Source of the DNA: a virus
Direction: 5' to 3' (one strand)
Length of the DNA: 44,583 nt
Virus record (IMG/VR): IMGVR_UViG_3300037258_000357
Span: 1-44,583 of that record
Every line of letters starts with the position of its first letter. The stretch's first letter is position 1. The notes beneath the pieces were generated by a model that saw only the letters and a program-made list of their open reading frames with translations, was not told the DNA's origin and did no database searches. Of this stretch, positions 1 to 44,583 are shown piece after piece. Made by a program: the position numbers and the translations under genes.

Positions 1-353
1 GGCGGCCCGGCGGCCCAACCGCCTGGCGTGGCCTCGCTCCGATGCGTCGGTGTGTCGCACGGCAGAAATGCTATTGCCGTTCACTGGGTGCGACGGAGGC
101 TCGCCTCCCGGCGGGCCGGCTCGAAGCATCGTTCACTCGAAGCGTCGTTCATCGGCCCTCCGGATCGCCTGGCGTGCCAGCCGCTCTCCCGTTAAGCTGC
201 GGCCTTCGCCGAACCGGCGAGCCGCTCCGATTCTTTAAGCTTAGCTACTGAGAAGCCACTCTGCGACCAGGGCGCTGGCCTGCCTGTTTGCCCGTCCCCG
301 CGCCTTCCCGGACCGGGCACAATGTGGTCTCAGCATGTAATATGCGCCCGCGT
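1..353. other. non-coding left flank
   Basis: I see no convincing gene here; the short open frames have unnatural composition. It holds a 15-base direct repeat with one mismatch (121-135 and 137-151, period 16) and an AT-rich palindromic patch TTTAAGCTTA (234-243) followed by AGCTAC, which resembles the motif repeated in the regulator promoter near 1973-1998. The tyrosine integrase ends at 354 pointing into this stretch, so integrase arm sites or an attachment site could lie here, but no att core can be proven from one sequence. Confidence 0.4.
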
Positions 354-1334
354 TCAGAGCCGGTCACCGGGTGACAGCCGCTCGTGCGCGATCCGCGCCC
401 GGCCCTCCGCCAGCTCTCCCGCGTACACGTCGATCATCGCGCGCGTCTTCCACCCGGTGATCGCCATCAGATCCAGCTCCGTGCCGCCCGACAGCAGCCA
501 CTGGTGCGCCAGCGTCCGCCGGAACCGGTGCGGGTGCATCCCCTCAACCCCCGCCTGCCGCGCCCGCAGCGCCAGCAGCTCACGGATGCCGCTGACCGAC
601 AGCGAGCCGCGCAGGCCCAGCCACAGCCCCGGCTCCGCGGCGCAGGGATGCCGCATCCGCGCCCGCAGGTACCGGTCCAGCGCGCCGCACGTCTTGCGGC
701 CGATCGGCACCCCGGTCTCGTCGCCGCCCTTCAGCGTGACCACCAGCAGGCGGCGGCCGAGCTGGACGCTGGTCCGCTCGCTGTCGCCGGGCAGGTACTC
801 CAGCCCGGCCAGGCTGGACACGCGCATGCCGGTGTCGATCAGCACGCGCAGGACTGCCATGTCGCGGCGCTCAGTGAACCCGCTGCCCGCGCAGGCGGCG
901 AGCAGCCGGCGCAGCTCGCCGTCGCTGAATGGCGGCTTGCGGCGCCTGGGCACGGTGGGCGGCGTGATCCGTATCATCGGATTCACTGGCACAAGCTGCG
1001 GTTCCTCGGCCGCCAGCCATGTGAAGAACACGTGCAGGTTGCGGTAGTGGGTGGCGACCGAGGATGGGGCCAGGCTGGCCAGCTCGTCAGCGAGGAACCT
1101 GCGCAGGTCTTCGGTGGTGATGCCGGTGTGGGCCCCGTCCCCGGCCCACCCGATCAGGGCGCGCACGCCGGCGCTGTAGGTGCGCACGGTGTTCGCCGCC
1201 TTGTTCGCGCCCCGCAGCTCTAGGACCCAGGAGTCCAGCAGGTCCGCCAGCGGGACGGTTTCCTGGCGGAGCCGCGCCACGTTGCGGGCCATCAGCCCCG
1301 GCCCGCAACGTGCGTCGTGCAAATGCAATCCCAT
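354..1334 (-). CDS. int: tyrosine recombinase / phage integrase
   Basis: Site-specific recombinase of the lambda-integrase family, expected to integrate or excise the element through a covalent 3'-phosphotyrosyl intermediate. The N-terminal half is a SAM-like core-binding domain (TYSAGVRALIGW, then HYRNLHVFFTWL). The catalytic half carries the full set: Arg in DTGMRVSSLAGL, Lys in the strand after it (LKGGDETG), HxxR as HPHRFRRTLAHQ, the GW that replaces the second His, and the nucleophile Tyr in MIDVYAGE. Length, about 312-326 aa, is normal. The ATG at 1334 has no Shine-Dalgarno; an in-frame ATG at 1292 lies in the loop of a 13-bp hairpin with GGGG beside it and may be the true start. Leftmost gene, reading outward, as expected next to an attachment site. 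Confidence 0.93.
   Translation of the reverse strand: MGLHLHDARCGPGLMARNVARLRQETVPLADLLDSWVLELRGANKAANTVRTYSAGVRALIGWAGDGAHTGITTEDLRRFLADELASLAPSSVATHYRNLHVFFTWLAAEEPQLVPVNPMIRITPPTVPRRRKPPFSDGELRRLLAACAGSGFTERRDMAVLRVLIDTGMRVSSLAGLEYLPGDSERTSVQLGRRLLVVTLKGGDETGVPIGRKTCGALDRYLRARMRHPCAAEPGLWLGLRGSLSVSGIRELLALRARQAGVEGMHPHRFRRTLAHQWLLSGGTELDLMAITGWKTRAMIDVYAGELAEGRARIAHERLSPGDRL
1278..1312. promoter_or_regulatory. 13-bp inverted repeat over a possible integrase start
   Basis: 1278-1290 and 1300-1312 are exact reverse complements with a 9-base spacer. In the integrase mRNA the loop holds GGGG and the first two bases of the in-frame AUG at 1292. It could control translation, bind a protein, or simply be coding sequence if translation starts at 1334. 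Confidence 0.5.
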
Positions 1335-1357
1335 GGCATGGCTGATATGTCAGTCCC

Positions 1358-1549
1358 TTAGTTCCGCTCAGCGCGGGCCCGGCGGATGATCTCCTCGGCC
1401 TGGGTGGCCTCGGCCACGCGCTCACCGAGCGCGGTCACCGCCTTCCACATGGCCTCGCGGTCTGCCCGCATATCGGCGACTTCTTTCTCCAGGGTGGCCA
1501 GCCTGTCTTCGGGTCTGACCGGTGGACGCGACTGCGCGCCGTTACTCAA
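1358..1549 (-). CDS. small coiled-coil protein
   Basis: A 63-aa hydrophilic protein that is almost all helix, with a heptad-like stretch from RLATLEKEVADMRADREAM to GERVAEATQAEEI, so probably a small coiled-coil dimer. I do not recognise a family. The start is TTG at 1547-1549, chosen because a strong GGGAGGGA ribosome site lies just upstream. It sits between the repressor and the integrase on the same strand, with 24 bases to the integrase ATG at 1334, so it is probably co-transcribed with both and may be a small partner of either. Function unknown. Confidence 0.6.
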   Translation of the reverse strand: MSNGAQSRPPVRPEDRLATLEKEVADMRADREAMWKAVTALGERVAEATQAEEIIRRARAERN

Positions 1550-1588
1550 TGCGGATCCCTCCCCATGGGCGGCCTGCCTTGGCCAGCC

Positions 1589-1900
1589 CTAGCCGGTTCC
1601 GCGTTCTTCGCGCAGCGCCCGGATCAGGGCAGTCCGCTCATCCTCAGTGAAAGTGGTGAGGCTCCAGATCGTTGCCTCGTCTTGTGTGACATATGGTTCG
1701 ACGCCCAGACCGTCACCGAGGTTTACGCCCAGCACTTCTTCAATTGCGCCAATTGAGGATTTCGGGTAGGAGCGGTCGTGCTCCCAGTTGTCGATGGTCT
1801 TCTGGCTGACGTCGAGGGCGTCGGCCAGGTCAGCCTGCGAGAGACGTTTGCGCTCGCGGGCACGCTTGATCGTCATGCCGATCGGCGGCCGGTCGTCCAT
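1589..1900 (-). CDS. XRE-family repressor-like regulator
   Basis: 103 aa. Residues about 9-65 form a Cro/C1-type helix-turn-helix: IKRARERKRLSQADLADAL, the recognition helix VSQKTIDNWEHDRSYP, then the closing helix. The C-terminal 40 residues are acidic (FTEDERTALIRALREE) and may be for dimerisation; there is no LexA-like protease domain. It is divergent from a second XRE gene at 2034 across a 133-base AT-richer gap, the classic lysis-lysogeny switch arrangement. I infer that it is the immunity repressor and controls both promoters in that gap. No clear Shine-Dalgarno is present before the ATG at 1900, so it may be leaderless. Confidence 0.85.
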   Translation of the reverse strand: MDDRPPIGMTIKRARERKRLSQADLADALDVSQKTIDNWEHDRSYPKSSIGAIEEVLGVNLGDGLGVEPYVTQDEATIWSLTTFTEDERTALIRALREERGTG

Positions 1901-2033
1901 GCCTTCATGGTCTACGAAACTCCACGAAAGTCAAGCCGGGGTTAGAGGACTCTGGCCACTGAGATTACGTCAAGCTTCGCCTAGCTTCCTCTAGCTACTT
2001 GCTCTGCTACTTGAGTTACGCTAACTTACGTCC
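1901..2033. promoter_or_regulatory. divergent XRE/XRE control region with phased repeats
   Basis: AT-richer than its surroundings. AGCTTC at 1973-1978 and 1983-1988 and AGCTAC at 1993-1998 are exactly 10 bases apart, and GCTACTTG recurs at 1994-2001 and 2006-2013. A rightward promoter can be read as TTGCTC (1999-2004), 17 bases, TAACTT (2022-2027), placing the transcript start at or next to the ATG at 2034, so that mRNA is probably leaderless. The repeats overlap the -35 element, as repressor operators would. The leftward promoter is less clear; TTGAC-type hexamers are present on the minus strand near 1940 and 1970. Confidence 0.6.
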
Positions 2034-2273
2034 ATGGCACGAAGCAGAAGCAGAGTCACGAACGGCCCGGCGATCCTCGCCAAGCGGGAGATGCTGGGCA
2101 TCCCCCAGAAGACCCTGGCCGAGCGCATCGGCGTCTCCGGGTCCTATCTGTCCCGCATCGAGAACGGCGTCGAGACGCCCGGCCTGACCAGCACGGCAGT
2201 CCGCAAGCTGGCCGTCGAGCTGGGCGTCTCGCTCGAAGAGATCACGGTCCCCGTCGAGCCGGTGCCGGTGTGA
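2034..2273 (+). CDS. XRE-family (Cro-like) DNA-binding protein
   Basis: 79 aa, essentially one helix-turn-helix domain: AILAKREMLGIPQKTLAERI, turn, GVSGSYLSRIENGVETP (recognition helix with the YLSRIENG signature), and a closing helix TAVRKLAVELGVSLEEI. First gene of the long rightward early operon and divergent from the 1589-1900 repressor, so it is the best candidate for the Cro/early-switch protein. No ribosome site precedes the ATG, which together with the -10 element at 2022-2027 suggests leaderless translation. Its stop overlaps the next start (GTGA at 2270-2273). Confidence 0.85.
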   Translation: MARSRSRVTNGPAILAKREMLGIPQKTLAERIGVSGSYLSRIENGVETPGLTSTAVRKLAVELGVSLEEITVPVEPVPV

Positions 2274-2500
2274 GCACCCCAGCGCAGGCCCGCGCCGCCG
2301 CCCATCAGTCCTGGGCCAACACGGCCGACCGGACCGCCCGCACCGAAGCCGCCCGCACCGGCCTGCTGAACAAGTTTCAGCGGGAAGCCCGCGAGCGGCT
2401 CGGCGACGGCGCGACCGAACGGCAGGTCGCCCTGGCCGCCGAGTCGGCCCGCCGCGCCCACTACGCCCGCATGGCCGCTCGCCGCACCACAGCCCCGTAA
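2270..2500 (+). CDS. conserved small hypothetical protein
   Basis: 76 aa, very rich in Ala and Arg and probably all-helical (TARTEAARTGLLNKFQREAR ... AAESARRAHYARMAARR). Proteins of this look are common next to small XRE genes in actinobacterial plasmids and phages, but no function is known to me. The GTG start overlaps the stop of the XRE gene by four bases, so it is translationally coupled to it. A strong hairpin follows the stop codon (2507-2534). Confidence 0.7.
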   Translation: MSTPAQARAAAHQSWANTADRTARTEAARTGLLNKFQREARERLGDGATERQVALAAESARRAHYARMAARRTTAP

Positions 2501-2506
2501 AGCATT

Positions 2507-2534
2507 CAGCCCGCCCCAGGCACGGGGCGGGCTG
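2507..2534 (+). terminator. strong hairpin after the first two early genes
   Basis: An 11-bp perfect GC stem (2507-2517 with 2524-2534) with a 6-base loop lies seven bases after a stop codon. There is no T-run, which is usual for actinobacterial terminators. It could end or attenuate transcription from the 2034 promoter before the rest of the early operon. Confidence 0.6.
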
Positions 2535-2566
2535 GAGCAGCAACCAACAGTTTAGGAGCAGCAGCA

Positions 2567-3214
2567 ATGCCCACCATCTACACCCGCAGCCAGGGCCTGG
2601 ACGCCCCTGGCGCGCAACTGAACCGCCAGATCCTCGACGGAGGCCACCTGCTCGTCACCGTCGAGATCGGCGACCAGGGCAGCTATGTGGCCTTCGGGTC
2701 CCCCGACGAGATCGAGCCCTACATCGCCGCGTTCTGCGAGGCGCTGGAGCTGGCCCGCCAGGGACAGGCCGAGCTGGCCGCCGCCGGGCACGCCTTCGTC
2801 GCGCCGGGCCAGGTCTCCCCGGGCCGTGTCGCGCGCGACGCCTGCATGAAGTGCGGGAAGCGCCGGAGCATCCACCAGCCGTCCGCCGAGACCGGCCAGT
2901 GCACGGCCCACCTGGACGGCGAGCAGTGCCGCCGCTACAACAGCCACGAAGGTGACCACGTCGCGGACAGTGGTGTGACCTGGGACATGTTCCCCACCGA
3001 GCCTGCCGACGTTGACCCTCGCTGCTCCGTGGACTGGGGCAACGGCATGGCCACGCAGCGGTGCGCGCTCGACGAGGGCCACGCGGGCGGCCACCGTGAC
3101 CAGGACGGCCACACCTGGCCAGCCGCCGCCGCCTTCCCCGTCATCCCGGCCGAGCAGATCGCGGCCGAGGTTGCCGAGGACGTCCGCAACCTGATCGCTG
3201 GCGGTGCGGCATGA
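2567..3214 (+). CDS. Cys/His/Trp mini-domain protein
   Basis: 215 aa. The N-terminal third is an alpha/beta segment (TVEIGDQGSYVAFGSPDEIE). The centre has CMKCGKRRSIH. Two copies of a mini-domain follow: QCRRYNSHEGDHVADSGVTW, and RCALDEGHAGGHRDQDGHTW near residue 165-185. The pattern Cys, four residues, GH or GDH, His, then a Trp suggests zinc-binding knuckles seen in many actinophage hypothetical proteins. The same motif returns in the next gene and in 38743-38973. The start is an ATG with AGGAG eight bases upstream. Function unknown. Confidence 0.75.
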   Translation: MPTIYTRSQGLDAPGAQLNRQILDGGHLLVTVEIGDQGSYVAFGSPDEIEPYIAAFCEALELARQGQAELAAAGHAFVAPGQVSPGRVARDACMKCGKRRSIHQPSAETGQCTAHLDGEQCRRYNSHEGDHVADSGVTWDMFPTEPADVDPRCSVDWGNGMATQRCALDEGHAGGHRDQDGHTWPAAAAFPVIPAEQIAAEVAEDVRNLIAGGAA

Positions 3215-3612
3215 CCGCCGCCGTCGAGGCCCTGCGCCGCATCGACATGCTTGGCGACGAAGGCCGACTGCGCGTGCTCCAGCTCCTGGTCGGCGACGGG
3301 GTCGCCGACGCCATCCTGGCGGCGACCGAGCAGGTCGGCCAGCCCCGCCAGCCCAGCCTGCCGCCGTTCACGCCCGCAATGTCGATCAGCGACGTGCAGC
3401 CGCCGATGCCGCACGCCACCCCCATCTGCGGCGCGCGGAACCTCGACGCGGACGGGGCACGCTGCGTCGCCATCCCCGGTCACACCGACGTGGACCACGT
3501 GGATGCGGCCGGGTACCGGTGGCCGGTCGAGGCGCCCCCGCTGCCGTTCACGCCCGCCGCACCCGACACGCCCGCCGCCCAGGACGAGGCCGTGCTGGAC
3601 GGTGCCCGGTGA
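3211..3612 (+). CDS. Cys/His/Trp mini-domain protein
   Basis: 133 aa. Residues 1-45 are helical, followed by two Pro-rich linkers containing the repeated phrase LPPFTPA / LPFTPAA. Between them lies one copy of the mini-domain seen in the preceding gene (CGARNLDADGARCVAIPGH, then DHVDAAGYRWP), with two Cys, two His and a Trp spaced as a likely zinc knuckle. ATGA overlap with the previous gene and GTGA overlap with the next. Possibly a divergent paralogue of 2567-3214. Role unknown. Confidence 0.75.
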   Translation: MTAAVEALRRIDMLGDEGRLRVLQLLVGDGVADAILAATEQVGQPRQPSLPPFTPAMSISDVQPPMPHATPICGARNLDADGARCVAIPGHTDVDHVDAAGYRWPVEAPPLPFTPAAPDTPAAQDEAVLDGAR

Positions 3613-3806
3613 TCAAGATCAACGGCAAGACCATGCTCACCGCCGACGACGTCGCCGGGCTCTTCGGCGTGGACCCGAAGACCGTCACCCAGTGGGCCAA
3701 GTCCGGGCGCATCGCACACATCCGCACGCCGGGTGGCCACCGCCGCTATGCCGCTGCCGAGGTCCAGGACCTGCTCGACCGCGGCCGTGGGGAGCGGACC
3801 CAGTGA
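3609..3806 (+). CDS. BldC/MerR-type small DNA-binding protein (excisionase-like)
   Basis: 65 aa. A compact winged helix of the MerR/BldC group: LTADDVAGLFGVDPKTVTQW is the helix-turn-helix, AKSGRIAHIRTPGGHRRY the wing with the signature RTPGGHRRY, then a closing helix AAEVQDLLDRG. BldC-like single-domain proteins bind DNA cooperatively as regulators in actinobacteria, and the same fold serves as recombination directionality factor in many phages. With an integrase at 354-1334 and a serine recombinase at 10297 either role is possible. GTG start at 3609 overlapping the previous stop. Confidence 0.88.
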   Translation: MIKINGKTMLTADDVAGLFGVDPKTVTQWAKSGRIAHIRTPGGHRRYAAAEVQDLLDRGRGERTQ

Positions 3807-3898
3807 CCGCGCGGTGGGCGGTTGCCGTCCTCGTCGCCGTGCCCGCCGTGTTCACGCTGGTGGCGCTGGTCCGGTCGAACCGCCGGAGGCTGCCGTGA
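3803..3898 (+). CDS. 31-aa membrane microprotein
   Basis: GTG start overlapping the previous stop (GTGA at 3803-3806) and stop overlapping the next start. One transmembrane helix (WAVAVLVAVPAVFTLVALV) followed by a positively charged tail RSNRRRLP, so probably N-out, C-in. Both junctions are four-base overlaps, which argues that this short frame is real. It resembles the 31-aa protein at 4759-4854 in layout. No family is recognised. Confidence 0.6.
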   Translation: MTARWAVAVLVAVPAVFTLVALVRSNRRRLP

Positions 3899-4287
3899 TC
3901 CCCGCGCTGACCGCCGCCGCCCTCGCCGCCGTGCTCGCGCTCGCCTGCCTGTGGCCAGCCCTGGCCGTCCCCATTGGCCGCCACGCCCACCCCGCCGTGG
4001 CCGCCCTGCCCGAACTGGCCCACCCGCTGCCCGAGCCGCCCCGCCCGCCGGTGTGGGCGCCGCCGCGGCTCGCCCCCTACACGCCGGCCGCCGCGCCGTA
4101 CGAGCCGTACAGCGCGGATGCCCGGCTGGTGGCCGATGAGGCGCGGGAGTGGGCCGCGCCGCTGGCCGAGGCGATCGAGGCGGGCGCGGCGGCGGCCAGG
4201 GCGGCCAGCCCGGTGCCGCCGTGGCCGGGGACGTTCACGACCGGGTCGTTCCGGGCGGTTTGCGGCGGGGAGCCCGGTGATGGCTAA
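3895..4287 (+). CDS. membrane-anchored Pro/Ala-rich protein
   Basis: 130 aa. Starts with a hydrophobic N-terminus (IPALTAAALAAVLALACLWP) that is a signal anchor or uncleaved transmembrane helix, followed by a Pro-rich linker (PLPEPPRPPVWAPPRLAPY) and an Ala-rich helix (LVADEAREWAAPLAEAIEAG). GTG start inside the four-base overlap with the 31-aa gene; the end overlaps the next gene by eight bases. Probably part of the membrane cluster at 3803-5299. No known function. Confidence 0.65.
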   Translation: MIPALTAAALAAVLALACLWPALAVPIGRHAHPAVAALPELAHPLPEPPRPPVWAPPRLAPYTPAAAPYEPYSADARLVADEAREWAAPLAEAIEAGAAAARAASPVPPWPGTFTTGSFRAVCGGEPGDG

Positions 4288-4759
4288 CCCCTACCGGGAG
4301 CGTGAGGCCGCTCTCCAGGCCCAGGCCGAGCGTGACCGCGTCCGGCTCAGGCCACGGGACGGCATAGACCCGGCGCTGGCCACCAGCCGGGCGGCGCGCG
4401 CCGCCACACCCGTACCCGCCGCCGTGGTCAAGAGCGCCGTGGTCAAGGAGGCCCCGGCCATCGGGCCACCCTCGGTGACCGCCGTGCCGCCGCCCGGGGC
4501 CGCCCCTGAGCTGAGGGGTGCGGTCAGGGTCGGCGGCTTCCCACCCGACTCCCGTACCGGGCGCACCCGCTACCCGTTCCCCGAACTCGCCAGGGACGGC
4601 GGGGTCTGGCGCATCGACCCCGCCACCTGGGGGGCCAAGCCGCTGTCCATCCGCTCCGCCGCCAACAAGTGGGCGCACAGCCACGGCTACACCGCGCAGG
4701 CGCGCACCGGCGCGGACGGGATGCTGTACCTCCAGTTCAGCAGGACGGCGGCGCGCTGA
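4280..4759 (+). CDS. hypothetical protein with conserved C-terminal domain
   Basis: 159 aa. ATG at 4280 overlaps the previous gene. Residues 1-95 are a charged helix followed by a low-complexity Ala/Val/Pro linker. Residues about 105-159 look like a small folded domain (GGVWRIDPATWGAK, then SIRSAANKWAHSHGYTAQAR and GMLYLQFS), whose alternation of helix and strand would suit a nucleic-acid-binding unit. I cannot assign a family. Its stop shares the TGATG junction with the next microprotein. Confidence 0.65.
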   Translation: MANPYREREAALQAQAERDRVRLRPRDGIDPALATSRAARAATPVPAAVVKSAVVKEAPAIGPPSVTAVPPPGAAPELRGAVRVGGFPPDSRTGRTRYPFPELARDGGVWRIDPATWGAKPLSIRSAANKWAHSHGYTAQARTGADGMLYLQFSRTAAR

Positions 4760-4854
4760 TGTACCTCGCCGAGATGGCCGCCGCGTCCATCCTCGTCCCC
4801 GCCGCCGTCGCGTTCGTGGCGTGGCGGCTGCGCTGGCTGAGGCGGGTGCCGTGA
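4759..4854 (+). CDS. 31-aa membrane microprotein
   Basis: ATG in a TGATG junction with the previous gene; stop overlapped by the next GTG start. One transmembrane helix (AAASILVPAAVAFVAW) and a basic tail RLRWLRRVP. Same length and layout as the product of 3803-3898, down to the Arg-rich end finishing in Pro. Tight coupling on both sides supports it. Function unknown. Confidence 0.6.
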   Translation: MYLAEMAAASILVPAAVAFVAWRLRWLRRVP

Positions 4855-5069
4855 GCACCACCACCGAGCCCAGGTGCGGGCGCTGCCACAAGCCCAAGCC
4901 CGCCCACGAAGGCGGCACACCCGAAGAAACCGAAATCCTCCTGGGCCGCCTGCACTGCAAGGGCTACGCCATCCCCCGCGCCGAGGCCGCCCCCATCGCC
5001 ACCGACCCCGCCGCCCTCTGCCGCACCTGCTGGAGGCGCGGCCACAAGACGGAAGACTGCCCATGCTGA
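4851..5069 (+). CDS. CCHC zinc-knuckle protein
   Basis: 72 aa. The C-terminus is CRTCWRRGHKTEDCPC, an exact C-X2-C-X4-H-X4-C knuckle of the type that binds single-stranded nucleic acid in retroviral nucleocapsids and eukaryotic RNA-binding proteins. A second metal site is likely near the N-terminus (CGRCHKPKPAHEGG, with a later CKGY). GTG start at 4851 overlaps the previous stop. It lies four genes before RecT in the same operon, so a single-strand nucleic-acid role is plausible but is inference. Confidence 0.7.
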   Translation: MSTTTEPRCGRCHKPKPAHEGGTPEETEILLGRLHCKGYAIPRAEAAPIATDPAALCRTCWRRGHKTEDCPC

Positions 5070-5299
5070 CCGACATCATCCTGGCCGTCATCGCCCTGGC
5101 CGTGTGGACCGCCGTGGCCTGGTGGCTCGCGCTCGCCCTCGGCCAGGCCATCCACGGCCGCGACGACGCCGACCTGGCCGCCCTGGTGGATGCCACCTGT
5201 GAGCCCCGGCATCACACTCACGAGCGGCTGGCCGACACCGGGGAGATGGCCGCCGTGCCCGACGAGCTGGCGCGCCGGCGTGCCAGGGGGCCGGCGTGA
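5063..5299 (+). CDS. small membrane protein
   Basis: 78 aa. The N-terminus is a transmembrane helix rich in Trp (IILAVIALAVWTAVAWWLAL), followed by an acidic then His-rich cytoplasmic-type tail (RDDADLAALVDATCEPRHH). ATG at 5063 lies seven bases inside the zinc-knuckle gene, and the stop overlaps the GTG of the exonuclease gene. Fourth membrane protein in this 1.5-kb stretch. No family recognised. Confidence 0.65.
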   Translation: MLTDIILAVIALAVWTAVAWWLALALGQAIHGRDDADLAALVDATCEPRHHTHERLADTGEMAAVPDELARRRARGPA

Positions 5300-6150
5300 T
5301 CATCACCGAGCCCGGCATCTACGACGGGCTGGACGAGGCCGAGTACCACCGTGACCCCGTGCCCGGGGGGTCGCTGTCCTCGACCGGGGCGCGGGAGATG
5401 CTGCCGCCGTCGTGCCCGGCGCTCCACCACTACCGGCGCACCCACCCCGTGTTCAAAGACGTGTTCGACTTCGGCAGCGCGGCGCACAAGCTCGTGCTCG
5501 GCACCGGGCCGAAGGTCGAGGTCATCGACGCCAGGGACTGGCGCACCAACGCCGCCAAGGACCAGCGCGACGCCGCCCGCGAGAACGGGTTCATCCCGCT
5601 GCTGAAGCACGAATGGCAGCACGTCGAGGACATGGCCGCCGCGATCCAGGACCACCCGCTGGCCGGGGAGCTGCTCGACCCGCTCGCGGGCGGGAAGGCC
5701 GAGCAGTCGCTGTTCTGGCGCGACCCCGACTTCGAGGTGTGGTGCCGGGTCCGCCTGGACTGGCTGTCGGGCCACCGGGTCACCAGCACCGGCCAGTTGA
5801 TCATCGTGGACTACAAAACGGCCGACAGCGCCGACCCGGAAACGTTTGCGCGCAAGTCGGCGGCTAACTGGGGCTACCACCAGCAGGACGCCTTCTACAG
5901 CGAGGGCGTGCGCGTGGTGCTCGGCGAAGATCCCGTGTTCTGGTTCATCGCCCAGGACAAGAACCCGCCGTACCTGGTGAGCGTCGTCGAGCTGAGCCCG
6001 GAGGACCAGCGGGCCGGTCACGAACTCAACCGGATCGCCCTGGAGCGGTACCGGGACTGCAAGCAATCCGGCATCTGGCCGGGCTACCCGAACGAAGCCG
6101 TCACGGTCGCGATGCCCCCGTGGGCGAGGTCGAGGGGTGATGACTGGTGA
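5296..6150 (+). CDS. PD-(D/E)XK exonuclease (RecE / exodeoxyribonuclease VIII-like)
   Basis: 284 aa. Member of the RecB/RecE-like nuclease group usually found next to RecT in phages. It would resect double-stranded ends 5' to 3' to make single strands for annealing. The core is visible: Asp in CRVRLDWLSG, then IIVDYKTADSADPETF carrying the D-x-K motif, then the Gln of the QxxxY helix (NWGYHQQDAFYSEGV). The N-terminal YDGLDEAEYHRDP and the LSSTGAREML helix match the phage RecE-like family start. GTG start in a GTGA overlap. RecT follows after two small genes, giving a RecET-type pair. Confidence 0.88.
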   Translation: MIITEPGIYDGLDEAEYHRDPVPGGSLSSTGAREMLPPSCPALHHYRRTHPVFKDVFDFGSAAHKLVLGTGPKVEVIDARDWRTNAAKDQRDAARENGFIPLLKHEWQHVEDMAAAIQDHPLAGELLDPLAGGKAEQSLFWRDPDFEVWCRVRLDWLSGHRVTSTGQLIIVDYKTADSADPETFARKSAANWGYHQQDAFYSEGVRVVLGEDPVFWFIAQDKNPPYLVSVVELSPEDQRAGHELNRIALERYRDCKQSGIWPGYPNEAVTVAMPPWARSRGDDW

Positions 6151-6329
6151 AGGCCTATGAGATCAAGCTGTCTGGCTGCGACGACAGCACGCGGTTCGTG
6201 ATGGACCTCGACGACGCCGAAGCCGCCCTGCTCGAACGTGTCGCGGCACGCAGTCAGGAAGCCAGCTCGTACGGCTGCGAGCCCCGGATGTACCTGACCA
6301 CCCCGCCCCCCGAGGAAGACGAGTTCTGA
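6147..6329 (+). CDS. small hypothetical protein
   Basis: 60 aa, acidic, predicted strand-strand-helix-strand (YEIKLSGCDDSTRFVMDLDD, then a helix AALLERVAARSQEA, then CEPRMYLTTPP). GTG start at 6147 overlaps the exonuclease stop, and its own stop is in a TGATG junction with the next gene. Its place between the exonuclease and RecT hints at an accessory role in recombination. Not recognised. Confidence 0.6.
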   Translation: MKAYEIKLSGCDDSTRFVMDLDDAEAALLERVAARSQEASSYGCEPRMYLTTPPPEEDEF

Positions 6330-6643
6330 TGTGGGCCGTGATTCTCGGCAGCCACCTGCCTTACCACGCCTCCGCCTGCTGGGTTTTCACCGACGAGCCC
6401 ACCGCCCAGCGGTTCGCGGCCTTCGTCACCAGCGAGATCGACCCGGCCCAGGTCATCAAGGCCGCCGACCCCGTCTGCGAGCTTCTGAACTGGCGCGACC
6501 AGATCGCGTCCCGCACCGCCATGTGCGAGATCCCGGGCGACTGCCCGAACGGCCCCGGCCCGCACGCCTATGTCCCCGATCAGGAGATGTTGCCCGAAAC
6601 CGGTTACGTCTGCTGCCGCCAGCCTTCCGAGGAGCACGAATGA
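6329..6643 (+). CDS. hypothetical protein with paired cysteines
   Basis: 104 aa. The N-terminal half reads like a small alpha/beta domain (MWAVILGSHLPYHASACWVF, then a helix TAQRFAAFVTSEID). The C-terminus has MCEIPGDCPNG and YVCCRQPSEEH, so four Cys that could bind metal. ATG in a TGATG junction; its stop overlaps the RecT start (ATGA). Function unknown. Confidence 0.6.
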   Translation: MWAVILGSHLPYHASACWVFTDEPTAQRFAAFVTSEIDPAQVIKAADPVCELLNWRDQIASRTAMCEIPGDCPNGPGPHAYVPDQEMLPETGYVCCRQPSEEHE

Positions 6644-7782
6644 CCATCGCAACCCACAACGGCGGCCAGTCACTGGCCACCCGGCCGGCCGCGCTCGCGA
6701 TCCGGCCCGGCCAGGAGATGTGGAGCGACAAGCAGCGCGCCGCCCTGGCCGCGCTCGGCATCAAGGACGCCACCAACGGCGACCTGGCCGTCTACATGCA
6801 CTACTGCCAGAAAACCGGCCTCGACCCGTTCAGCCGCCAGATCTACATGATCGCCCGCCGCGAGAAGCAGGGCGACCAGTGGGTGAGCAAGCAGACGATC
6901 CAGGTCGGCATCGACGGGTTCAGGGTGATCCGCGACCGGATCGCGGCCCGGCTCGGCGTCGACGTCGAGTACGAGGACACCATCTGGTACGACGCCAGCG
7001 GCCAGCCGCACGACGTCTGGATCTACGAGGAGCCGCCCGTCGCCTGCCGGGTCGTCGTGGTCCGCAACGGCCGGCGGTTCCCCGCCGTCGTGCGCACCGC
7101 CGCCTACATGCAGCGCAACAAGCAGGGCGACCCGGCGGGCCAGTGGAAGACCCAGGCCGACCACATGATCGAGAAGTGCGCGGAGGCGTTCGCGCTGCGG
7201 CGGGCCTTCCCGAACGACCTGGGCGGCCTGTACATCGACGACGAGATGGCCGCCGCGCCGCCGCCGCCAGTGCCCGCGCAGGCGGTCCGCGTCGGCACCG
7301 GCGGCATCACGGCCAGCAATGGCCACACGGGCACCCCCGGCCCGGCCGCTGGCGCTGCGCGCACGGAAGCCGCGAGCCCAGCCGGGCCGGGGGCACCAGA
7401 CGCCCCGGAGCCGCCAGGAGCCAGCCAGCAGGCGGGACAGGACCCCCCGCCAGCGAGCGCGGATGCACCGGCCGCGCCACGGGTCAAGCCGGTGCTCAAA
7501 CGCACCCTCGGCCGCCTCAAGGGCGCGCTGTTCGCCGTCCCGCTCGGCAACAGCCAGGACACCCAGGACGCCGTGTGCGCGCTCGCCGGGCGCACGGTGC
7601 TGCGCCCCGAGGACCTGCACGAGGACGAGGCGCTGGCCGTGCTCGCCGCGATCGACGCCGCACTGGAGGGCGCAGGGGGCGACAAGGATGCGGCGGCGGC
7701 GGCGCTCCTGGAGAGGGTTGCGGCGGTGCTGACCGCCCAGGCCCAGGACGAGGCAGCCGAAGGGCAGGCCAGCGATGGATGA
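6640..7782 (+). CDS. recT: RecT/Bet-family single-strand annealing protein
   Basis: 380 aa. Phage recombinase that coats single-stranded DNA and anneals complementary strands, partner of the exonuclease at 5296. Family signatures: LAVYMHYCQKTGLDPFSRQIYMI, then TIQVGIDGFRVI, and the C-terminal core KCAEAFALRRAFP followed by LGGLYIDDEM. The conserved core ends near residue 205. The remaining 170 residues are a Pro/Ala-rich linker and a helical tail (LGRLKGALFAVPLG ... LHEDEALAVLAAID) that is longer than in typical Bet proteins and may bind a partner such as a host SSB. ATG with GGAGCACGA upstream. Confidence 0.93.
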   Translation: MTIATHNGGQSLATRPAALAIRPGQEMWSDKQRAALAALGIKDATNGDLAVYMHYCQKTGLDPFSRQIYMIARREKQGDQWVSKQTIQVGIDGFRVIRDRIAARLGVDVEYEDTIWYDASGQPHDVWIYEEPPVACRVVVVRNGRRFPAVVRTAAYMQRNKQGDPAGQWKTQADHMIEKCAEAFALRRAFPNDLGGLYIDDEMAAAPPPPVPAQAVRVGTGGITASNGHTGTPGPAAGAARTEAASPAGPGAPDAPEPPGASQQAGQDPPPASADAPAAPRVKPVLKRTLGRLKGALFAVPLGNSQDTQDAVCALAGRTVLRPEDLHEDEALAVLAAIDAALEGAGGDKDAAAAALLERVAAVLTAQAQDEAAEGQASDG

Positions 7783-7984
7783 CCACCGGCACGAGGCCTA
7801 CGACATCTACGGCACCGCTGCCACCAGGGGTGAAGTCGAGCGGATGGAGAGCACCTGCGCGGGGCTGCGTGAAGACCTCGGCATCGCCGAGGCGCGCATC
7901 CGCGACCTGGAGCTGGCGCAGCAGGAGTTCCGTGCCCGGCTGTCGGATCACGACCACGCGGACGGGGCGGCCAGCGATGCCTGA
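7775..7984 (+). CDS. small coiled-coil protein
   Basis: 69 aa, charged and almost entirely helical with heptad spacing (EVERMESTCAGLREDLGIAE, then RIRDLELAQQEFRARL), so probably a coiled-coil oligomer. His-rich at both ends (DDHRHEAY, DHDHADG). ATG overlaps the end of recT by eight bases and its stop region overlaps the next gene by eight. Not recognised. Confidence 0.6.
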   Translation: MDDHRHEAYDIYGTAATRGEVERMESTCAGLREDLGIAEARIRDLELAQQEFRARLSDHDHADGAASDA

Positions 7985-8240
7985 CGGCCCCGCGCCCGAG
8001 CTGCGCGAGCCCATGATCCCCAGCAAGGGCTACGCGCAGGCCGCGCCGCCGGTCGGGGTGCCCCCCACGGTGGCCGACGTCTACGGATGCGAGGTCAGCG
8101 TTGGGGCCTGCGGTCCCAACGTGGTCCTCGCCATCCATGGCCACGCCCGCTACCTGAACGCCGCCCAGCGCAAGGACTTCCAGCTCCTGTTCGACGAGGC
8201 CGAGCAGCAGGCCGAGGCGTGGGAGGCGGACGGTGGCTGA
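7977..8240 (+). CDS. small hypothetical protein
   Basis: 87 aa. A Pro-rich N-terminus (PIPSKGY-like segment and APPVGVPPTVADVYG) leads to a short strand pair (CEVSVGACGPNVVLAIHGH) and a helix (AAQRKDFQLLFDEAEQQAEA). ATG lies eight bases inside the previous gene; the end overlaps the J-domain gene by eight bases. No family recognised. Confidence 0.6.
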   Translation: MPDGPAPELREPMIPSKGYAQAAPPVGVPPTVADVYGCEVSVGACGPNVVLAIHGHARYLNAAQRKDFQLLFDEAEQQAEAWEADGG

Positions 8241-8859
8241 CCAGGCGCTGAGGTACGAGTTCCGGCCGCTCGAATGGGAAGGCCCGCTCACCCACGGCAT
8301 GCGCAAGACCGCCACGTTCCGCGCCACTTACCCGGCCACGCTGGAGCTGCTGTTCCGCGAGGCCAGGAATCTCGGCGCTAAACACCTGATCTTGCAGGTG
8401 GACATCCGCGAACGCGACATCCGCACCGATGGCCTGCCGCGCGCCAACGCCCGCCACGGTGAGAACCCCGGCGTCATCGTGTCGTTCGAATCCCGGTTCG
8501 GGCCGCTGCGGTACGCCACCGACGTCTACTGCGACTGGCGGGACAACCTCCGCGCGATCGCCCTGTCCCTCGAAGCCCTGCGTGCCGTGGACCGGTACGG
8601 CGTCTCGAAGCGCGGCGAGCAGTACACCGGATGGAAGGCGCTGCCCGCCGGGCCGGGGCCGACGTTCGGCACGGCGGACGCGGCGCTGGCGTGGATGCGC
8701 GAGACCTCCCGGCACAGCCTGGGCCACCCCGGCGGCTCACCTAGGGACATGTACCGGCAGCTAGCCAAGGCGATGCACCCAGACAAGGGCGGCGACCCGG
8801 CCGATTGGGACAAGCTCGACCAGGCCCGCAACCTGCTCGTCACGGCTGGCCTGCTGTGA
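8233..8859 (+). CDS. J-domain (DnaJ-like) protein
   Basis: 208 aa. The C-terminal 55 residues are a J-domain: MYRQLAKAMHPDKGGDPADW followed by DKLDQARNLL, with the invariant HPD loop that stimulates DnaK ATPase. The N-terminal 140 residues are a separate alpha/beta domain (YEFRPLEWEG ... HLILQVDIRERDIRTDG ... GVIVSFESRFGPLRYATDVY) that I do not recognise and that may choose the client. No G/F region or zinc finger is present. Phage J-proteins can redirect host Hsp70 to replication or assembly. GTG start at 8233. Confidence 0.82.
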   Translation: MADQALRYEFRPLEWEGPLTHGMRKTATFRATYPATLELLFREARNLGAKHLILQVDIRERDIRTDGLPRANARHGENPGVIVSFESRFGPLRYATDVYCDWRDNLRAIALSLEALRAVDRYGVSKRGEQYTGWKALPAGPGPTFGTADAALAWMRETSRHSLGHPGGSPRDMYRQLAKAMHPDKGGDPADWDKLDQARNLLVTAGLL

Positions 8860-9161
8860 AGCGCTGGACGTGCCCTGACTGCCGCGAGCGGCTGATCTAC
8901 GCCCGCACCCAGCGCGGGCGCGTCCAGCGGCTCAACTTCTTCCCCGACGACGCCGGCAACGTCGCCGCCTGGCACGACACCACCCTCACCTGGCACGCCC
9001 GGCACGCCCCGCCCGGCGAGGTCCTGGTCGCGCCAGAGAAGCGGTACATGCCGCACGAAGCCACATGCACGGCCAAACGCGCCAAGCCGCCAGCCGCGCC
9101 CCCGGCGAAGCTGGCGGCCAACGTGGTGCCGTTCCGGCGGCGCAAGCCCGTGCCGCCCTAG
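8856..9161 (+). CDS. zinc-ribbon hypothetical protein
   Basis: 101 aa. Begins with WTCPDCRERLIYARTQRG, half of a zinc ribbon, completed by His and Cys near residue 72 (MPHEATCTAK). The last 25 residues are Pro/Ala/Lys-rich and basic (FRRRKPVPP), which could contact nucleic acid. GTG start overlaps the J-domain stop. It is the last gene of the coupled early operon, and the 223-base hairpin-filled gap follows its stop. Confidence 0.65.
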   Translation: MKRWTCPDCRERLIYARTQRGRVQRLNFFPDDAGNVAAWHDTTLTWHARHAPPGEVLVAPEKRYMPHEATCTAKRAKPPAAPPAKLAANVVPFRRRKPVPP

Positions 9162-9384
9162 GACGCGGGTGCGGCTGGCCCTGGCCCCGAGCAGCCAGAG
9201 AGCCCCGCACCCGCCCGCCGCCACGGCTGGAGGTCCGTGGCGGCCGCGGACCGGCCCTGCAGTGCCCCGCTTCGGGGCCGGTCCGCCCAGATCGTTCCCG
9301 GGCCCTGGCAGGACACCCCCAGACGTGGGGCGGCGTTCAGCAGGGCCCGGGAACCGCCATATCCGCAGCAACGAGAGGAACACC
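9162..9384 (+). ncRNA. gene-free gap with four tandem perfect hairpins
   Basis: Four exact inverted repeats lie back to back: 9165-9174/9205-9214 (10 bp, with an inner 5-bp helix 9175-9179/9194-9198), 9217-9226/9235-9244 (10 bp, 8-base loop), 9246-9256/9276-9286 (11 bp), and 9294-9307/9341-9354 (14 bp, loop with a further C5/G4 stem). Together they fill about 190 of 223 bases. No open frame here looks like protein. A ribosome site (GAGAGG) for the next gene follows the last hairpin. It may be a structured leader or small RNA, a transcription terminator array, or a DNA site for a protein. Strand is taken from the flanking genes. Confidence 0.5.
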
Positions 9385-9678
9385 GTGTCATTCAGCTTCA
9401 ACGCAGTAGGCAGCCGCGACGAGGTCGTCGAGCAGCTCGGCCACGTCAAGGAAGGCACCCACGGCGACGGCGCGCTCGGGCCGGAGATCGCCGCCCTGCT
9501 GGCCGCACACCTCAAGGCCGATGACCCCGGCGAGCTGGCAGGCAGCTACCGCGTCGGCTACGTGGTCAAGGCCAGCGGGCACAGCGGAGGCGGGATCGCC
9601 GCCAGCCTGAACGTCACCCTGGAGCCGCTGTATGTGCAGTGGCCGCGCGAGGCCGAGCCTGAGACCGCGCTGGACTAG
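9385..9678 (+). CDS. conserved phage hypothetical protein
   Basis: 97 aa. GTG start chosen because GAGAGGAA lies nine bases upstream. Predicted strand, helix (RDEVVEQLGHVKEG), helix (LGPEIAALLAAHLKAD), then a beta hairpin (GSYRVGYVVKASGHSGGG and ASLNVTLEPLYV). Proteins of this look recur in actinophages and prophages, but I know no function. It directly follows the hairpin cluster and comes before the Acb2/Tad1-like gene with a 43-base gap. Confidence 0.7.
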   Translation: MSFSFNAVGSRDEVVEQLGHVKEGTHGDGALGPEIAALLAAHLKADDPGELAGSYRVGYVVKASGHSGGGIAASLNVTLEPLYVQWPREAEPETALD

Positions 9679-9721
9679 AACCGGCGCACCCCCGAAAACT
9701 AGCCCACCCACAGGAGAGACC

Positions 9722-9955
9722 GTGATCGACGTCATGGACCGCCACCCGGGCACCCAGCAGCTCGCCCGGTGGTTCAGCTACGACCACCTGCCCGCCGGCG
9801 AGCCGAAGGCGGTCAGCAGCTACTGCCACGACCTGGCCCAGGTGATGATCAATAACCTGCCAGACGGCCCCGAGCTGACCGCTGGGCTGCGCAAGCTGCT
9901 GGAGGCCAAGGACTGCTTCGTGCGGGCCAAGGTCGCCCAGCTCGCCGGGGACTAG
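9722..9955 (+). CDS. Acb2/Tad1-hairpin-like protein, candidate anti-CBASS sponge
   Basis: 77 aa. Pattern: ARWFSYDHLP, then a helix CHDLAQVMINNLPDGPEL, then LRKLLEAKDCFVRAKVAQ. The order (aromatic-x-Tyr near the N-terminus, helix with LA, a P-x-x-x-E turn, then an amphipathic helix ending in an aromatic or Ala pair) fits the two-helix hairpin of the Acb2/Tad1 fold. Family members bind cyclic nucleotides or gcADPR and block CBASS or Thoeris defence. Assignment is from memory of the motif, not a search. GTG at 9722 with GGAGAG upstream; an ATG at 9734 is possible. Confidence 0.55.
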   Translation: MIDVMDRHPGTQQLARWFSYDHLPAGEPKAVSSYCHDLAQVMINNLPDGPELTAGLRKLLEAKDCFVRAKVAQLAGD

Positions 9956-9984
9956 CAGCACCCACCTGGCGCACGCGTGCCACG

Positions 9985-10003
9985 GGCCTGCTCGCAGCAG
10001 GCC
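9985..10003 (+). terminator. hairpin after the Acb2-like gene
   Basis: 8-bp perfect stem (9985-9992 with 9996-10003) with a 3-base loop, 30 bases after the Acb2-like stop and just before the next gene. A 10-base palindrome GCACGCGTGC (9971-9980) precedes it. No T-run. It may end transcription or hide the next ribosome site. Confidence 0.4.
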
Positions 10004-10012
10004 GCCAGGACG

Positions 10013-10300
10013 ATGGAAACCAACGACGCCGATCAGCGCGCCCGGCCGATCCTGCCCTTGGATGATCTGCTGCCCACATGGCAGGCGCTCCGCCTCCTGA
10101 AGCGGGAGCTAGAGGCGGCCGGGCATCCCGGCCTGATCGACGGCCATGGGCGGCGCTGGGCATGGAAGGCGGACGGCCTCTACCGCCACACCGCCACGGA
10201 AGCGTGCGCGGGACGCTGCGAAGGCGGAGCGGGGCATGGCGTCTTCGCGTGGCCGCGCTGCCTTCTCCCTGAGCCTGTGACCTTTGCAGAGGCGTCGTGA
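10013..10300 (+). CDS. small hypothetical protein upstream of serine recombinase
   Basis: 95 aa from the ATG at 10013; an in-frame GTG at 9977 is possible but has no ribosome site. A helix (PTWQALRLLKRELEAAGHPG) is followed by WAWKADGLYRHTATEACAG and CEGGAGHGVFAWP, with Cys, His and Trp residues that could bind zinc. Its stop overlaps the serine recombinase start (GTGA at 10297-10300), so the two are translationally coupled and the small protein could be an accessory or directionality factor. That link is inference. Confidence 0.6.
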   Translation: METNDADQRARPILPLDDLLPTWQALRLLKRELEAAGHPGLIDGHGRRWAWKADGLYRHTATEACAGRCEGGAGHGVFAWPRCLLPEPVTFAEAS

Positions 10301-11580
10301 ATGGCCCCCGCCGGGTCGTGCTCTACGCCCGGATCAGCGTCAGCAAGGAAGAGTCCGTCTCGGTGGAGCGGCAGCTCCAGGCGGGACGCAAGCTCGCCGA
10401 GGCGCGCGGATGGGAGGTTGCTGGCGAGTTCACCGACGATGGCGTTTCCGCAACCGCTAACCGGCCGGAGGATCGCCGCGGCTGGCAGGCGCTGCTCGCC
10501 GCCCGCGACTTTGACGCGGTCGTGATCTGGAAGGTGGACCGGCTCGCCCGGCGGGTCCTCGACTTCCTGCACGTGGATTCGGTTCTGCAGGAACGCGGCG
10601 CGGGCCTGATCGCCGTCGAGGACCCGATCGACATGACGACCCCGATGGGCCGCGCGTTCGCGACCATCCTCGCGGTGTTCGGCGAGATGGAGGCCGAGGC
10701 CATCCGGGCACGCGTCCGCGCCGCGCGGGCGCACCTGCTGAAAGAGGGCCGGTTCGCTGGCGGCGGCATCCCCTATGGGTACATGTCCGCGCCGAACCCG
10801 TCCGGTGCTGGCCGCATTCTGGTCAAGGACCCCGAGCGCATCGGGTGGCTGACCGAGATCATCGGGATGGCGCTGCGCGGCGAGACGATCGGCGCAATCA
10901 CCAGGTGGCTCACAGCCGAAGGCGCACCGCTTCCACGGCGGAGGAAACCTGGTGCCGCGTGGAACCGGCAGACGGTTGGCGGCTTGCTGCGGAACCCGGT
11001 CATCGCCGGGATGACACCGCGGAACCCGGGCCGCACGAGAAGCGGCAGCGGCAGGCAGGTTGACCCGTTCGCCGTAGTCCGCGACGAGCACGGCGAACCC
11101 GTGATTGACGAGTCGCTGGCCTTGATCACATTCGGCGAGTTCACGGCCCTGCAACAGCTCCTCGCGGCCCGGTCGGGCTCCCAGGGGCACAAGCAGGCCG
11201 GAGCGGCCGCAACGAGTTCGTTCCTGGCGCGTATCGCGGTGTGCGACGACTGCGGCGTGCCCATGACCTGCGGGACAAACCAGAAGAAGGCCATCCTCTA
11301 CTGCCCGCGGTGCCGCCAGGTGCAGGGGCGGTCGATGCTTGACCCGTACCTAGTGCGCCGCCTGCTGCGGGAGTGCGGGTCGCGGCCGCTCGGCGCGGCG
11401 ACCGTCCGCGACCACTGGCGGGCTGCGGGCACCGACGATGGCGCGCGCCGGGAGGTGCTGCTGAGCCAGCTCGGCAGCCTGCGTATCCGGCGTGGGCTCG
11501 CAGGCTCGCGCTTCGACAAGTCGCGGATTCTCCTGGTCTGGCAGGAGCCATCCCGGATGGAGGCTGCCGTGCCGCCCTAG
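10297..11580 (+). CDS. large serine recombinase
   Basis: 427 aa. Resolvase domain, residues 1-150: VVLYARISVSKEES with the nucleophile Ser after YARI, the VERQ helix, WKVDRLARR and the long helix FATILAVFGEMEAEAIRARV. The recombinase domain follows (GIPYGY, then QTVGGLLRNPVIAGM), then a zinc ribbon (CDDCGVPMTCGTNQKK, then YCPRC). All catalytic motifs look intact. It is shorter than phiC31-type integrases because the C-terminal part after the ribbon is only about 95 residues and shows no obvious long coiled coil. It lies mid-element rather than at an end, and the window already has a tyrosine integrase. Confidence 0.9.
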   Translation: MNGPRRVVLYARISVSKEESVSVERQLQAGRKLAEARGWEVAGEFTDDGVSATANRPEDRRGWQALLAARDFDAVVIWKVDRLARRVLDFLHVDSVLQERGAGLIAVEDPIDMTTPMGRAFATILAVFGEMEAEAIRARVRAARAHLLKEGRFAGGGIPYGYMSAPNPSGAGRILVKDPERIGWLTEIIGMALRGETIGAITRWLTAEGAPLPRRRKPGAAWNRQTVGGLLRNPVIAGMTPRNPGRTRSGSGRQVDPFAVVRDEHGEPVIDESLALITFGEFTALQQLLAARSGSQGHKQAGAAATSSFLARIAVCDDCGVPMTCGTNQKKAILYCPRCRQVQGRSMLDPYLVRRLLRECGSRPLGAATVRDHWRAAGTDDGARREVLLSQLGSLRIRRGLAGSRFDKSRILLVWQEPSRMEAAVPP

Positions 11581-11629
11581 CCCTCCCGCGCAACCGCAGG
11601 CCACCGACCCCGGCAACCGGAGAGGCAAC

Positions 11630-11998
11630 GTGAGCGTGGGCTACAAGCTGTACCGCGAGGTCCGCGACTTCGCCCCGGCCAAATGGACGGCCAGCATGCG
11701 CCTCGTGGCCCTCATGATCGCGGACGCAGCTAAAGAGGAAAGCCGGATAGCCATCATCGCGCGGCCATTGCTGCGCGCCCGCACCGGCCTCAGGGAAAAC
11801 GGCCTGCGCGACGCGCTATACCACCTCGCGAAAGACGGATACGAATTCCGGATACCACGCGGGAAAGACAAGCGCGGACAGCCGGTATATGCCGCGAGAG
11901 GTTACGAGACCGATTATCAGGTGCCCGACATGGTGTCGGCGGGAATGGCTTCGATCACGGCCGCCGGAGACGGGGTGCCTGTGGAGAAACCTCCGTGA
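11630..11998 (+). CDS. HTH replication-type protein
   Basis: 122 aa. GTG start with GGAGAGG upstream. The N-terminus VSVGYKLYREVRDFAPAKWT and the following helix (RLVALMIADAAKEESR) match small helix-turn-helix proteins that sit in replication regions of actinobacterial plasmids and prophages. LRENGLRDALYHLAKDGYEF is the recognition-helix and wing region. In related genes the C-terminus runs on through Ala/Pro repeats. Here the frame stops at 11998 just as the DNA repeats begin, so it may be truncated by a frameshift. Likely a binding partner of the iterons that follow (inference). Confidence 0.6.
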   Translation: MSVGYKLYREVRDFAPAKWTASMRLVALMIADAAKEESRIAIIARPLLRARTGLRENGLRDALYHLAKDGYEFRIPRGKDKRGQPVYAARGYETDYQVPDMVSAGMASITAAGDGVPVEKPP

Positions 11999-12147
11999 AG
12001 GTGCGGTCACCACCGCACCTACCGACACCCAAAGGTGCGGTCACCACCGCACCAAACCAGCCTAAGGCGCGGTCCTCACCGCACCTTCCCGCCGAACCTG
12101 CGGTCACGCCCGCACCTTCCTGGGGGGGTAGGGGGGGTAACTCTTAG
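11995..12147 (+). pseudogene. possible frameshifted tail of the HTH gene
   Basis: A 50-codon frame from a GTG overlapping the HTH stop (GTGA). It reads Pro/Ala-rich repeats (PKGAVTTAPNQPK, PAEPAVTPAP) and ends in WGGRGGNS, encoded by two G7 runs at 12122-12128 and 12131-12137. This looks like the low-complexity tail that relatives of the HTH protein carry in frame. It is either a detached remnant, reached by slippage, or not translated at all. Confidence 0.3.
12000..12116. repeat. four iteron-like palindromic repeats
   Basis: Copies at 12000-12019 and 12034-12053 are identical (GGTGCGGTCACCACCGCACC), an 8-bp inverted repeat around four bases. Copies at 12066-12085 and 12097-12116 carry three and four mismatches. 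Start-to-start spacing is 34, 32 and 31 bases, about three helical turns, so all would face one side of the DNA. Two G7 runs and a consensus DnaA box (12255-12263) follow. This is the arrangement expected of a replication origin or an autoregulatory operator next to an initiator-like gene. Confidence 0.6.
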
Positions 12148-12254
12148 ATCCCTCAGAAGTCAAGACCAGCTCAAAGATCAAACCCACCTCAGCAGATCCA
12201 GATCCCACTGATCTACCTGTACCTGGAAGCATGCGGGCGCGCGCGAGCACAGCC

Positions 12255-12263
12255 TGTGGATAA
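12255..12263 (-). promoter_or_regulatory. consensus DnaA box
   Basis: The minus strand reads TTATCCACA, a perfect DnaA box. It lies 139 bases after the last iteron, in the AT-richer stretch 12141-12280 that contains no convincing gene. It supports a DnaA-assisted origin here, but single 9-mers also occur by chance. Confidence 0.45.
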
Positions 12264-12276
12264 CCGAGGAGCTGAA

Positions 12277-12558
12277 TTGACCGTTTACGTATCGATCGGC
12301 AACAGCGACGACAAACTCACGCAGGCGCAATGGGCCCACTTCGCCGCCGCAATTCAGGCTCGCGTCAGCATTGCCGCAAGCAAAGTCCACGCCTACTGGA
12401 CGTCGTCGGCGGTTTCGCCGTGGCAGAACGCCTGCATTTGCGCCGACATTCCTGACGCCAAGGTGGCAGAGCTTAAACAGGAACTCGCATACATCGGGCG
12501 GCAGTACGGCCAGGACTCGGTCGCCTGGGCCGTCGCTGAGACCGAGTTCCTCAAGTGA
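12277..12558 (+). CDS. conserved phage hypothetical protein
   Basis: 93 aa from TTG at 12277, chosen because GAGGAG sits five bases upstream. A GTG at 12256 in the same frame would overlap the DnaA box. Pattern: TVYVSIGNSDDKLTQAQWAH at the start, a central SSAVSPWQNACICADI, and QYGQDSVAWAVAETEFL at the end. This is a widespread actinobacterial phage and prophage family without a known function, fold probably alpha/beta. It precedes the packaging genes by two small genes. Confidence 0.75.
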   Translation: MTVYVSIGNSDDKLTQAQWAHFAAAIQARVSIAASKVHAYWTSSAVSPWQNACICADIPDAKVAELKQELAYIGRQYGQDSVAWAVAETEFLK

Positions 12559-12827
12559 CCGACACCCTGCGCCAGGTGCTCGCACGCGCCGCCAGCGACG
12601 CCATCACAGGATTCGCCGACGAGATCACAAGCTGGGCGGCCGAACAAGTCACGCTCGCCGTCGTGCCACAGAAGGCGAGCGGGGAGCCCGAGGACGGCCA
12701 GTGTGAGCGGCACGAGTGGACCCGCATCGAACTCATCGACATCCCCCATCCGCACCGCTGCCGGGCAGCCGCCACTGATCGGGTACTGGTGCCAGTGCGG
12801 TACCGGCTGGCTGCCCGGCAGCACTGA
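12555..12827 (+). CDS. hypothetical protein
   Basis: 90 aa. GTG start in a GTGA overlap with the previous gene. The N-terminal helix (DTLRQVLARAASDAITGFAD) and a segment with Cys and several His (QCERHEWTRIELI, IPHPHRC) could bind metal. Its last 24 codons overlap a 14-bp inverted repeat (12757-12822), so the 3' end may double as a structured RNA. No family recognised. Confidence 0.55.
   Translation: MTDTLRQVLARAASDAITGFADEITSWAAEQVTLAVVPQKASGEPEDGQCERHEWTRIELIDIPHPHRCRAAATDRVLVPVRYRLAARQH
12757..12822. repeat. 14-bp inverted repeat with nested stems
   Basis: 12757-12770 and 12809-12822 are exact reverse complements. Inside the 38-base interval GGTAC/GTACC (12782-12786/12800-12804) and ACTGG/CCAGT (12785-12789/12792-12796) can form alternative inner stems. 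It lies at the end of the gene 12555-12827, before the packaging module, and may act as a terminator or structured mRNA element. Confidence 0.45.
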
Positions 12828-12922
12828 GCAGCCTGACCATGCCCGGCGGCTCCGTGAGCGCTTTAACCGGGACTGAGCCAGCTACGATCAAGCAAAGTGA
12901 CCAGCCCGCCCCTGGAGGCACC

Positions 12923-13267
12923 ATGAACCTCGACACCCTCGAACAGGACTTCCGCCACACCGCCGACGACATCAAGACCCGCGTGGCCGAAGCCGTCGAA
13001 GCCGCGACAGCACCCGCCGCCCAGGTGCTCAGCCAGCTCAGCGGCAACTCCGTCGTCGCCGCCATCCTCAAGGCCGAGCACCTGTCACCCGGCACCGTCG
13101 ACGCCATCGCCGAGTTCATCGGGAAGGTAGACGCCGAGGCGGCCAAGCTCGCAGGCGACAGCGCGAACCAGGTCACGCCGGGACCCCTGGTCGCCGACGA
13201 GCCCACCACGGACACGCCGCCTGTGCCACCCGCGCCCGCCGGGCCGCAGGTCGCAGGCGTCGCCTGA
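12923..13267 (+). CDS. hypothetical protein upstream of terminase
   Basis: 114 aa. ATG with GGAGG four bases upstream. Two amphipathic helices (NLDTLEQDFRHTADDIKTRV and VEAATAPAAQVLSQL), a third (GTVDAIAEFIGKVDAEAAKL), then a Pro/Thr-rich tail (DTPPVPPAPAGP). Genes of this kind often lie just upstream of terminase in actinophages. It starts after a 95-base gap that could hold the late promoter; TACGAT at 12883-12888 is the only -10-like hexamer I see. Function unknown. Confidence 0.6.
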   Translation: MNLDTLEQDFRHTADDIKTRVAEAVEAATAPAAQVLSQLSGNSVVAAILKAEHLSPGTVDAIAEFIGKVDAEAAKLAGDSANQVTPGPLVADEPTTDTPPVPPAPAGPQVAGVA

Positions 13268-13297
13268 GCGCCCGCGTAGCACCAGCCGTGTAGCCCC

Positions 13298-13915
13298 GTG
13301 GCCAGGTTCACGTCCAGCCCAGTGGTGGCCGCCCGCCGCGCCCGGGTCCTGGCCATGCGCACCGAGCATCGCCCCTACGCCGAGATCGCTACCGAACTCG
13401 GCATTACGGCCAAGGTTGCGGAGGCCGACTACCGGCGCGCTCTCGAAGCTCTCAAGCGCGAGCAGGACGAGCGGGCGAAGTTCGCCGTCGCGCAGCAGCT
13501 CGCCGTCCTCGACACCGCCCAGCAGGCCGTGTTCGGGGTCCTGCGCCACAAGCACGTCACCGTCTCGCACGGCAAGATCATCGCCAAGTGGACCGGCCGC
13601 TACCTGACCGACCCCGAGACCGGCGATGTCCTGCGCGATGACGATGACCGGCCGCTGCGCGAGTACGAGGACCTGCAGGACGACGCGCCCGTCCTGCAGG
13701 CCGTGGACCGGCTGATCAAGATCGAGGAACGCCGCGCCCGGCTGCGCGGCCTGGACGCCCCGGTGAAAGTCGAGGTGGACAGTGGGAAGCTCGCCGCCAT
13801 CCGGGCTATCGCTGAACGACTGGCTGCCCGACGGCTGGGAGACGTGGAACCCGGCGGAACTGGACCTGCTGCTGGAGACGCTGAGGCGCCAGGACCAGGC
13901 GGAGAAGCCGTCTGA
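13298..13915 (+). CDS. terS: terminase small subunit
   Basis: 205 aa. The N-terminal helix-turn-helix (HRPYAEIATELGITAKVAEA) is the DNA-recognition element expected of a TerS. A long central helix follows (LEALKREQDERAKFAVAQQL), then a segment RLIKIEERRARLRGLDAPVK, the common actinophage TerS ending in which RLRGLDAP is frequent. It would form the ring that selects the packaging start and stimulates TerL. GTG start with a weak ribosome site. The last 134 bases overlap the start of TerL in another frame, a longer overlap than elsewhere in the window. Confidence 0.82.
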   Translation: MARFTSSPVVAARRARVLAMRTEHRPYAEIATELGITAKVAEADYRRALEALKREQDERAKFAVAQQLAVLDTAQQAVFGVLRHKHVTVSHGKIIAKWTGRYLTDPETGDVLRDDDDRPLREYEDLQDDAPVLQAVDRLIKIEERRARLRGLDAPVKVEVDSGKLAAIRAIAERLAARRLGDVEPGGTGPAAGDAEAPGPGGEAV

Positions 13916-15314
13916 CCCGCTCGGGTGGGCCGCGGAGAACGGCCAGTTCCTGTGGTCGATGCAGCGCGACGTCATGCGGTCCGTCGAGCAGAACAGGCGC
14001 ACCGTCGTCGTCTCCGCCGCCGGCATCGGCAAGAGCCACGTCGCCTCGCGCATCGCGGGCTGGTGGATAGACACCCACCCGGCCGACAAGACGTACGTGT
14101 GGACCACCGCGCCGTCCGGCGACCAGGTCGGCGGCATCCTGTGGGGCGAGATGCGCGCCATGCGCGACCAGCTCGCCCTGCCCGGCCGCATCGGCCTGGA
14201 CAACAAGTGGCACATCGGCCAGACCCTCGTCGCGTCCGGGCGCAAGCCCGCCGACAAGGCCAAGGGCAGCGAGGACGCCCCGGACACCGGGCAGGGCTTC
14301 CACGCCCGCTACCTGCTGGTCATCCTCGACGACGCCGGGAGCCTCGACGAGTGGCTGTGGGACGCCGCCGAAAACATCACCACCGGCGACGACTGCCGCA
14401 TCCTCGCCACGGGCAACCCCGACCACGCGGACAGCAGGTTCGCCCAGGTGGCCGACCATCACCCGCTGTGGACGTCGTTCACGCTGAGCGTGTTCGACAG
14501 CCCGCGGTTCACCGGCGAGCCGGTGCCGCCCGACGTCGAGGCCGCCCTGTCCTCGCCTCAGTGGGCGGCTGACCGGCTGGCCGACTGGGGCGAGGACGAC
14601 CGCCGGTACATGTCCAAGGTGCTGGCCAGGTTCCCGAAGGACCACCCGAGCCAGATCGTGCCCGCGGCCGACCTGTCCGCGTGCTTCTTCGCCGAGCTGC
14701 GCTCCGCAGCCGAGCTCGTCCCGGTCGCGCTGGGCGTGGACGTCGGCGGCGGCGGGGACTGGACGATCGTGCGCGAGCGGTGCGGGGTGCGCGCCGGCCG
14801 CCGGTGGGCCATGCGGACGTCCAACCCGGAGGAGGCCGCGCCGTTCGTGATGGAGGCGGTCAAGGCCACCCGCGCCACCATCGTCAACGTGGACGGCATC
14901 GGCATCGGCTGGGGGGTGGCCGGTGAGCTGCGCAACATGATCGCCCGGCACGAGATCGACTGGGAATGCCAGGTCAACGTGGTCATGGTCAGCGCCGAAT
15001 CGACGAACCCGAAGGAGTACCACAACCTGAAAGCCCAGCTCTGGTGGGAGATCGGCCGGGCCGGGTCGCAGCGGCACGAGTGGGACCTGTCGCGGATGGA
15101 GGAGCCGAAGGCGGCGAAGGACCAGCTCCTGAACTGCCGGTGGTTTCCCGATGCGAAGAACCGGGTGCAGGTCGAGGCGAAGGCGGACGTGAGGGCTCGG
15201 ACGGGCGGGGAGTCGCCGGACGACGCGGACGCGCTGCTGCTGGCCTACTACGTGCCGCATGATGCGCAGGCCAGCTACTTCCAGGCGCTGACGAGTGGCA
15301 AACTGCGCAGTTGA
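13782..15314 (+). CDS. terL: terminase large subunit
   Basis: 510 aa. ATP-driven packaging motor and headful nuclease. Walker A near residue 78-86 (SAAGIGKSH, a deviant P-loop), Walker B near 178 (YLLVILDDAG), coupling motif LATGNP. The RNase H-like nuclease begins LGVDVGGGGDWT near residue 317, with NVDGIGIGWG and the C-terminal SPDDADALLLAYY supplying the other acidic residues. GTG start at 13782 with GAGGTGG upstream; it overlaps terS by 134 bases, and no better start lies downstream before the ATPase core. Confidence 0.93.
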   Translation: MGSSPPSGLSLNDWLPDGWETWNPAELDLLLETLRRQDQAEKPSDPLGWAAENGQFLWSMQRDVMRSVEQNRRTVVVSAAGIGKSHVASRIAGWWIDTHPADKTYVWTTAPSGDQVGGILWGEMRAMRDQLALPGRIGLDNKWHIGQTLVASGRKPADKAKGSEDAPDTGQGFHARYLLVILDDAGSLDEWLWDAAENITTGDDCRILATGNPDHADSRFAQVADHHPLWTSFTLSVFDSPRFTGEPVPPDVEAALSSPQWAADRLADWGEDDRRYMSKVLARFPKDHPSQIVPAADLSACFFAELRSAAELVPVALGVDVGGGGDWTIVRERCGVRAGRRWAMRTSNPEEAAPFVMEAVKATRATIVNVDGIGIGWGVAGELRNMIARHEIDWECQVNVVMVSAESTNPKEYHNLKAQLWWEIGRAGSQRHEWDLSRMEEPKAAKDQLLNCRWFPDAKNRVQVEAKADVRARTGGESPDDADALLLAYYVPHDAQASYFQALTSGKLRS

Positions 15315-15366
15315 CCAGCGCTGGTGCATACTTCCTGTAGCTGATCACGCCAGCACGGGAGGCAAC

Positions 15367-15825
15367 TTGTCCGACCACCTCGTCAACGGCCGGGACACCG
15401 GCGCCTATCCGCGCGCTTCCGCACGCCGGGCCGAGCGTGGCGTGCCGCCGTCACCGGAGGTGGCCGAGGCGGCCCAGGGCAACCTGGCCGACGTCATCGG
15501 CCAGGCCGTCGCCGTGCACCTGGCCAAGCTGCTGGCCGGGCTGCTGCCGGGACCGGCCGCCTGTTCCCTGCATACCGCCCGGTACAAGCAGGTGCTGGGC
15601 GAGTGGCGGGTGGCCGTGGCGAACGCGCTCGCGGCGGCCGAGAAGCCGCCAGCTCAGCCTGAGCCCGCGATCCCGCAGGGGTTCGCGTGGATGCCGGTGG
15701 CGCCCGCGCCAGGGCAGCCGCCGGTGGCGCTCCTGGTGTGCTTCGAGTGCTTCGAGACCGGGCCGAACGTGCGGCCAGTCGGCCTGGTGGACGCGTCCGG
15801 CAAGCAGATCCTCGCCCGGGGCTGA
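15367..15825 (+). CDS. hypothetical protein between terminase and portal
   Basis: 152 aa from TTG at 15367, selected because GGGAGG lies four bases upstream. Helical middle (EAAQGNLADVIGQAVAVHLA, then a segment CSLHTARYKQVLGEWRV) and a C-terminal beta part (LLVCFECFETGPNVRP, VGLVDASGKQIL) whose Cys pair may bind metal. Its position between TerL and portal is often taken by small structural or accessory genes. No family recognised. Confidence 0.6.
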   Translation: MSDHLVNGRDTGAYPRASARRAERGVPPSPEVAEAAQGNLADVIGQAVAVHLAKLLAGLLPGPAACSLHTARYKQVLGEWRVAVANALAAAEKPPAQPEPAIPQGFAWMPVAPAPGQPPVALLVCFECFETGPNVRPVGLVDASGKQILARG

Positions 15826-15828
15826 GCC

Positions 15829-15963
15829 GTGGCGGACGAGGCGAAAGGGCCGCGTACCGAGACGATCGTGCGCCAGTTCGGCGCCGACGGCGCGCTCACC
15901 CCCGAAACCGTCGTCACACAGACCACGCCAGAGGTCGCTGAGCTGCCGGGCCAGTACCTGTGA
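15829..15963 (+). CDS. 44-aa small protein
   Basis: GTG start three bases after the previous stop; its stop overlaps the portal start (GTGA at 15960-15963). Sequence is mostly polar (RTETIVRQFGADGALTPETV) and looks folded only weakly. Tight packing on both sides is the main reason to call it. Unknown function. Confidence 0.5.
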   Translation: MADEAKGPRTETIVRQFGADGALTPETVVTQTTPEVAELPGQYL

Positions 15964-17867
15964 GCGGGCGGAACCGCAACCGCGGCCAGATCCCTGTCAG
16001 TGCACGCCAGGGCCGCACCCCGGCCGGGGTCAGCTTCACCGCCGACCAGGTCGGCGCGCTCCTGCAGATGAGCAACGGCGGCCGCGCCGACCCGCTGCCC
16101 CGGCCGCCGCAGTGGTCAACCGTCCCATTCGCCCCCGGCGACCCGCTCATCCCCGCGCCGATCAACCCGGTCAACCCGGTCACCCGCCGCGCCGAGCCCA
16201 GGCTGCGCGAGACCGAGGTGTCGTGGAACCTGAACATCTCCACGGCCCCCTACGTGCCGTGGCGCATCCTGCAGGAAGCGGCCGACATGCCGCTGTTCCG
16301 CAAGTGCATCGAGCGGCGCAAGTCGGTGTGCGAGCTGGACTTCACCGTCGCCGTGGACCCGAAGGCGATCGCCCGCGAGGCGGCGCTGACCGGCCAGCAC
16401 GAGAAAGACATCGAGTCGGCGCTGCGCGAGCAGTACACGACCGAGATCGCCCGCATCAGCGACTGGCTCGAGCTGCCCGACCGGGGCAACGGGTACGACT
16501 GGCCCGCGTGGACGTCCCAGCTCATGGAGAACCGGCTCAAGTACGACGCCACGGTGATCTACCCGCGCAAGACGTACGGCGGCGACCTGTTCGCCCTGGA
16601 GGTCATCGACGGCAAGACGATCAAGCCGCTGATGGACGACCGCGGCGGCCGGCCGCTGCCCCCGGCGCCGTTCGCCCAGCAGATCCTGTACGGCTTCCCC
16701 CGCGGCGAGTACATCGCCGACGCGGAGATCGGCCCGGACGGCAAGCCGTGGATCCCGGGCGGCTACACCCCCGACGAGCTGGTGTACGAGCGGACCATCA
16801 TCCGGCCCGAGACGCCGTACGGCATGAGCGCGACCGAGATCGCCCTGCTCGACGGCATCGTGTGGATGCGGCGGATGGGCTGGATCATGGCCGAGTACAC
16901 CGAGGGCGTGATGCCCCCGGCGATGATCGAGACCGCCGAGACGCTGGAGTGGAACGAGGTCCAGTGGCAGGACTGGCAGCGGGCCCTGAACGACCACCTG
17001 GGCGGGAACACGCAGGAGCGGATGAAGTTCCCGCTGATGCCGCCGGGCACGAAGGCGGTCCAGTTCCCCGACCAGGCCGAACGGTACAAGCCCGACTACG
17101 ACCTGTTCCTGGTGAAGCTGATCGCGGGCGACTTCGGGCTGCCCGCCAGCGAGGTCGGGTTCACCGAGGCCGGCGCGCTCGGCGCGAGCTTCCACGAGGG
17201 CGAAGAGGACATCCTGAACCGGCAGACCCGGCGGCCGGATGCGAACTGGCTGTCGCGGGTCGCCACCAAGCTCGCCGTCCGCCAGCTCGGCATGCCGAAC
17301 GTGCTGCAGGTGCAGATCCTGGGCCTGGAGTCCGAGGACGAGGCGGCGGCGGATGCGGTGGCCAGCGACCGGATCAGCCGCGGCGTGATGTCCCGCAACG
17401 AGGACCGGGGCCGGATCGGGCTGCCGCCGCTGCAGTTCGAGGAGGCGGACATGATGACGGTGGACGTGGGCCGCGGCGTCGTGTTCCTCGATGGTGCGAG
17501 CAAGCTGGGCGCGCCGGGCACGCTGATCCAGCCGCCGCAGGCACCCCCGCAGATGGCGCCGCCCGCGCAGGACATCGGCATGGGCGGCGCCGACCCGAAG
17601 CACGGCGGCCAGGACGACGACGAGGACGGCCCGCAGGTGTCGAAGGCGGCCGAGGCGCGGGCGCTCCGGCGCTGGCTGGCCAAGGGCGCCCAGGCCCGCA
17701 GCCAGGGGCGCCGCAGGACGCCGTTCGAGTGCCAGGCGCTCACCGAAGCCGACGCGCGCCGGATGGGCCTGCCCGCCAGCGGCGAGGTCGTGTTCAAGGC
17801 GGATGATGCCGGCCCAAAAGCGCACGCCGGGCGTGGCCTGGCTGGGACCGGGACCGGGACCTCGTGA
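15960..17867 (+). CDS. portal protein
   Basis: 635 aa. The dodecameric DNA gate at the capsid vertex. Recognised by the family pattern: PYVPWRILQEAADMPLFRKC, then IERRKSVCELDFTV, the central YDATVIYPRKTYGGDLFALEV, PLLDG-like stretch (ALLDGIVWMRRMGWIM), and FLVKLIAGDFGLPASEVG followed by the helix with ASFHEGEEDILNRQ. The C-terminal 130 residues are Pro/Gly-rich and then basic (RRWLAKGAQARSQGRRR), possibly facing capsid DNA. GTG start at 15960. Next gene is the SPP1-gp7-like head protein, the usual order. Confidence 0.92.
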   Translation: MSGRNRNRGQIPVSARQGRTPAGVSFTADQVGALLQMSNGGRADPLPRPPQWSTVPFAPGDPLIPAPINPVNPVTRRAEPRLRETEVSWNLNISTAPYVPWRILQEAADMPLFRKCIERRKSVCELDFTVAVDPKAIAREAALTGQHEKDIESALREQYTTEIARISDWLELPDRGNGYDWPAWTSQLMENRLKYDATVIYPRKTYGGDLFALEVIDGKTIKPLMDDRGGRPLPPAPFAQQILYGFPRGEYIADAEIGPDGKPWIPGGYTPDELVYERTIIRPETPYGMSATEIALLDGIVWMRRMGWIMAEYTEGVMPPAMIETAETLEWNEVQWQDWQRALNDHLGGNTQERMKFPLMPPGTKAVQFPDQAERYKPDYDLFLVKLIAGDFGLPASEVGFTEAGALGASFHEGEEDILNRQTRRPDANWLSRVATKLAVRQLGMPNVLQVQILGLESEDEAAADAVASDRISRGVMSRNEDRGRIGLPPLQFEEADMMTVDVGRGVVFLDGASKLGAPGTLIQPPQAPPQMAPPAQDIGMGGADPKHGGQDDDEDGPQVSKAAEARALRRWLAKGAQARSQGRRRTPFECQALTEADARRMGLPASGEVVFKADDAGPKAHAGRGLAGTGTGTS

Positions 17868-18904
17868 AGCTGTATGCGGGCCAGCTCCGGGAAGAGCTGG
17901 CCGCCGCGATCGACACCACGAAGCTGGCGGAGGCGTGGCGGGCGCTGCACCCGAAGGACGTCACGAAGAGTGCACCGCCAGGGACGGCCCTTTCAGGGGG
18001 TCGCGGGAGTTCACTTCTGGCTCCCCGTCCGGCCGGACCGGATCAACGCGATCGTGCCCGCACGCCCCTGGTGGCTGAGGATCACGCTACCAAGGCCATC
18101 TCCCACCCGAAGGACCTCACGAAGGCGGACGGCGCCGGTTGTAGGCGTGGCATGGACGCCTCGTTTAACGAGCGCTCCGCCAACGTGGGAACACGCGCCG
18201 TCTCACCCGACATGCCGCGAGACGCTCTCCAGCACCGCCCGCACGGTGAGGCTACCAAGGCCATCTCCCCGGTCTTGAGCGTTTTCCTCGACCGCGCCTG
18301 GACGGCTATCTCCGGCGTGCTGAAGCGCATCCTGCCGCGCTTGTACGCTGAGGGGTGGGTGCTCGGCCAGCAGGCCGCCGCGGCGCTCACGGCCGCCACC
18401 GGCGTGGACTGGGGCGACTGGACGCCGGGCGACTGGGAGGCGGCCGAGGCGATCGCCGGGGCTGGGCTGCGCGAGCTGCTCGACGACGCCGGAATCCAGA
18501 TCAAGAGCATTGCCGACAGCCGCGTCGAAGAGCTGGCCGACGTGCTGGAGGCGACGCTGGCCAGCGTCGAGACGAAGCGGCCGCCGCTGCCTGAGCCGCT
18601 GCCGCCGATGCTGTCGGTCGGCGACCTGGCGCGGCAGCTCGAAGACGTGCTCGACAACCCGGGGCGGGCCGAGCTGGTGGCGCAGGCGGAGATCGGGCGG
18701 GCGCAGGCTGAGGCGGCGCGGAAGGTGTACGCGGAGCAGGGCGTGGCCGAGGTCGAGATCAGCACGGCCGAGGACGGCAAGGTGTGCCCCATCTGCGACG
18801 CGGCGGCGCAGGTGGGCGCGCACCCGGTGGGGACGCCGCCGATGGTGCTGCTGCACCCCAGGTGCCGGTGTGCTGAGCTGCCCGTGCTGGCGGGTGCGTC
18901 GTGA
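17864..18904 (+). CDS. head morphogenesis / minor capsid protein (SPP1 gp7-like)
   Basis: 346 aa. The C-terminal third has the family signature: LVAQAEIGRAQAEAARKVYA, then EDGKVCPICDAAAQ and LLHPRCRCAELPVL, a Cys/His metal-binding end as in Mu gpF and SPP1 gp7. Residues 150-250 are helical with GWVLGQQAAAALTAATGVDW. Residues 29-135 are odd: two in-frame modules that each begin HPKD[V/L]TK and end ATKAIS, with base composition and codon use unlike the rest of the gene. Without them HPKDVTK would join AISPVLSVFLDRAW directly. GTG start overlapping the portal stop. Confidence 0.85.
   Translation: MKLYAGQLREELAAAIDTTKLAEAWRALHPKDVTKSAPPGTALSGGRGSSLLAPRPAGPDQRDRARTPLVAEDHATKAISHPKDLTKADGAGCRRGMDASFNERSANVGTRAVSPDMPRDALQHRPHGEATKAISPVLSVFLDRAWTAISGVLKRILPRLYAEGWVLGQQAAAALTAATGVDWGDWTPGDWEAAEAIAGAGLRELLDDAGIQIKSIADSRVEELADVLEATLASVETKRPPLPEPLPPMLSVGDLARQLEDVLDNPGRAELVAQAEIGRAQAEAARKVYAEQGVAEVEISTAEDGKVCPICDAAAQVGAHPVGTPPMVLLHPRCRCAELPVLAGAS
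17948..18269 (+). repeat. two in-frame tandem modules inside the head gene
   Basis: Module 1 (17948-18103, 52 codons) and module 2 (18104-18269, 55 codons) both start with a 21-base sequence that differs at one position (17948-17968, 18104-18124), and both end with the same 18-19 bases (18086-18104, 18251-18269). The interiors are unrelated. Module 2 contains two small hairpins (AGGCGT/ACGCCT and CTCGTT/AACGAG). This looks like repeated insertion of short elements at one site with frame kept. Confidence 0.7.
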
Positions 18905-19113
18905 ACGACCGTGAGGGCCGTAGCCTCGCGTCGCTGGTTGGCGAGCAGACCTCGGACCACGCCCCGATCGAGTCGGTTTACGGGACCGTCTGCCGCACCT
19001 GCGTGACCTGGCTGTCGGACGACTACGAGACCGGGGAGTTCGGCATCGCGATCCCGGTCCAGTGGCCGTGCGGAGTGAGCCGCGCCTACGAAGCCTTGGC
19101 TGGTGCGTCGTGA
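18901..19113 (+). CDS. small hypothetical protein
   Basis: 70 aa. GTG start overlaps the head-protein stop. Contains YGTVCRTCVTWLSDDYETG and WPCGVSRAYE, so three Cys, two as a CxxC, that may bind zinc. Similar single-ribbon proteins are frequent in actinophages, with no known role. Coupled to the next gene by a four-base overlap. Confidence 0.6.
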   Translation: MNDREGRSLASLVGEQTSDHAPIESVYGTVCRTCVTWLSDDYETGEFGIAIPVQWPCGVSRAYEALAGAS

Positions 19114-19313
19114 GCGCGCCCAGGTGCCTGCATTGCCTGGACGACGGGATCGTCTGCGAGGACCACCCGGCCTACCCGTGGGGCATCACCGTAGAGGGCC
19201 ACGCCCACTGCGGCGCGGCCGGGATGCCGTGCCCGGCGTGCTGCTCACCGATCCCGGAGGACGGTACGCACTCGATCGCTGAGGCGTTCGTGCCCGACTG
19301 GATGCGGTCGTGA
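19110..19313 (+). CDS. Cys-rich small protein
   Basis: 67 aa with eight cysteines: CLHCLDDGIVCEDH at the start and HCGAAGMPCPACCSPIPEDG in the middle. The spacing fits one or two zinc sites. GTG start in a four-base overlap; the stop overlaps the next GTG. It lies in the capsid region but resembles no virion protein I know. Confidence 0.6.
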   Translation: MSAPRCLHCLDDGIVCEDHPAYPWGITVEGHAHCGAAGMPCPACCSPIPEDGTHSIAEAFVPDWMRS

Positions 19314-19504
19314 TGTGGCACTGGCTGAACATCCACCTCTGGGCCCCGATGTGGCCCAACATGTTCGCGCCCAGCGCGATCACCCTGGCCGCGATCACGA
19401 TCAGCCACTTCAAGGCGAAGTGGCACCGCGAACGCCAGCACGAGGACATGAAACGGCACGTCACCAAGGGAGCTGGGGAATGGGTAACGCCAAGGTCACG
19501 GTAG
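19310..19504 (+). CDS. small membrane protein
   Basis: 64 aa. One hydrophobic segment rich in Trp and Met (WHWLNIHLWAPMWPNMFAPS, then AITLAAITISHF) followed by a basic, His-rich tail (KAKWHRERQHEDMKRHV). The start is GTG 19310 or ATG 19313. The last 25 bases overlap the protease gene. Proteins like this appear before the capsid genes in several Streptomyces phages. Function unknown. Confidence 0.6.
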   Translation: MMWHWLNIHLWAPMWPNMFAPSAITLAAITISHFKAKWHRERQHEDMKRHVTKGAGEWVTPRSR

Positions 19505-20034
19505 GCCCGGACGGGACGATCACGGCCGAGACGGGCGGCGGCGGCGCGGCCAAGGCCACCTGGGACGGCGAGACGATCGCCACCCGCGTGCTGAAGTCCG
19601 AGGACGAGCGCCGCTACACGCTGAACGTGATTTACCCGGCCGACAAGGCCGACATCGGCAAGGCGCTCGACGGCCACCGCGACTTCGCCAGCAAGGCCGT
19701 CGTCGAGGACGCCGCATGGAACTACATGCAGAACTACCGGCAGGTAGGCGTCGCGCACAGCCCCGAGCACGCGGCCAGCCTCGGCGTCACGTTCAAGGCC
19801 GACGGGGCGGCCGACCTGGTCGAGTCCTACATCTACCGGGGCCCGGACTGGGTGATCAAGGCGGCCGACGGCTCCGAGGTCGTGATCAAGGCAGGCGACT
19901 GGCTCGGCGGGTTCATCTGGCCGCCGGGCGAGTGGGCGGACATCAAGGCGGGCAAGCTCGGCCAGGTGTCGGTCGAGGGCGGCGTGACCCGGCGGCAGCC
20001 GTCACCGGACGCAGTAGCGAATCTGAGGGACTGA
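19480..20034 (+). CDS. XkdF-like capsid maturation protease-fold protein
   Basis: 184 aa. Matches the XkdF-type putative phage serine protease domain of PBSX-like elements: RRYTLNVIYPADKADIGKAL, then GHRDFASKAVVEDAAWNYM, then VESYIYRGPDWVI and VIKAGDWLGGF. The His of GHRDF and a Ser of VESYIYRG could form the catalytic pair, as expected for a prohead protease, but this is inferred. Start ATG at 19480 with GGGAGCTGGGGA before it. It precedes the scaffold-like and capsid genes, the usual place for the protease. Confidence 0.85.
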   Translation: MGNAKVTVGPDGTITAETGGGGAAKATWDGETIATRVLKSEDERRYTLNVIYPADKADIGKALDGHRDFASKAVVEDAAWNYMQNYRQVGVAHSPEHAASLGVTFKADGAADLVESYIYRGPDWVIKAADGSEVVIKAGDWLGGFIWPPGEWADIKAGKLGQVSVEGGVTRRQPSPDAVANLRD

Positions 20035-20035
20035 C

Positions 20036-21355
20036 ATGGGACCTGACCTGCTCGATGGCGACGTGGAGCTGACCGAGTTCGTGGCGATGGACGTTCAGTC
20101 GATCAAGGGCGTCAGGCAGGGCGCGAACGGCTTCCCGGTGCTGCTGATGAAGGGCCTCGGTGAGCCCGGAGCGGCCAGCAAGGCCAGTGATTCCAGTGAT
20201 GCCAAGGACTGCCCGACCTGCAAGGGTGACGGGAAGATCAAGGGCAACACCACCGACTGCCCCGACTGCGACGGCACCGGCAAAATGAAGGCGGCCAAGA
20301 GCGTCCCGGCGTGGCACGCGGCGGCGAAGACGCTGGCCAGGATGACGCTGGCCGCGCCGTCGCTGCCCCGCGAGGCGCTGTGGAAGGCGATCGCGGCCGA
20401 CGGCAGCCTCGACGAGCAGCCCGACATCGACGGCGGCCAGCAGGCCATCGCCCTGATCGCCAAGCTGATCACCTACGAGGCCGACGAGCTCGCGGCGGGC
20501 CGCACCGGCGAAGTGTGGGACATCCGGCTGCTGTCAGACGCCGTGATCAGCCTCAAATGCTGGCTGGCCAACGAGGCGGCCGCGCAGGCGAACGCGGCGA
20601 ACGGCGGGTGCGGCTGCTGCTCGTTCTGCAGCGGGCCGGCGTGCGGCTGCTGCCCGATGTGCTCGGTCGAGTTCGTCATGTGCAGCGTCGCCCAGGACGT
20701 CACGGTCAAGGCCCTGCTCGACGACCTGGTGGCCAAGGCCAAGCTGTCCAGGGCGGAGCTGAACGAGCTGCCCGACAGTGCGTTCGCCTACATTGAGCCA
20801 GGCGGGGACAAGGATGCTGACGGCAAGACCACGCCGCGCAGCAAGCGGCACTTCGCCATCCACGACAAGAAGCACGCCGACAACGCGGCCACCCGGATCG
20901 CCCAGGGCGCCAAGTTCGGCGACGAGGCGTCGCCGAAGGTGAAGGCGGCGCAGAAGCGGTTCGGCGAGAGCGACACGTCCAAGGGCGCTGTTGCGGAAGG
21001 TGAGACGGCTGTGGATACTGGCACCGAGGACACCGGCAGCCTGGCTAAGGCTGTCGAGGACGCTGTCACAAAGGCCACGGCCCCGCTGCTTGAGCGTATT
21101 GAGACGCTCGGCGGCGAGGTGGCGAAGGTGAAGGCGCTACCGGTGCCCGGCGGTCCGCTCCTGTCCACTGTGCGCGCGCATCAGCGCGGCGCGGCTGGCG
21201 AGGACTGGACGGCCAAGGCCGCGCACTACCGGCAGCAGGCAGACCTGCATTCAGACCGGGAAACCGCGGACGGTTACCGCCAGCTCGCCCGTGAGGCCGA
21301 CGAAAAGGCAGCCAAGGCCAGGACGCAGGCACCTGCCGCAGCGCCAGCCAGCTAG
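20036..21355 (+). CDS. scaffold-region protein with DnaJ-type zinc finger
   Basis: 439 aa. N-terminus LTEFVAMDVQSIKGVRQGAN continues the protease module. Residues about 58-83 hold two CxxCxGxG half-sites (CPTCKGDGKIKG, CPDCDGTGKMK), the DnaJ zinc-finger pattern. A Cys cluster follows near 190-215 (GCGCCSFCSGPACGCCPMC). The segment LPDSAFAYIEPGGDKD ... RHFAIHDKKHADNAATRI is a known actinophage domain (DUF6582-like). The last 130 residues are acidic then helical (AVEDAVTKATAPLLERIETL), like a scaffold. Likely scaffolding or capsid assembly factor. Starts one base after the protease stop. Confidence 0.65.
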   Translation: MGPDLLDGDVELTEFVAMDVQSIKGVRQGANGFPVLLMKGLGEPGAASKASDSSDAKDCPTCKGDGKIKGNTTDCPDCDGTGKMKAAKSVPAWHAAAKTLARMTLAAPSLPREALWKAIAADGSLDEQPDIDGGQQAIALIAKLITYEADELAAGRTGEVWDIRLLSDAVISLKCWLANEAAAQANAANGGCGCCSFCSGPACGCCPMCSVEFVMCSVAQDVTVKALLDDLVAKAKLSRAELNELPDSAFAYIEPGGDKDADGKTTPRSKRHFAIHDKKHADNAATRIAQGAKFGDEASPKVKAAQKRFGESDTSKGAVAEGETAVDTGTEDTGSLAKAVEDAVTKATAPLLERIETLGGEVAKVKALPVPGGPLLSTVRAHQRGAAGEDWTAKAAHYRQQADLHSDRETADGYRQLAREADEKAAKARTQAPAAAPAS

Positions 21356-21402
21356 CCCCCACCGCGCCACGCGGGCACACACACCACACCGGGAGTGCCC
21401 CC

Positions 21403-23286
21403 GTGCCAACGCCCCAGCAAATGTTCGCCGACCGCCAGGGGACCGCCATCCTCGAGCGGTTCGAGGAGTACAAGACCGAGCTCGCCAAGTCGATCGGCCG
21501 GGCCGACGAGGGCCGCGACTACTGGCAGGCCGCATCCGCCGGCGGCGAGGGCCGCATCCAGCGCAACGTGCGCCCCCCGGCCGGGTACGCCGAAGCCCGG
21601 CAGGCCCGGCTCGACACCCTGGACACCCTGCAGAAGGGCCTGTCCAGCGACCAGGCCACCGCCATGTCGGCGGAGCTGGCCAGCCTGCGCGAGGACCTGG
21701 CCAAGGACTGGGACGCCAGCTTCCCCGAGTCGGGCACGATCACGATGCCCGCCCAGCTCGCCCCGATCGACCTCGAGGGCCCGGCGAAGATGCTGGTGCC
21801 GCTGGAGACGCCGCTGGTCAACTCGGTGCCCCGGGAGAACGACGGCGTCGGCTCGGCACTGCAGTACCGGCGCATCCTCGGCTGGTCCAACACCGGCGTC
21901 GGCGGCGTCCCGGACCTGATGCCGTTCATGGCCAGCGAGTTCCCCAGCGCGCAGTCCACGGCGAACCTGCCGCAGTTCGGCGGCTACTCCAACACGACCG
22001 GCGGCGTCGCCTCCGGCGGCCTGGGCCTGCGGCGCGGCCAGAAGATCACGTACAAGGCCGACGCGCCGTCGATCGGCTACGTCGAGCTGTCCCTGTCCGA
22101 CGTCGTGAGCACGAAGGCGTACTACATCGGCCAGGGCTACCAGGACCCCCGCCAGCTCTCCGCGACCGCGCTGCTGTGGGCGCACAAGCTCGGCGAGGAA
22201 AAGGGCATGCTGTACGCCCGCGGCTCCGGCACTGGCTACACGGGCGCGGTCGCCGCGCCCACGTTCACCGGCGCGGGCAACGTCGTGTCCGCCTCGACCG
22301 GCGGCACGATCGCCGCGGGCACCTACAGCGTGATGCTGACCGCGATCGCGGGCGGCGGCGAGTCGGCCCCGTCGGCCGTGGTCACGTCCGGCACCGCGAT
22401 CACCGGCACCGGCACCCTCGCCATCACGTTCCCGGCGATGCCCGCGGGCGGCCTCGGATGGAACATCTGGGCGCTGAACGCCAGCAGCGGCAACTTCTTC
22501 TACCAGGCGTCGGTCGGCGCCGGGAACGCCTCCTACACGCTGACCAGCTACAACGCGGCCGGGCCGACGACCGCGAGCACGTCCACGGCGGACACCACGG
22601 CCAACCCGAACGGGTACGACGGGTTCCTGACCGTGCTGACCAACCCGTCCGTGTCCGGGTACGTGGCCAACTACGTGGCCAGCGGGTCGACGTCGCAGAA
22701 CTCGGTCGGCGGCGGCGTCTCCGGCAGCACCGCCTGCGGCGACACACCCTTCCAGAACGCGTTCGCGGCGCTGAACGGCGCGGCCACCTACCCGGGCAAC
22801 TACGGCATGGACTCCGGCGCCCCGGCGTGGCCGTGGACCGGAGGCACCGCCTACGGGCAGAAGCTGAAGGCCAACCCGGACGTCGTCTATGTGGACGGCA
22901 TGATCCGGCTGGCCATGGGCAAGTTCGTGCGGCTGGCGGCGGGCGGCTCGACGGCCTACCGGATCCAGATGCAGACCGAGGACGCGACCGGCGGCCTGCA
23001 GGTCGGCGCGATCGTCAACGGCATCGCCAACCAGGTCACCGGCAAGATGGTGGACTTCGCGTACCACCCGGACATGCCGCCGGGCAACTCGTTCATCTGG
23101 TCCAAGCAGCTCCCGGTGCCCAACAGCAACATCCCGAACACGGTGGTGGCCAAGAACGTCCAGGACTACCTGTACCAGCCCTGGACGCAGATCCAGTTCA
23201 CCTACGATGCCTCGACCTACCAGCTCGGCACGATGGTGTTCTACGCGCCGTCGTGGTCGGGTGCGATCGGCGGCCTGCTGCCGTGA
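21403..23286 (+). CDS. major capsid protein (HK97-fold) with inserted Ig-like domain
   Basis: 627 aa. Residues 1-110 are a helical delta-type region (ILERFEEYKTELAKSIGRAD ... LASLREDLAKDWDAS) that could serve as scaffold. The HK97-like part runs from about 130 (LVPLETPLVNSVPRENDGVG) to the end, with the E-loop, ALLWAHKLGEEKGMLYARGS and the C-terminal YDASTYQLGTMVFYAP. Residues about 286-398 are a Thr/Ser/Gly-rich beta domain (GTYSVMLTAIAGGGESAPS, GLGWNIWALNASSG) of fibronectin/Ig type inserted into the capsid fold, probably displayed outside. GTG start at 21403. Confidence 0.88.
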   Translation: MPTPQQMFADRQGTAILERFEEYKTELAKSIGRADEGRDYWQAASAGGEGRIQRNVRPPAGYAEARQARLDTLDTLQKGLSSDQATAMSAELASLREDLAKDWDASFPESGTITMPAQLAPIDLEGPAKMLVPLETPLVNSVPRENDGVGSALQYRRILGWSNTGVGGVPDLMPFMASEFPSAQSTANLPQFGGYSNTTGGVASGGLGLRRGQKITYKADAPSIGYVELSLSDVVSTKAYYIGQGYQDPRQLSATALLWAHKLGEEKGMLYARGSGTGYTGAVAAPTFTGAGNVVSASTGGTIAAGTYSVMLTAIAGGGESAPSAVVTSGTAITGTGTLAITFPAMPAGGLGWNIWALNASSGNFFYQASVGAGNASYTLTSYNAAGPTTASTSTADTTANPNGYDGFLTVLTNPSVSGYVANYVASGSTSQNSVGGGVSGSTACGDTPFQNAFAALNGAATYPGNYGMDSGAPAWPWTGGTAYGQKLKANPDVVYVDGMIRLAMGKFVRLAAGGSTAYRIQMQTEDATGGLQVGAIVNGIANQVTGKMVDFAYHPDMPPGNSFIWSKQLPVPNSNIPNTVVAKNVQDYLYQPWTQIQFTYDASTYQLGTMVFYAPSWSGAIGGLLP

Positions 23287-24008
23287 GCCAGGCCGCGACG
23301 TGGGCGTTCACGCCGCCGCAGGCTGGTGCCGCGGCGTGCGTGGCGTCCTGGGACGGCGCCCACACGCTGACCGACACGGTCGCCGCGACGGGCGCCCCGC
23401 TGGCGACCTATTCGGGCCAGTCGCTGGCCCGGCTGGCCGCGCCGCTGACCCACTTCGCGTCCGGCAGCCCGGCCGGGCGCGGTGCGGCTTACGCGACACT
23501 GGGCAACGGTGTGACGTCGATCGGCGGCCAGGCGGGCGCGCTGACGCTCGCCCAGATCGGCGCGGCCGGCCTGCAGGCCGCGTCGGTGAACTTCAAGCCC
23601 GCCAACCCTGCCGCCACCGTGAGCACGACGCTGGTGATGATGGGCCTCGGCGCGACATGCGTGTTCACGCCGTCCGGCACGGGCAAGGTGCGCGTCGACA
23701 TCACCGGCCAGCTCGGCCAGGCCACCGCCGCGGCGTTCGACACAGTGGCCGCCCGGTACGGCACCGGGACCGCGCCCGTCAACGGCGCGGCCGTGGTGGG
23801 CACCAGGTTCGGCGGCGGCCAGGACGCCGTGGAGCGGCCCTCGTCGTTCTCCGGCGCCAGCACGGCGGTGCCGGTCGGGTTCACCGACGACCTGGCCCTG
23901 ACGCCGGGCACCGCGTACTGGTTCGACCTGGCGCTGCTCACCGGCTCCGGGTCCGACTCGGTGTACCTGCAGAACATCAGCGTGACGATCGAGGAGCTGC
24001 CGTCGTGA
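23283..24008 (+). CDS. virion surface / decoration-like beta protein
   Basis: 241 aa. GTG start overlaps the capsid stop. All-beta composition rich in Ala, Thr, Gly (THFASGSPAGRGAAYATLGN, ASVNFKPANPAATVSTTLVM, ALTPGTAYWFDLALLTGSGS). The end PGTAYWFDLALL followed by DSVYLQNISVTIEEL is a jelly-roll strand pattern common in phage decoration or fibre domains. Being directly after the capsid gene suggests a capsid decoration protein; a fibre subunit is possible. Function by position. Confidence 0.6.
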   Translation: MSQAATWAFTPPQAGAAACVASWDGAHTLTDTVAATGAPLATYSGQSLARLAAPLTHFASGSPAGRGAAYATLGNGVTSIGGQAGALTLAQIGAAGLQAASVNFKPANPAATVSTTLVMMGLGATCVFTPSGTGKVRVDITGQLGQATAAAFDTVAARYGTGTAPVNGAAVVGTRFGGGQDAVERPSSFSGASTAVPVGFTDDLALTPGTAYWFDLALLTGSGSDSVYLQNISVTIEELPS

Positions 24009-24280
24009 CCAAGGTGATCGTCGCCAAGGGGTGCCGGGAGATCGACAGCCCGTACACCGGCACCCGCTACTACGCCCGCGGCGGCGCGAAGGGGTACGAG
24101 GGTGGCGGCCTGTTCGACATGGCGCCGGCCGACGCGGCCCTGGCCGTGAAGATGGGCGGCGCGATCGCCTCGCTGAACGGCACCGCCCCGAAGGGCACCG
24201 GGTTCCGCTGCCCTGCCTGCGGGTTCGGGTCATGGCTGAAGACGTGCGGCCGGTGCGGGGCGGAGTGTGAGCGCGAATGA
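24005..24280 (+). CDS. zinc-ribbon protein in head module
   Basis: 91 aa. N-terminal KVIVAKGCREIDSPYTGTRY leads to a strand-rich part, GGLFDMAPADAALAVKMGGA. The C-terminus is a zinc ribbon, RCPACGFGSWLKTCGRCG. Short proteins with this start are common between the capsid and head-tail connector genes of actinophages. GTG start overlapping the previous stop and ATGA overlap with the next. Exact role unknown. Confidence 0.65.
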   Translation: MTKVIVAKGCREIDSPYTGTRYYARGGAKGYEGGGLFDMAPADAALAVKMGGAIASLNGTAPKGTGFRCPACGFGSWLKTCGRCGAECERE

Positions 24281-24492
24281 AGTACGCCGTCGTCATCACC
24301 GGCCAGGGCGTCGCCCCCGGCACGCCCCACCCCGGCGCGGTCGTCCCGCACCCGGATGCGGTGCCGGACGCCACGCCGCAGGAAGGCCGGGCGTGCACGG
24401 AGCTGACCAAGGCGGGGGAGCCGTGCAAGGGCACCCCCGGCGACGACGGGCTGTGCGCCGCCCACAAGCCAAAGGAAGACGAGGGTAAGTGA
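24277..24492 (+). CDS. small Cys/His protein
   Basis: 71 aa. Pro-rich N-terminus, then GRACTELTKAGEPCKGTPGD followed by GLCAAHKPK. This is the C-x-E-x-T-K-x-G-x-P-C ... C-x-x-H pattern of a small zinc-binding motif seen in many phage and bacterial proteins (DUF5763-like). ATG in the overlap with the previous gene; stop overlaps the next GTG. Role unknown. Confidence 0.65.
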   Translation: MKYAVVITGQGVAPGTPHPGAVVPHPDAVPDATPQEGRACTELTKAGEPCKGTPGDDGLCAAHKPKEDEGK

Positions 24493-25439
24493 CCACACCC
24501 GTCGTCATCCCGGCAACCAGCCCGCAGGTCACGCAGCCGTACCTGACGGCGGCCCAGTTCATCGCGTACCCGACGTGGCTGGACCTGGACAACCTGGTGC
24601 CGGGCGGGGCGGCAGGCATCCAGGAGGACGCACTCACCGACGCCCTGCTGGCGGCGACGGACTGGGCGGTCGGCGAGTGCTCCGGCATGCCGCTGAACGC
24701 CCACTGGGTGCAGAACGAGCAGCTCCGCACCCGCACGGGCAACGGCGGCAAAATCTACATCAAGCCGCGCCACATCCCCATCCGGCAGGTCACCGCCCTG
24801 TCCTACGGCTGGGATCCGGCGGCGCTGGGCGCGCTGACGCTGCCCGACCCGACCATGTGGATCGAGGACGGCCGCGAGGTGTCGTTCCGGCCGGGCGGCG
24901 CGGCGGCCCAGTTCACCGGCCCGGCGATCCAGTTCGGCCCGCGCTGCACCGTGGGGTCCGAGGTGTACGTGGACTGGTCGTACGTGCCGGGCTACCCCTC
25001 GACCTACTTTGCCGAGGCAGTGAGCCCGGACGCCGGGGCGGTCACCGTGGCCGACCCGACCGGCATCAACCCGGGCGATGTGCTGCGGGTCTACGACGTG
25101 GGCGTGTCCGAGGCGCTGACCGTGGCCAGCACCTACGTCCCGGCGCTGCCCACGGTGCCACCCACGCCGACGAGCATCCCGCTGGCCGCACCCGCCCAGA
25201 ACGCGCACGTCGAGGACGTGGGCGTGACGGAGATGCCGCGCAGGGCACTGCAGGCGGTGATCGCCTACGGGGTCGCGCTGCTGATGCGCAAGGACGTCAG
25301 CGACGAGGAGCCGGTGTCGGCGTTTGGGCCGTCGGCGCGGACGGTCGGCGACGGGAACAGCCAGGCGGCCAAGGCGGGCGGCCTGGTCAACGACGCGCGG
25401 GGCTGGATCGCCTCGTTCCGGCCCACGCTGAGGTCCTGA
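24489..25439 (+). CDS. head-tail connector / adaptor protein
   Basis: 316 aa. N-terminal helical bundle of the gp6/gp15 adaptor type: YLTAAQFIAYPTWLDLDNL, then QEDALTDALLAATDWAVGEC. The middle contains an inserted beta part (GGKIYIKPRHIPIRQVTALS, YVDWSYVPGYPSTYFAE) and the C-terminus a long helix (MPRRALQAVIAYGVALLM), then NDARGWIASFRP. It would form the ring below the portal. GTG start at 24489. Followed by a head-closure or terminator gene in TGATG junction, in standard order. Confidence 0.75.
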   Translation: MTTPVVIPATSPQVTQPYLTAAQFIAYPTWLDLDNLVPGGAAGIQEDALTDALLAATDWAVGECSGMPLNAHWVQNEQLRTRTGNGGKIYIKPRHIPIRQVTALSYGWDPAALGALTLPDPTMWIEDGREVSFRPGGAAAQFTGPAIQFGPRCTVGSEVYVDWSYVPGYPSTYFAEAVSPDAGAVTVADPTGINPGDVLRVYDVGVSEALTVASTYVPALPTVPPTPTSIPLAAPAQNAHVEDVGVTEMPRRALQAVIAYGVALLMRKDVSDEEPVSAFGPSARTVGDGNSQAAKAGGLVNDARGWIASFRPTLRS

Positions 25440-26038
25440 TGACCGCCGGGGACCGCAGGCTGGTCCGCGAGGCCGTGGCCAGCTACTTCGGCGGCACCCT
25501 GCAGACCGCAGACGCCGGTATCTACTACCAGGGCGGCCCGCTCACCAGTGCCGGGCTCGGCACCGCCTACCCATACCTGATCAAGGGTGCGCCGGACCAG
25601 TTCTACACGCTCGGCGAGAGCGCGGGCACCGGGTGGGGTGCGATCCTGACCGTCCGCCTGGGCCAGACGCTGATCAGCCGCCGCAAGGAAAAGGGCGGCG
25701 CGATGGGCGGCGCGACGTCGGGGTTCCGGGGCCGCTGGTACACCACCGTGTGCTCGCTGCAGGTCATCTCCTACCTGCCGCACCTGGAGACGGCCGAGGC
25801 CGCGTTCGATGACCTGCTCGACGCGTTCCTGGGCCTGATCTACGCCGACCGCACGCTCGGCGCGACCAATGCGGGGCTGTACCCGAACCCGCCGTACTTC
25901 GGCAACCGGCTGATCATGCAGGCCGGTGAGCCCGACATCAGCCTCGGCAAGCCGGACTGGCAGGTCGAGACCGACCGCGGCCGCGCCGAGGGTGGCATCG
26001 ATATCACGTTCGACGTCCTGACCATGGTCGCGGCCTGA
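25439..26038 (+). CDS. head-tail joining / tail terminator-like protein
   Basis: 199 aa. ATG in a TGATG junction. Helix LVREAVASYFGGTLQTADAG, then strands with LTVRLGQTLISRRKEKG and GRWYTTVCSLQVISYLPHLE, a helix AEAAFDDLLDAFLGLIYADR, and a final beta part (DWQVETDRGRAEGGIDITF). This layout is that of minor tail-U / tail terminator proteins, which cap the tail tube before it joins the head. Placed between the connector and the major tail protein, which agrees. Subfamily not certain. Confidence 0.65.
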   Translation: MTAGDRRLVREAVASYFGGTLQTADAGIYYQGGPLTSAGLGTAYPYLIKGAPDQFYTLGESAGTGWGAILTVRLGQTLISRRKEKGGAMGGATSGFRGRWYTTVCSLQVISYLPHLETAEAAFDDLLDAFLGLIYADRTLGATNAGLYPNPPYFGNRLIMQAGEPDISLGKPDWQVETDRGRAEGGIDITFDVLTMVAA

Positions 26039-26051
26039 GGAGGCAGCAGCA

Positions 26052-26285
26052 GTGAAGTACAGGTACGCGGGCCCGGGCCCGGTCGAGGACCCCGACGACC
26101 ACGCCGTCGTGCACCCCGGCGACGTCCGCGAGATGGAGTCGTGCGACTGGGGGCCGTGGGAGCTCGTCCCGGAGGATGGCGGCGCTGAGGCGCCCGCTGC
26201 CGTTCCGGCCGCCCCGGCACCCGCGCCAGCGCCGGAAACCACGCCAGCGGCCAGCACGGCCAGCGGCACCAGCAAGGAGGCGTGA
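26052..26285 (+). CDS. small acidic protein before major tail protein
   Basis: 77 aa. GTG with GAGGAGG upstream. N-terminal KYRYAGPGPVEDPDDHAVVH, then REMESCDWGPWELV, then an Ala/Pro/Thr-rich tail. Short proteins starting with a YRYxG motif and carrying one Trp pair are found at this spot in many actinophages. Ends inside the ribosome-site region of the major tail gene. Function unknown. Confidence 0.6.
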   Translation: MKYRYAGPGPVEDPDDHAVVHPGDVREMESCDWGPWELVPEDGGAEAPAAVPAAPAPAPAPETTPAASTASGTSKEA

Positions 26286-26287
26286 CC

Positions 26288-27586
26288 ATGGCAGCGCCGA
26301 CCACGATCTGGCCCGTCCAGGAACGGGAAGTCTTCATTGTCAAGGAGGCCACCCCCGGCACCATCCCCGGCACCATCGGCCTGCCCGTCCCGGTCACCCA
26401 GTTCAAGCCGTCCGACAAGCCCATGTGGATCAGCGACGAGTCCGAGCAAGGCCACATGGGCGACATGTCCGGCGTCTACCAGGGGCCGCTGATCGCCGGG
26501 ATCGACATCGGCGGCCACGTCACCGGCGACATGATCGGCTACTTCCTCAACAACCTGATGGGCGACTACACCGTGGCGGGCACCGCGGCCAGCCCGGCCG
26601 GGGTGACGAGCGCGGCCATGGCCGCCGGGGCGACCGCGATCACCGTCGCCTCCGGCGGGGCATCGTTCACCAACGGCATGTACCTGTGGCTGGAGGACGC
26701 GGGCAGCCCGGCCGCCAACGAGGTCGTCCAGGTCACCGCCACCGGCTCGGCGACGTCCATCCCGATCACCGGCTGCCGGTTCGCGCACCTGACCGCGATG
26801 CCCTTCACCAACACCGCCGCGCCCTATACGCACTCGTTCAGCCTGCTCAACGGTGGCGGCTCGTACGTGACCGCGAACGGGCCCGGGCAGCCGGTCACGC
26901 ACACGATCACCGACCGCACCGGCATCCCGGCCACCGGCCTGGCCGCGCAGTACGCCTACTGCTGCGTGTCGGAGATGACGTTCACCGGGAACGCGGAGAA
27001 GCTGTTCGACTGGACCGGCAAGATCACCTGCCAGGCCCGCCAGATCGCCGCCAGTCCCACCTACACCACCAACGTGTCGACGGTGAACCCGTACCCGGCG
27101 TGGCGGTCCGTCGTCGGCATCGGCGGCGTCGCATCCGGCGGCACGCAGGTCAAGGACGTCCCCGAATGGTCGGTCACCATCGGCCGGGCGATGAAGGCCT
27201 ACAACACCGCCCAGGGCGCGCAGGCGCCGTACGTCATCGCCCGGGGCAAGATGTCGGTCTCCGGCAAGCACACCATCGGCCCGGCGACCGACGAGTCCGC
27301 CCTGCTGGCCCTGCTGGCCAACACGCAGCCGCAGCTCGAGTACATCGCGGGCAACGGGCTCACCGGCGCGTCGCTGGTCTCCACCACGTTCGACATCGGG
27401 CTCGGCGCCTACCAGACGGCCGACCTGCAGGACGGCGACGTGCTGTTCGGCTACGACGTCCCGTGGAAGGCCCCGGCCACCGCCAGCTCGTTCACCTGCA
27501 CACCGTTCACCGGCCCGCTGACCGGCATCTCCGGCGGCAAGTCCGCCATCAAGATCACCCTGGTCAACGCGGTCCCCAGCTACTGA
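26288..27586 (+). CDS. major tail protein
   Basis: 432 aa from ATG 26288; the ATG is preferred to the GTG at 26282 because AAGGAGG ends seven bases before it and only one base before the GTG. Tail-tube fold: VFIVKEATPGTIPGTIG at the start, then MWISDESEQGHMGDMSGVYQ and DIGGHVTGDMIGYFLNNLMG, later EMTFTGNAEKLFDWTGKITC, and the C-terminal LVSTTFDIGLGAYQTADLQD. Residues about 95-155 (VTSAAMAAGATAITVASGGA ...) may be an inserted beta domain on the tube surface. Followed by the chaperone pair. Confidence 0.85.
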   Translation: MAAPTTIWPVQEREVFIVKEATPGTIPGTIGLPVPVTQFKPSDKPMWISDESEQGHMGDMSGVYQGPLIAGIDIGGHVTGDMIGYFLNNLMGDYTVAGTAASPAGVTSAAMAAGATAITVASGGASFTNGMYLWLEDAGSPAANEVVQVTATGSATSIPITGCRFAHLTAMPFTNTAAPYTHSFSLLNGGGSYVTANGPGQPVTHTITDRTGIPATGLAAQYAYCCVSEMTFTGNAEKLFDWTGKITCQARQIAASPTYTTNVSTVNPYPAWRSVVGIGGVASGGTQVKDVPEWSVTIGRAMKAYNTAQGAQAPYVIARGKMSVSGKHTIGPATDESALLALLANTQPQLEYIAGNGLTGASLVSTTFDIGLGAYQTADLQDGDVLFGYDVPWKAPATASSFTCTPFTGPLTGISGGKSAIKITLVNAVPSY

Positions 27587-27595
27587 GGAGTAACG

Positions 27596-28051
27596 ATGCG
27601 AACTGACCTGAAGTCGGGCGCCTGGATCGAGCACCGGCCCATCCAGGACCTGAAAGGCAAGGACAAGGACGCCGTCGACCGGGTCATCCGCATGTCGCTG
27701 CCGATGACCCCCGAAGGCGAGCTGGACACCAGTCACGGCCTGTCGATCGGCATGGAGATGCAGGAGAAGCGCCGCAACGCGCTGATCGCCCGCGTCGTCA
27801 CTGGCTGGTCGTTCACCCGCGAGGACGGGTCGCCGCTGCCGGTGCCCTACCACGAGGCCGGCCTGATCGCCCACGAGGACTCGATCGGCGACTACCCGAT
27901 CGACGACTCGAACGAGATGGACGAGCTGCTCGCCCCCTACCTGGCGAAAGTCGCCAGGAAGCCGAACCCAAAAGCCCGGGCGGCGGCGACTACCACCGCC
28001 TCAAATGGGTCATCCAGGGCAAGCGCGGAGCCACCCTCCCCGACGGCCTGA
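27596..28051 (+). CDS. tail assembly chaperone, short (G) product
   Basis: 151 aa. Start ATG with GAGGAG five bases upstream. Core: GAWIEHRPIQDLKGKDKDAV, MEMQEKRRNALIARVVTGWS, and DSIGDYPIDDSNEMDELLAP. The tail after residue 125 (PKARAAATTTASNGSSRA) is low complexity, as expected downstream of a frameshift site. Chaperone that coats the tape measure during tail assembly. A canonical slippery heptamer at 27967-27973 allows the G-T fusion. Confidence 0.82.
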   Translation: MRTDLKSGAWIEHRPIQDLKGKDKDAVDRVIRMSLPMTPEGELDTSHGLSIGMEMQEKRRNALIARVVTGWSFTREDGSPLPVPYHEAGLIAHEDSIGDYPIDDSNEMDELLAPYLAKVARKPNPKARAAATTTASNGSSRASAEPPSPTA

Positions 28052-28215
28052 GCCACGAGGGCTGGCGGGACATCGTATGGCTGCTCAACTGGGGAATCCC
28101 GCCCGAAGAGGGGCTGAGCCGGGCGGAGCTGCCGCTGGAGGTCGTGGTATGGCTGCCCGCCGCGCAGGCGGCGCTGGACCGGGCACGTAAAGAGGCACAG
28201 GAGGCGAAGCGGTGA
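27596..28215 (+). CDS. tail assembly chaperone, frameshifted (G-T) product
   Basis: Predicted join of 27596-27973 with 27973-28215 by a -1 slip on CCCAAAA. Shifted product is about 206 aa. The -1 frame adds SPGGGDYHRLKWVIQGKRGA, then LPDGLSHEGWRDIVWLLNWG, then LEVVVWLPAAQAALDRAR, which is clearly protein-like, has no good start of its own and stops at 28213-28215, overlapping the next gene start. This matches the lambda G/GT arrangement conserved in long-tailed phages. Confidence 0.8.
27967..27973 (+). promoter_or_regulatory. -1 programmed frameshift site
   Basis: C CCA AAA in the zero frame of 27596-28051, the X-XXY-YYZ slippery type (CCCAAAA). Both tRNAs can re-pair after slipping back one base (CCC, AAA). 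A GC-rich stretch follows directly (GCCCGGGCGGCGGCG) that could form a stimulating structure. Confidence 0.8.
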
Positions 28216-28649
28216 CACCGGCTGAGCTGGCCGCACGCCTCGCCCGCCTCGACGACGAGATCAAGGCGCGGGCCGCCAAGGCGGCAGCAGACGCGATGGC
28301 GCTCACCGCCCAGCGGCAGATCGTGAAGTCCATGCACGGGCCCGCGCCGTCGCCTCCCGGCACGCCGCCCGCACGGCGGACGGGCACCCTCGCCCGGTCG
28401 CTGCGGGTCGAGCCCGCCGCGGCCGGGGTCCGCGCCACCGCCCGCCTCGCGCCGCACACCGTGTATGCCCGGATCCAGCAGCTCGGCGGGGACATCCACG
28501 TCGTGCGGGCCAAGGTGCTCACCGACGGCAAACGGTTCTTCGGCACCCACGTCCGGCTCCCGGCCCGGCCATACATGAAGGTCGGCGACAAGGCTGAGCT
28601 CCGGCGGGCCGCCGCCCGGGCGATCAAGGACGTGATCGGCCTTGAGTGA
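28212..28649 (+). CDS. tail completion / virion morphogenesis-like protein
   Basis: 145 aa. GTG start overlapping the end of the shifted chaperone frame. Helix LARLDDEIKARAAKAAADAM, then RTGTLARSLRVEPAAAGV, HTVYARIQQLGG and the C-terminal RPYMKVGDKAELRRAAARAI. This is the HK97-gp10 / phage virion morphogenesis pattern (strand pair with YARIQQLGG, final RPY). In most phages this gene lies upstream of the major tail protein; here it sits between chaperone and tape measure. Ends overlapping the tape measure start. Confidence 0.7.
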   Translation: MTPAELAARLARLDDEIKARAAKAAADAMALTAQRQIVKSMHGPAPSPPGTPPARRTGTLARSLRVEPAAAGVRATARLAPHTVYARIQQLGGDIHVVRAKVLTDGKRFFGTHVRLPARPYMKVGDKAELRRAAARAIKDVIGLE

Positions 28650-30996
28650 GGACCTCGGGCCGGTCGAGCTCGAGTTCACCTCCGACGCCGAGCAGGCGGC
28701 GGAAGAGGTCCGCGAGCTGGCCGGTGAGGCCAAGGCGCTGGCCGACTCCGCCATCGAGGCCAAGGCCGGCCTTGACGAGATGCGCGACAGCGCCGCCGAA
28801 GTGGCCGAGGTCATGGGTGACTTCCGCGACCAGGTGTTCGAGACCGGGGAAGCGCTCGACGAGGTCCGCGACCACGCCGCCGAGGCCGCCGAGGCCGACC
28901 AGGCGCTGGCCGACGGCGCGTTCGAGGCGGCCGAGGCGCTCGGCCACCTGCGCGACGAGGCCTTCGAGGCCAGGGAGGCACTGAACGGGCTGCGCGACAG
29001 CGAGGTGGAGGCGGGCGCCGCGGCCGCGGGCGAGGGGGCGGCCGGGATCGGCGTCATGTCCTTCGCCATCGTGGCGCTGCTCGGCCTGGCCGCCGCGATC
29101 CTGCCCGCGTTCGTGGCCGCCGCCGGCGGCATCGGCGCGTTCGCCCTGCTGGCCTACCCGGCGATCGAGAAAGTCGTCACGGGCCTGGGCGACACGAAAG
29201 CCGAGCTGGCCAAGCTGCCCGCGCCGGTCCGCGAGATCGTCGGCGAGATCAAAGGCCTGAAAGACGAGTGGGAGCGGCTGGGCGACTCGCTGCGGCCCGA
29301 GATGTTCACCGTGATCAACCAGGCGCTGCGGGTCGCCCGCACACTGCTGCCCGAGATCGTCCCGCTGGCCAAGGCTGGCGGCGAGGCGCTGGCCGGGATG
29401 CTGCGCACCATCGGCCGCGGCGTGGACTCCTCCGGCTTCCGGGACTTCCTGCACATGCTGACCAGCATGGTCGGCCCGGCCGTGCGGGCGCTCACCCACC
29501 TGGCCGGGGTGATCCTCGGCATCCTCGGCAACGCCATCACCACCCTGGCGCCGATCTCCGTCCCGTTCATCACCATGCTCACGAACCTGCTGCACGCCGC
29601 CGGGCCGGGGCTGGCGAACGCGCTGGACTTCATTGCCCAGGTGCTGATGGACATCGGCCAGGCGATTACGCCGCTCCTGGGCCCACTGGGGAGCCTGCTC
29701 GGCTTCATGGCCCACCACTCGTGGGTTTCCCAGTTCGCCGCCGCCCTGGTCGGCGTCGTGATCGGGATCAAGATGATCGCCTGGGCAATGGGCATCCTCG
29801 ACACGGTCATGGACGCCAACCCGATCGTGCTGATCATCGCCGCACTGGCCCTGCTGGCGTTCGCGTTCATCGAGCTGTGGAAGCGCAGCGAGGGGTTCCG
29901 CGACTTCTGGAAAGACCTGTGGCGGGACGTCAAGGCCGCTGCGCTGGACGCCTGGCACTTCATCGACAACGACGTCATCCACCCCATCGAGCACGCCTTC
30001 GGTGACCTGGTGACCTGGCTCAAAGCCCACTGGGAGCTGCTGCCCGCGATCTTCCTCGGCCCGCTCGGCATCGTCGACTCGATCGTCCTGACCCACTTGC
30101 ACACCCTGGAGGGCTGGTTCCGCGACGGATGGAACGCGATCAAGGGCATCGTGATGCCCGCGGTCAGATTCATCGCGACGATCATCAAGGCCAACCTGGA
30201 CCTGATCGAGGGGGTTGCCAAGTCCACGTGGGACGTCATCGTGGGCGTCTTCCAGGCGGCGTGGGACATCATCCGGGGCGTCGTCACCACGACCGTGGGC
30301 GAGGTCGTGGGGATCATCAAGGCCGCCTGGGACCTGGTTGAAGGCATTTTCGAGGTCTTCGCCGACCTGATCGAGGGGCACTGGCACGCCGCCTGGACCA
30401 CGCTGGCCAGCACCGCCCGCCAGCTCCTCGGCAATATCGTCGGGATCATCCGCGACGGCGTCGCCGGGTTCGGCAGCCTGCTGTGGAACGCGGGCGTGGC
30501 CCTGGTCAAGGGGCTGCTCGGCGGCATCGAGTCGATGTTCGGGTCGGTCGGCAGCGTCGTCGGCTCCCTGGCGCACAAGGTCGCCGGGTTCTTCGGGCTG
30601 AGCCCGGCGATCGAGGGGCCGCTGTCCGGCGGCGGCGCGCCCTACATCCGCGGCCTGCACTTCGCCGCCGACATCGCCTCGGGCATCCTGGCGGGCCGCC
30701 ACTCGGTGGCCGCCGCAGTGGCCGAGCTGGCGCAGCTCACCGGGCTTGTCAGTGGTGGCCACCCCGCCGCCACGGCGGCGGCCCTGGGCGGGACTGGCGG
30801 CGGGGGTTATGCCGCTGGCGGCGGCGCGGCGCTGGCCGGGCGGCCGATGACGGTGAACGTGCCCATCACCATGAACGGCGTGGGGGACGCGAACTTCCTC
30901 CACTGGCTGCAGCAGCTCATCCAGGAAGCGATCCTGCGAGCCACGCTCAACAACCAGGGCAACGGGCTGTTCCTGCCCGGGAAGCTGAGCGGCTGA
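28642..30996 (+). CDS. tape measure protein
   Basis: 784 aa from TTG at 28642. Sets tail length and is ejected with DNA. Residues 1-125 are an acidic coiled coil made of near-repeats (EVRDHAAEAAEADQAL, LRDEAFEAREAL). A first hydrophobic segment is near 136-170 (VMSFAIVALLGLAAAILPAF), a second near 367-410 (IVLIIAALALLAFAFIELW). Residues 500-590 contain Trp-spaced repeats (TWDVIVGVFQAAWDIIRG, AAWDLVEGIFEVF). The Gly-rich end (GGTGGGGYAAGGGA) precedes a final helix. From family practice, 784 residues would suit a tail of roughly 110-120 nm. Confidence 0.9.
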   Translation: MSEDLGPVELEFTSDAEQAAEEVRELAGEAKALADSAIEAKAGLDEMRDSAAEVAEVMGDFRDQVFETGEALDEVRDHAAEAAEADQALADGAFEAAEALGHLRDEAFEAREALNGLRDSEVEAGAAAAGEGAAGIGVMSFAIVALLGLAAAILPAFVAAAGGIGAFALLAYPAIEKVVTGLGDTKAELAKLPAPVREIVGEIKGLKDEWERLGDSLRPEMFTVINQALRVARTLLPEIVPLAKAGGEALAGMLRTIGRGVDSSGFRDFLHMLTSMVGPAVRALTHLAGVILGILGNAITTLAPISVPFITMLTNLLHAAGPGLANALDFIAQVLMDIGQAITPLLGPLGSLLGFMAHHSWVSQFAAALVGVVIGIKMIAWAMGILDTVMDANPIVLIIAALALLAFAFIELWKRSEGFRDFWKDLWRDVKAAALDAWHFIDNDVIHPIEHAFGDLVTWLKAHWELLPAIFLGPLGIVDSIVLTHLHTLEGWFRDGWNAIKGIVMPAVRFIATIIKANLDLIEGVAKSTWDVIVGVFQAAWDIIRGVVTTTVGEVVGIIKAAWDLVEGIFEVFADLIEGHWHAAWTTLASTARQLLGNIVGIIRDGVAGFGSLLWNAGVALVKGLLGGIESMFGSVGSVVGSLAHKVAGFFGLSPAIEGPLSGGGAPYIRGLHFAADIASGILAGRHSVAAAVAELAQLTGLVSGGHPAATAAALGGTGGGGYAAGGGAALAGRPMTVNVPITMNGVGDANFLHWLQQLIQEAILRATLNNQGNGLFLPGKLSG

Positions 30997-33900
30997 TGGC
31001 CTTCAGCCAGCTCCAGGCCGGATCCGCCGCCACCGGCAGCGGCAGCGTCACGCCCGCCATGACCAGCAACAGCACTGCGGGCACGCTGCTGGTCGCCACC
31101 TTGTTCACCGTGGCCGGGACCGGCTTCACCCCGCCGGGCCGCGGCTGGCGGCTGGCCGCATACGCCGTCTCCGGGACCGCCGACCGGGCCGAGATCTGGT
31201 ACTACCCCAATAACCCTGGCGGCATCGGGGCAGGCGGGGCCGCGCCGGTGTTCACCGGGCCGTCCGGGGTGAACTGCCGCGGCTGCCTGGCCGAATACCA
31301 GGTGGGCGCCGGGAACGGCCAGGTGCTCGACGTCACCGGCGCCGCGTCCGGCACGGGGCCCGCGACGTCGCTGCCGGTGTCCACCAGCCCGGCGAACGCG
31401 GCCGGGGACCTGGGCATCGTGGCCTTCGGCAATGCGTTCTCGGTCAACGCCAGCGGCTCCTGGACACTGCCCGGTGGCTGGTCGTCCACGCACGCCCTGG
31501 CCACCGGCACCACCAACACGTGGGCGTCCTACTGCCAGACCGGCCTCGCGGCCACCACCCAGTCGGTCACCGGCCAGTACTCCCCGGATACGAACCAGAC
31601 CGGGTGGACCGCGGTCGTGGCCATCTTCCGCGAGGTCACCCCGGTCGTCATCACCACGGCCAGCCTGCCCGGCGGCAGCCCGGGCACGCCCTACAGCCAG
31701 GCCCTGGCCGCCAGCGGCGGCGTCCCGCCGTACACCTGGACGGTCACCAGCGGCACGCTGCCCACGCCCGCCGCCGCAGCGTCCGGCACCAACGCCGCCA
31801 CCTACGACACGATGACCGGCGACGGGGTGACCGGGCTGACGTCGTGCATCGCCTACAACGACTTCGACGCGGGCACCGGCACAGCCGCCGCGGCCACCGT
31901 CTCCGGCAGCGGCGGGAGCTGGACTGTCTCCGGCAGCGCACCGCCCGTGGGCGTGCCGGGCTTCCTGTCCGGCAACTCGGTGGGCGGGTTCAGCAACGGC
32001 ACCACCTACTGGGTTGTCAGCTCGTCCGGCTCCACGTTCCGCCTGTCAGCCACCGCGGGCGGCTCCCCCATCTCGCCCAGCTCGGCCGGGTCGGCCACCT
32101 TCACCCCGTACACCGGCGTCCCGCCGTCGTGGGCGGCGAACACGAACGCCACGCAGCTCGCCGAGGTGGCCGCCCTTCCCGGCGGCATCCCGGTCGTCAA
32201 CTTCAAGCCCATCATCCCGCTGCTGCTCGCCGGGACGCTCGACGTGCCCCTGACCGCCTACTTCGGGGGCGCGCCGGACGGGGCGATCCTGCTGCCGTGG
32301 CACGAGCCGAACGACCCGCAGTTCGTGGGCATGTTCACCGCCGCGCAGATGGAGGCGGCCGACGCCTACCTGCTGGTGCTGGCCCACTCGGTGAACCCGA
32401 CGCTCAAGGTCGGCCGGTGCCTGGCCACGCTGACCGGCGGCACCAACGTGCTGGCCTGGATCTGGCCCGGGATGGACTGCTACGGGCTCGACGGCTACCA
32501 GAAGACAGGCCTCACCGAGACCCCGGAGGAACTGTTCGCCAACGCCCTGAACGGCATCCGCGCCGTCTCAGACGCACCCATCGCGATCATCGAGACCAAC
32601 ACCCCCGACAGCCTCGACCCGTGGTGGGGCCTGATCCAGGACTACGCGGCGGCCAACGGCATCACCCGCGTCCAGTCCTACTGGGGCACCACGGGCACCG
32701 GCGGCCAGGCCTTCGAGTCCGGGTTCGCCGCCCGGATGAACGACGCTGTCACCGCCCTGGCGGGCGGCGTGGCGCTCAGCCCGTCCGGCACCATCTCCGG
32801 GACGCCGGACGCCGACGGGGTGTTCAGCTTTGAGATCCAGGTGGCCGACTCGGCGTCCCAGGTGGCCACCGCGGCCCTGTCGGTCACCATCGCGCCCAGC
32901 TCGATCGCGTCCTGGAGCAACAGCTACGCCGCCAGTAACGCGGCGTCCACGCCCCTGGCACCCGGCGCCGCGTCCTGTGCGGTGGAAGTGGCCAACACGG
33001 CCGGGGACTGGATGCTCGCCATCGTCACCTGGCGGCAGGCCAGTGCGGGCGACGGCGTCACCGTCAGCGTTGCCGACGACGCCCACAACTGGTGGGAACC
33101 GGCCGGCGCGCCCACCGGCGACTCCAGCGCCGCCGGGGTCACCCGCACCGCCATCTGGGCCGCGCCGGCCGCCCGGGCGGCGAACTTCGTGCTGGCCGCG
33201 CCCACCGGGTTCGTGCTCGCACTGGCCGTCCTGGTCATCGACGTGCCCGGCATCGAGCCGTGGATGTCGGTCACCGGCGTGGACCCCGGCTACGCCAACG
33301 CCGCCACGTCGCTCAGCCTCTCCCTGGCCGCGCCAGGCAGCCAGGCGTTCCTCATCGCCGCCGCCGGCACCGACGACAACGCAGACACGGTCACCGGCCC
33401 GGGCGCCGCCTGGTCCGCACTGCCCGCCGTCACCGCATCCAACGGGGCCGACCACACCGCCGACCTGGCCCTGACCGCGGGCTGGCAGCTCACCACCGGC
33501 GCAGCGACGGCGACGTGGAGCTCCACGGGCGCCCTGGACCTGTCCGGTGTGCTGGCCGGGGTCCTGGTCGCCGCGGCCTCCCCGGCGCAGCCGAACCCTG
33601 GGTGGCCGGTGGTCATCACCGAGATCGCCGCCGGGTACGGCGCGCTCACCCCGCCGTCCGAGCTGGCCTGGGCCGACGCGTCGGCCTACCAGCGGGCGCT
33701 CACCGTCACCCAGGGCAGGCAGTACACCCTCGGCCAGCTCCAGGCCGGGCAGGGCACGATGACGTTCGACAACCAGGGCGGCGCGTTCATCCCGCCCGGG
33801 TCCGGCGCGTTCGCCGGAATCGACTCCGGCACGCCGGGGCGGGTGCGGCTGATCAACCCGGCCGCGCTGTGCCCGCACAATGTGATCTGGGCGGGCCCCT

Positions 33901-35690
33901 TCCAGCGGTGGCCACCCGGCTGGGACGGCGTGCTGCGCGGGGTCACCCAGGCCACCATCAGCGACGCCTGGGCGTATGTGAACACGACGCTGCCGACGAT
34001 CCTGCGCGCCGAGATACAGGACGACGAGCCGTACGCCTACTGGCCGCTGTCCGACACCGCCGGGTCCGCCCAGGCGTCCAACATCGCCCAGGGCGGCTCC
34101 GGGCTGCCGCTGACCGTCGTCACGTCCAAGTACGGGACGGGCACGGCCACGCAGGAGTTCGGCACCAACGGCGGGGTACTGCCCGGCGACACCACCGTCA
34201 CCGTCGAGACCAGCGGGCAGACGTCGTCGAGCACCGGCATGTGGGAACAGGCCCTGGCCGGGACGTCGGCGGGCACCAACGGGTACGGCTACACCCTGCA
34301 ATGCCAGGACAGCGGCTTCCCCGCGATCGGCAGCGGCCTCACCATCGAGTGCTTCGTCGAGCCCCAGGACTTCACGTCGCCGTGGGACCTGGTGCTGTGG
34401 GTCATCAAGGACGGCCGCGGCCCGGTCCTGCAGGCGTCGCTGAGCCACGCCACCGGGCACGTGCTGCTCACCTGGTGGAACACCAACGGCGCCCAGGAGG
34501 GGCCCATCACCGTCAGCACAAGCGGCCTCACCAGCCTCGGTCTCCCCGTCCACGTGGCCGTCGCGTTCGACCAGGCCAGCTATGCGGTATATGTGGACGG
34601 GGGCGTGCTGCCGGGCGCGTCGGGCACCTTCGGCGGGACCGGGCTGCGGCCCTCATTCCAGCTCATCAGTTTCAACGGGCAGGCCGACCGGTTCGCCGCC
34701 GGGGGGATGTGGACCGGCTACGTCGCCCACGCCGCGATCTTCCCGGCCATGCTGCCGCAGATCCGCAGCCTCACCCACTGGTTCGCCGCGTTCACGGCAG
34801 TCACCGACGACACCGCCGCGGGGCGTATGGAGCGGCTCCTGCAGCCCTCCGGGTGGACCGGGCGCCGGTGCATCCTGCCAGAGAGTGGCCCCGATATCGA
34901 CCAGATGGTGTCCTGCTCGGACATCGCGGGCCAGCCGGCCGCGACGTCGCTGACGAACGTGGCCGCCTCAACACTGCCCGCCGTGCTGGCGGTCGCCCCC
35001 ACCGGCGACGTGTACTACTTGGCCAAGCAGTACGCGTACAACCAGCCCATCCGGTGGGCGCTGGGCGATGATGTGGCGGCGGGCGAGATCCCGTTCCTGC
35101 CGCTCGGCGCGGGCTCCGGCCTCGACTACGACCCGTCCCGGGTGGTGGACGACATCCAGATCACCCACCTGGACCGGCAGGACGTCATCCTGCCCACCGG
35201 CATGGGCGCGGTCCAGGCGGCGGCCAGCCAGAAGCAGTACGGCGACATCACCTACTGGGTGACCGGCTACCTCGACGGCGACGCCACCAAGCCCTACACG
35301 TACGGGCCGGGCCTGTACGACCTGGCCAACTGGGTGGCCGGGGTATTCGGCAAGCCGCGGCTGCGCGCGGCCCGCCTCGCCGTCGAGTGCTTCGCCAACT
35401 CCGCCAACACCGACATCCCGGACTCGCCGGTGCTGGCGTGGCAGTTCTTCGGCGCCGCGGCTGTCGGCGACATGGTCCAGGTGAACATCCGGCCGGTGAC
35501 CGACTCGCCGCTGGTGATCGCCATCACCGGCCGCATCAGCCAGACGGAGCGGACGCTGAAGAACGGGGAGGACGGGCAGGTGGCCGCCACGCTCACCCTG
35601 GTCATCGACCCCGCGCCGGAGGCCTCCGCGCTGACGTGCGACGACCCTGTCCGCGGCCAGCTCAACGGCACGAACGTGCTGGCGTGGTGA
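30996..35690 (+). CDS. giant minor tail protein with nested Ig and glycoside-hydrolase-like domains
   Basis: 1564 aa. Starts in a TGATG junction. Residues 1-215: beta domain (PAMTSNSTAGTLLVATLFTV). Residues 219-256 and 592-632 are the two halves of one He_PIG Ig domain (PYTWTVTSGTLP; LSPSGTISGTPDADGVFSFE). Between them is a TIM-barrel, glycoside-hydrolase-like domain with LPWHEPND (E437) and IAIIETNTPD (E533) as candidate acid/base and nucleophile. It is itself interrupted at about 292-373 by a beta domain (GTTYWVVSSSGSTFRLSATA). Residues about 1006-1250 are a LamG-type lectin domain (EPYAYWPLSDTAG). The C-terminal 300 residues resemble phage tail-tip hubs. Likely tail tip with receptor or polysaccharide binding. 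Confidence 0.8.
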   Translation: MAFSQLQAGSAATGSGSVTPAMTSNSTAGTLLVATLFTVAGTGFTPPGRGWRLAAYAVSGTADRAEIWYYPNNPGGIGAGGAAPVFTGPSGVNCRGCLAEYQVGAGNGQVLDVTGAASGTGPATSLPVSTSPANAAGDLGIVAFGNAFSVNASGSWTLPGGWSSTHALATGTTNTWASYCQTGLAATTQSVTGQYSPDTNQTGWTAVVAIFREVTPVVITTASLPGGSPGTPYSQALAASGGVPPYTWTVTSGTLPTPAAAASGTNAATYDTMTGDGVTGLTSCIAYNDFDAGTGTAAAATVSGSGGSWTVSGSAPPVGVPGFLSGNSVGGFSNGTTYWVVSSSGSTFRLSATAGGSPISPSSAGSATFTPYTGVPPSWAANTNATQLAEVAALPGGIPVVNFKPIIPLLLAGTLDVPLTAYFGGAPDGAILLPWHEPNDPQFVGMFTAAQMEAADAYLLVLAHSVNPTLKVGRCLATLTGGTNVLAWIWPGMDCYGLDGYQKTGLTETPEELFANALNGIRAVSDAPIAIIETNTPDSLDPWWGLIQDYAAANGITRVQSYWGTTGTGGQAFESGFAARMNDAVTALAGGVALSPSGTISGTPDADGVFSFEIQVADSASQVATAALSVTIAPSSIASWSNSYAASNAASTPLAPGAASCAVEVANTAGDWMLAIVTWRQASAGDGVTVSVADDAHNWWEPAGAPTGDSSAAGVTRTAIWAAPAARAANFVLAAPTGFVLALAVLVIDVPGIEPWMSVTGVDPGYANAATSLSLSLAAPGSQAFLIAAAGTDDNADTVTGPGAAWSALPAVTASNGADHTADLALTAGWQLTTGAATATWSSTGALDLSGVLAGVLVAAASPAQPNPGWPVVITEIAAGYGALTPPSELAWADASAYQRALTVTQGRQYTLGQLQAGQGTMTFDNQGGAFIPPGSGAFAGIDSGTPGRVRLINPAALCPHNVIWAGPFQRWPPGWDGVLRGVTQATISDAWAYVNTTLPTILRAEIQDDEPYAYWPLSDTAGSAQASNIAQGGSGLPLTVVTSKYGTGTATQEFGTNGGVLPGDTTVTVETSGQTSSSTGMWEQALAGTSAGTNGYGYTLQCQDSGFPAIGSGLTIECFVEPQDFTSPWDLVLWVIKDGRGPVLQASLSHATGHVLLTWWNTNGAQEGPITVSTSGLTSLGLPVHVAVAFDQASYAVYVDGGVLPGASGTFGGTGLRPSFQLISFNGQADRFAAGGMWTGYVAHAAIFPAMLPQIRSLTHWFAAFTAVTDDTAAGRMERLLQPSGWTGRRCILPESGPDIDQMVSCSDIAGQPAATSLTNVAASTLPAVLAVAPTGDVYYLAKQYAYNQPIRWALGDDVAAGEIPFLPLGAGSGLDYDPSRVVDDIQITHLDRQDVILPTGMGAVQAAASQKQYGDITYWVTGYLDGDATKPYTYGPGLYDLANWVAGVFGKPRLRAARLAVECFANSANTDIPDSPVLAWQFFGAAAVGDMVQVNIRPVTDSPLVIAITGRISQTERTLKNGEDGQVAATLTLVIDPAPEASALTCDDPVRGQLNGTNVLAW

Positions 35691-35696
35691 CCGCCG

Positions 35697-36869
35697 GTGC
35701 CTAGCGTCAGCCTGCCGAACCCGCGCACCTGGGCGCTGGGCGAGCTCATCAAGGCGCCGTACCTGCGGGCCGACGTGTCCGACGCCGTCGCACTGCTCGC
35801 CCAGCCGCCCCTGTTCACCGGCCAGCAGGGCAGCGCCCAGACCATCACCAACGCCACCGAGACCGAAATCACCATCGACACCGAGAACTACGACAACTAC
35901 GGCGGCCACCTCGCGTCCGGCTCCGGCGTCAACACCGCCCTGTACTACGGCATGTTCCCTGGCTGGTACCTCGTCCAGGCACAGGCCCCGCTGCAGTACA
36001 CCGGCGGCGCCGGGACCATGGGCGCGTCGGTCGGTGTCGCCTCGGGCGGCGGCGCGCTCACCTACTACGGTGGCGAGCGCATCCCCAACTCCGGCACCGC
36101 GAGCCTGTACGCGTTCCCGGTCGCGTGCAAGCTCGCCCAGATGGTGGACACCGGCACCTACGGCGGCAGCGGCAACGACCGCGTGGCCGCGTCCTGCTAT
36201 CAGGACTCCGGCAGCAGCCAGGCCCTGTACGCCGGGACCAACCGGTTCCCGTCCGTGTCGGCCCGCTGGGTGTGCGCCCTGGCCGGGACGCCAGGCCTCC
36301 CGGTGCCCCCGCTCGCCGCCTGGCCCACCCCGCCGTCATATGTGACCAGCGCGTTCATGAACGCCCAGGTCCGCGACACGATCCGGTTCCTGGTCTACCC
36401 GCCGATCTGCGAATACCAGTACAACGCGGGCACCCAGTCCCTGGCCAGCCAGGCCTCCGTGCCCGCCACCGGCACCACGGTCAAGCTCGACACCGCCGTC
36501 GTCGACAACTACTCGGCGTTCAGCACCTCGACATGGACCTGGACCGCGCCCGTGGCCGGCCTGTACTGGGTGTACAACCTGGCCGCGATGAGCCAGCAGG
36601 CCACTGCCACCGCCCTGATGGCCGGGATCACCGTCACCAGCGCGAACTACAACGGCGGGGCCACGTTCACCGCGTGGGGCGGCACCAGGGCCTCCTTCGC
36701 TGGCACCCGGGTCCAGTCCGCCGCGATCCGCCGCCAGCTCCGCCTCAACGCTGGCGACACGCTGCAGGCCGCGGCCTGGCAGTCCGACTCGGGCAGCAAC
36801 GCCGCCACGCTGGCCGGGAACACGAACGAGTGGCAGAGCCGGTTCATCGTCATCTGGAGGAACGCATGA
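35697..36869 (+). CDS. tail fibre / receptor-binding protein with two C1q-like domains
   Basis: 390 aa. GTG start. The N-terminal NPRTWALGELIKAPYLRADV is the usual actinophage fibre attachment segment. It recurs near residue 210 (PSYVTSAFMNAQVRDTIRFL), so the protein is an internal duplication of attachment segment plus jelly roll. Each unit ends in a TNF/C1q-like pattern (YDNYGGH ... GWYLVQAQAPLQ; WTAPVAGLYWVYNLAAM ... RRQLRLNAGDTLQAAAW). Probably trimeric and surface exposed. Follows the tail-tip gene by six bases. Confidence 0.75.
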   Translation: MPSVSLPNPRTWALGELIKAPYLRADVSDAVALLAQPPLFTGQQGSAQTITNATETEITIDTENYDNYGGHLASGSGVNTALYYGMFPGWYLVQAQAPLQYTGGAGTMGASVGVASGGGALTYYGGERIPNSGTASLYAFPVACKLAQMVDTGTYGGSGNDRVAASCYQDSGSSQALYAGTNRFPSVSARWVCALAGTPGLPVPPLAAWPTPPSYVTSAFMNAQVRDTIRFLVYPPICEYQYNAGTQSLASQASVPATGTTVKLDTAVVDNYSAFSTSTWTWTAPVAGLYWVYNLAAMSQQATATALMAGITVTSANYNGGATFTAWGGTRASFAGTRVQSAAIRRQLRLNAGDTLQAAAWQSDSGSNAATLAGNTNEWQSRFIVIWRNA

Positions 36870-37417
36870 CGCTGGCCCCGCCGCCGGTCCCCGTCTTCCC
36901 CGCCGGGTACTTCCCCGAGACGGCCGACTTCACCGGGTGGGTGCAGAACCCGTTCAGCTTCCTGGCCGGGGGCGTCGTGTTCCGCGGCCAGCAGGAAGTC
37001 TCCGGCGGCCAGGCCCTGTCCGGCAGCAGCTACACGATCATCGCCTACGACACGATCCCGGAGGACCCTTACGGTGGATGGTCGGCCACAGTCACCGCCA
37101 GCCAGCCCGCGAACTCCTGGCTCGCGCCCTGGACCGGCAGCTACGAGGTCACCGTGTACACCTCGACGGCCTCAGCCGCGATCTGGGTGGCCTCCGGCGC
37201 ACTGCTGTCCGGCGGCGCGGTCACCGGAGTACTGCAGGGGGAGGCGGTGCTCGCCCCCTCCGGCACGTTCGGCGGGTCGTGCGCCACGTTCACCGTCCAG
37301 CTCACCGGCGGGGCCGACTATATCCAGGGGGCCGCCATCGTCTCGGCAGCCTCGAGCACAGTCACCTCGAGCCCCGGCCGGTACCCGTCGATGGAGATCA
37401 CCTATGTGTCCGAATAA
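36866..37417 (+). CDS. tail fibre-associated beta protein
   Basis: 183 aa. ATG with GGAGG upstream, overlapping the previous stop (ATGA). N-terminus PVFPAGYFPETADFTGWVQN, then one jelly-roll domain (TIIAYDTIPEDPYGGW, WTGSYEVTVYTSTASAAIWV, ADYIQGAAIVSAASS). Same style as the domains of the fibre upstream, so probably a second fibre or collar subunit. No catalytic motif. Confidence 0.65.
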   Translation: MTLAPPPVPVFPAGYFPETADFTGWVQNPFSFLAGGVVFRGQQEVSGGQALSGSSYTIIAYDTIPEDPYGGWSATVTASQPANSWLAPWTGSYEVTVYTSTASAAIWVASGALLSGGAVTGVLQGEAVLAPSGTFGGSCATFTVQLTGGADYIQGAAIVSAASSTVTSSPGRYPSMEITYVSE

Positions 37418-37438
37418 CGACCGTGAGAGCGAGGGGAA

Positions 37439-37696
37439 GTGAAGTGGGTCGCCGCAGCATGGGCGCTGGTCCGGGACGTGGCGCTGACCGGGCTTGGCAT
37501 CTTCCTGATCTTGCAGCAGGCCCTCTGGGTTCACCACCAGTCGGGCACGCTGCTGGTTGTCGGGGTCACGCTCACCAGCCCGGCGCTGTACGAGCATGGA
37601 AAGCGGGTGCTGTCCGGGCCTGGCGATATGCCCTCCTCGCCTGCATCGCAGCCGCATGGATCACCGCCGGGATCACCGCCGCCGGAGGGAGAGTGA
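37439..37696 (+). CDS. holin-like membrane protein
   Basis: 85 aa. GTG with GAGGGGAA upstream. Two hydrophobic segments (DVALTGLGIFLILQQALWV, GTLLVVGVTLTSPALY), then a Pro/Ser-rich polar tail (PASQPHGSPPGSPPPEGE). Size, two helices, charged tail and position directly upstream of the lysin candidate fit a class II holin, but no holin signature is recognised. A structural membrane protein remains possible. Confidence 0.55.
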   Translation: MKWVAAAWALVRDVALTGLGIFLILQQALWVHHQSGTLLVVGVTLTSPALYEHGKRVLSGPGDMPSSPASQPHGSPPGSPPPEGE

Positions 37697-37697
37697 C

Positions 37698-38000
37698 ATG
37701 GTGAAGCTGCGTGCGCCGTCCGGGCGCGCCCGGTCGGCCGCCTACCTTGCCGTCCTGGTGCTCGCGCTCAACGGCGTGAGCTATGCGTGGCAGGTTCACA
37801 GCCACGACGAGCAGCAGGCCGCCCAGCAGCGCCAGGGCGTGCTGCTGGAGCAGAAGCTGTGCACGACGTTCGGCCGCCTGGCCGCGCTGAAGCCGCCGCC
37901 GGGCAACCCGGTGGCCAACCCGTCGCGGGCCTACCTCCAGGAGGAGCATGCGGCGCTGGTGGACCTCGGCTCGGACCTGGGCTGCCGGGGTTCGCGATGA
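37698..38000 (+). CDS. membrane-anchored lysis-region protein
   Basis: 100 aa. ATG with GGAGGGAGAG upstream. One N-terminal transmembrane helix (AAYLAVLVLALNGVSYAW) followed by an outer helical part (HSHDEQQAAQQRQGVLLEQK) and a Cys pair (CTTFGRL ... LGCRGSR) that could form a disulphide outside the cell. Type II membrane proteins of this kind are common next to lysin genes in actinophages and may be a second holin or envelope factor. ATGA overlap with the lysin gene. Confidence 0.55.
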   Translation: MVKLRAPSGRARSAAYLAVLVLALNGVSYAWQVHSHDEQQAAQQRQGVLLEQKLCTTFGRLAALKPPPGNPVANPSRAYLQEEHAALVDLGSDLGCRGSR

Positions 38001-38746
38001 GGAAGGGCTACGACGCCGTCACCTGGCCGAACATCCCTGAGGATGCGGAGGTGGTCGAGGGGTACATCGACGGCCTGTACGCGTGGCCACCTGCCGCGTG
38101 GAAGCGGTTCGCCCGGTCGGTCCAGGTGCGGATCACCGTCTTCGCCTCGGTGCATTCGACGCCGCTGCTGCGCGTGCACGTGCTCGACGTGGAGAACGGC
38201 GACGCCACCCCGGAGCAGGCTCCGGGCTGGTGCGAGGACGAGCGGGCGGCGGGCCAGATTCCGACCGTCTATTGCAACGCCAGCACGTGGCCCGTGGCCC
38301 GGGCCGCGTTCGCCGCCGCCCGGGTGGCTGAGCCGGAATGGTGGATCGCGCTGTACGACGGCGTCGCGGACGTCCCGGCCGGGGCGGTGGCCAAGCAGTA
38401 CCAGGGCGGCGTGGACGCGCCGTACGACCTGTCCGCCGTGGCGGGCTACTGGCCGGGCGTGGACCCGGCACCGGCACCAGTGGAGGCTGATCACATGATG
38501 GGGCAGATCACGGGCGTGAAGGCTGACATCGTGTTCCCGCCGGGCGCGCGGCCGGCGTCGGTGCGGTTCGGCTGCTCGATGGCGGCGAAGGTGGCGATCG
38601 ACCTGCGGAACGGGAAGCCGATGGTCCCGCTGGATCTGTCGGACAAGGGTACGGAGGCGGTGGTGGTGCCGGACGGGTGCGACATGATCGTGGCGCACCT
38701 GACGCAGGTGGCCTCTGACGGCACGCCGGTGAGCTGGGCGTACTAG
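37997..38746 (+). CDS. GH25/DUF1906-like hydrolase, candidate endolysin
   Basis: 249 aa. TIM-barrel lysozyme-like pattern: GYDAVTWPNIPEDAEVVEGY, LRVHVLDVENGDATPEQAPG (the acidic D-x-E strand), RAAGQIPTVYCNASTWP, EPEWWIALYDGVADVP, and AKQYQGGVDAPYDLSAVAGY, as in GH25 and Rv2525c-like glycoside hydrolase domains. Residues after 165 form a beta-rich tail that may bind the wall. Position after two membrane proteins and at the end of the late operon supports endolysin. There is no amidase or peptidase domain, and activity is not proven. Its stop is shared with a convergent gene. Confidence 0.65.
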   Translation: MRKGYDAVTWPNIPEDAEVVEGYIDGLYAWPPAAWKRFARSVQVRITVFASVHSTPLLRVHVLDVENGDATPEQAPGWCEDERAAGQIPTVYCNASTWPVARAAFAAARVAEPEWWIALYDGVADVPAGAVAKQYQGGVDAPYDLSAVAGYWPGVDPAPAPVEADHMMGQITGVKADIVFPPGARPASVRFGCSMAAKVAIDLRNGKPMVPLDLSDKGTEAVVVPDGCDMIVAHLTQVASDGTPVSWAY

Positions 38747-38973
38747 GCCTCGTTCGGCCAGAAGTGGTCGCCGCCACCCGGGATCGGCCCGGCGTGGTCA
38801 CCCTCGTGATCACAGTCGAACTTGCACTGGACGCCGACCGTTGCCAGAACCCACAGCGACGTGTGCCGGGTGGTCGCCCGGCAGCGCACGCGGAGCATTG
38901 GCGCGGGCGGGGGAATCGGCAGCGACGGCGGCGCACCACCCAGCTTGATCGCACGCGACTTCGGCACTCTCAC
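38743..38973 (-). CDS. small Cys/His/Trp mini-domain protein
   Basis: 76 aa. GTG start with GGGAGGA upstream. Basic N-terminus, Pro-rich stretch (GGAPPSLPIPPPAPM), then WVLATVGVQCKFDCDHEGDH and GGGDHFWP, the same C ... C-x-x-EGDH ... W mini-domain as in the early proteins at 2567 and 3211. Ends tail-to-tail with the lysin gene. A near-identical 69-base segment occurs upstream of both this gene and 39094-39465. Function unknown. Confidence 0.65.
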   Translation of the reverse strand: MRVPKSRAIKLGGAPPSLPIPPPAPMLRVRCRATTRHTSLWVLATVGVQCKFDCDHEGDHAGPIPGGGDHFWPNEA

Positions 38974-39037
38974 TGTTCGATCCTCCCACCTAGCGCAAGA
39001 CCAGGGCCACGGCGATCAGCACGCCCGTGAGCCCCAG
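38969..39037. repeat. 69-base duplicated segment, copy 1 (copy 2 at 39461-39529)
   Basis: The two copies differ at three positions. Each contains, on the minus strand, the end of a membrane microprotein, its TAG stop, a GGGAGGA ribosome site and the GTG start of the next gene. The copies lie 492 bases apart and point to a duplicated gene-pair module. Confidence 0.85.
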
Positions 39038-39130
39038 AACCGGCGTCGTGGCACGGATAACCGGGATCGCTGCGAGGACTGCATCAATCTGGGTTAATCC
39101 AGCGGACGGGTGAAGGTGACTTCCCAGCAT
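38990..39130 (-). CDS. possible 46-aa membrane microprotein
   Basis: The C-terminal transmembrane stretch PVLGLTGVLIAVALVLR ends in TAG just before the ribosome site of the 38743-38973 gene. It matches the end of the 27-aa protein at 39482-39565 (LTGVLIVAALVLR). The ATG at 39130 has no ribosome site and lies inside the end of the upstream gene, so the start is uncertain. The repeated ending makes translation plausible. Confidence 0.4.
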   Translation of the reverse strand: MLGSHLHPSAGLTQIDAVLAAIPVIRATTPVLGLTGVLIAVALVLR

Positions 39131-39465
39131 GGGCCATCAGGCACGCCGTAGTTCATGACCCACGTCCGGCTCAGCCGGTGTACTGGGAGGTCGTAGCTCA
39201 CCAGGAGAGCGAGGGCACGCCATCCGCAGGCCGGGGTTCCCTTGAACCGGATTGTCGGCTCGCGGTAGGCGTGTCCTTCGCCACCCTGGCAGGACTCATA
39301 GGTGGCGATGTCCGCATCGTTGAGGATCTGAACGGCGCGGACGATGCCCAGGTCCATGCACCCGCTTGCGTCGATCCTCTGCGCGAACTCCATGAGTTGC
39401 TCGCGGGTCCATCGGTGCGGGCTGTAGAAGCCGTGCTCTTCCAGCGCTGCGCTCGTTTTGCTCAC
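39094..39465 (-). CDS. conserved phage hypothetical protein
   Basis: 123 aa. GTG start with GGGAGGA upstream. Conserved family in actinobacterial phages with IATYESCQGGEGHAYREPTI in the centre, GWRALALLVSYDLPVHRLSR, and WVMNYGVPDGPCWEVTFTRP at the end. The paired Cys/His and strand pattern suggest a small enzyme-like or metal-binding alpha/beta fold. No function known to me. Leftward in the right arm of the element. Confidence 0.75.
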   Translation of the reverse strand: MSKTSAALEEHGFYSPHRWTREQLMEFAQRIDASGCMDLGIVRAVQILNDADIATYESCQGGEGHAYREPTIRFKGTPACGWRALALLVSYDLPVHRLSRTWVMNYGVPDGPCWEVTFTRPLD

Positions 39466-39481
39466 TGTTCGATCCTCCCAC

Positions 39482-39565
39482 CTAGCGCAAGACCAGGGCC
39501 GCGACGATCAGCACGCCCGTGAGCACCAGCACGGCCACGAGGACGACCCCCGCCACCCGGTTCAC
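39482..39565 (-). CDS. 27-aa membrane microprotein
   Basis: GTG start with GAGGTAGA upstream, in a GTGA overlap with the gene above it. Nearly the whole protein is one transmembrane helix (VAGVVLVAVLVLTGVLIVAA), ending LVLR. The ending is shared with the microprotein of copy 1, and the stop precedes the ribosome site of 39094-39465 by the same distance. Probably real but unknown. Confidence 0.5.
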   Translation of the reverse strand: MNRVAGVVLVAVLVLTGVLIVAALVLR

Positions 39566-39792
39566 TTCTCTACCTCGCCGCGCACGGCCCGGCCCTCCAG
39601 GACCGGCGCAGGCGGCCAGCCAGGCACCGGCCGGTGTGACCGGATGGGCGGCAGCACCGTGGCCGCTACGTGGATCACAGGAGCGCGCGGCTCGCCGAGC
39701 TGGTCGAGGTGCTGGACCAGCCACCAGATGCCCCCGTAGATGGCGGCCGTCAGCGCCAGGGCGGCGAACACCAGGACGATCAGCCAGGTCAT
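39562..39792 (-). CDS. small membrane protein
   Basis: 76 aa. N-terminal transmembrane helix (TWLIVLVFAALALTAAIYGG, then IWWLVQHLDQL) followed by a Pro-rich soluble tail (PPIRSHRPVPGWPPAPVLEG). ATG start in a four-base overlap with the gene above and GTGA overlap with the microprotein below, so part of a coupled leftward membrane-protein operon downstream of the translocase. Unknown function. Confidence 0.6.
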   Translation of the reverse strand: MTWLIVLVFAALALTAAIYGGIWWLVQHLDQLGEPRAPVIHVAATVLPPIRSHRPVPGWPPAPVLEGRAVRGEVEK

Positions 39793-40022
39793 ACGTCGCT
39801 CACGCCCTTCCGCTTGCCCAGCACCCAGTCAAGGAGACGGCGGCCCACCCTGATCCGCTCGCCCGTGCCCTTGCACACCCGGCAGCGGCCCCACGCCTTC
39901 GCCGTCGAGCCCGCGTTCCGGCCGCGCCGGCCACGGCACGCCCGGCACGGGCCGAACGGGAAGATCGCCCCGCGGATCAGCCAGATGCCGACAACCCCGG
40001 CGATGACGAGTACTAATGCCAT
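39789..40022 (-). CDS. membrane protein with DnaJ-type zinc-finger motif
   Basis: 77 aa. An N-terminal transmembrane helix (ALVLVIAGVVGIWLIRGAIF) leads to CRACRGRRGRNAGSTAKAWG and CRVCKGTGERIRVGRR. This is a pair of CxxC sites with the DnaJ-like CxxCxGxGxR flavour. Such helix-plus-finger proteins are common in actinobacterial mobile elements, role unknown. It is the first gene after the FtsK-like translocase, across a gap with the CCTAGACC repeats. Confidence 0.7.
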   Translation of the reverse strand: MALVLVIAGVVGIWLIRGAIFPFGPCRACRGRRGRNAGSTAKAWGRCRVCKGTGERIRVGRRLLDWVLGKRKGVSDV

Positions 40023-40031
40023 GCGTCCCCC

Positions 40032-40111
40032 CCTAGACCTGGCAAGGCCTAGACCTAGACCCTGCCCTAGACCCTGAAACCGCCGCTGACCTGCGCACTA
40101 GGGCCTAGACC
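40032..40111. repeat. five CCTAGACC 8-mers at the translocase 3' end (possible clt)
   Basis: Exact copies at 40032-40039, 40048-40055, 40054-40061, 40066-40073 and 40104-40111, all in one orientation; a further CTAG at 40098 is the translocase stop. CTAG is usually rare in bacterial DNA. In Streptomyces plasmids such as pSVH1, TraB binds clusters of 8-bp repeats (TRS) in a clt locus near traB to start double-stranded DNA transfer. Location and unit length fit that, but the 8-mer is not one I know. Confidence 0.55.
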
Positions 40112-42161
40112 CTGACGCGGTGAGCAGTGCCGAAACGTGCTCCAGGACGATCCCCTGCCGGTTGCGGCCCTTGCCGCTAGGGTCGCTGCCCCACATCTGG
40201 ACGCTCACGACCCCGTACACCGCCAGCGCCTTGCCGAGTTGCTCGGCCGTCCACCCGGAGTAGATTCCCGGCCGCAGCTCGGCCAGCCTGCGGCAGATCA
40301 CCTCCGACCACACCCGGTCCTCACCGCCCATCACCGCGGCTATGTCGGCCAGCAGCGACACGTCCGGTGCGGCCTCGTCCTGCTGGCCCGCCGCGTAGCC
40401 GGTCAGCCTGCCCGCGGCCTCGCGCGCCGCCCGGGCCCGCCGGGCGATCAGCTCGGCCGCCGGGTCGTCGGCGTAGTAGGTGCGGGTCACCTGCGGCTCG
40501 TCGGCCGCGCCGACCAGGTAGCCGACACCCCTGTCCTTCTTGGTGAACGTCGTCGCCCGCAGGCCCCGCTTGTAGGCGCCGGTGCCCAGGATCATGTCGT
40601 TCTCCACCTGGCCCATCACCTGGAGGCAGAACCGCACGCCGGCGTTAGCCGACACGCCGGTCGGCAGCGAGTCCTTGTCCGGCCGCTGCGTGGCCAGGAT
40701 CAGCATCACGCCCAGCGCGGGCCCGCGCTTGATGATGCCCAGGCACAGCTCTTCGGCTTCCTTCCAGGGCAGTTCCTGCGCCTCGTCGATCACGACCACC
40801 ACCGGGTGCAGGCCCAGGCTCTTGCGGCGCGCCAGTTCCGGCGTCACCTTGTTCTCCGGCCGCAGTTCCTTCGGCAGTCCGCGCAGCACGCTGGCCCGCC
40901 GGGGCAGGTCCTCGTAGACGGCTTTCAGGTCGGTCACGCAGGCGGCGATGTTCGCCTCGTCGACGCCGGACCCGTACCGGTGCGCGACCAGGCCGATGCT
41001 GTCCAGGTCGCCGGTGCCTTTCAGCTCCCACACGTGCAGTTCGGCGGTCACGTCCAGGGCCGCGCCGAGGCAGAGGATGCGGGCGGCCATCGTCTTCCCG
41101 CGCCGCGGGATCGACCCGATGAGCACATTGCTGAAGATCAGCTCCACGTCGACGGGGCGGCCGCGCTGGTCGGTGCCGTAGGGCAGCGGCCTGAAGATGC
41201 TCGTTGTCCCCGCCTTCGCCAGCGGGTGGGGTACTGGCCGGCCGCCGGACAGGTCCGTGTCGCCGACCCACATGACCAGGCGGCCCGCGTGCTGGTCATG
41301 CACCGGCTCAGGCCACACGCAGCCGAGCGGGCGCCGCAGCCCGGACGCCAGCCGGTCGCGGCGCTCGATCACGTCCACCGCGGTCACGCCGTAGGGCAGG
41401 TCCACCTCGGCCCGCCAGCCGGGGCCGTCGCGGTGCACCGGCCCGGCGAAGCTGACCGGCTCGCCGTGGCTCAGCGCCTGGTTGATCCCCGCGATGCCGA
41501 GCGACCCGAGCGCCCGCACCACGACGTCGGCGGTGAGCCTGGCCGCGCCGGGCTGGGACAGGACCGGCTCGTCCAGGTAGGGCCGGTCCAGGGACCGGCC
41601 CAGGTAGCCAAGCGCGGCGACGGCGGCCGCCGCTGCGGCCCACTTCGCATCGCCCCACTCCAGGTCGGCGACGGCTACGCCAATGAACCCGGCAATACCA
41701 GCCGCCAGGACGACCGCCAGCCGCAGCCGGGCGCGCTCCTTCCGCTGGCGGGACAGCCGCAGGTAGGAGGCGGGGTCGCGCTTGTCGACGGCGTCCAGGC
41801 GCAACGGGTGGCCTTCGGCGTCCAGGCACCAGCGGCGCAGCTCCCGGGCCAGCCGCCACGCACCCCGCGGCGTGTACTTCACCGACCGCCACCCGTACAT
41901 CGGCAGGCGCAGGGTATGGAAGGCGGTGTGGTGGGTGGAGTGCAGCCACGCCCACCGGGCCGCGGCCCGCCGGTGCTCGGCTGAGCGCAGCCAGGGGGCG
42001 ATGAGTGGCTTGCGGACGACGCCGTTGCGGGATACGGCGGCGGGCAGGTAAACGACCGCCTCGTCCGGGCCGCGCTGCGGCACGCGGCCCGGATCGGAGG
42101 CGGGCACCATCTCACGGCCGCCGTCGCCGGGCAGCGGCTCACCGGGGCCGTAGATGGTCAT
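40098..42161 (-). CDS. FtsK/SpoIIIE-type DNA translocase (TraB-like)
   Basis: 687 aa. Hexameric ATPase motor for double-stranded DNA. Two transmembrane segments near residues 150-200 (LAVVLAAGIAGFIGVAVADL, KWAAAAAAVAALGYLG). Walker A near 345 (LIGSIPRRGKTMAA), Walker B near 450 (PVVVVIDEAQELPWKEAEEL), and a sensor segment MLILATQRPDKDSLPTG. The C-terminal 80 residues look like a winged-helix gamma domain (WSEVICRRLAELRPGIYSGW ... GKGRNRQGIVL), the part with which TraB proteins read repeats. The whole layout is that of AICE translocases rather than chromosomal FtsK. ATG with AGGGGAA upstream. Confidence 0.88.
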   Translation of the reverse strand: MTIYGPGEPLPGDGGREMVPASDPGRVPQRGPDEAVVYLPAAVSRNGVVRKPLIAPWLRSAEHRRAAARWAWLHSTHHTAFHTLRLPMYGWRSVKYTPRGAWRLARELRRWCLDAEGHPLRLDAVDKRDPASYLRLSRQRKERARLRLAVVLAAGIAGFIGVAVADLEWGDAKWAAAAAAVAALGYLGRSLDRPYLDEPVLSQPGAARLTADVVVRALGSLGIAGINQALSHGEPVSFAGPVHRDGPGWRAEVDLPYGVTAVDVIERRDRLASGLRRPLGCVWPEPVHDQHAGRLVMWVGDTDLSGGRPVPHPLAKAGTTSIFRPLPYGTDQRGRPVDVELIFSNVLIGSIPRRGKTMAARILCLGAALDVTAELHVWELKGTGDLDSIGLVAHRYGSGVDEANIAACVTDLKAVYEDLPRRASVLRGLPKELRPENKVTPELARRKSLGLHPVVVVIDEAQELPWKEAEELCLGIIKRGPALGVMLILATQRPDKDSLPTGVSANAGVRFCLQVMGQVENDMILGTGAYKRGLRATTFTKKDRGVGYLVGAADEPQVTRTYYADDPAAELIARRARAAREAAGRLTGYAAGQQDEAAPDVSLLADIAAVMGGEDRVWSEVICRRLAELRPGIYSGWTAEQLGKALAVYGVVSVQMWGSDPSGKGRNRQGIVLEHVSALLTASGSRP

Positions 42162-42171
42162 TGGGGTTCCC

Positions 42172-42354
42172 CTAGCTCCAGAACGACTTCTTGCCGGACT
42201 TGCGGTCGCGCTGGTGGGCCAGCTTGCCCTTGGGCACGACCTTGCCGTTCCACCGCTCCGGGCCGCCGTGACCTTCCCGGAGGGGGCTCTTGTCGCGCCT
42301 GTTGCGGCCGGTGGCCCGGTCGATGTGCCCTGTCTTCTTGCTGAACAGTCCCAT
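42172..42354 (-). CDS. small basic protein
   Basis: 60 aa, 20 of them Lys or Arg (GLFSKKTGHIDRATGRNRRD, VPKGKLAHQRDRKSGKKS). ATG with a strong AAGGAGA site six bases upstream. Likely nucleic-acid binding or membrane-surface bound; not recognised. It lies between the DUF2637 gene and the translocase in the same leftward operon, 10 bases before the translocase, so it may belong to the transfer module. Confidence 0.65.
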   Translation of the reverse strand: MGLFSKKTGHIDRATGRNRRDKSPLREGHGGPERWNGKVVPKGKLAHQRDRKSGKKSFWS

Positions 42355-42368
42355 CGTGTTCTCCTTTC

Positions 42369-43166
42369 TCAGACGGCATGGCTGCCGTCTCCGTTGGGGT
42401 GGGCCCCCGCGCCAGCCAGAGTCCTGCCGTCACCGGGGGCAGGTGGCGGCGCTGGCGCGGGGGTGCGGCCGGGCGCGGGGGAACTCCGGCCCGGCCGCGT
42501 CGTGGCCCCCGCGCCACCGTGGGGGAGACGGTTGGCGGATGCCACCGGCGCGGGGGAGCCTGGAGCGGCTGGCACGCAAATCTTGCGGGCCTGTGCCCGC
42601 GTGATGCCGAACCGCTTGTGAAGCTGGTAGTCGCTGAGTGGGCTGCCGCTTCCCGCCGACGCGGCGTAGGCAGTCTCCGCCGCCTCGTACGCCGTTGCCG
42701 GAACCCAGGGCTGGCCAGCCGTTTTAAGTGTCTCCTTAACCGCTTCACCGGCCGGCGCGCGGACGGCCACCATGACCATCTCGACGAGTCCGGCGAACAC
42801 TGCCCCGGGCCATGCCGCGATGACCGCGCCCACGGGGCCGCTGGGAAGCCCGGAGGCCACGTTCGCGGCGACGGTGGCGGCGATGCCGGCCCACAGCATG
42901 AGGCGCGGCATGAACCGCTGGAGCCCTGTCAGCTCGACGCCCGCACGGAGCTGGAGCCAGAGCACCGCGGACGCGGCCACGATCAGCAGGTCGACGGAAA
43001 GCGGCATCAGGCGGGCGGCCACGCCGTGCTGCCCGTGGGCCGTCGCGAGGCTGTAGATGTGCTCGTAGCTGACAAGGAACGCGAACGCTGCGACGGCGCC
43101 GACGACGCCGTAGACGAGCCACCAGATCCACCTATCGGGATCCCGCCGGCCCTCGGTACTGTCCAT
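42369..43166 (-). CDS. DUF2637 membrane protein (SpdB-like)
   Basis: 265 aa. Four transmembrane helices: WWLVYGVVGAVAAFAFLVSY, then MPLSVDLLIVAASAVLWLQL with the conserved PLSVD motif, MLWAGIAATVAANVASGL, and AVIAAWPGAVFAGLVEMVMV. These are the DUF2637 hallmarks, a family tied to Streptomyces plasmid spread (Spd) genes. A variable cytoplasmic tail follows with a helix-turn-helix-like part (DYQLHKRFGITRAQARKI), then Pro/Ala-rich sequence. Function would be intramycelial DNA spreading with the translocase. It heads the operon with the 60-aa gene and the translocase. Confidence 0.85.
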   Translation of the reverse strand: MDSTEGRRDPDRWIWWLVYGVVGAVAAFAFLVSYEHIYSLATAHGQHGVAARLMPLSVDLLIVAASAVLWLQLRAGVELTGLQRFMPRLMLWAGIAATVAANVASGLPSGPVGAVIAAWPGAVFAGLVEMVMVAVRAPAGEAVKETLKTAGQPWVPATAYEAAETAYAASAGSGSPLSDYQLHKRFGITRAQARKICVPAAPGSPAPVASANRLPHGGAGATTRPGRSSPAPGRTPAPAPPPAPGDGRTLAGAGAHPNGDGSHAV

Positions 43167-43202
43167 CTCAGCCCCTTGCCTCCTTGTTAGGTGGGGTCAG
43201 GT

Positions 43203-43232
43203 CCCCGGTGGCGGGTCACAGCGCCGCCGGGG
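43203..43232 (-). terminator. hairpin after the 68-aa gene
   Basis: 43203-43213 and 43222-43232 pair over 11 bp with one mismatch, 8-base loop, ten bases past the stop at 43242 in the leftward direction. No T-run. It separates the small gene from the DUF2637 operon. Confidence 0.4.
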
Positions 43233-43241
43233 GCTGCTGTC

Positions 43242-43448
43242 CTAGTCGCTGGCGTCGGCCCTGGCCTCGGCAGCCGAGCGCTTCCACTCGCGCCGGATCA
43301 GCTCGTCGCGCAGGTCCATCAGATCTTCGCCCGTGGCCCACATTTCGGTGCCGGGGATGGTGGCGTGCGCCAGCCCGTCGGGGCGGTTGGTGATCACCTT
43401 CACGCCCGTGAATTCGGCCTCGATGCTCTCGGTGGTTGGCTCGGTCAT
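43242..43448 (-). CDS. small acidic hypothetical protein
   Basis: 68 aa. ATG start at 43448. N-terminal beta part (FTGVKVITNRPDGLAHATIP), helix LMDLRDELIRREWKRSAAEA. Divergent from the GntR regulator across 76 bases with repeated sites, so probably controlled by it, as small genes next to korA often are. Not recognised otherwise. Confidence 0.6.
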   Translation of the reverse strand: MTEPTTESIEAEFTGVKVITNRPDGLAHATIPGTEMWATGEDLMDLRDELIRREWKRSAAEARADASD

Positions 43449-43524
43449 GCCCTATAGAATATGTCTGCTATGTCAACCGTGCTAGCCATGCGCTGCTATA
43501 GCTTGCCATGTCAAGCCCGCTACC
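43449..43524. promoter_or_regulatory. divergent control region with paired direct repeats
   Basis: TGC[T/C]ATGTCAA occurs at 43466-43476 and 43504-43514, 38 bases apart, each followed four bases later by GCTA. On the minus strand they read TTGACAT[A/G]GCA and could double as -35 elements for the 68-aa gene. A palindrome GCTATAGC lies between them (43495-43502). Likely operators for the GntR regulator. Confidence 0.5.
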
Positions 43525-43839
43525 GTGACCTTCGTGGAGATCGACATGTACTCTGACGTGCCGAGTTATCAGCAGGTGGCCGACCGCATCCGCGAGCAGA
43601 TCGCGGACGGCACCTACGAGCCGCACGCCCCGATCCCCTCGATAAGCAGCCTCCAGCAGCAGACCGGCCTGGCGGTCAACACGATCCGCAAGGGGCTGGC
43701 CATCCTTGAGACCGAAGGGCTGATCCGCACAGTGCCCGGCCGGGGCACGTTCGTCACCGAACGCGAAGAGCCCCACGGGGACTTAGCCCGTGGGGCTCAC
43801 TTGCTGCGGCCTGGCCGCGACGGGGGGCCGCCCGGCTAG
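43525..43839 (+). CDS. GntR-family regulator (KorA-like)
   Basis: 104 aa or less. Winged helix of the HutC/GntR type: VPSYQQVADRIREQIADGTY, PIPSISSLQQQTGLAVNTIR (recognition helix), KGLAILETEGLIRTVPGRGT with the wing GRGTFV. There is no effector domain, as in short KorA/KorSA-like repressors of actinomycete conjugative elements. Start GTG 43525 has no ribosome site; ATG 43546 has GGAG six bases upstream and would fit better. The last 25 codons contain a perfect hairpin and look less conserved. Presumably represses the transfer operon. Confidence 0.82.
   Translation: MTFVEIDMYSDVPSYQQVADRIREQIADGTYEPHAPIPSISSLQQQTGLAVNTIRKGLAILETEGLIRTVPGRGTFVTEREEPHGDLARGAHLLRPGRDGGPPG
43768..43798. terminator. 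bidirectional hairpin between convergent genes
   Basis: 12-bp perfect stem (43768-43779 with 43787-43798) with a 7-base loop, inside the 3' end of the GntR frame and 38 bases downstream of the stop of the convergent gene 43836-44261. It could end transcripts from both sides. No T-run. Confidence 0.6.
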
Positions 43840-44261
43840 CGGCTCCGGGTGGCCAGCCGGTACACGCCGTAGGTGACGCCCAGGATCACGTCGACCACCA
43901 TCCAGAAGACGATCACGAGGCCAACGCCGATCGCCTTCCCGGCGTTCCCGGCGTCGTTCAGCGCGCCGCCGAAGTGGGTCACGCAGTCGGCCTGGGACTT
44001 GAACAGCGGGTACCAGGCGTGGTGGTAGCAGCCTTGTGCGATCTGGGCTTGCGTCGGGCCAGTCTTGGTGGCCGCGCCCGCGATGATCCAGATGACGAAG
44101 ATCACCTGGATGGCCAGGAAGACCCAGAGGAAGACGCGCCGCTTCTTGCGCCGCGGCGGCGCTGGCGGCTGCTGGTAGTAGCCCGGCGGCGGCTGACTGT
44201 GCGGCGCTGGCTGCTGCGGCCAGCCCTGCTGCTGCGGCGGTAACCCGTACTGGTTGCTCAC
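43836..44261 (-). CDS. two-helix membrane protein with Pro/Gln-rich N-terminus
   Basis: 141 aa. GTG start with AGAAGGG upstream. Cytoplasmic N-terminus of Pro/Gln/Tyr repeats (QPPPGYYQQPPAPPRRKKRR), then two transmembrane helices (VFLWVFLAIQVIFVIWIIAG; GVGLVIVFWMVVDVILGVTY). The outer loop has two Cys (GCYHHAWYPLFKSQADCVTH) that may form a disulphide. This small-protein design is common in Streptomyces chromosomes and elements; function unknown. Its stop is shared with the GntR gene. Confidence 0.7.
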   Translation of the reverse strand: MSNQYGLPPQQQGWPQQPAPHSQPPPGYYQQPPAPPRRKKRRVFLWVFLAIQVIFVIWIIAGAATKTGPTQAQIAQGCYHHAWYPLFKSQADCVTHFGGALNDAGNAGKAIGVGLVIVFWMVVDVILGVTYGVYRLATRSR

Positions 44262-44343
44262 GTGCCTGTGCCCTTCTCTCGGATGTGTGTCAGACGCGCG
44301 AATGCCCGCGCTGGTTGACCCAGACTGCTACTTTAAGCCCAGA

Positions 44344-44391
44344 CCCCCGCTGACCTGGGGGAACCTCTCAGTACATAATGTTGTGCACAAC
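44344..44391 (+). promoter_or_regulatory. promoter with operator palindrome
   Basis: CTGACC at 44350-44355, 16 or 18 bases, then TACATAAT at 44372-44379 make a good vegetative promoter, rightward. The -35 lies inside a C5/G5 inverted repeat (44344-44348 and 44357-44361). Directly after the -10 is a perfect 12-base palindrome GTTGTGCACAAC (44380-44391), where a repressor would block initiation. It would drive the gene at 44507. Confidence 0.6.
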
Positions 44392-44463
44392 GCTGCAACC
44401 CACACCACCCCGCACCTGGCCAGAGGCATGGCCGCATAGCGCTCACCTGCAAATAATTTAAGC

Positions 44464-44472
44464 TTATCCACA
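44464..44472 (+). promoter_or_regulatory. consensus DnaA box in AT-rich patch
   Basis: TTATCCACA, perfect consensus, preceded by the strikingly AT-rich AAATAATTTAAGCT (44451-44464). The palindrome TTGTGCACAA 74 bases upstream is one mismatch from a DnaA box on each strand. Together they could be an origin element. The 10-mer TTTAAGCTTA (44457-44466) also occurs at 234-243. Confidence 0.45.
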
Positions 44473-44506
44473 ACGCTCACCCCCGATGCCCGTGCCGGAT
44501 AGGACC

Positions 44507-44583
44507 ATGCTCACCTCCGAACAGCGCCAGGCGGTTGCGAAGCTGCTGGCCGCCGCCACCCGCCCGCTGGATGACCTGGCGGT
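44507..44583 (+). CDS. start of a gene cut by the window end
   Basis: ATG preceded by ATAGGA. The visible 25 codons read MLTSEQRQAVAKLLAAATRP then LDDLA, an amphipathic helical start. Too short to assign. The promoter/operator at 44344-44391 and the DnaA box lie upstream, so it may be a regulated replication or transfer gene. Confidence 0.5.
   Translation, partial: MLTSEQRQAVAKLLAAATRPLDDLA

Follow-up and report, generated by a model that had tools for sequence, protein, structure and literature searches.

The window considered here, the whole stretch of 44,583 bp of viral DNA that was analysed, carries a cluster of short repeats at the 3' end of a gene encoding an FtsK/TraB-like DNA translocase. 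This cluster is interpreted, with a probability of about 0.8, as the recognition and loading site of the adjacent translocase, i.e. as a locus comparable to clt/TRS; neither binding nor transfer data are available.

The 8-mer CCTAGACC starts at positions 40032, 40048, 40054, 40066 and 40104, always on the + strand, with a 2-bp overlap between those at 40048 and 40054. An earlier note on this DNA had described five copies in one orientation, two of them overlapping, between 40032 and 40111, and a count over the whole window confirms this. The check that it proposed, counting the 8-mer in the whole 44.6 kb, was run and found no further copy, with 0.69 expected; this count covers the virus record only, without the host genome. 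As none of 100 dinucleotide shuffles made from the entire window contained as many as five copies, chance or composition as the cause of the repeats is ruled out by the shuffles together with the expectation of 0.69. The concentration of CTAG claimed by the same note is also borne out: six of these tetramers (40033, 40049, 40055, 40067, 40098 and 40105) lie within 73 bp, versus 29 in the entire window. Two of its claims had to be amended. The repeats are indeed located at the 3' end of the translocase gene, but this gene is on the minus strand (40098..42161), so that its 3' end includes the last copy and its TAG stop falls within a sixth, degenerate half-site. The 8-mer is a real repeat, but it is the half-site of a longer ordered element and not a stand-alone tandem repeat.

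From sequence comparison, the five copies are the visible portion of this larger element, which is common to actinobacterial integrative conjugative elements (AICEs) and spans about 40025..40115 on the + strand (approximate borders, from alignment to relatives). It is organized around a core, CTGACCTGCG (40086..40095, +), which is found in most relatives whatever their half-site, and the CTAG tetramers of the window are located at offsets -54, -38, -32, -20, +11 and +18 from this core. All half-sites are read on the + strand. The right half of Box 1 is the copy at 40032..40039 (CTAG -54, an offset shared with relatives). Sequence count and offset alignment place the two half-sites of Box 2 at 40048..40055 (-38) and 40054..40061 (-32) and that of Box 3 at 40066..40073 (-20). 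Box 4 comprises a degenerate half-site, CTAGGGC, at 40098..40104 (+11), which includes the translocase stop codon TAG of the minus strand, and the CCTAGACC copy at 40104..40111 (+18), within the 3' end of the translocase gene. With respect to the translocase gene, whose stop codon it overlaps, the element has an inverted orientation. No Rfam RNA element was matched across the window and no tRNA that could provide an att context was found in it.

In the 100 bp that follow the translocase stop, 208 CTAG were counted over 54 loci, whereas the gene itself has about 0.02 per 100 bp. All six offsets of the window are occupied by CTAG in 44 of 127 relatives, most of which add a seventh at -60. The half-site reads CTAGACC in the window and mostly CTAGCRCC in relatives; as the letters differ at the same offsets, the layout is conserved while the sequence is changing. 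When aligned on the core (TGACCAG/TGACCTG), relatives display two palindromes of 12 bp (mostly GCTAGGTCTAGC and GCTAGACCTAGC), one isolated half-site, the core and a pair of direct half-sites. Inversion of the element relative to the translocase gene is found in the window and in three relatives, L184, L218 and L223. The stop codon is overlapped in the window, L218 and L223, and the element starts further downstream in L184. The core alone is a weak marker, since a loose pattern occurs on either strand in about one third of the background 160-bp windows; its value lies in its fixed spacing. No such element was found 3' of the translocase gene in the phage-type relatives L001/L046, L002, L003 and L054 (pPaSha2), so this location is not universal.

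Other repeats were seen in some relatives. L228, a phage related to the window, has a GGTTACC/GGTAACC half-site around the same core, together with a different wing. Members of a further translocase class (L155, L157, L158, L160, L175, L176 and L224-L262) have wings such as ITKRGDGGSRKG and LTIRECCGGAKG, and CGAAACCGGTTTCG palindromes are present in their downstream DNA where this was read. GGAACAC repeats occur in L004 and L044. Additional classes of the wing/half-site code could be read. Repeat clusters are also found on the rep side, at about 10950-11130 in L007 and 3' of rep genes in L009, L011, L039 and L020/L021; GGTAGCGG clusters occur with a DUF3631-like RepAM, GTCAGC clusters with F8, and several have a core similar to CTGACCTGCG.

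The translocase (P0001, 687 aa, 40098..42161, minus strand) was identified from NCBIfam, PHROG and AlphaFold/PDB matches. Judged by similarity, it is a distant TraB-like protein that does not qualify as a TraB equivalog: its match to the NCBIfam plasmid_TraB model is weak (36.5 bits), well under the cut-off of this equivalog (NF041214, 800 bits). Its PHROG match is FtsK/SpoIIIE-like (E 1.1e-21), and the best PDB match of the AlphaFold model of the full-length protein (pLDDT 86) is the FtsK motor (E 2.7e-14). The Walker A/B residues G355-K356-T357 and D459-E460 are invariant, as required for membership of the FtsK/SpoIIIE superfamily. A Pfam search gave no match at 1e-3. Structure models predict a C-terminal winged-helix domain (residues ~603-683, 40113..40355, minus strand), with helices at 603-611, 619-629 and 639-647 and wing strands at 654-659 and 665-672 in the full-length model; PDB matches of the C-terminus are mostly winged-helix proteins but are weak (E 0.06 and above). 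Two wing residues are of particular concern here, W657 in the first strand (codon 40191..40193, minus strand) and Q669 in the second (codon 40155..40157, minus strand).

The earlier note had proposed that covarying repeats be looked for in relatives, and this search was positive: the half-site varies with residues of the translocase wing. This relationship can be expressed as two rules. According to rule 1, an aromatic residue at position 657 goes with CTAG and a palindrome centre other than CG, and wings of the gap-GR/SR type go with an NCGN centre. In the first set of loci, the centre was CG in 0 of 25 aromatic cases versus 15 of 17 non-aromatic ones (Fisher 1.4e-9); in the enlarged set, all 90 aromatic loci had a non-CG centre and 43 of the 51 non-aromatic ones a CG centre. 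Rule 2 links Arg at position 669 to TAGC and other residues mostly to TAGA (115:2 versus 12:21, Fisher 3e-15). Exceptions to rule 2 are Lys at 669, found with both half-sites, TKYG proteins with TAGC and two NSRG proteins with TAGA. These Fisher values ignore relatedness. When the C-terminus was left out and the tree built from the motor part only, independent contrasts gave 9-10 to 0 for rule 1 (p about 0.004) and 8 to 0 for rule 2 (p about 0.008). L014 and L055, which are sisters on this tree, illustrate such a change, as their palindrome centre and wing changed together.

Both rules were formulated after inspection of the first locus sets, and only a set of viral contigs (71 proteins) was held out. 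Rule 1 fits 21 of the 21 scorable cases in this set, which included too few non-Arg proteins for rule 2. An automatic alignment was used for the wing residues, and it includes a few rows with frameshifts or truncation. The window itself, with W657, Q669 and a CTAGA half-site, agrees with the rules, but it was part of the set from which they were built, so this agreement shows consistency but does not amount to an independent prediction. The same residues emerged when every one of the 687 translocase columns was scanned without prior choice: the seven best columns for the centre trait lie within 656-666, and for the TAGC/TAGA trait residue 669 comes first, with a normalised MI of 0.57 versus 0.25 for the next column. 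At matched loci, the columns of the integrase, of the GntR-type regulator and of F1, the family of the 77-aa protein encoded next to the element, predict the half-site worse than the best translocase column; for the F8 Rep set (13 loci, 692 columns), one Rep column ties with the best translocase column. At the level of sequence, these data show that the repeats coevolve with the translocase wing.

Could the cluster be something other than a site read for transfer? Rep-bound iterons of a replication origin also combine direct and inverted repeats, and a core similar to CTGACCTGCG is found in repeat clusters 3' of the rep genes of relatives, which implies that the core is not transfer-specific. 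This reading is nevertheless improbable, because several relatives have a second and different cluster on the rep side (GGTAGCGG or GTCAGC) besides the one at the translocase, the window has another iteron-like cluster (11990-12130), and the half-site tracks the translocase wing, one Rep family being found with different half-site classes. Repeats of iterons would be expected to follow the Rep in type and not the translocase; this was not observed, although only a small Rep set was scanned. The element also lies just upstream of the start of F1, and its palindromes are typical of operators, so that the translocase or another protein might bind it in order to control the downstream 77-aa gene without any role in transfer; binding by the wing would by itself be no proof of transfer. 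Such an operator is quite improbable given that the layout is kept despite its inversion relative to the genes (window, L184, L218 and L223) and that the pWTY27 site, at the same place, is required for transfer.

Binding by the GntR-type regulator of the module was also considered, as its gene borders the module, many relatives have one, and TAGACC resembles the half-sites of some HutC/GntR operators. It is very improbable that the repeats are its operators: neither the GntR gene nor its divergent promoter has a CCTAGACC nearby, a GntR gene is found near just 25 of the 54 loci, its columns reach 0.48 versus 0.70 for the translocase over the same 22 loci, and the best predictor of the half-site is the translocase wing. 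Arrays of short repeats occur near the core of attP sites, and the phage does have a tyrosine integrase; arm-type attachment sites of this integrase have next to no chance of being the explanation, since its gene (354-1292) is at the opposite end of the window, the element of relatives stays with the translocase gene and not with the integrase gene, and integrase columns predict the half-site less well.

The window is a temperate tailed phage of actinobacteria that carries an AICE-type transfer module. It encodes a tyrosine integrase, RecT, a PD-(D/E)XK protein and a serine recombinase, together with virion proteins identified by PHROG matches (terminase, portal, head protease and minor tail proteins). 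That the window might be an AICE was ruled out by these virion genes, and no AICE-type rep was recognized. The set of genes in its right arm is common to integrative elements of actinobacteria, in which replication genes, an excisionase-like gene and an integrase gene come next; L055, an annotated circular example, has the same gene order with Prim-Pol and integrase genes. In the window, this set comprises a GntR-type regulator that borders the module (43525..43839, +; Pfam PF00392, E 2.7e-17), a DUF2637 protein that is the second gene of the module (42369..43166, minus strand; Pfam PF10935, E 1.3e-10), the translocase, and a 77-aa membrane/zinc-ribbon-like protein homologous to F1 (39789..40022, minus strand), whose gene starts just past the element and comes after the translocase gene in most relatives. 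A 60-aa ORF (42172..42354, minus strand) lies between the DUF2637 and translocase genes. The DUF2637 protein is labelled 'excisionase' by PHROGs (phrog_733), which looks like a mislabelling given its context beside translocases.

Several other features of this phage were noted. Its two recombinases are the tyrosine integrase (354-1292, minus strand) and the serine recombinase (10297-11580, +). Two near-identical copies of a ~60-bp direct repeat, cactgttcgatcctcccacctagcgcaagaccagggcc..., lie about 490 bp apart (~38970-39030 and 39462-39522) and flank a small ORF. The cluster at 11990-12130 consists of GGTGCGGT-CACC-ACCGCACC palindromes directly 3' of a 122-aa ORF (11630-11998) without any PHROG match, and is a candidate for the replication origin of the phage. 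The related phage L228 has homologues of the tail and lysis regions of the window and a DUF2637 protein that is 63% identical. The module is also found in L218 and L223, which encode endolysins, and in L035, which encodes a tape-measure protein; the plasmid pPaSha2 of Pseudonocardia alni carries terminase and capsid genes. Some viral contigs may be misfiled AICEs, the phage identity having been checked only for L228, L218, L223, L035 and pPaSha2. Among GenBank records of phages, only an FtsK with 28% identity was found, hence no close annotated precedent, and a scan with the terminase found a single near relative.

It is thus very probable, though inferred from sequence as regards the transfer function, that the translocase reads these repeats as TraB reads clt/TRS. 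The proposal of a clt/TRS-type locus made in the earlier note gains support from the wing covariation and from a position like that of the pWTY27 clt; the inversion of the element, its conserved core and the tailed-phage carrier had escaped that note. Such a locus should be a cluster of short repeats beside the translocase gene, which is the case here, and should be recognized by the C-terminal winged helix of this translocase, which is met by covariation only, the winged helix being predicted. The process could be viewed as follows. The C-terminal winged helix would bind the CTAGACC half-sites, held at a fixed spacing around the core CTGACCTGCG; as inferred from covariation, W657 would read the centre/CTAG side and position 669 the base after TAG. 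Several winged helices bound to this fixed array would then set the translocase ring on the duplex of the element and not on host DNA, by inference from TraB and FtsK. The membrane-anchored motor would finally pump the circular double-stranded DNA into a neighbouring cell or mycelial compartment, a process known from AICEs and Streptomyces plasmids and established for TraB only. Direct binding of the repeats by the translocase therefore remains an inference, and both hexamer loading and pumping of double-stranded DNA rest on analogy with other TraB proteins.

The presence of the module in a temperate tailed phage suggests that the excised prophage may gain a second route of spread, from cell to cell. 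A broader scenario, about which doubt slightly outweighs confidence, is that of an actinophage lineage with a complete AICE-type module for transfer of double-stranded DNA (translocase, DUF2637 and its own clt), which would move the prophage or excised genome from cell to cell or through septa without virions, the wing-clt code setting which elements each pump moves. For the large family of AICE/phage translocases, the present data supply a clt-like layout exact to the base, and the two residue-to-base rules predict which translocase reads which half-site. The question of cross-mobilization thereby becomes directly testable, and the possibility of a conjugative route for temperate phages is raised. 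Searches of the open-access literature found neither a clt of the CTAG type nor any tailed actinophage described as carrying a TraB/clt module.

The motor fold of the window translocase is shared with the FtsK-KOPS and SpoIIIE-SRS systems (PDB match FtsK), in which the C-terminal winged helix reads 8-bp DNA motifs. KOPS are scattered over the chromosome with a polarity, whereas the window has one dense cluster. Among AICEs, those with Prim-Pol, RepAM or RepPP modules (Ghinet 2011, PMC3218068) have the homologous translocase, DUF2637, GntR and F1 genes and the 3' element; in contrast to them, the window has terminase, portal, protease and tail genes and no recognized AICE-type rep. A clt-like site of this sort is undescribed so far for most integrative elements, and no clt has been described for pSAM2 (PMC9513070). 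The clt/TRS repeats known from plasmids are 8 bp long in pSVH1, 5 bp in pIJ101 and 9 bp in pJV1; those of pSVH1 are read by helix alpha-3 of the C-terminal winged helix of TraB, a hexameric FtsK-like protein that transfers double-stranded DNA (summarised in PMC3583192 and PMC4170104). Unlike the repeats of these three plasmids, the half-sites of the window form overlapping palindromes together with direct repeats, all at set distances from a core, and in its family covariation points to the wing, whereas helix alpha-3 is the reader in pSVH1. The clt of the Streptomyces plasmid pWTY27 consists of four TGACACC repeats where the translocase gene ends, is footprinted by TraA, which binds 16 bp inside traA plus adjoining DNA, and is essential for transfer (PMC3583192). 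The element of the window likewise spans the 3' end of the translocase gene and the adjacent DNA. It differs in repeat sequence and spacing, and pWTY27, for which neither a layout conserved family-wide nor covariation with the wing has been reported, is a theta plasmid and not a phage. Compared with these systems, the fixed palindromic layout, the conserved core, the putative recognition by the wing and the tailed-phage carrier appear to be new.
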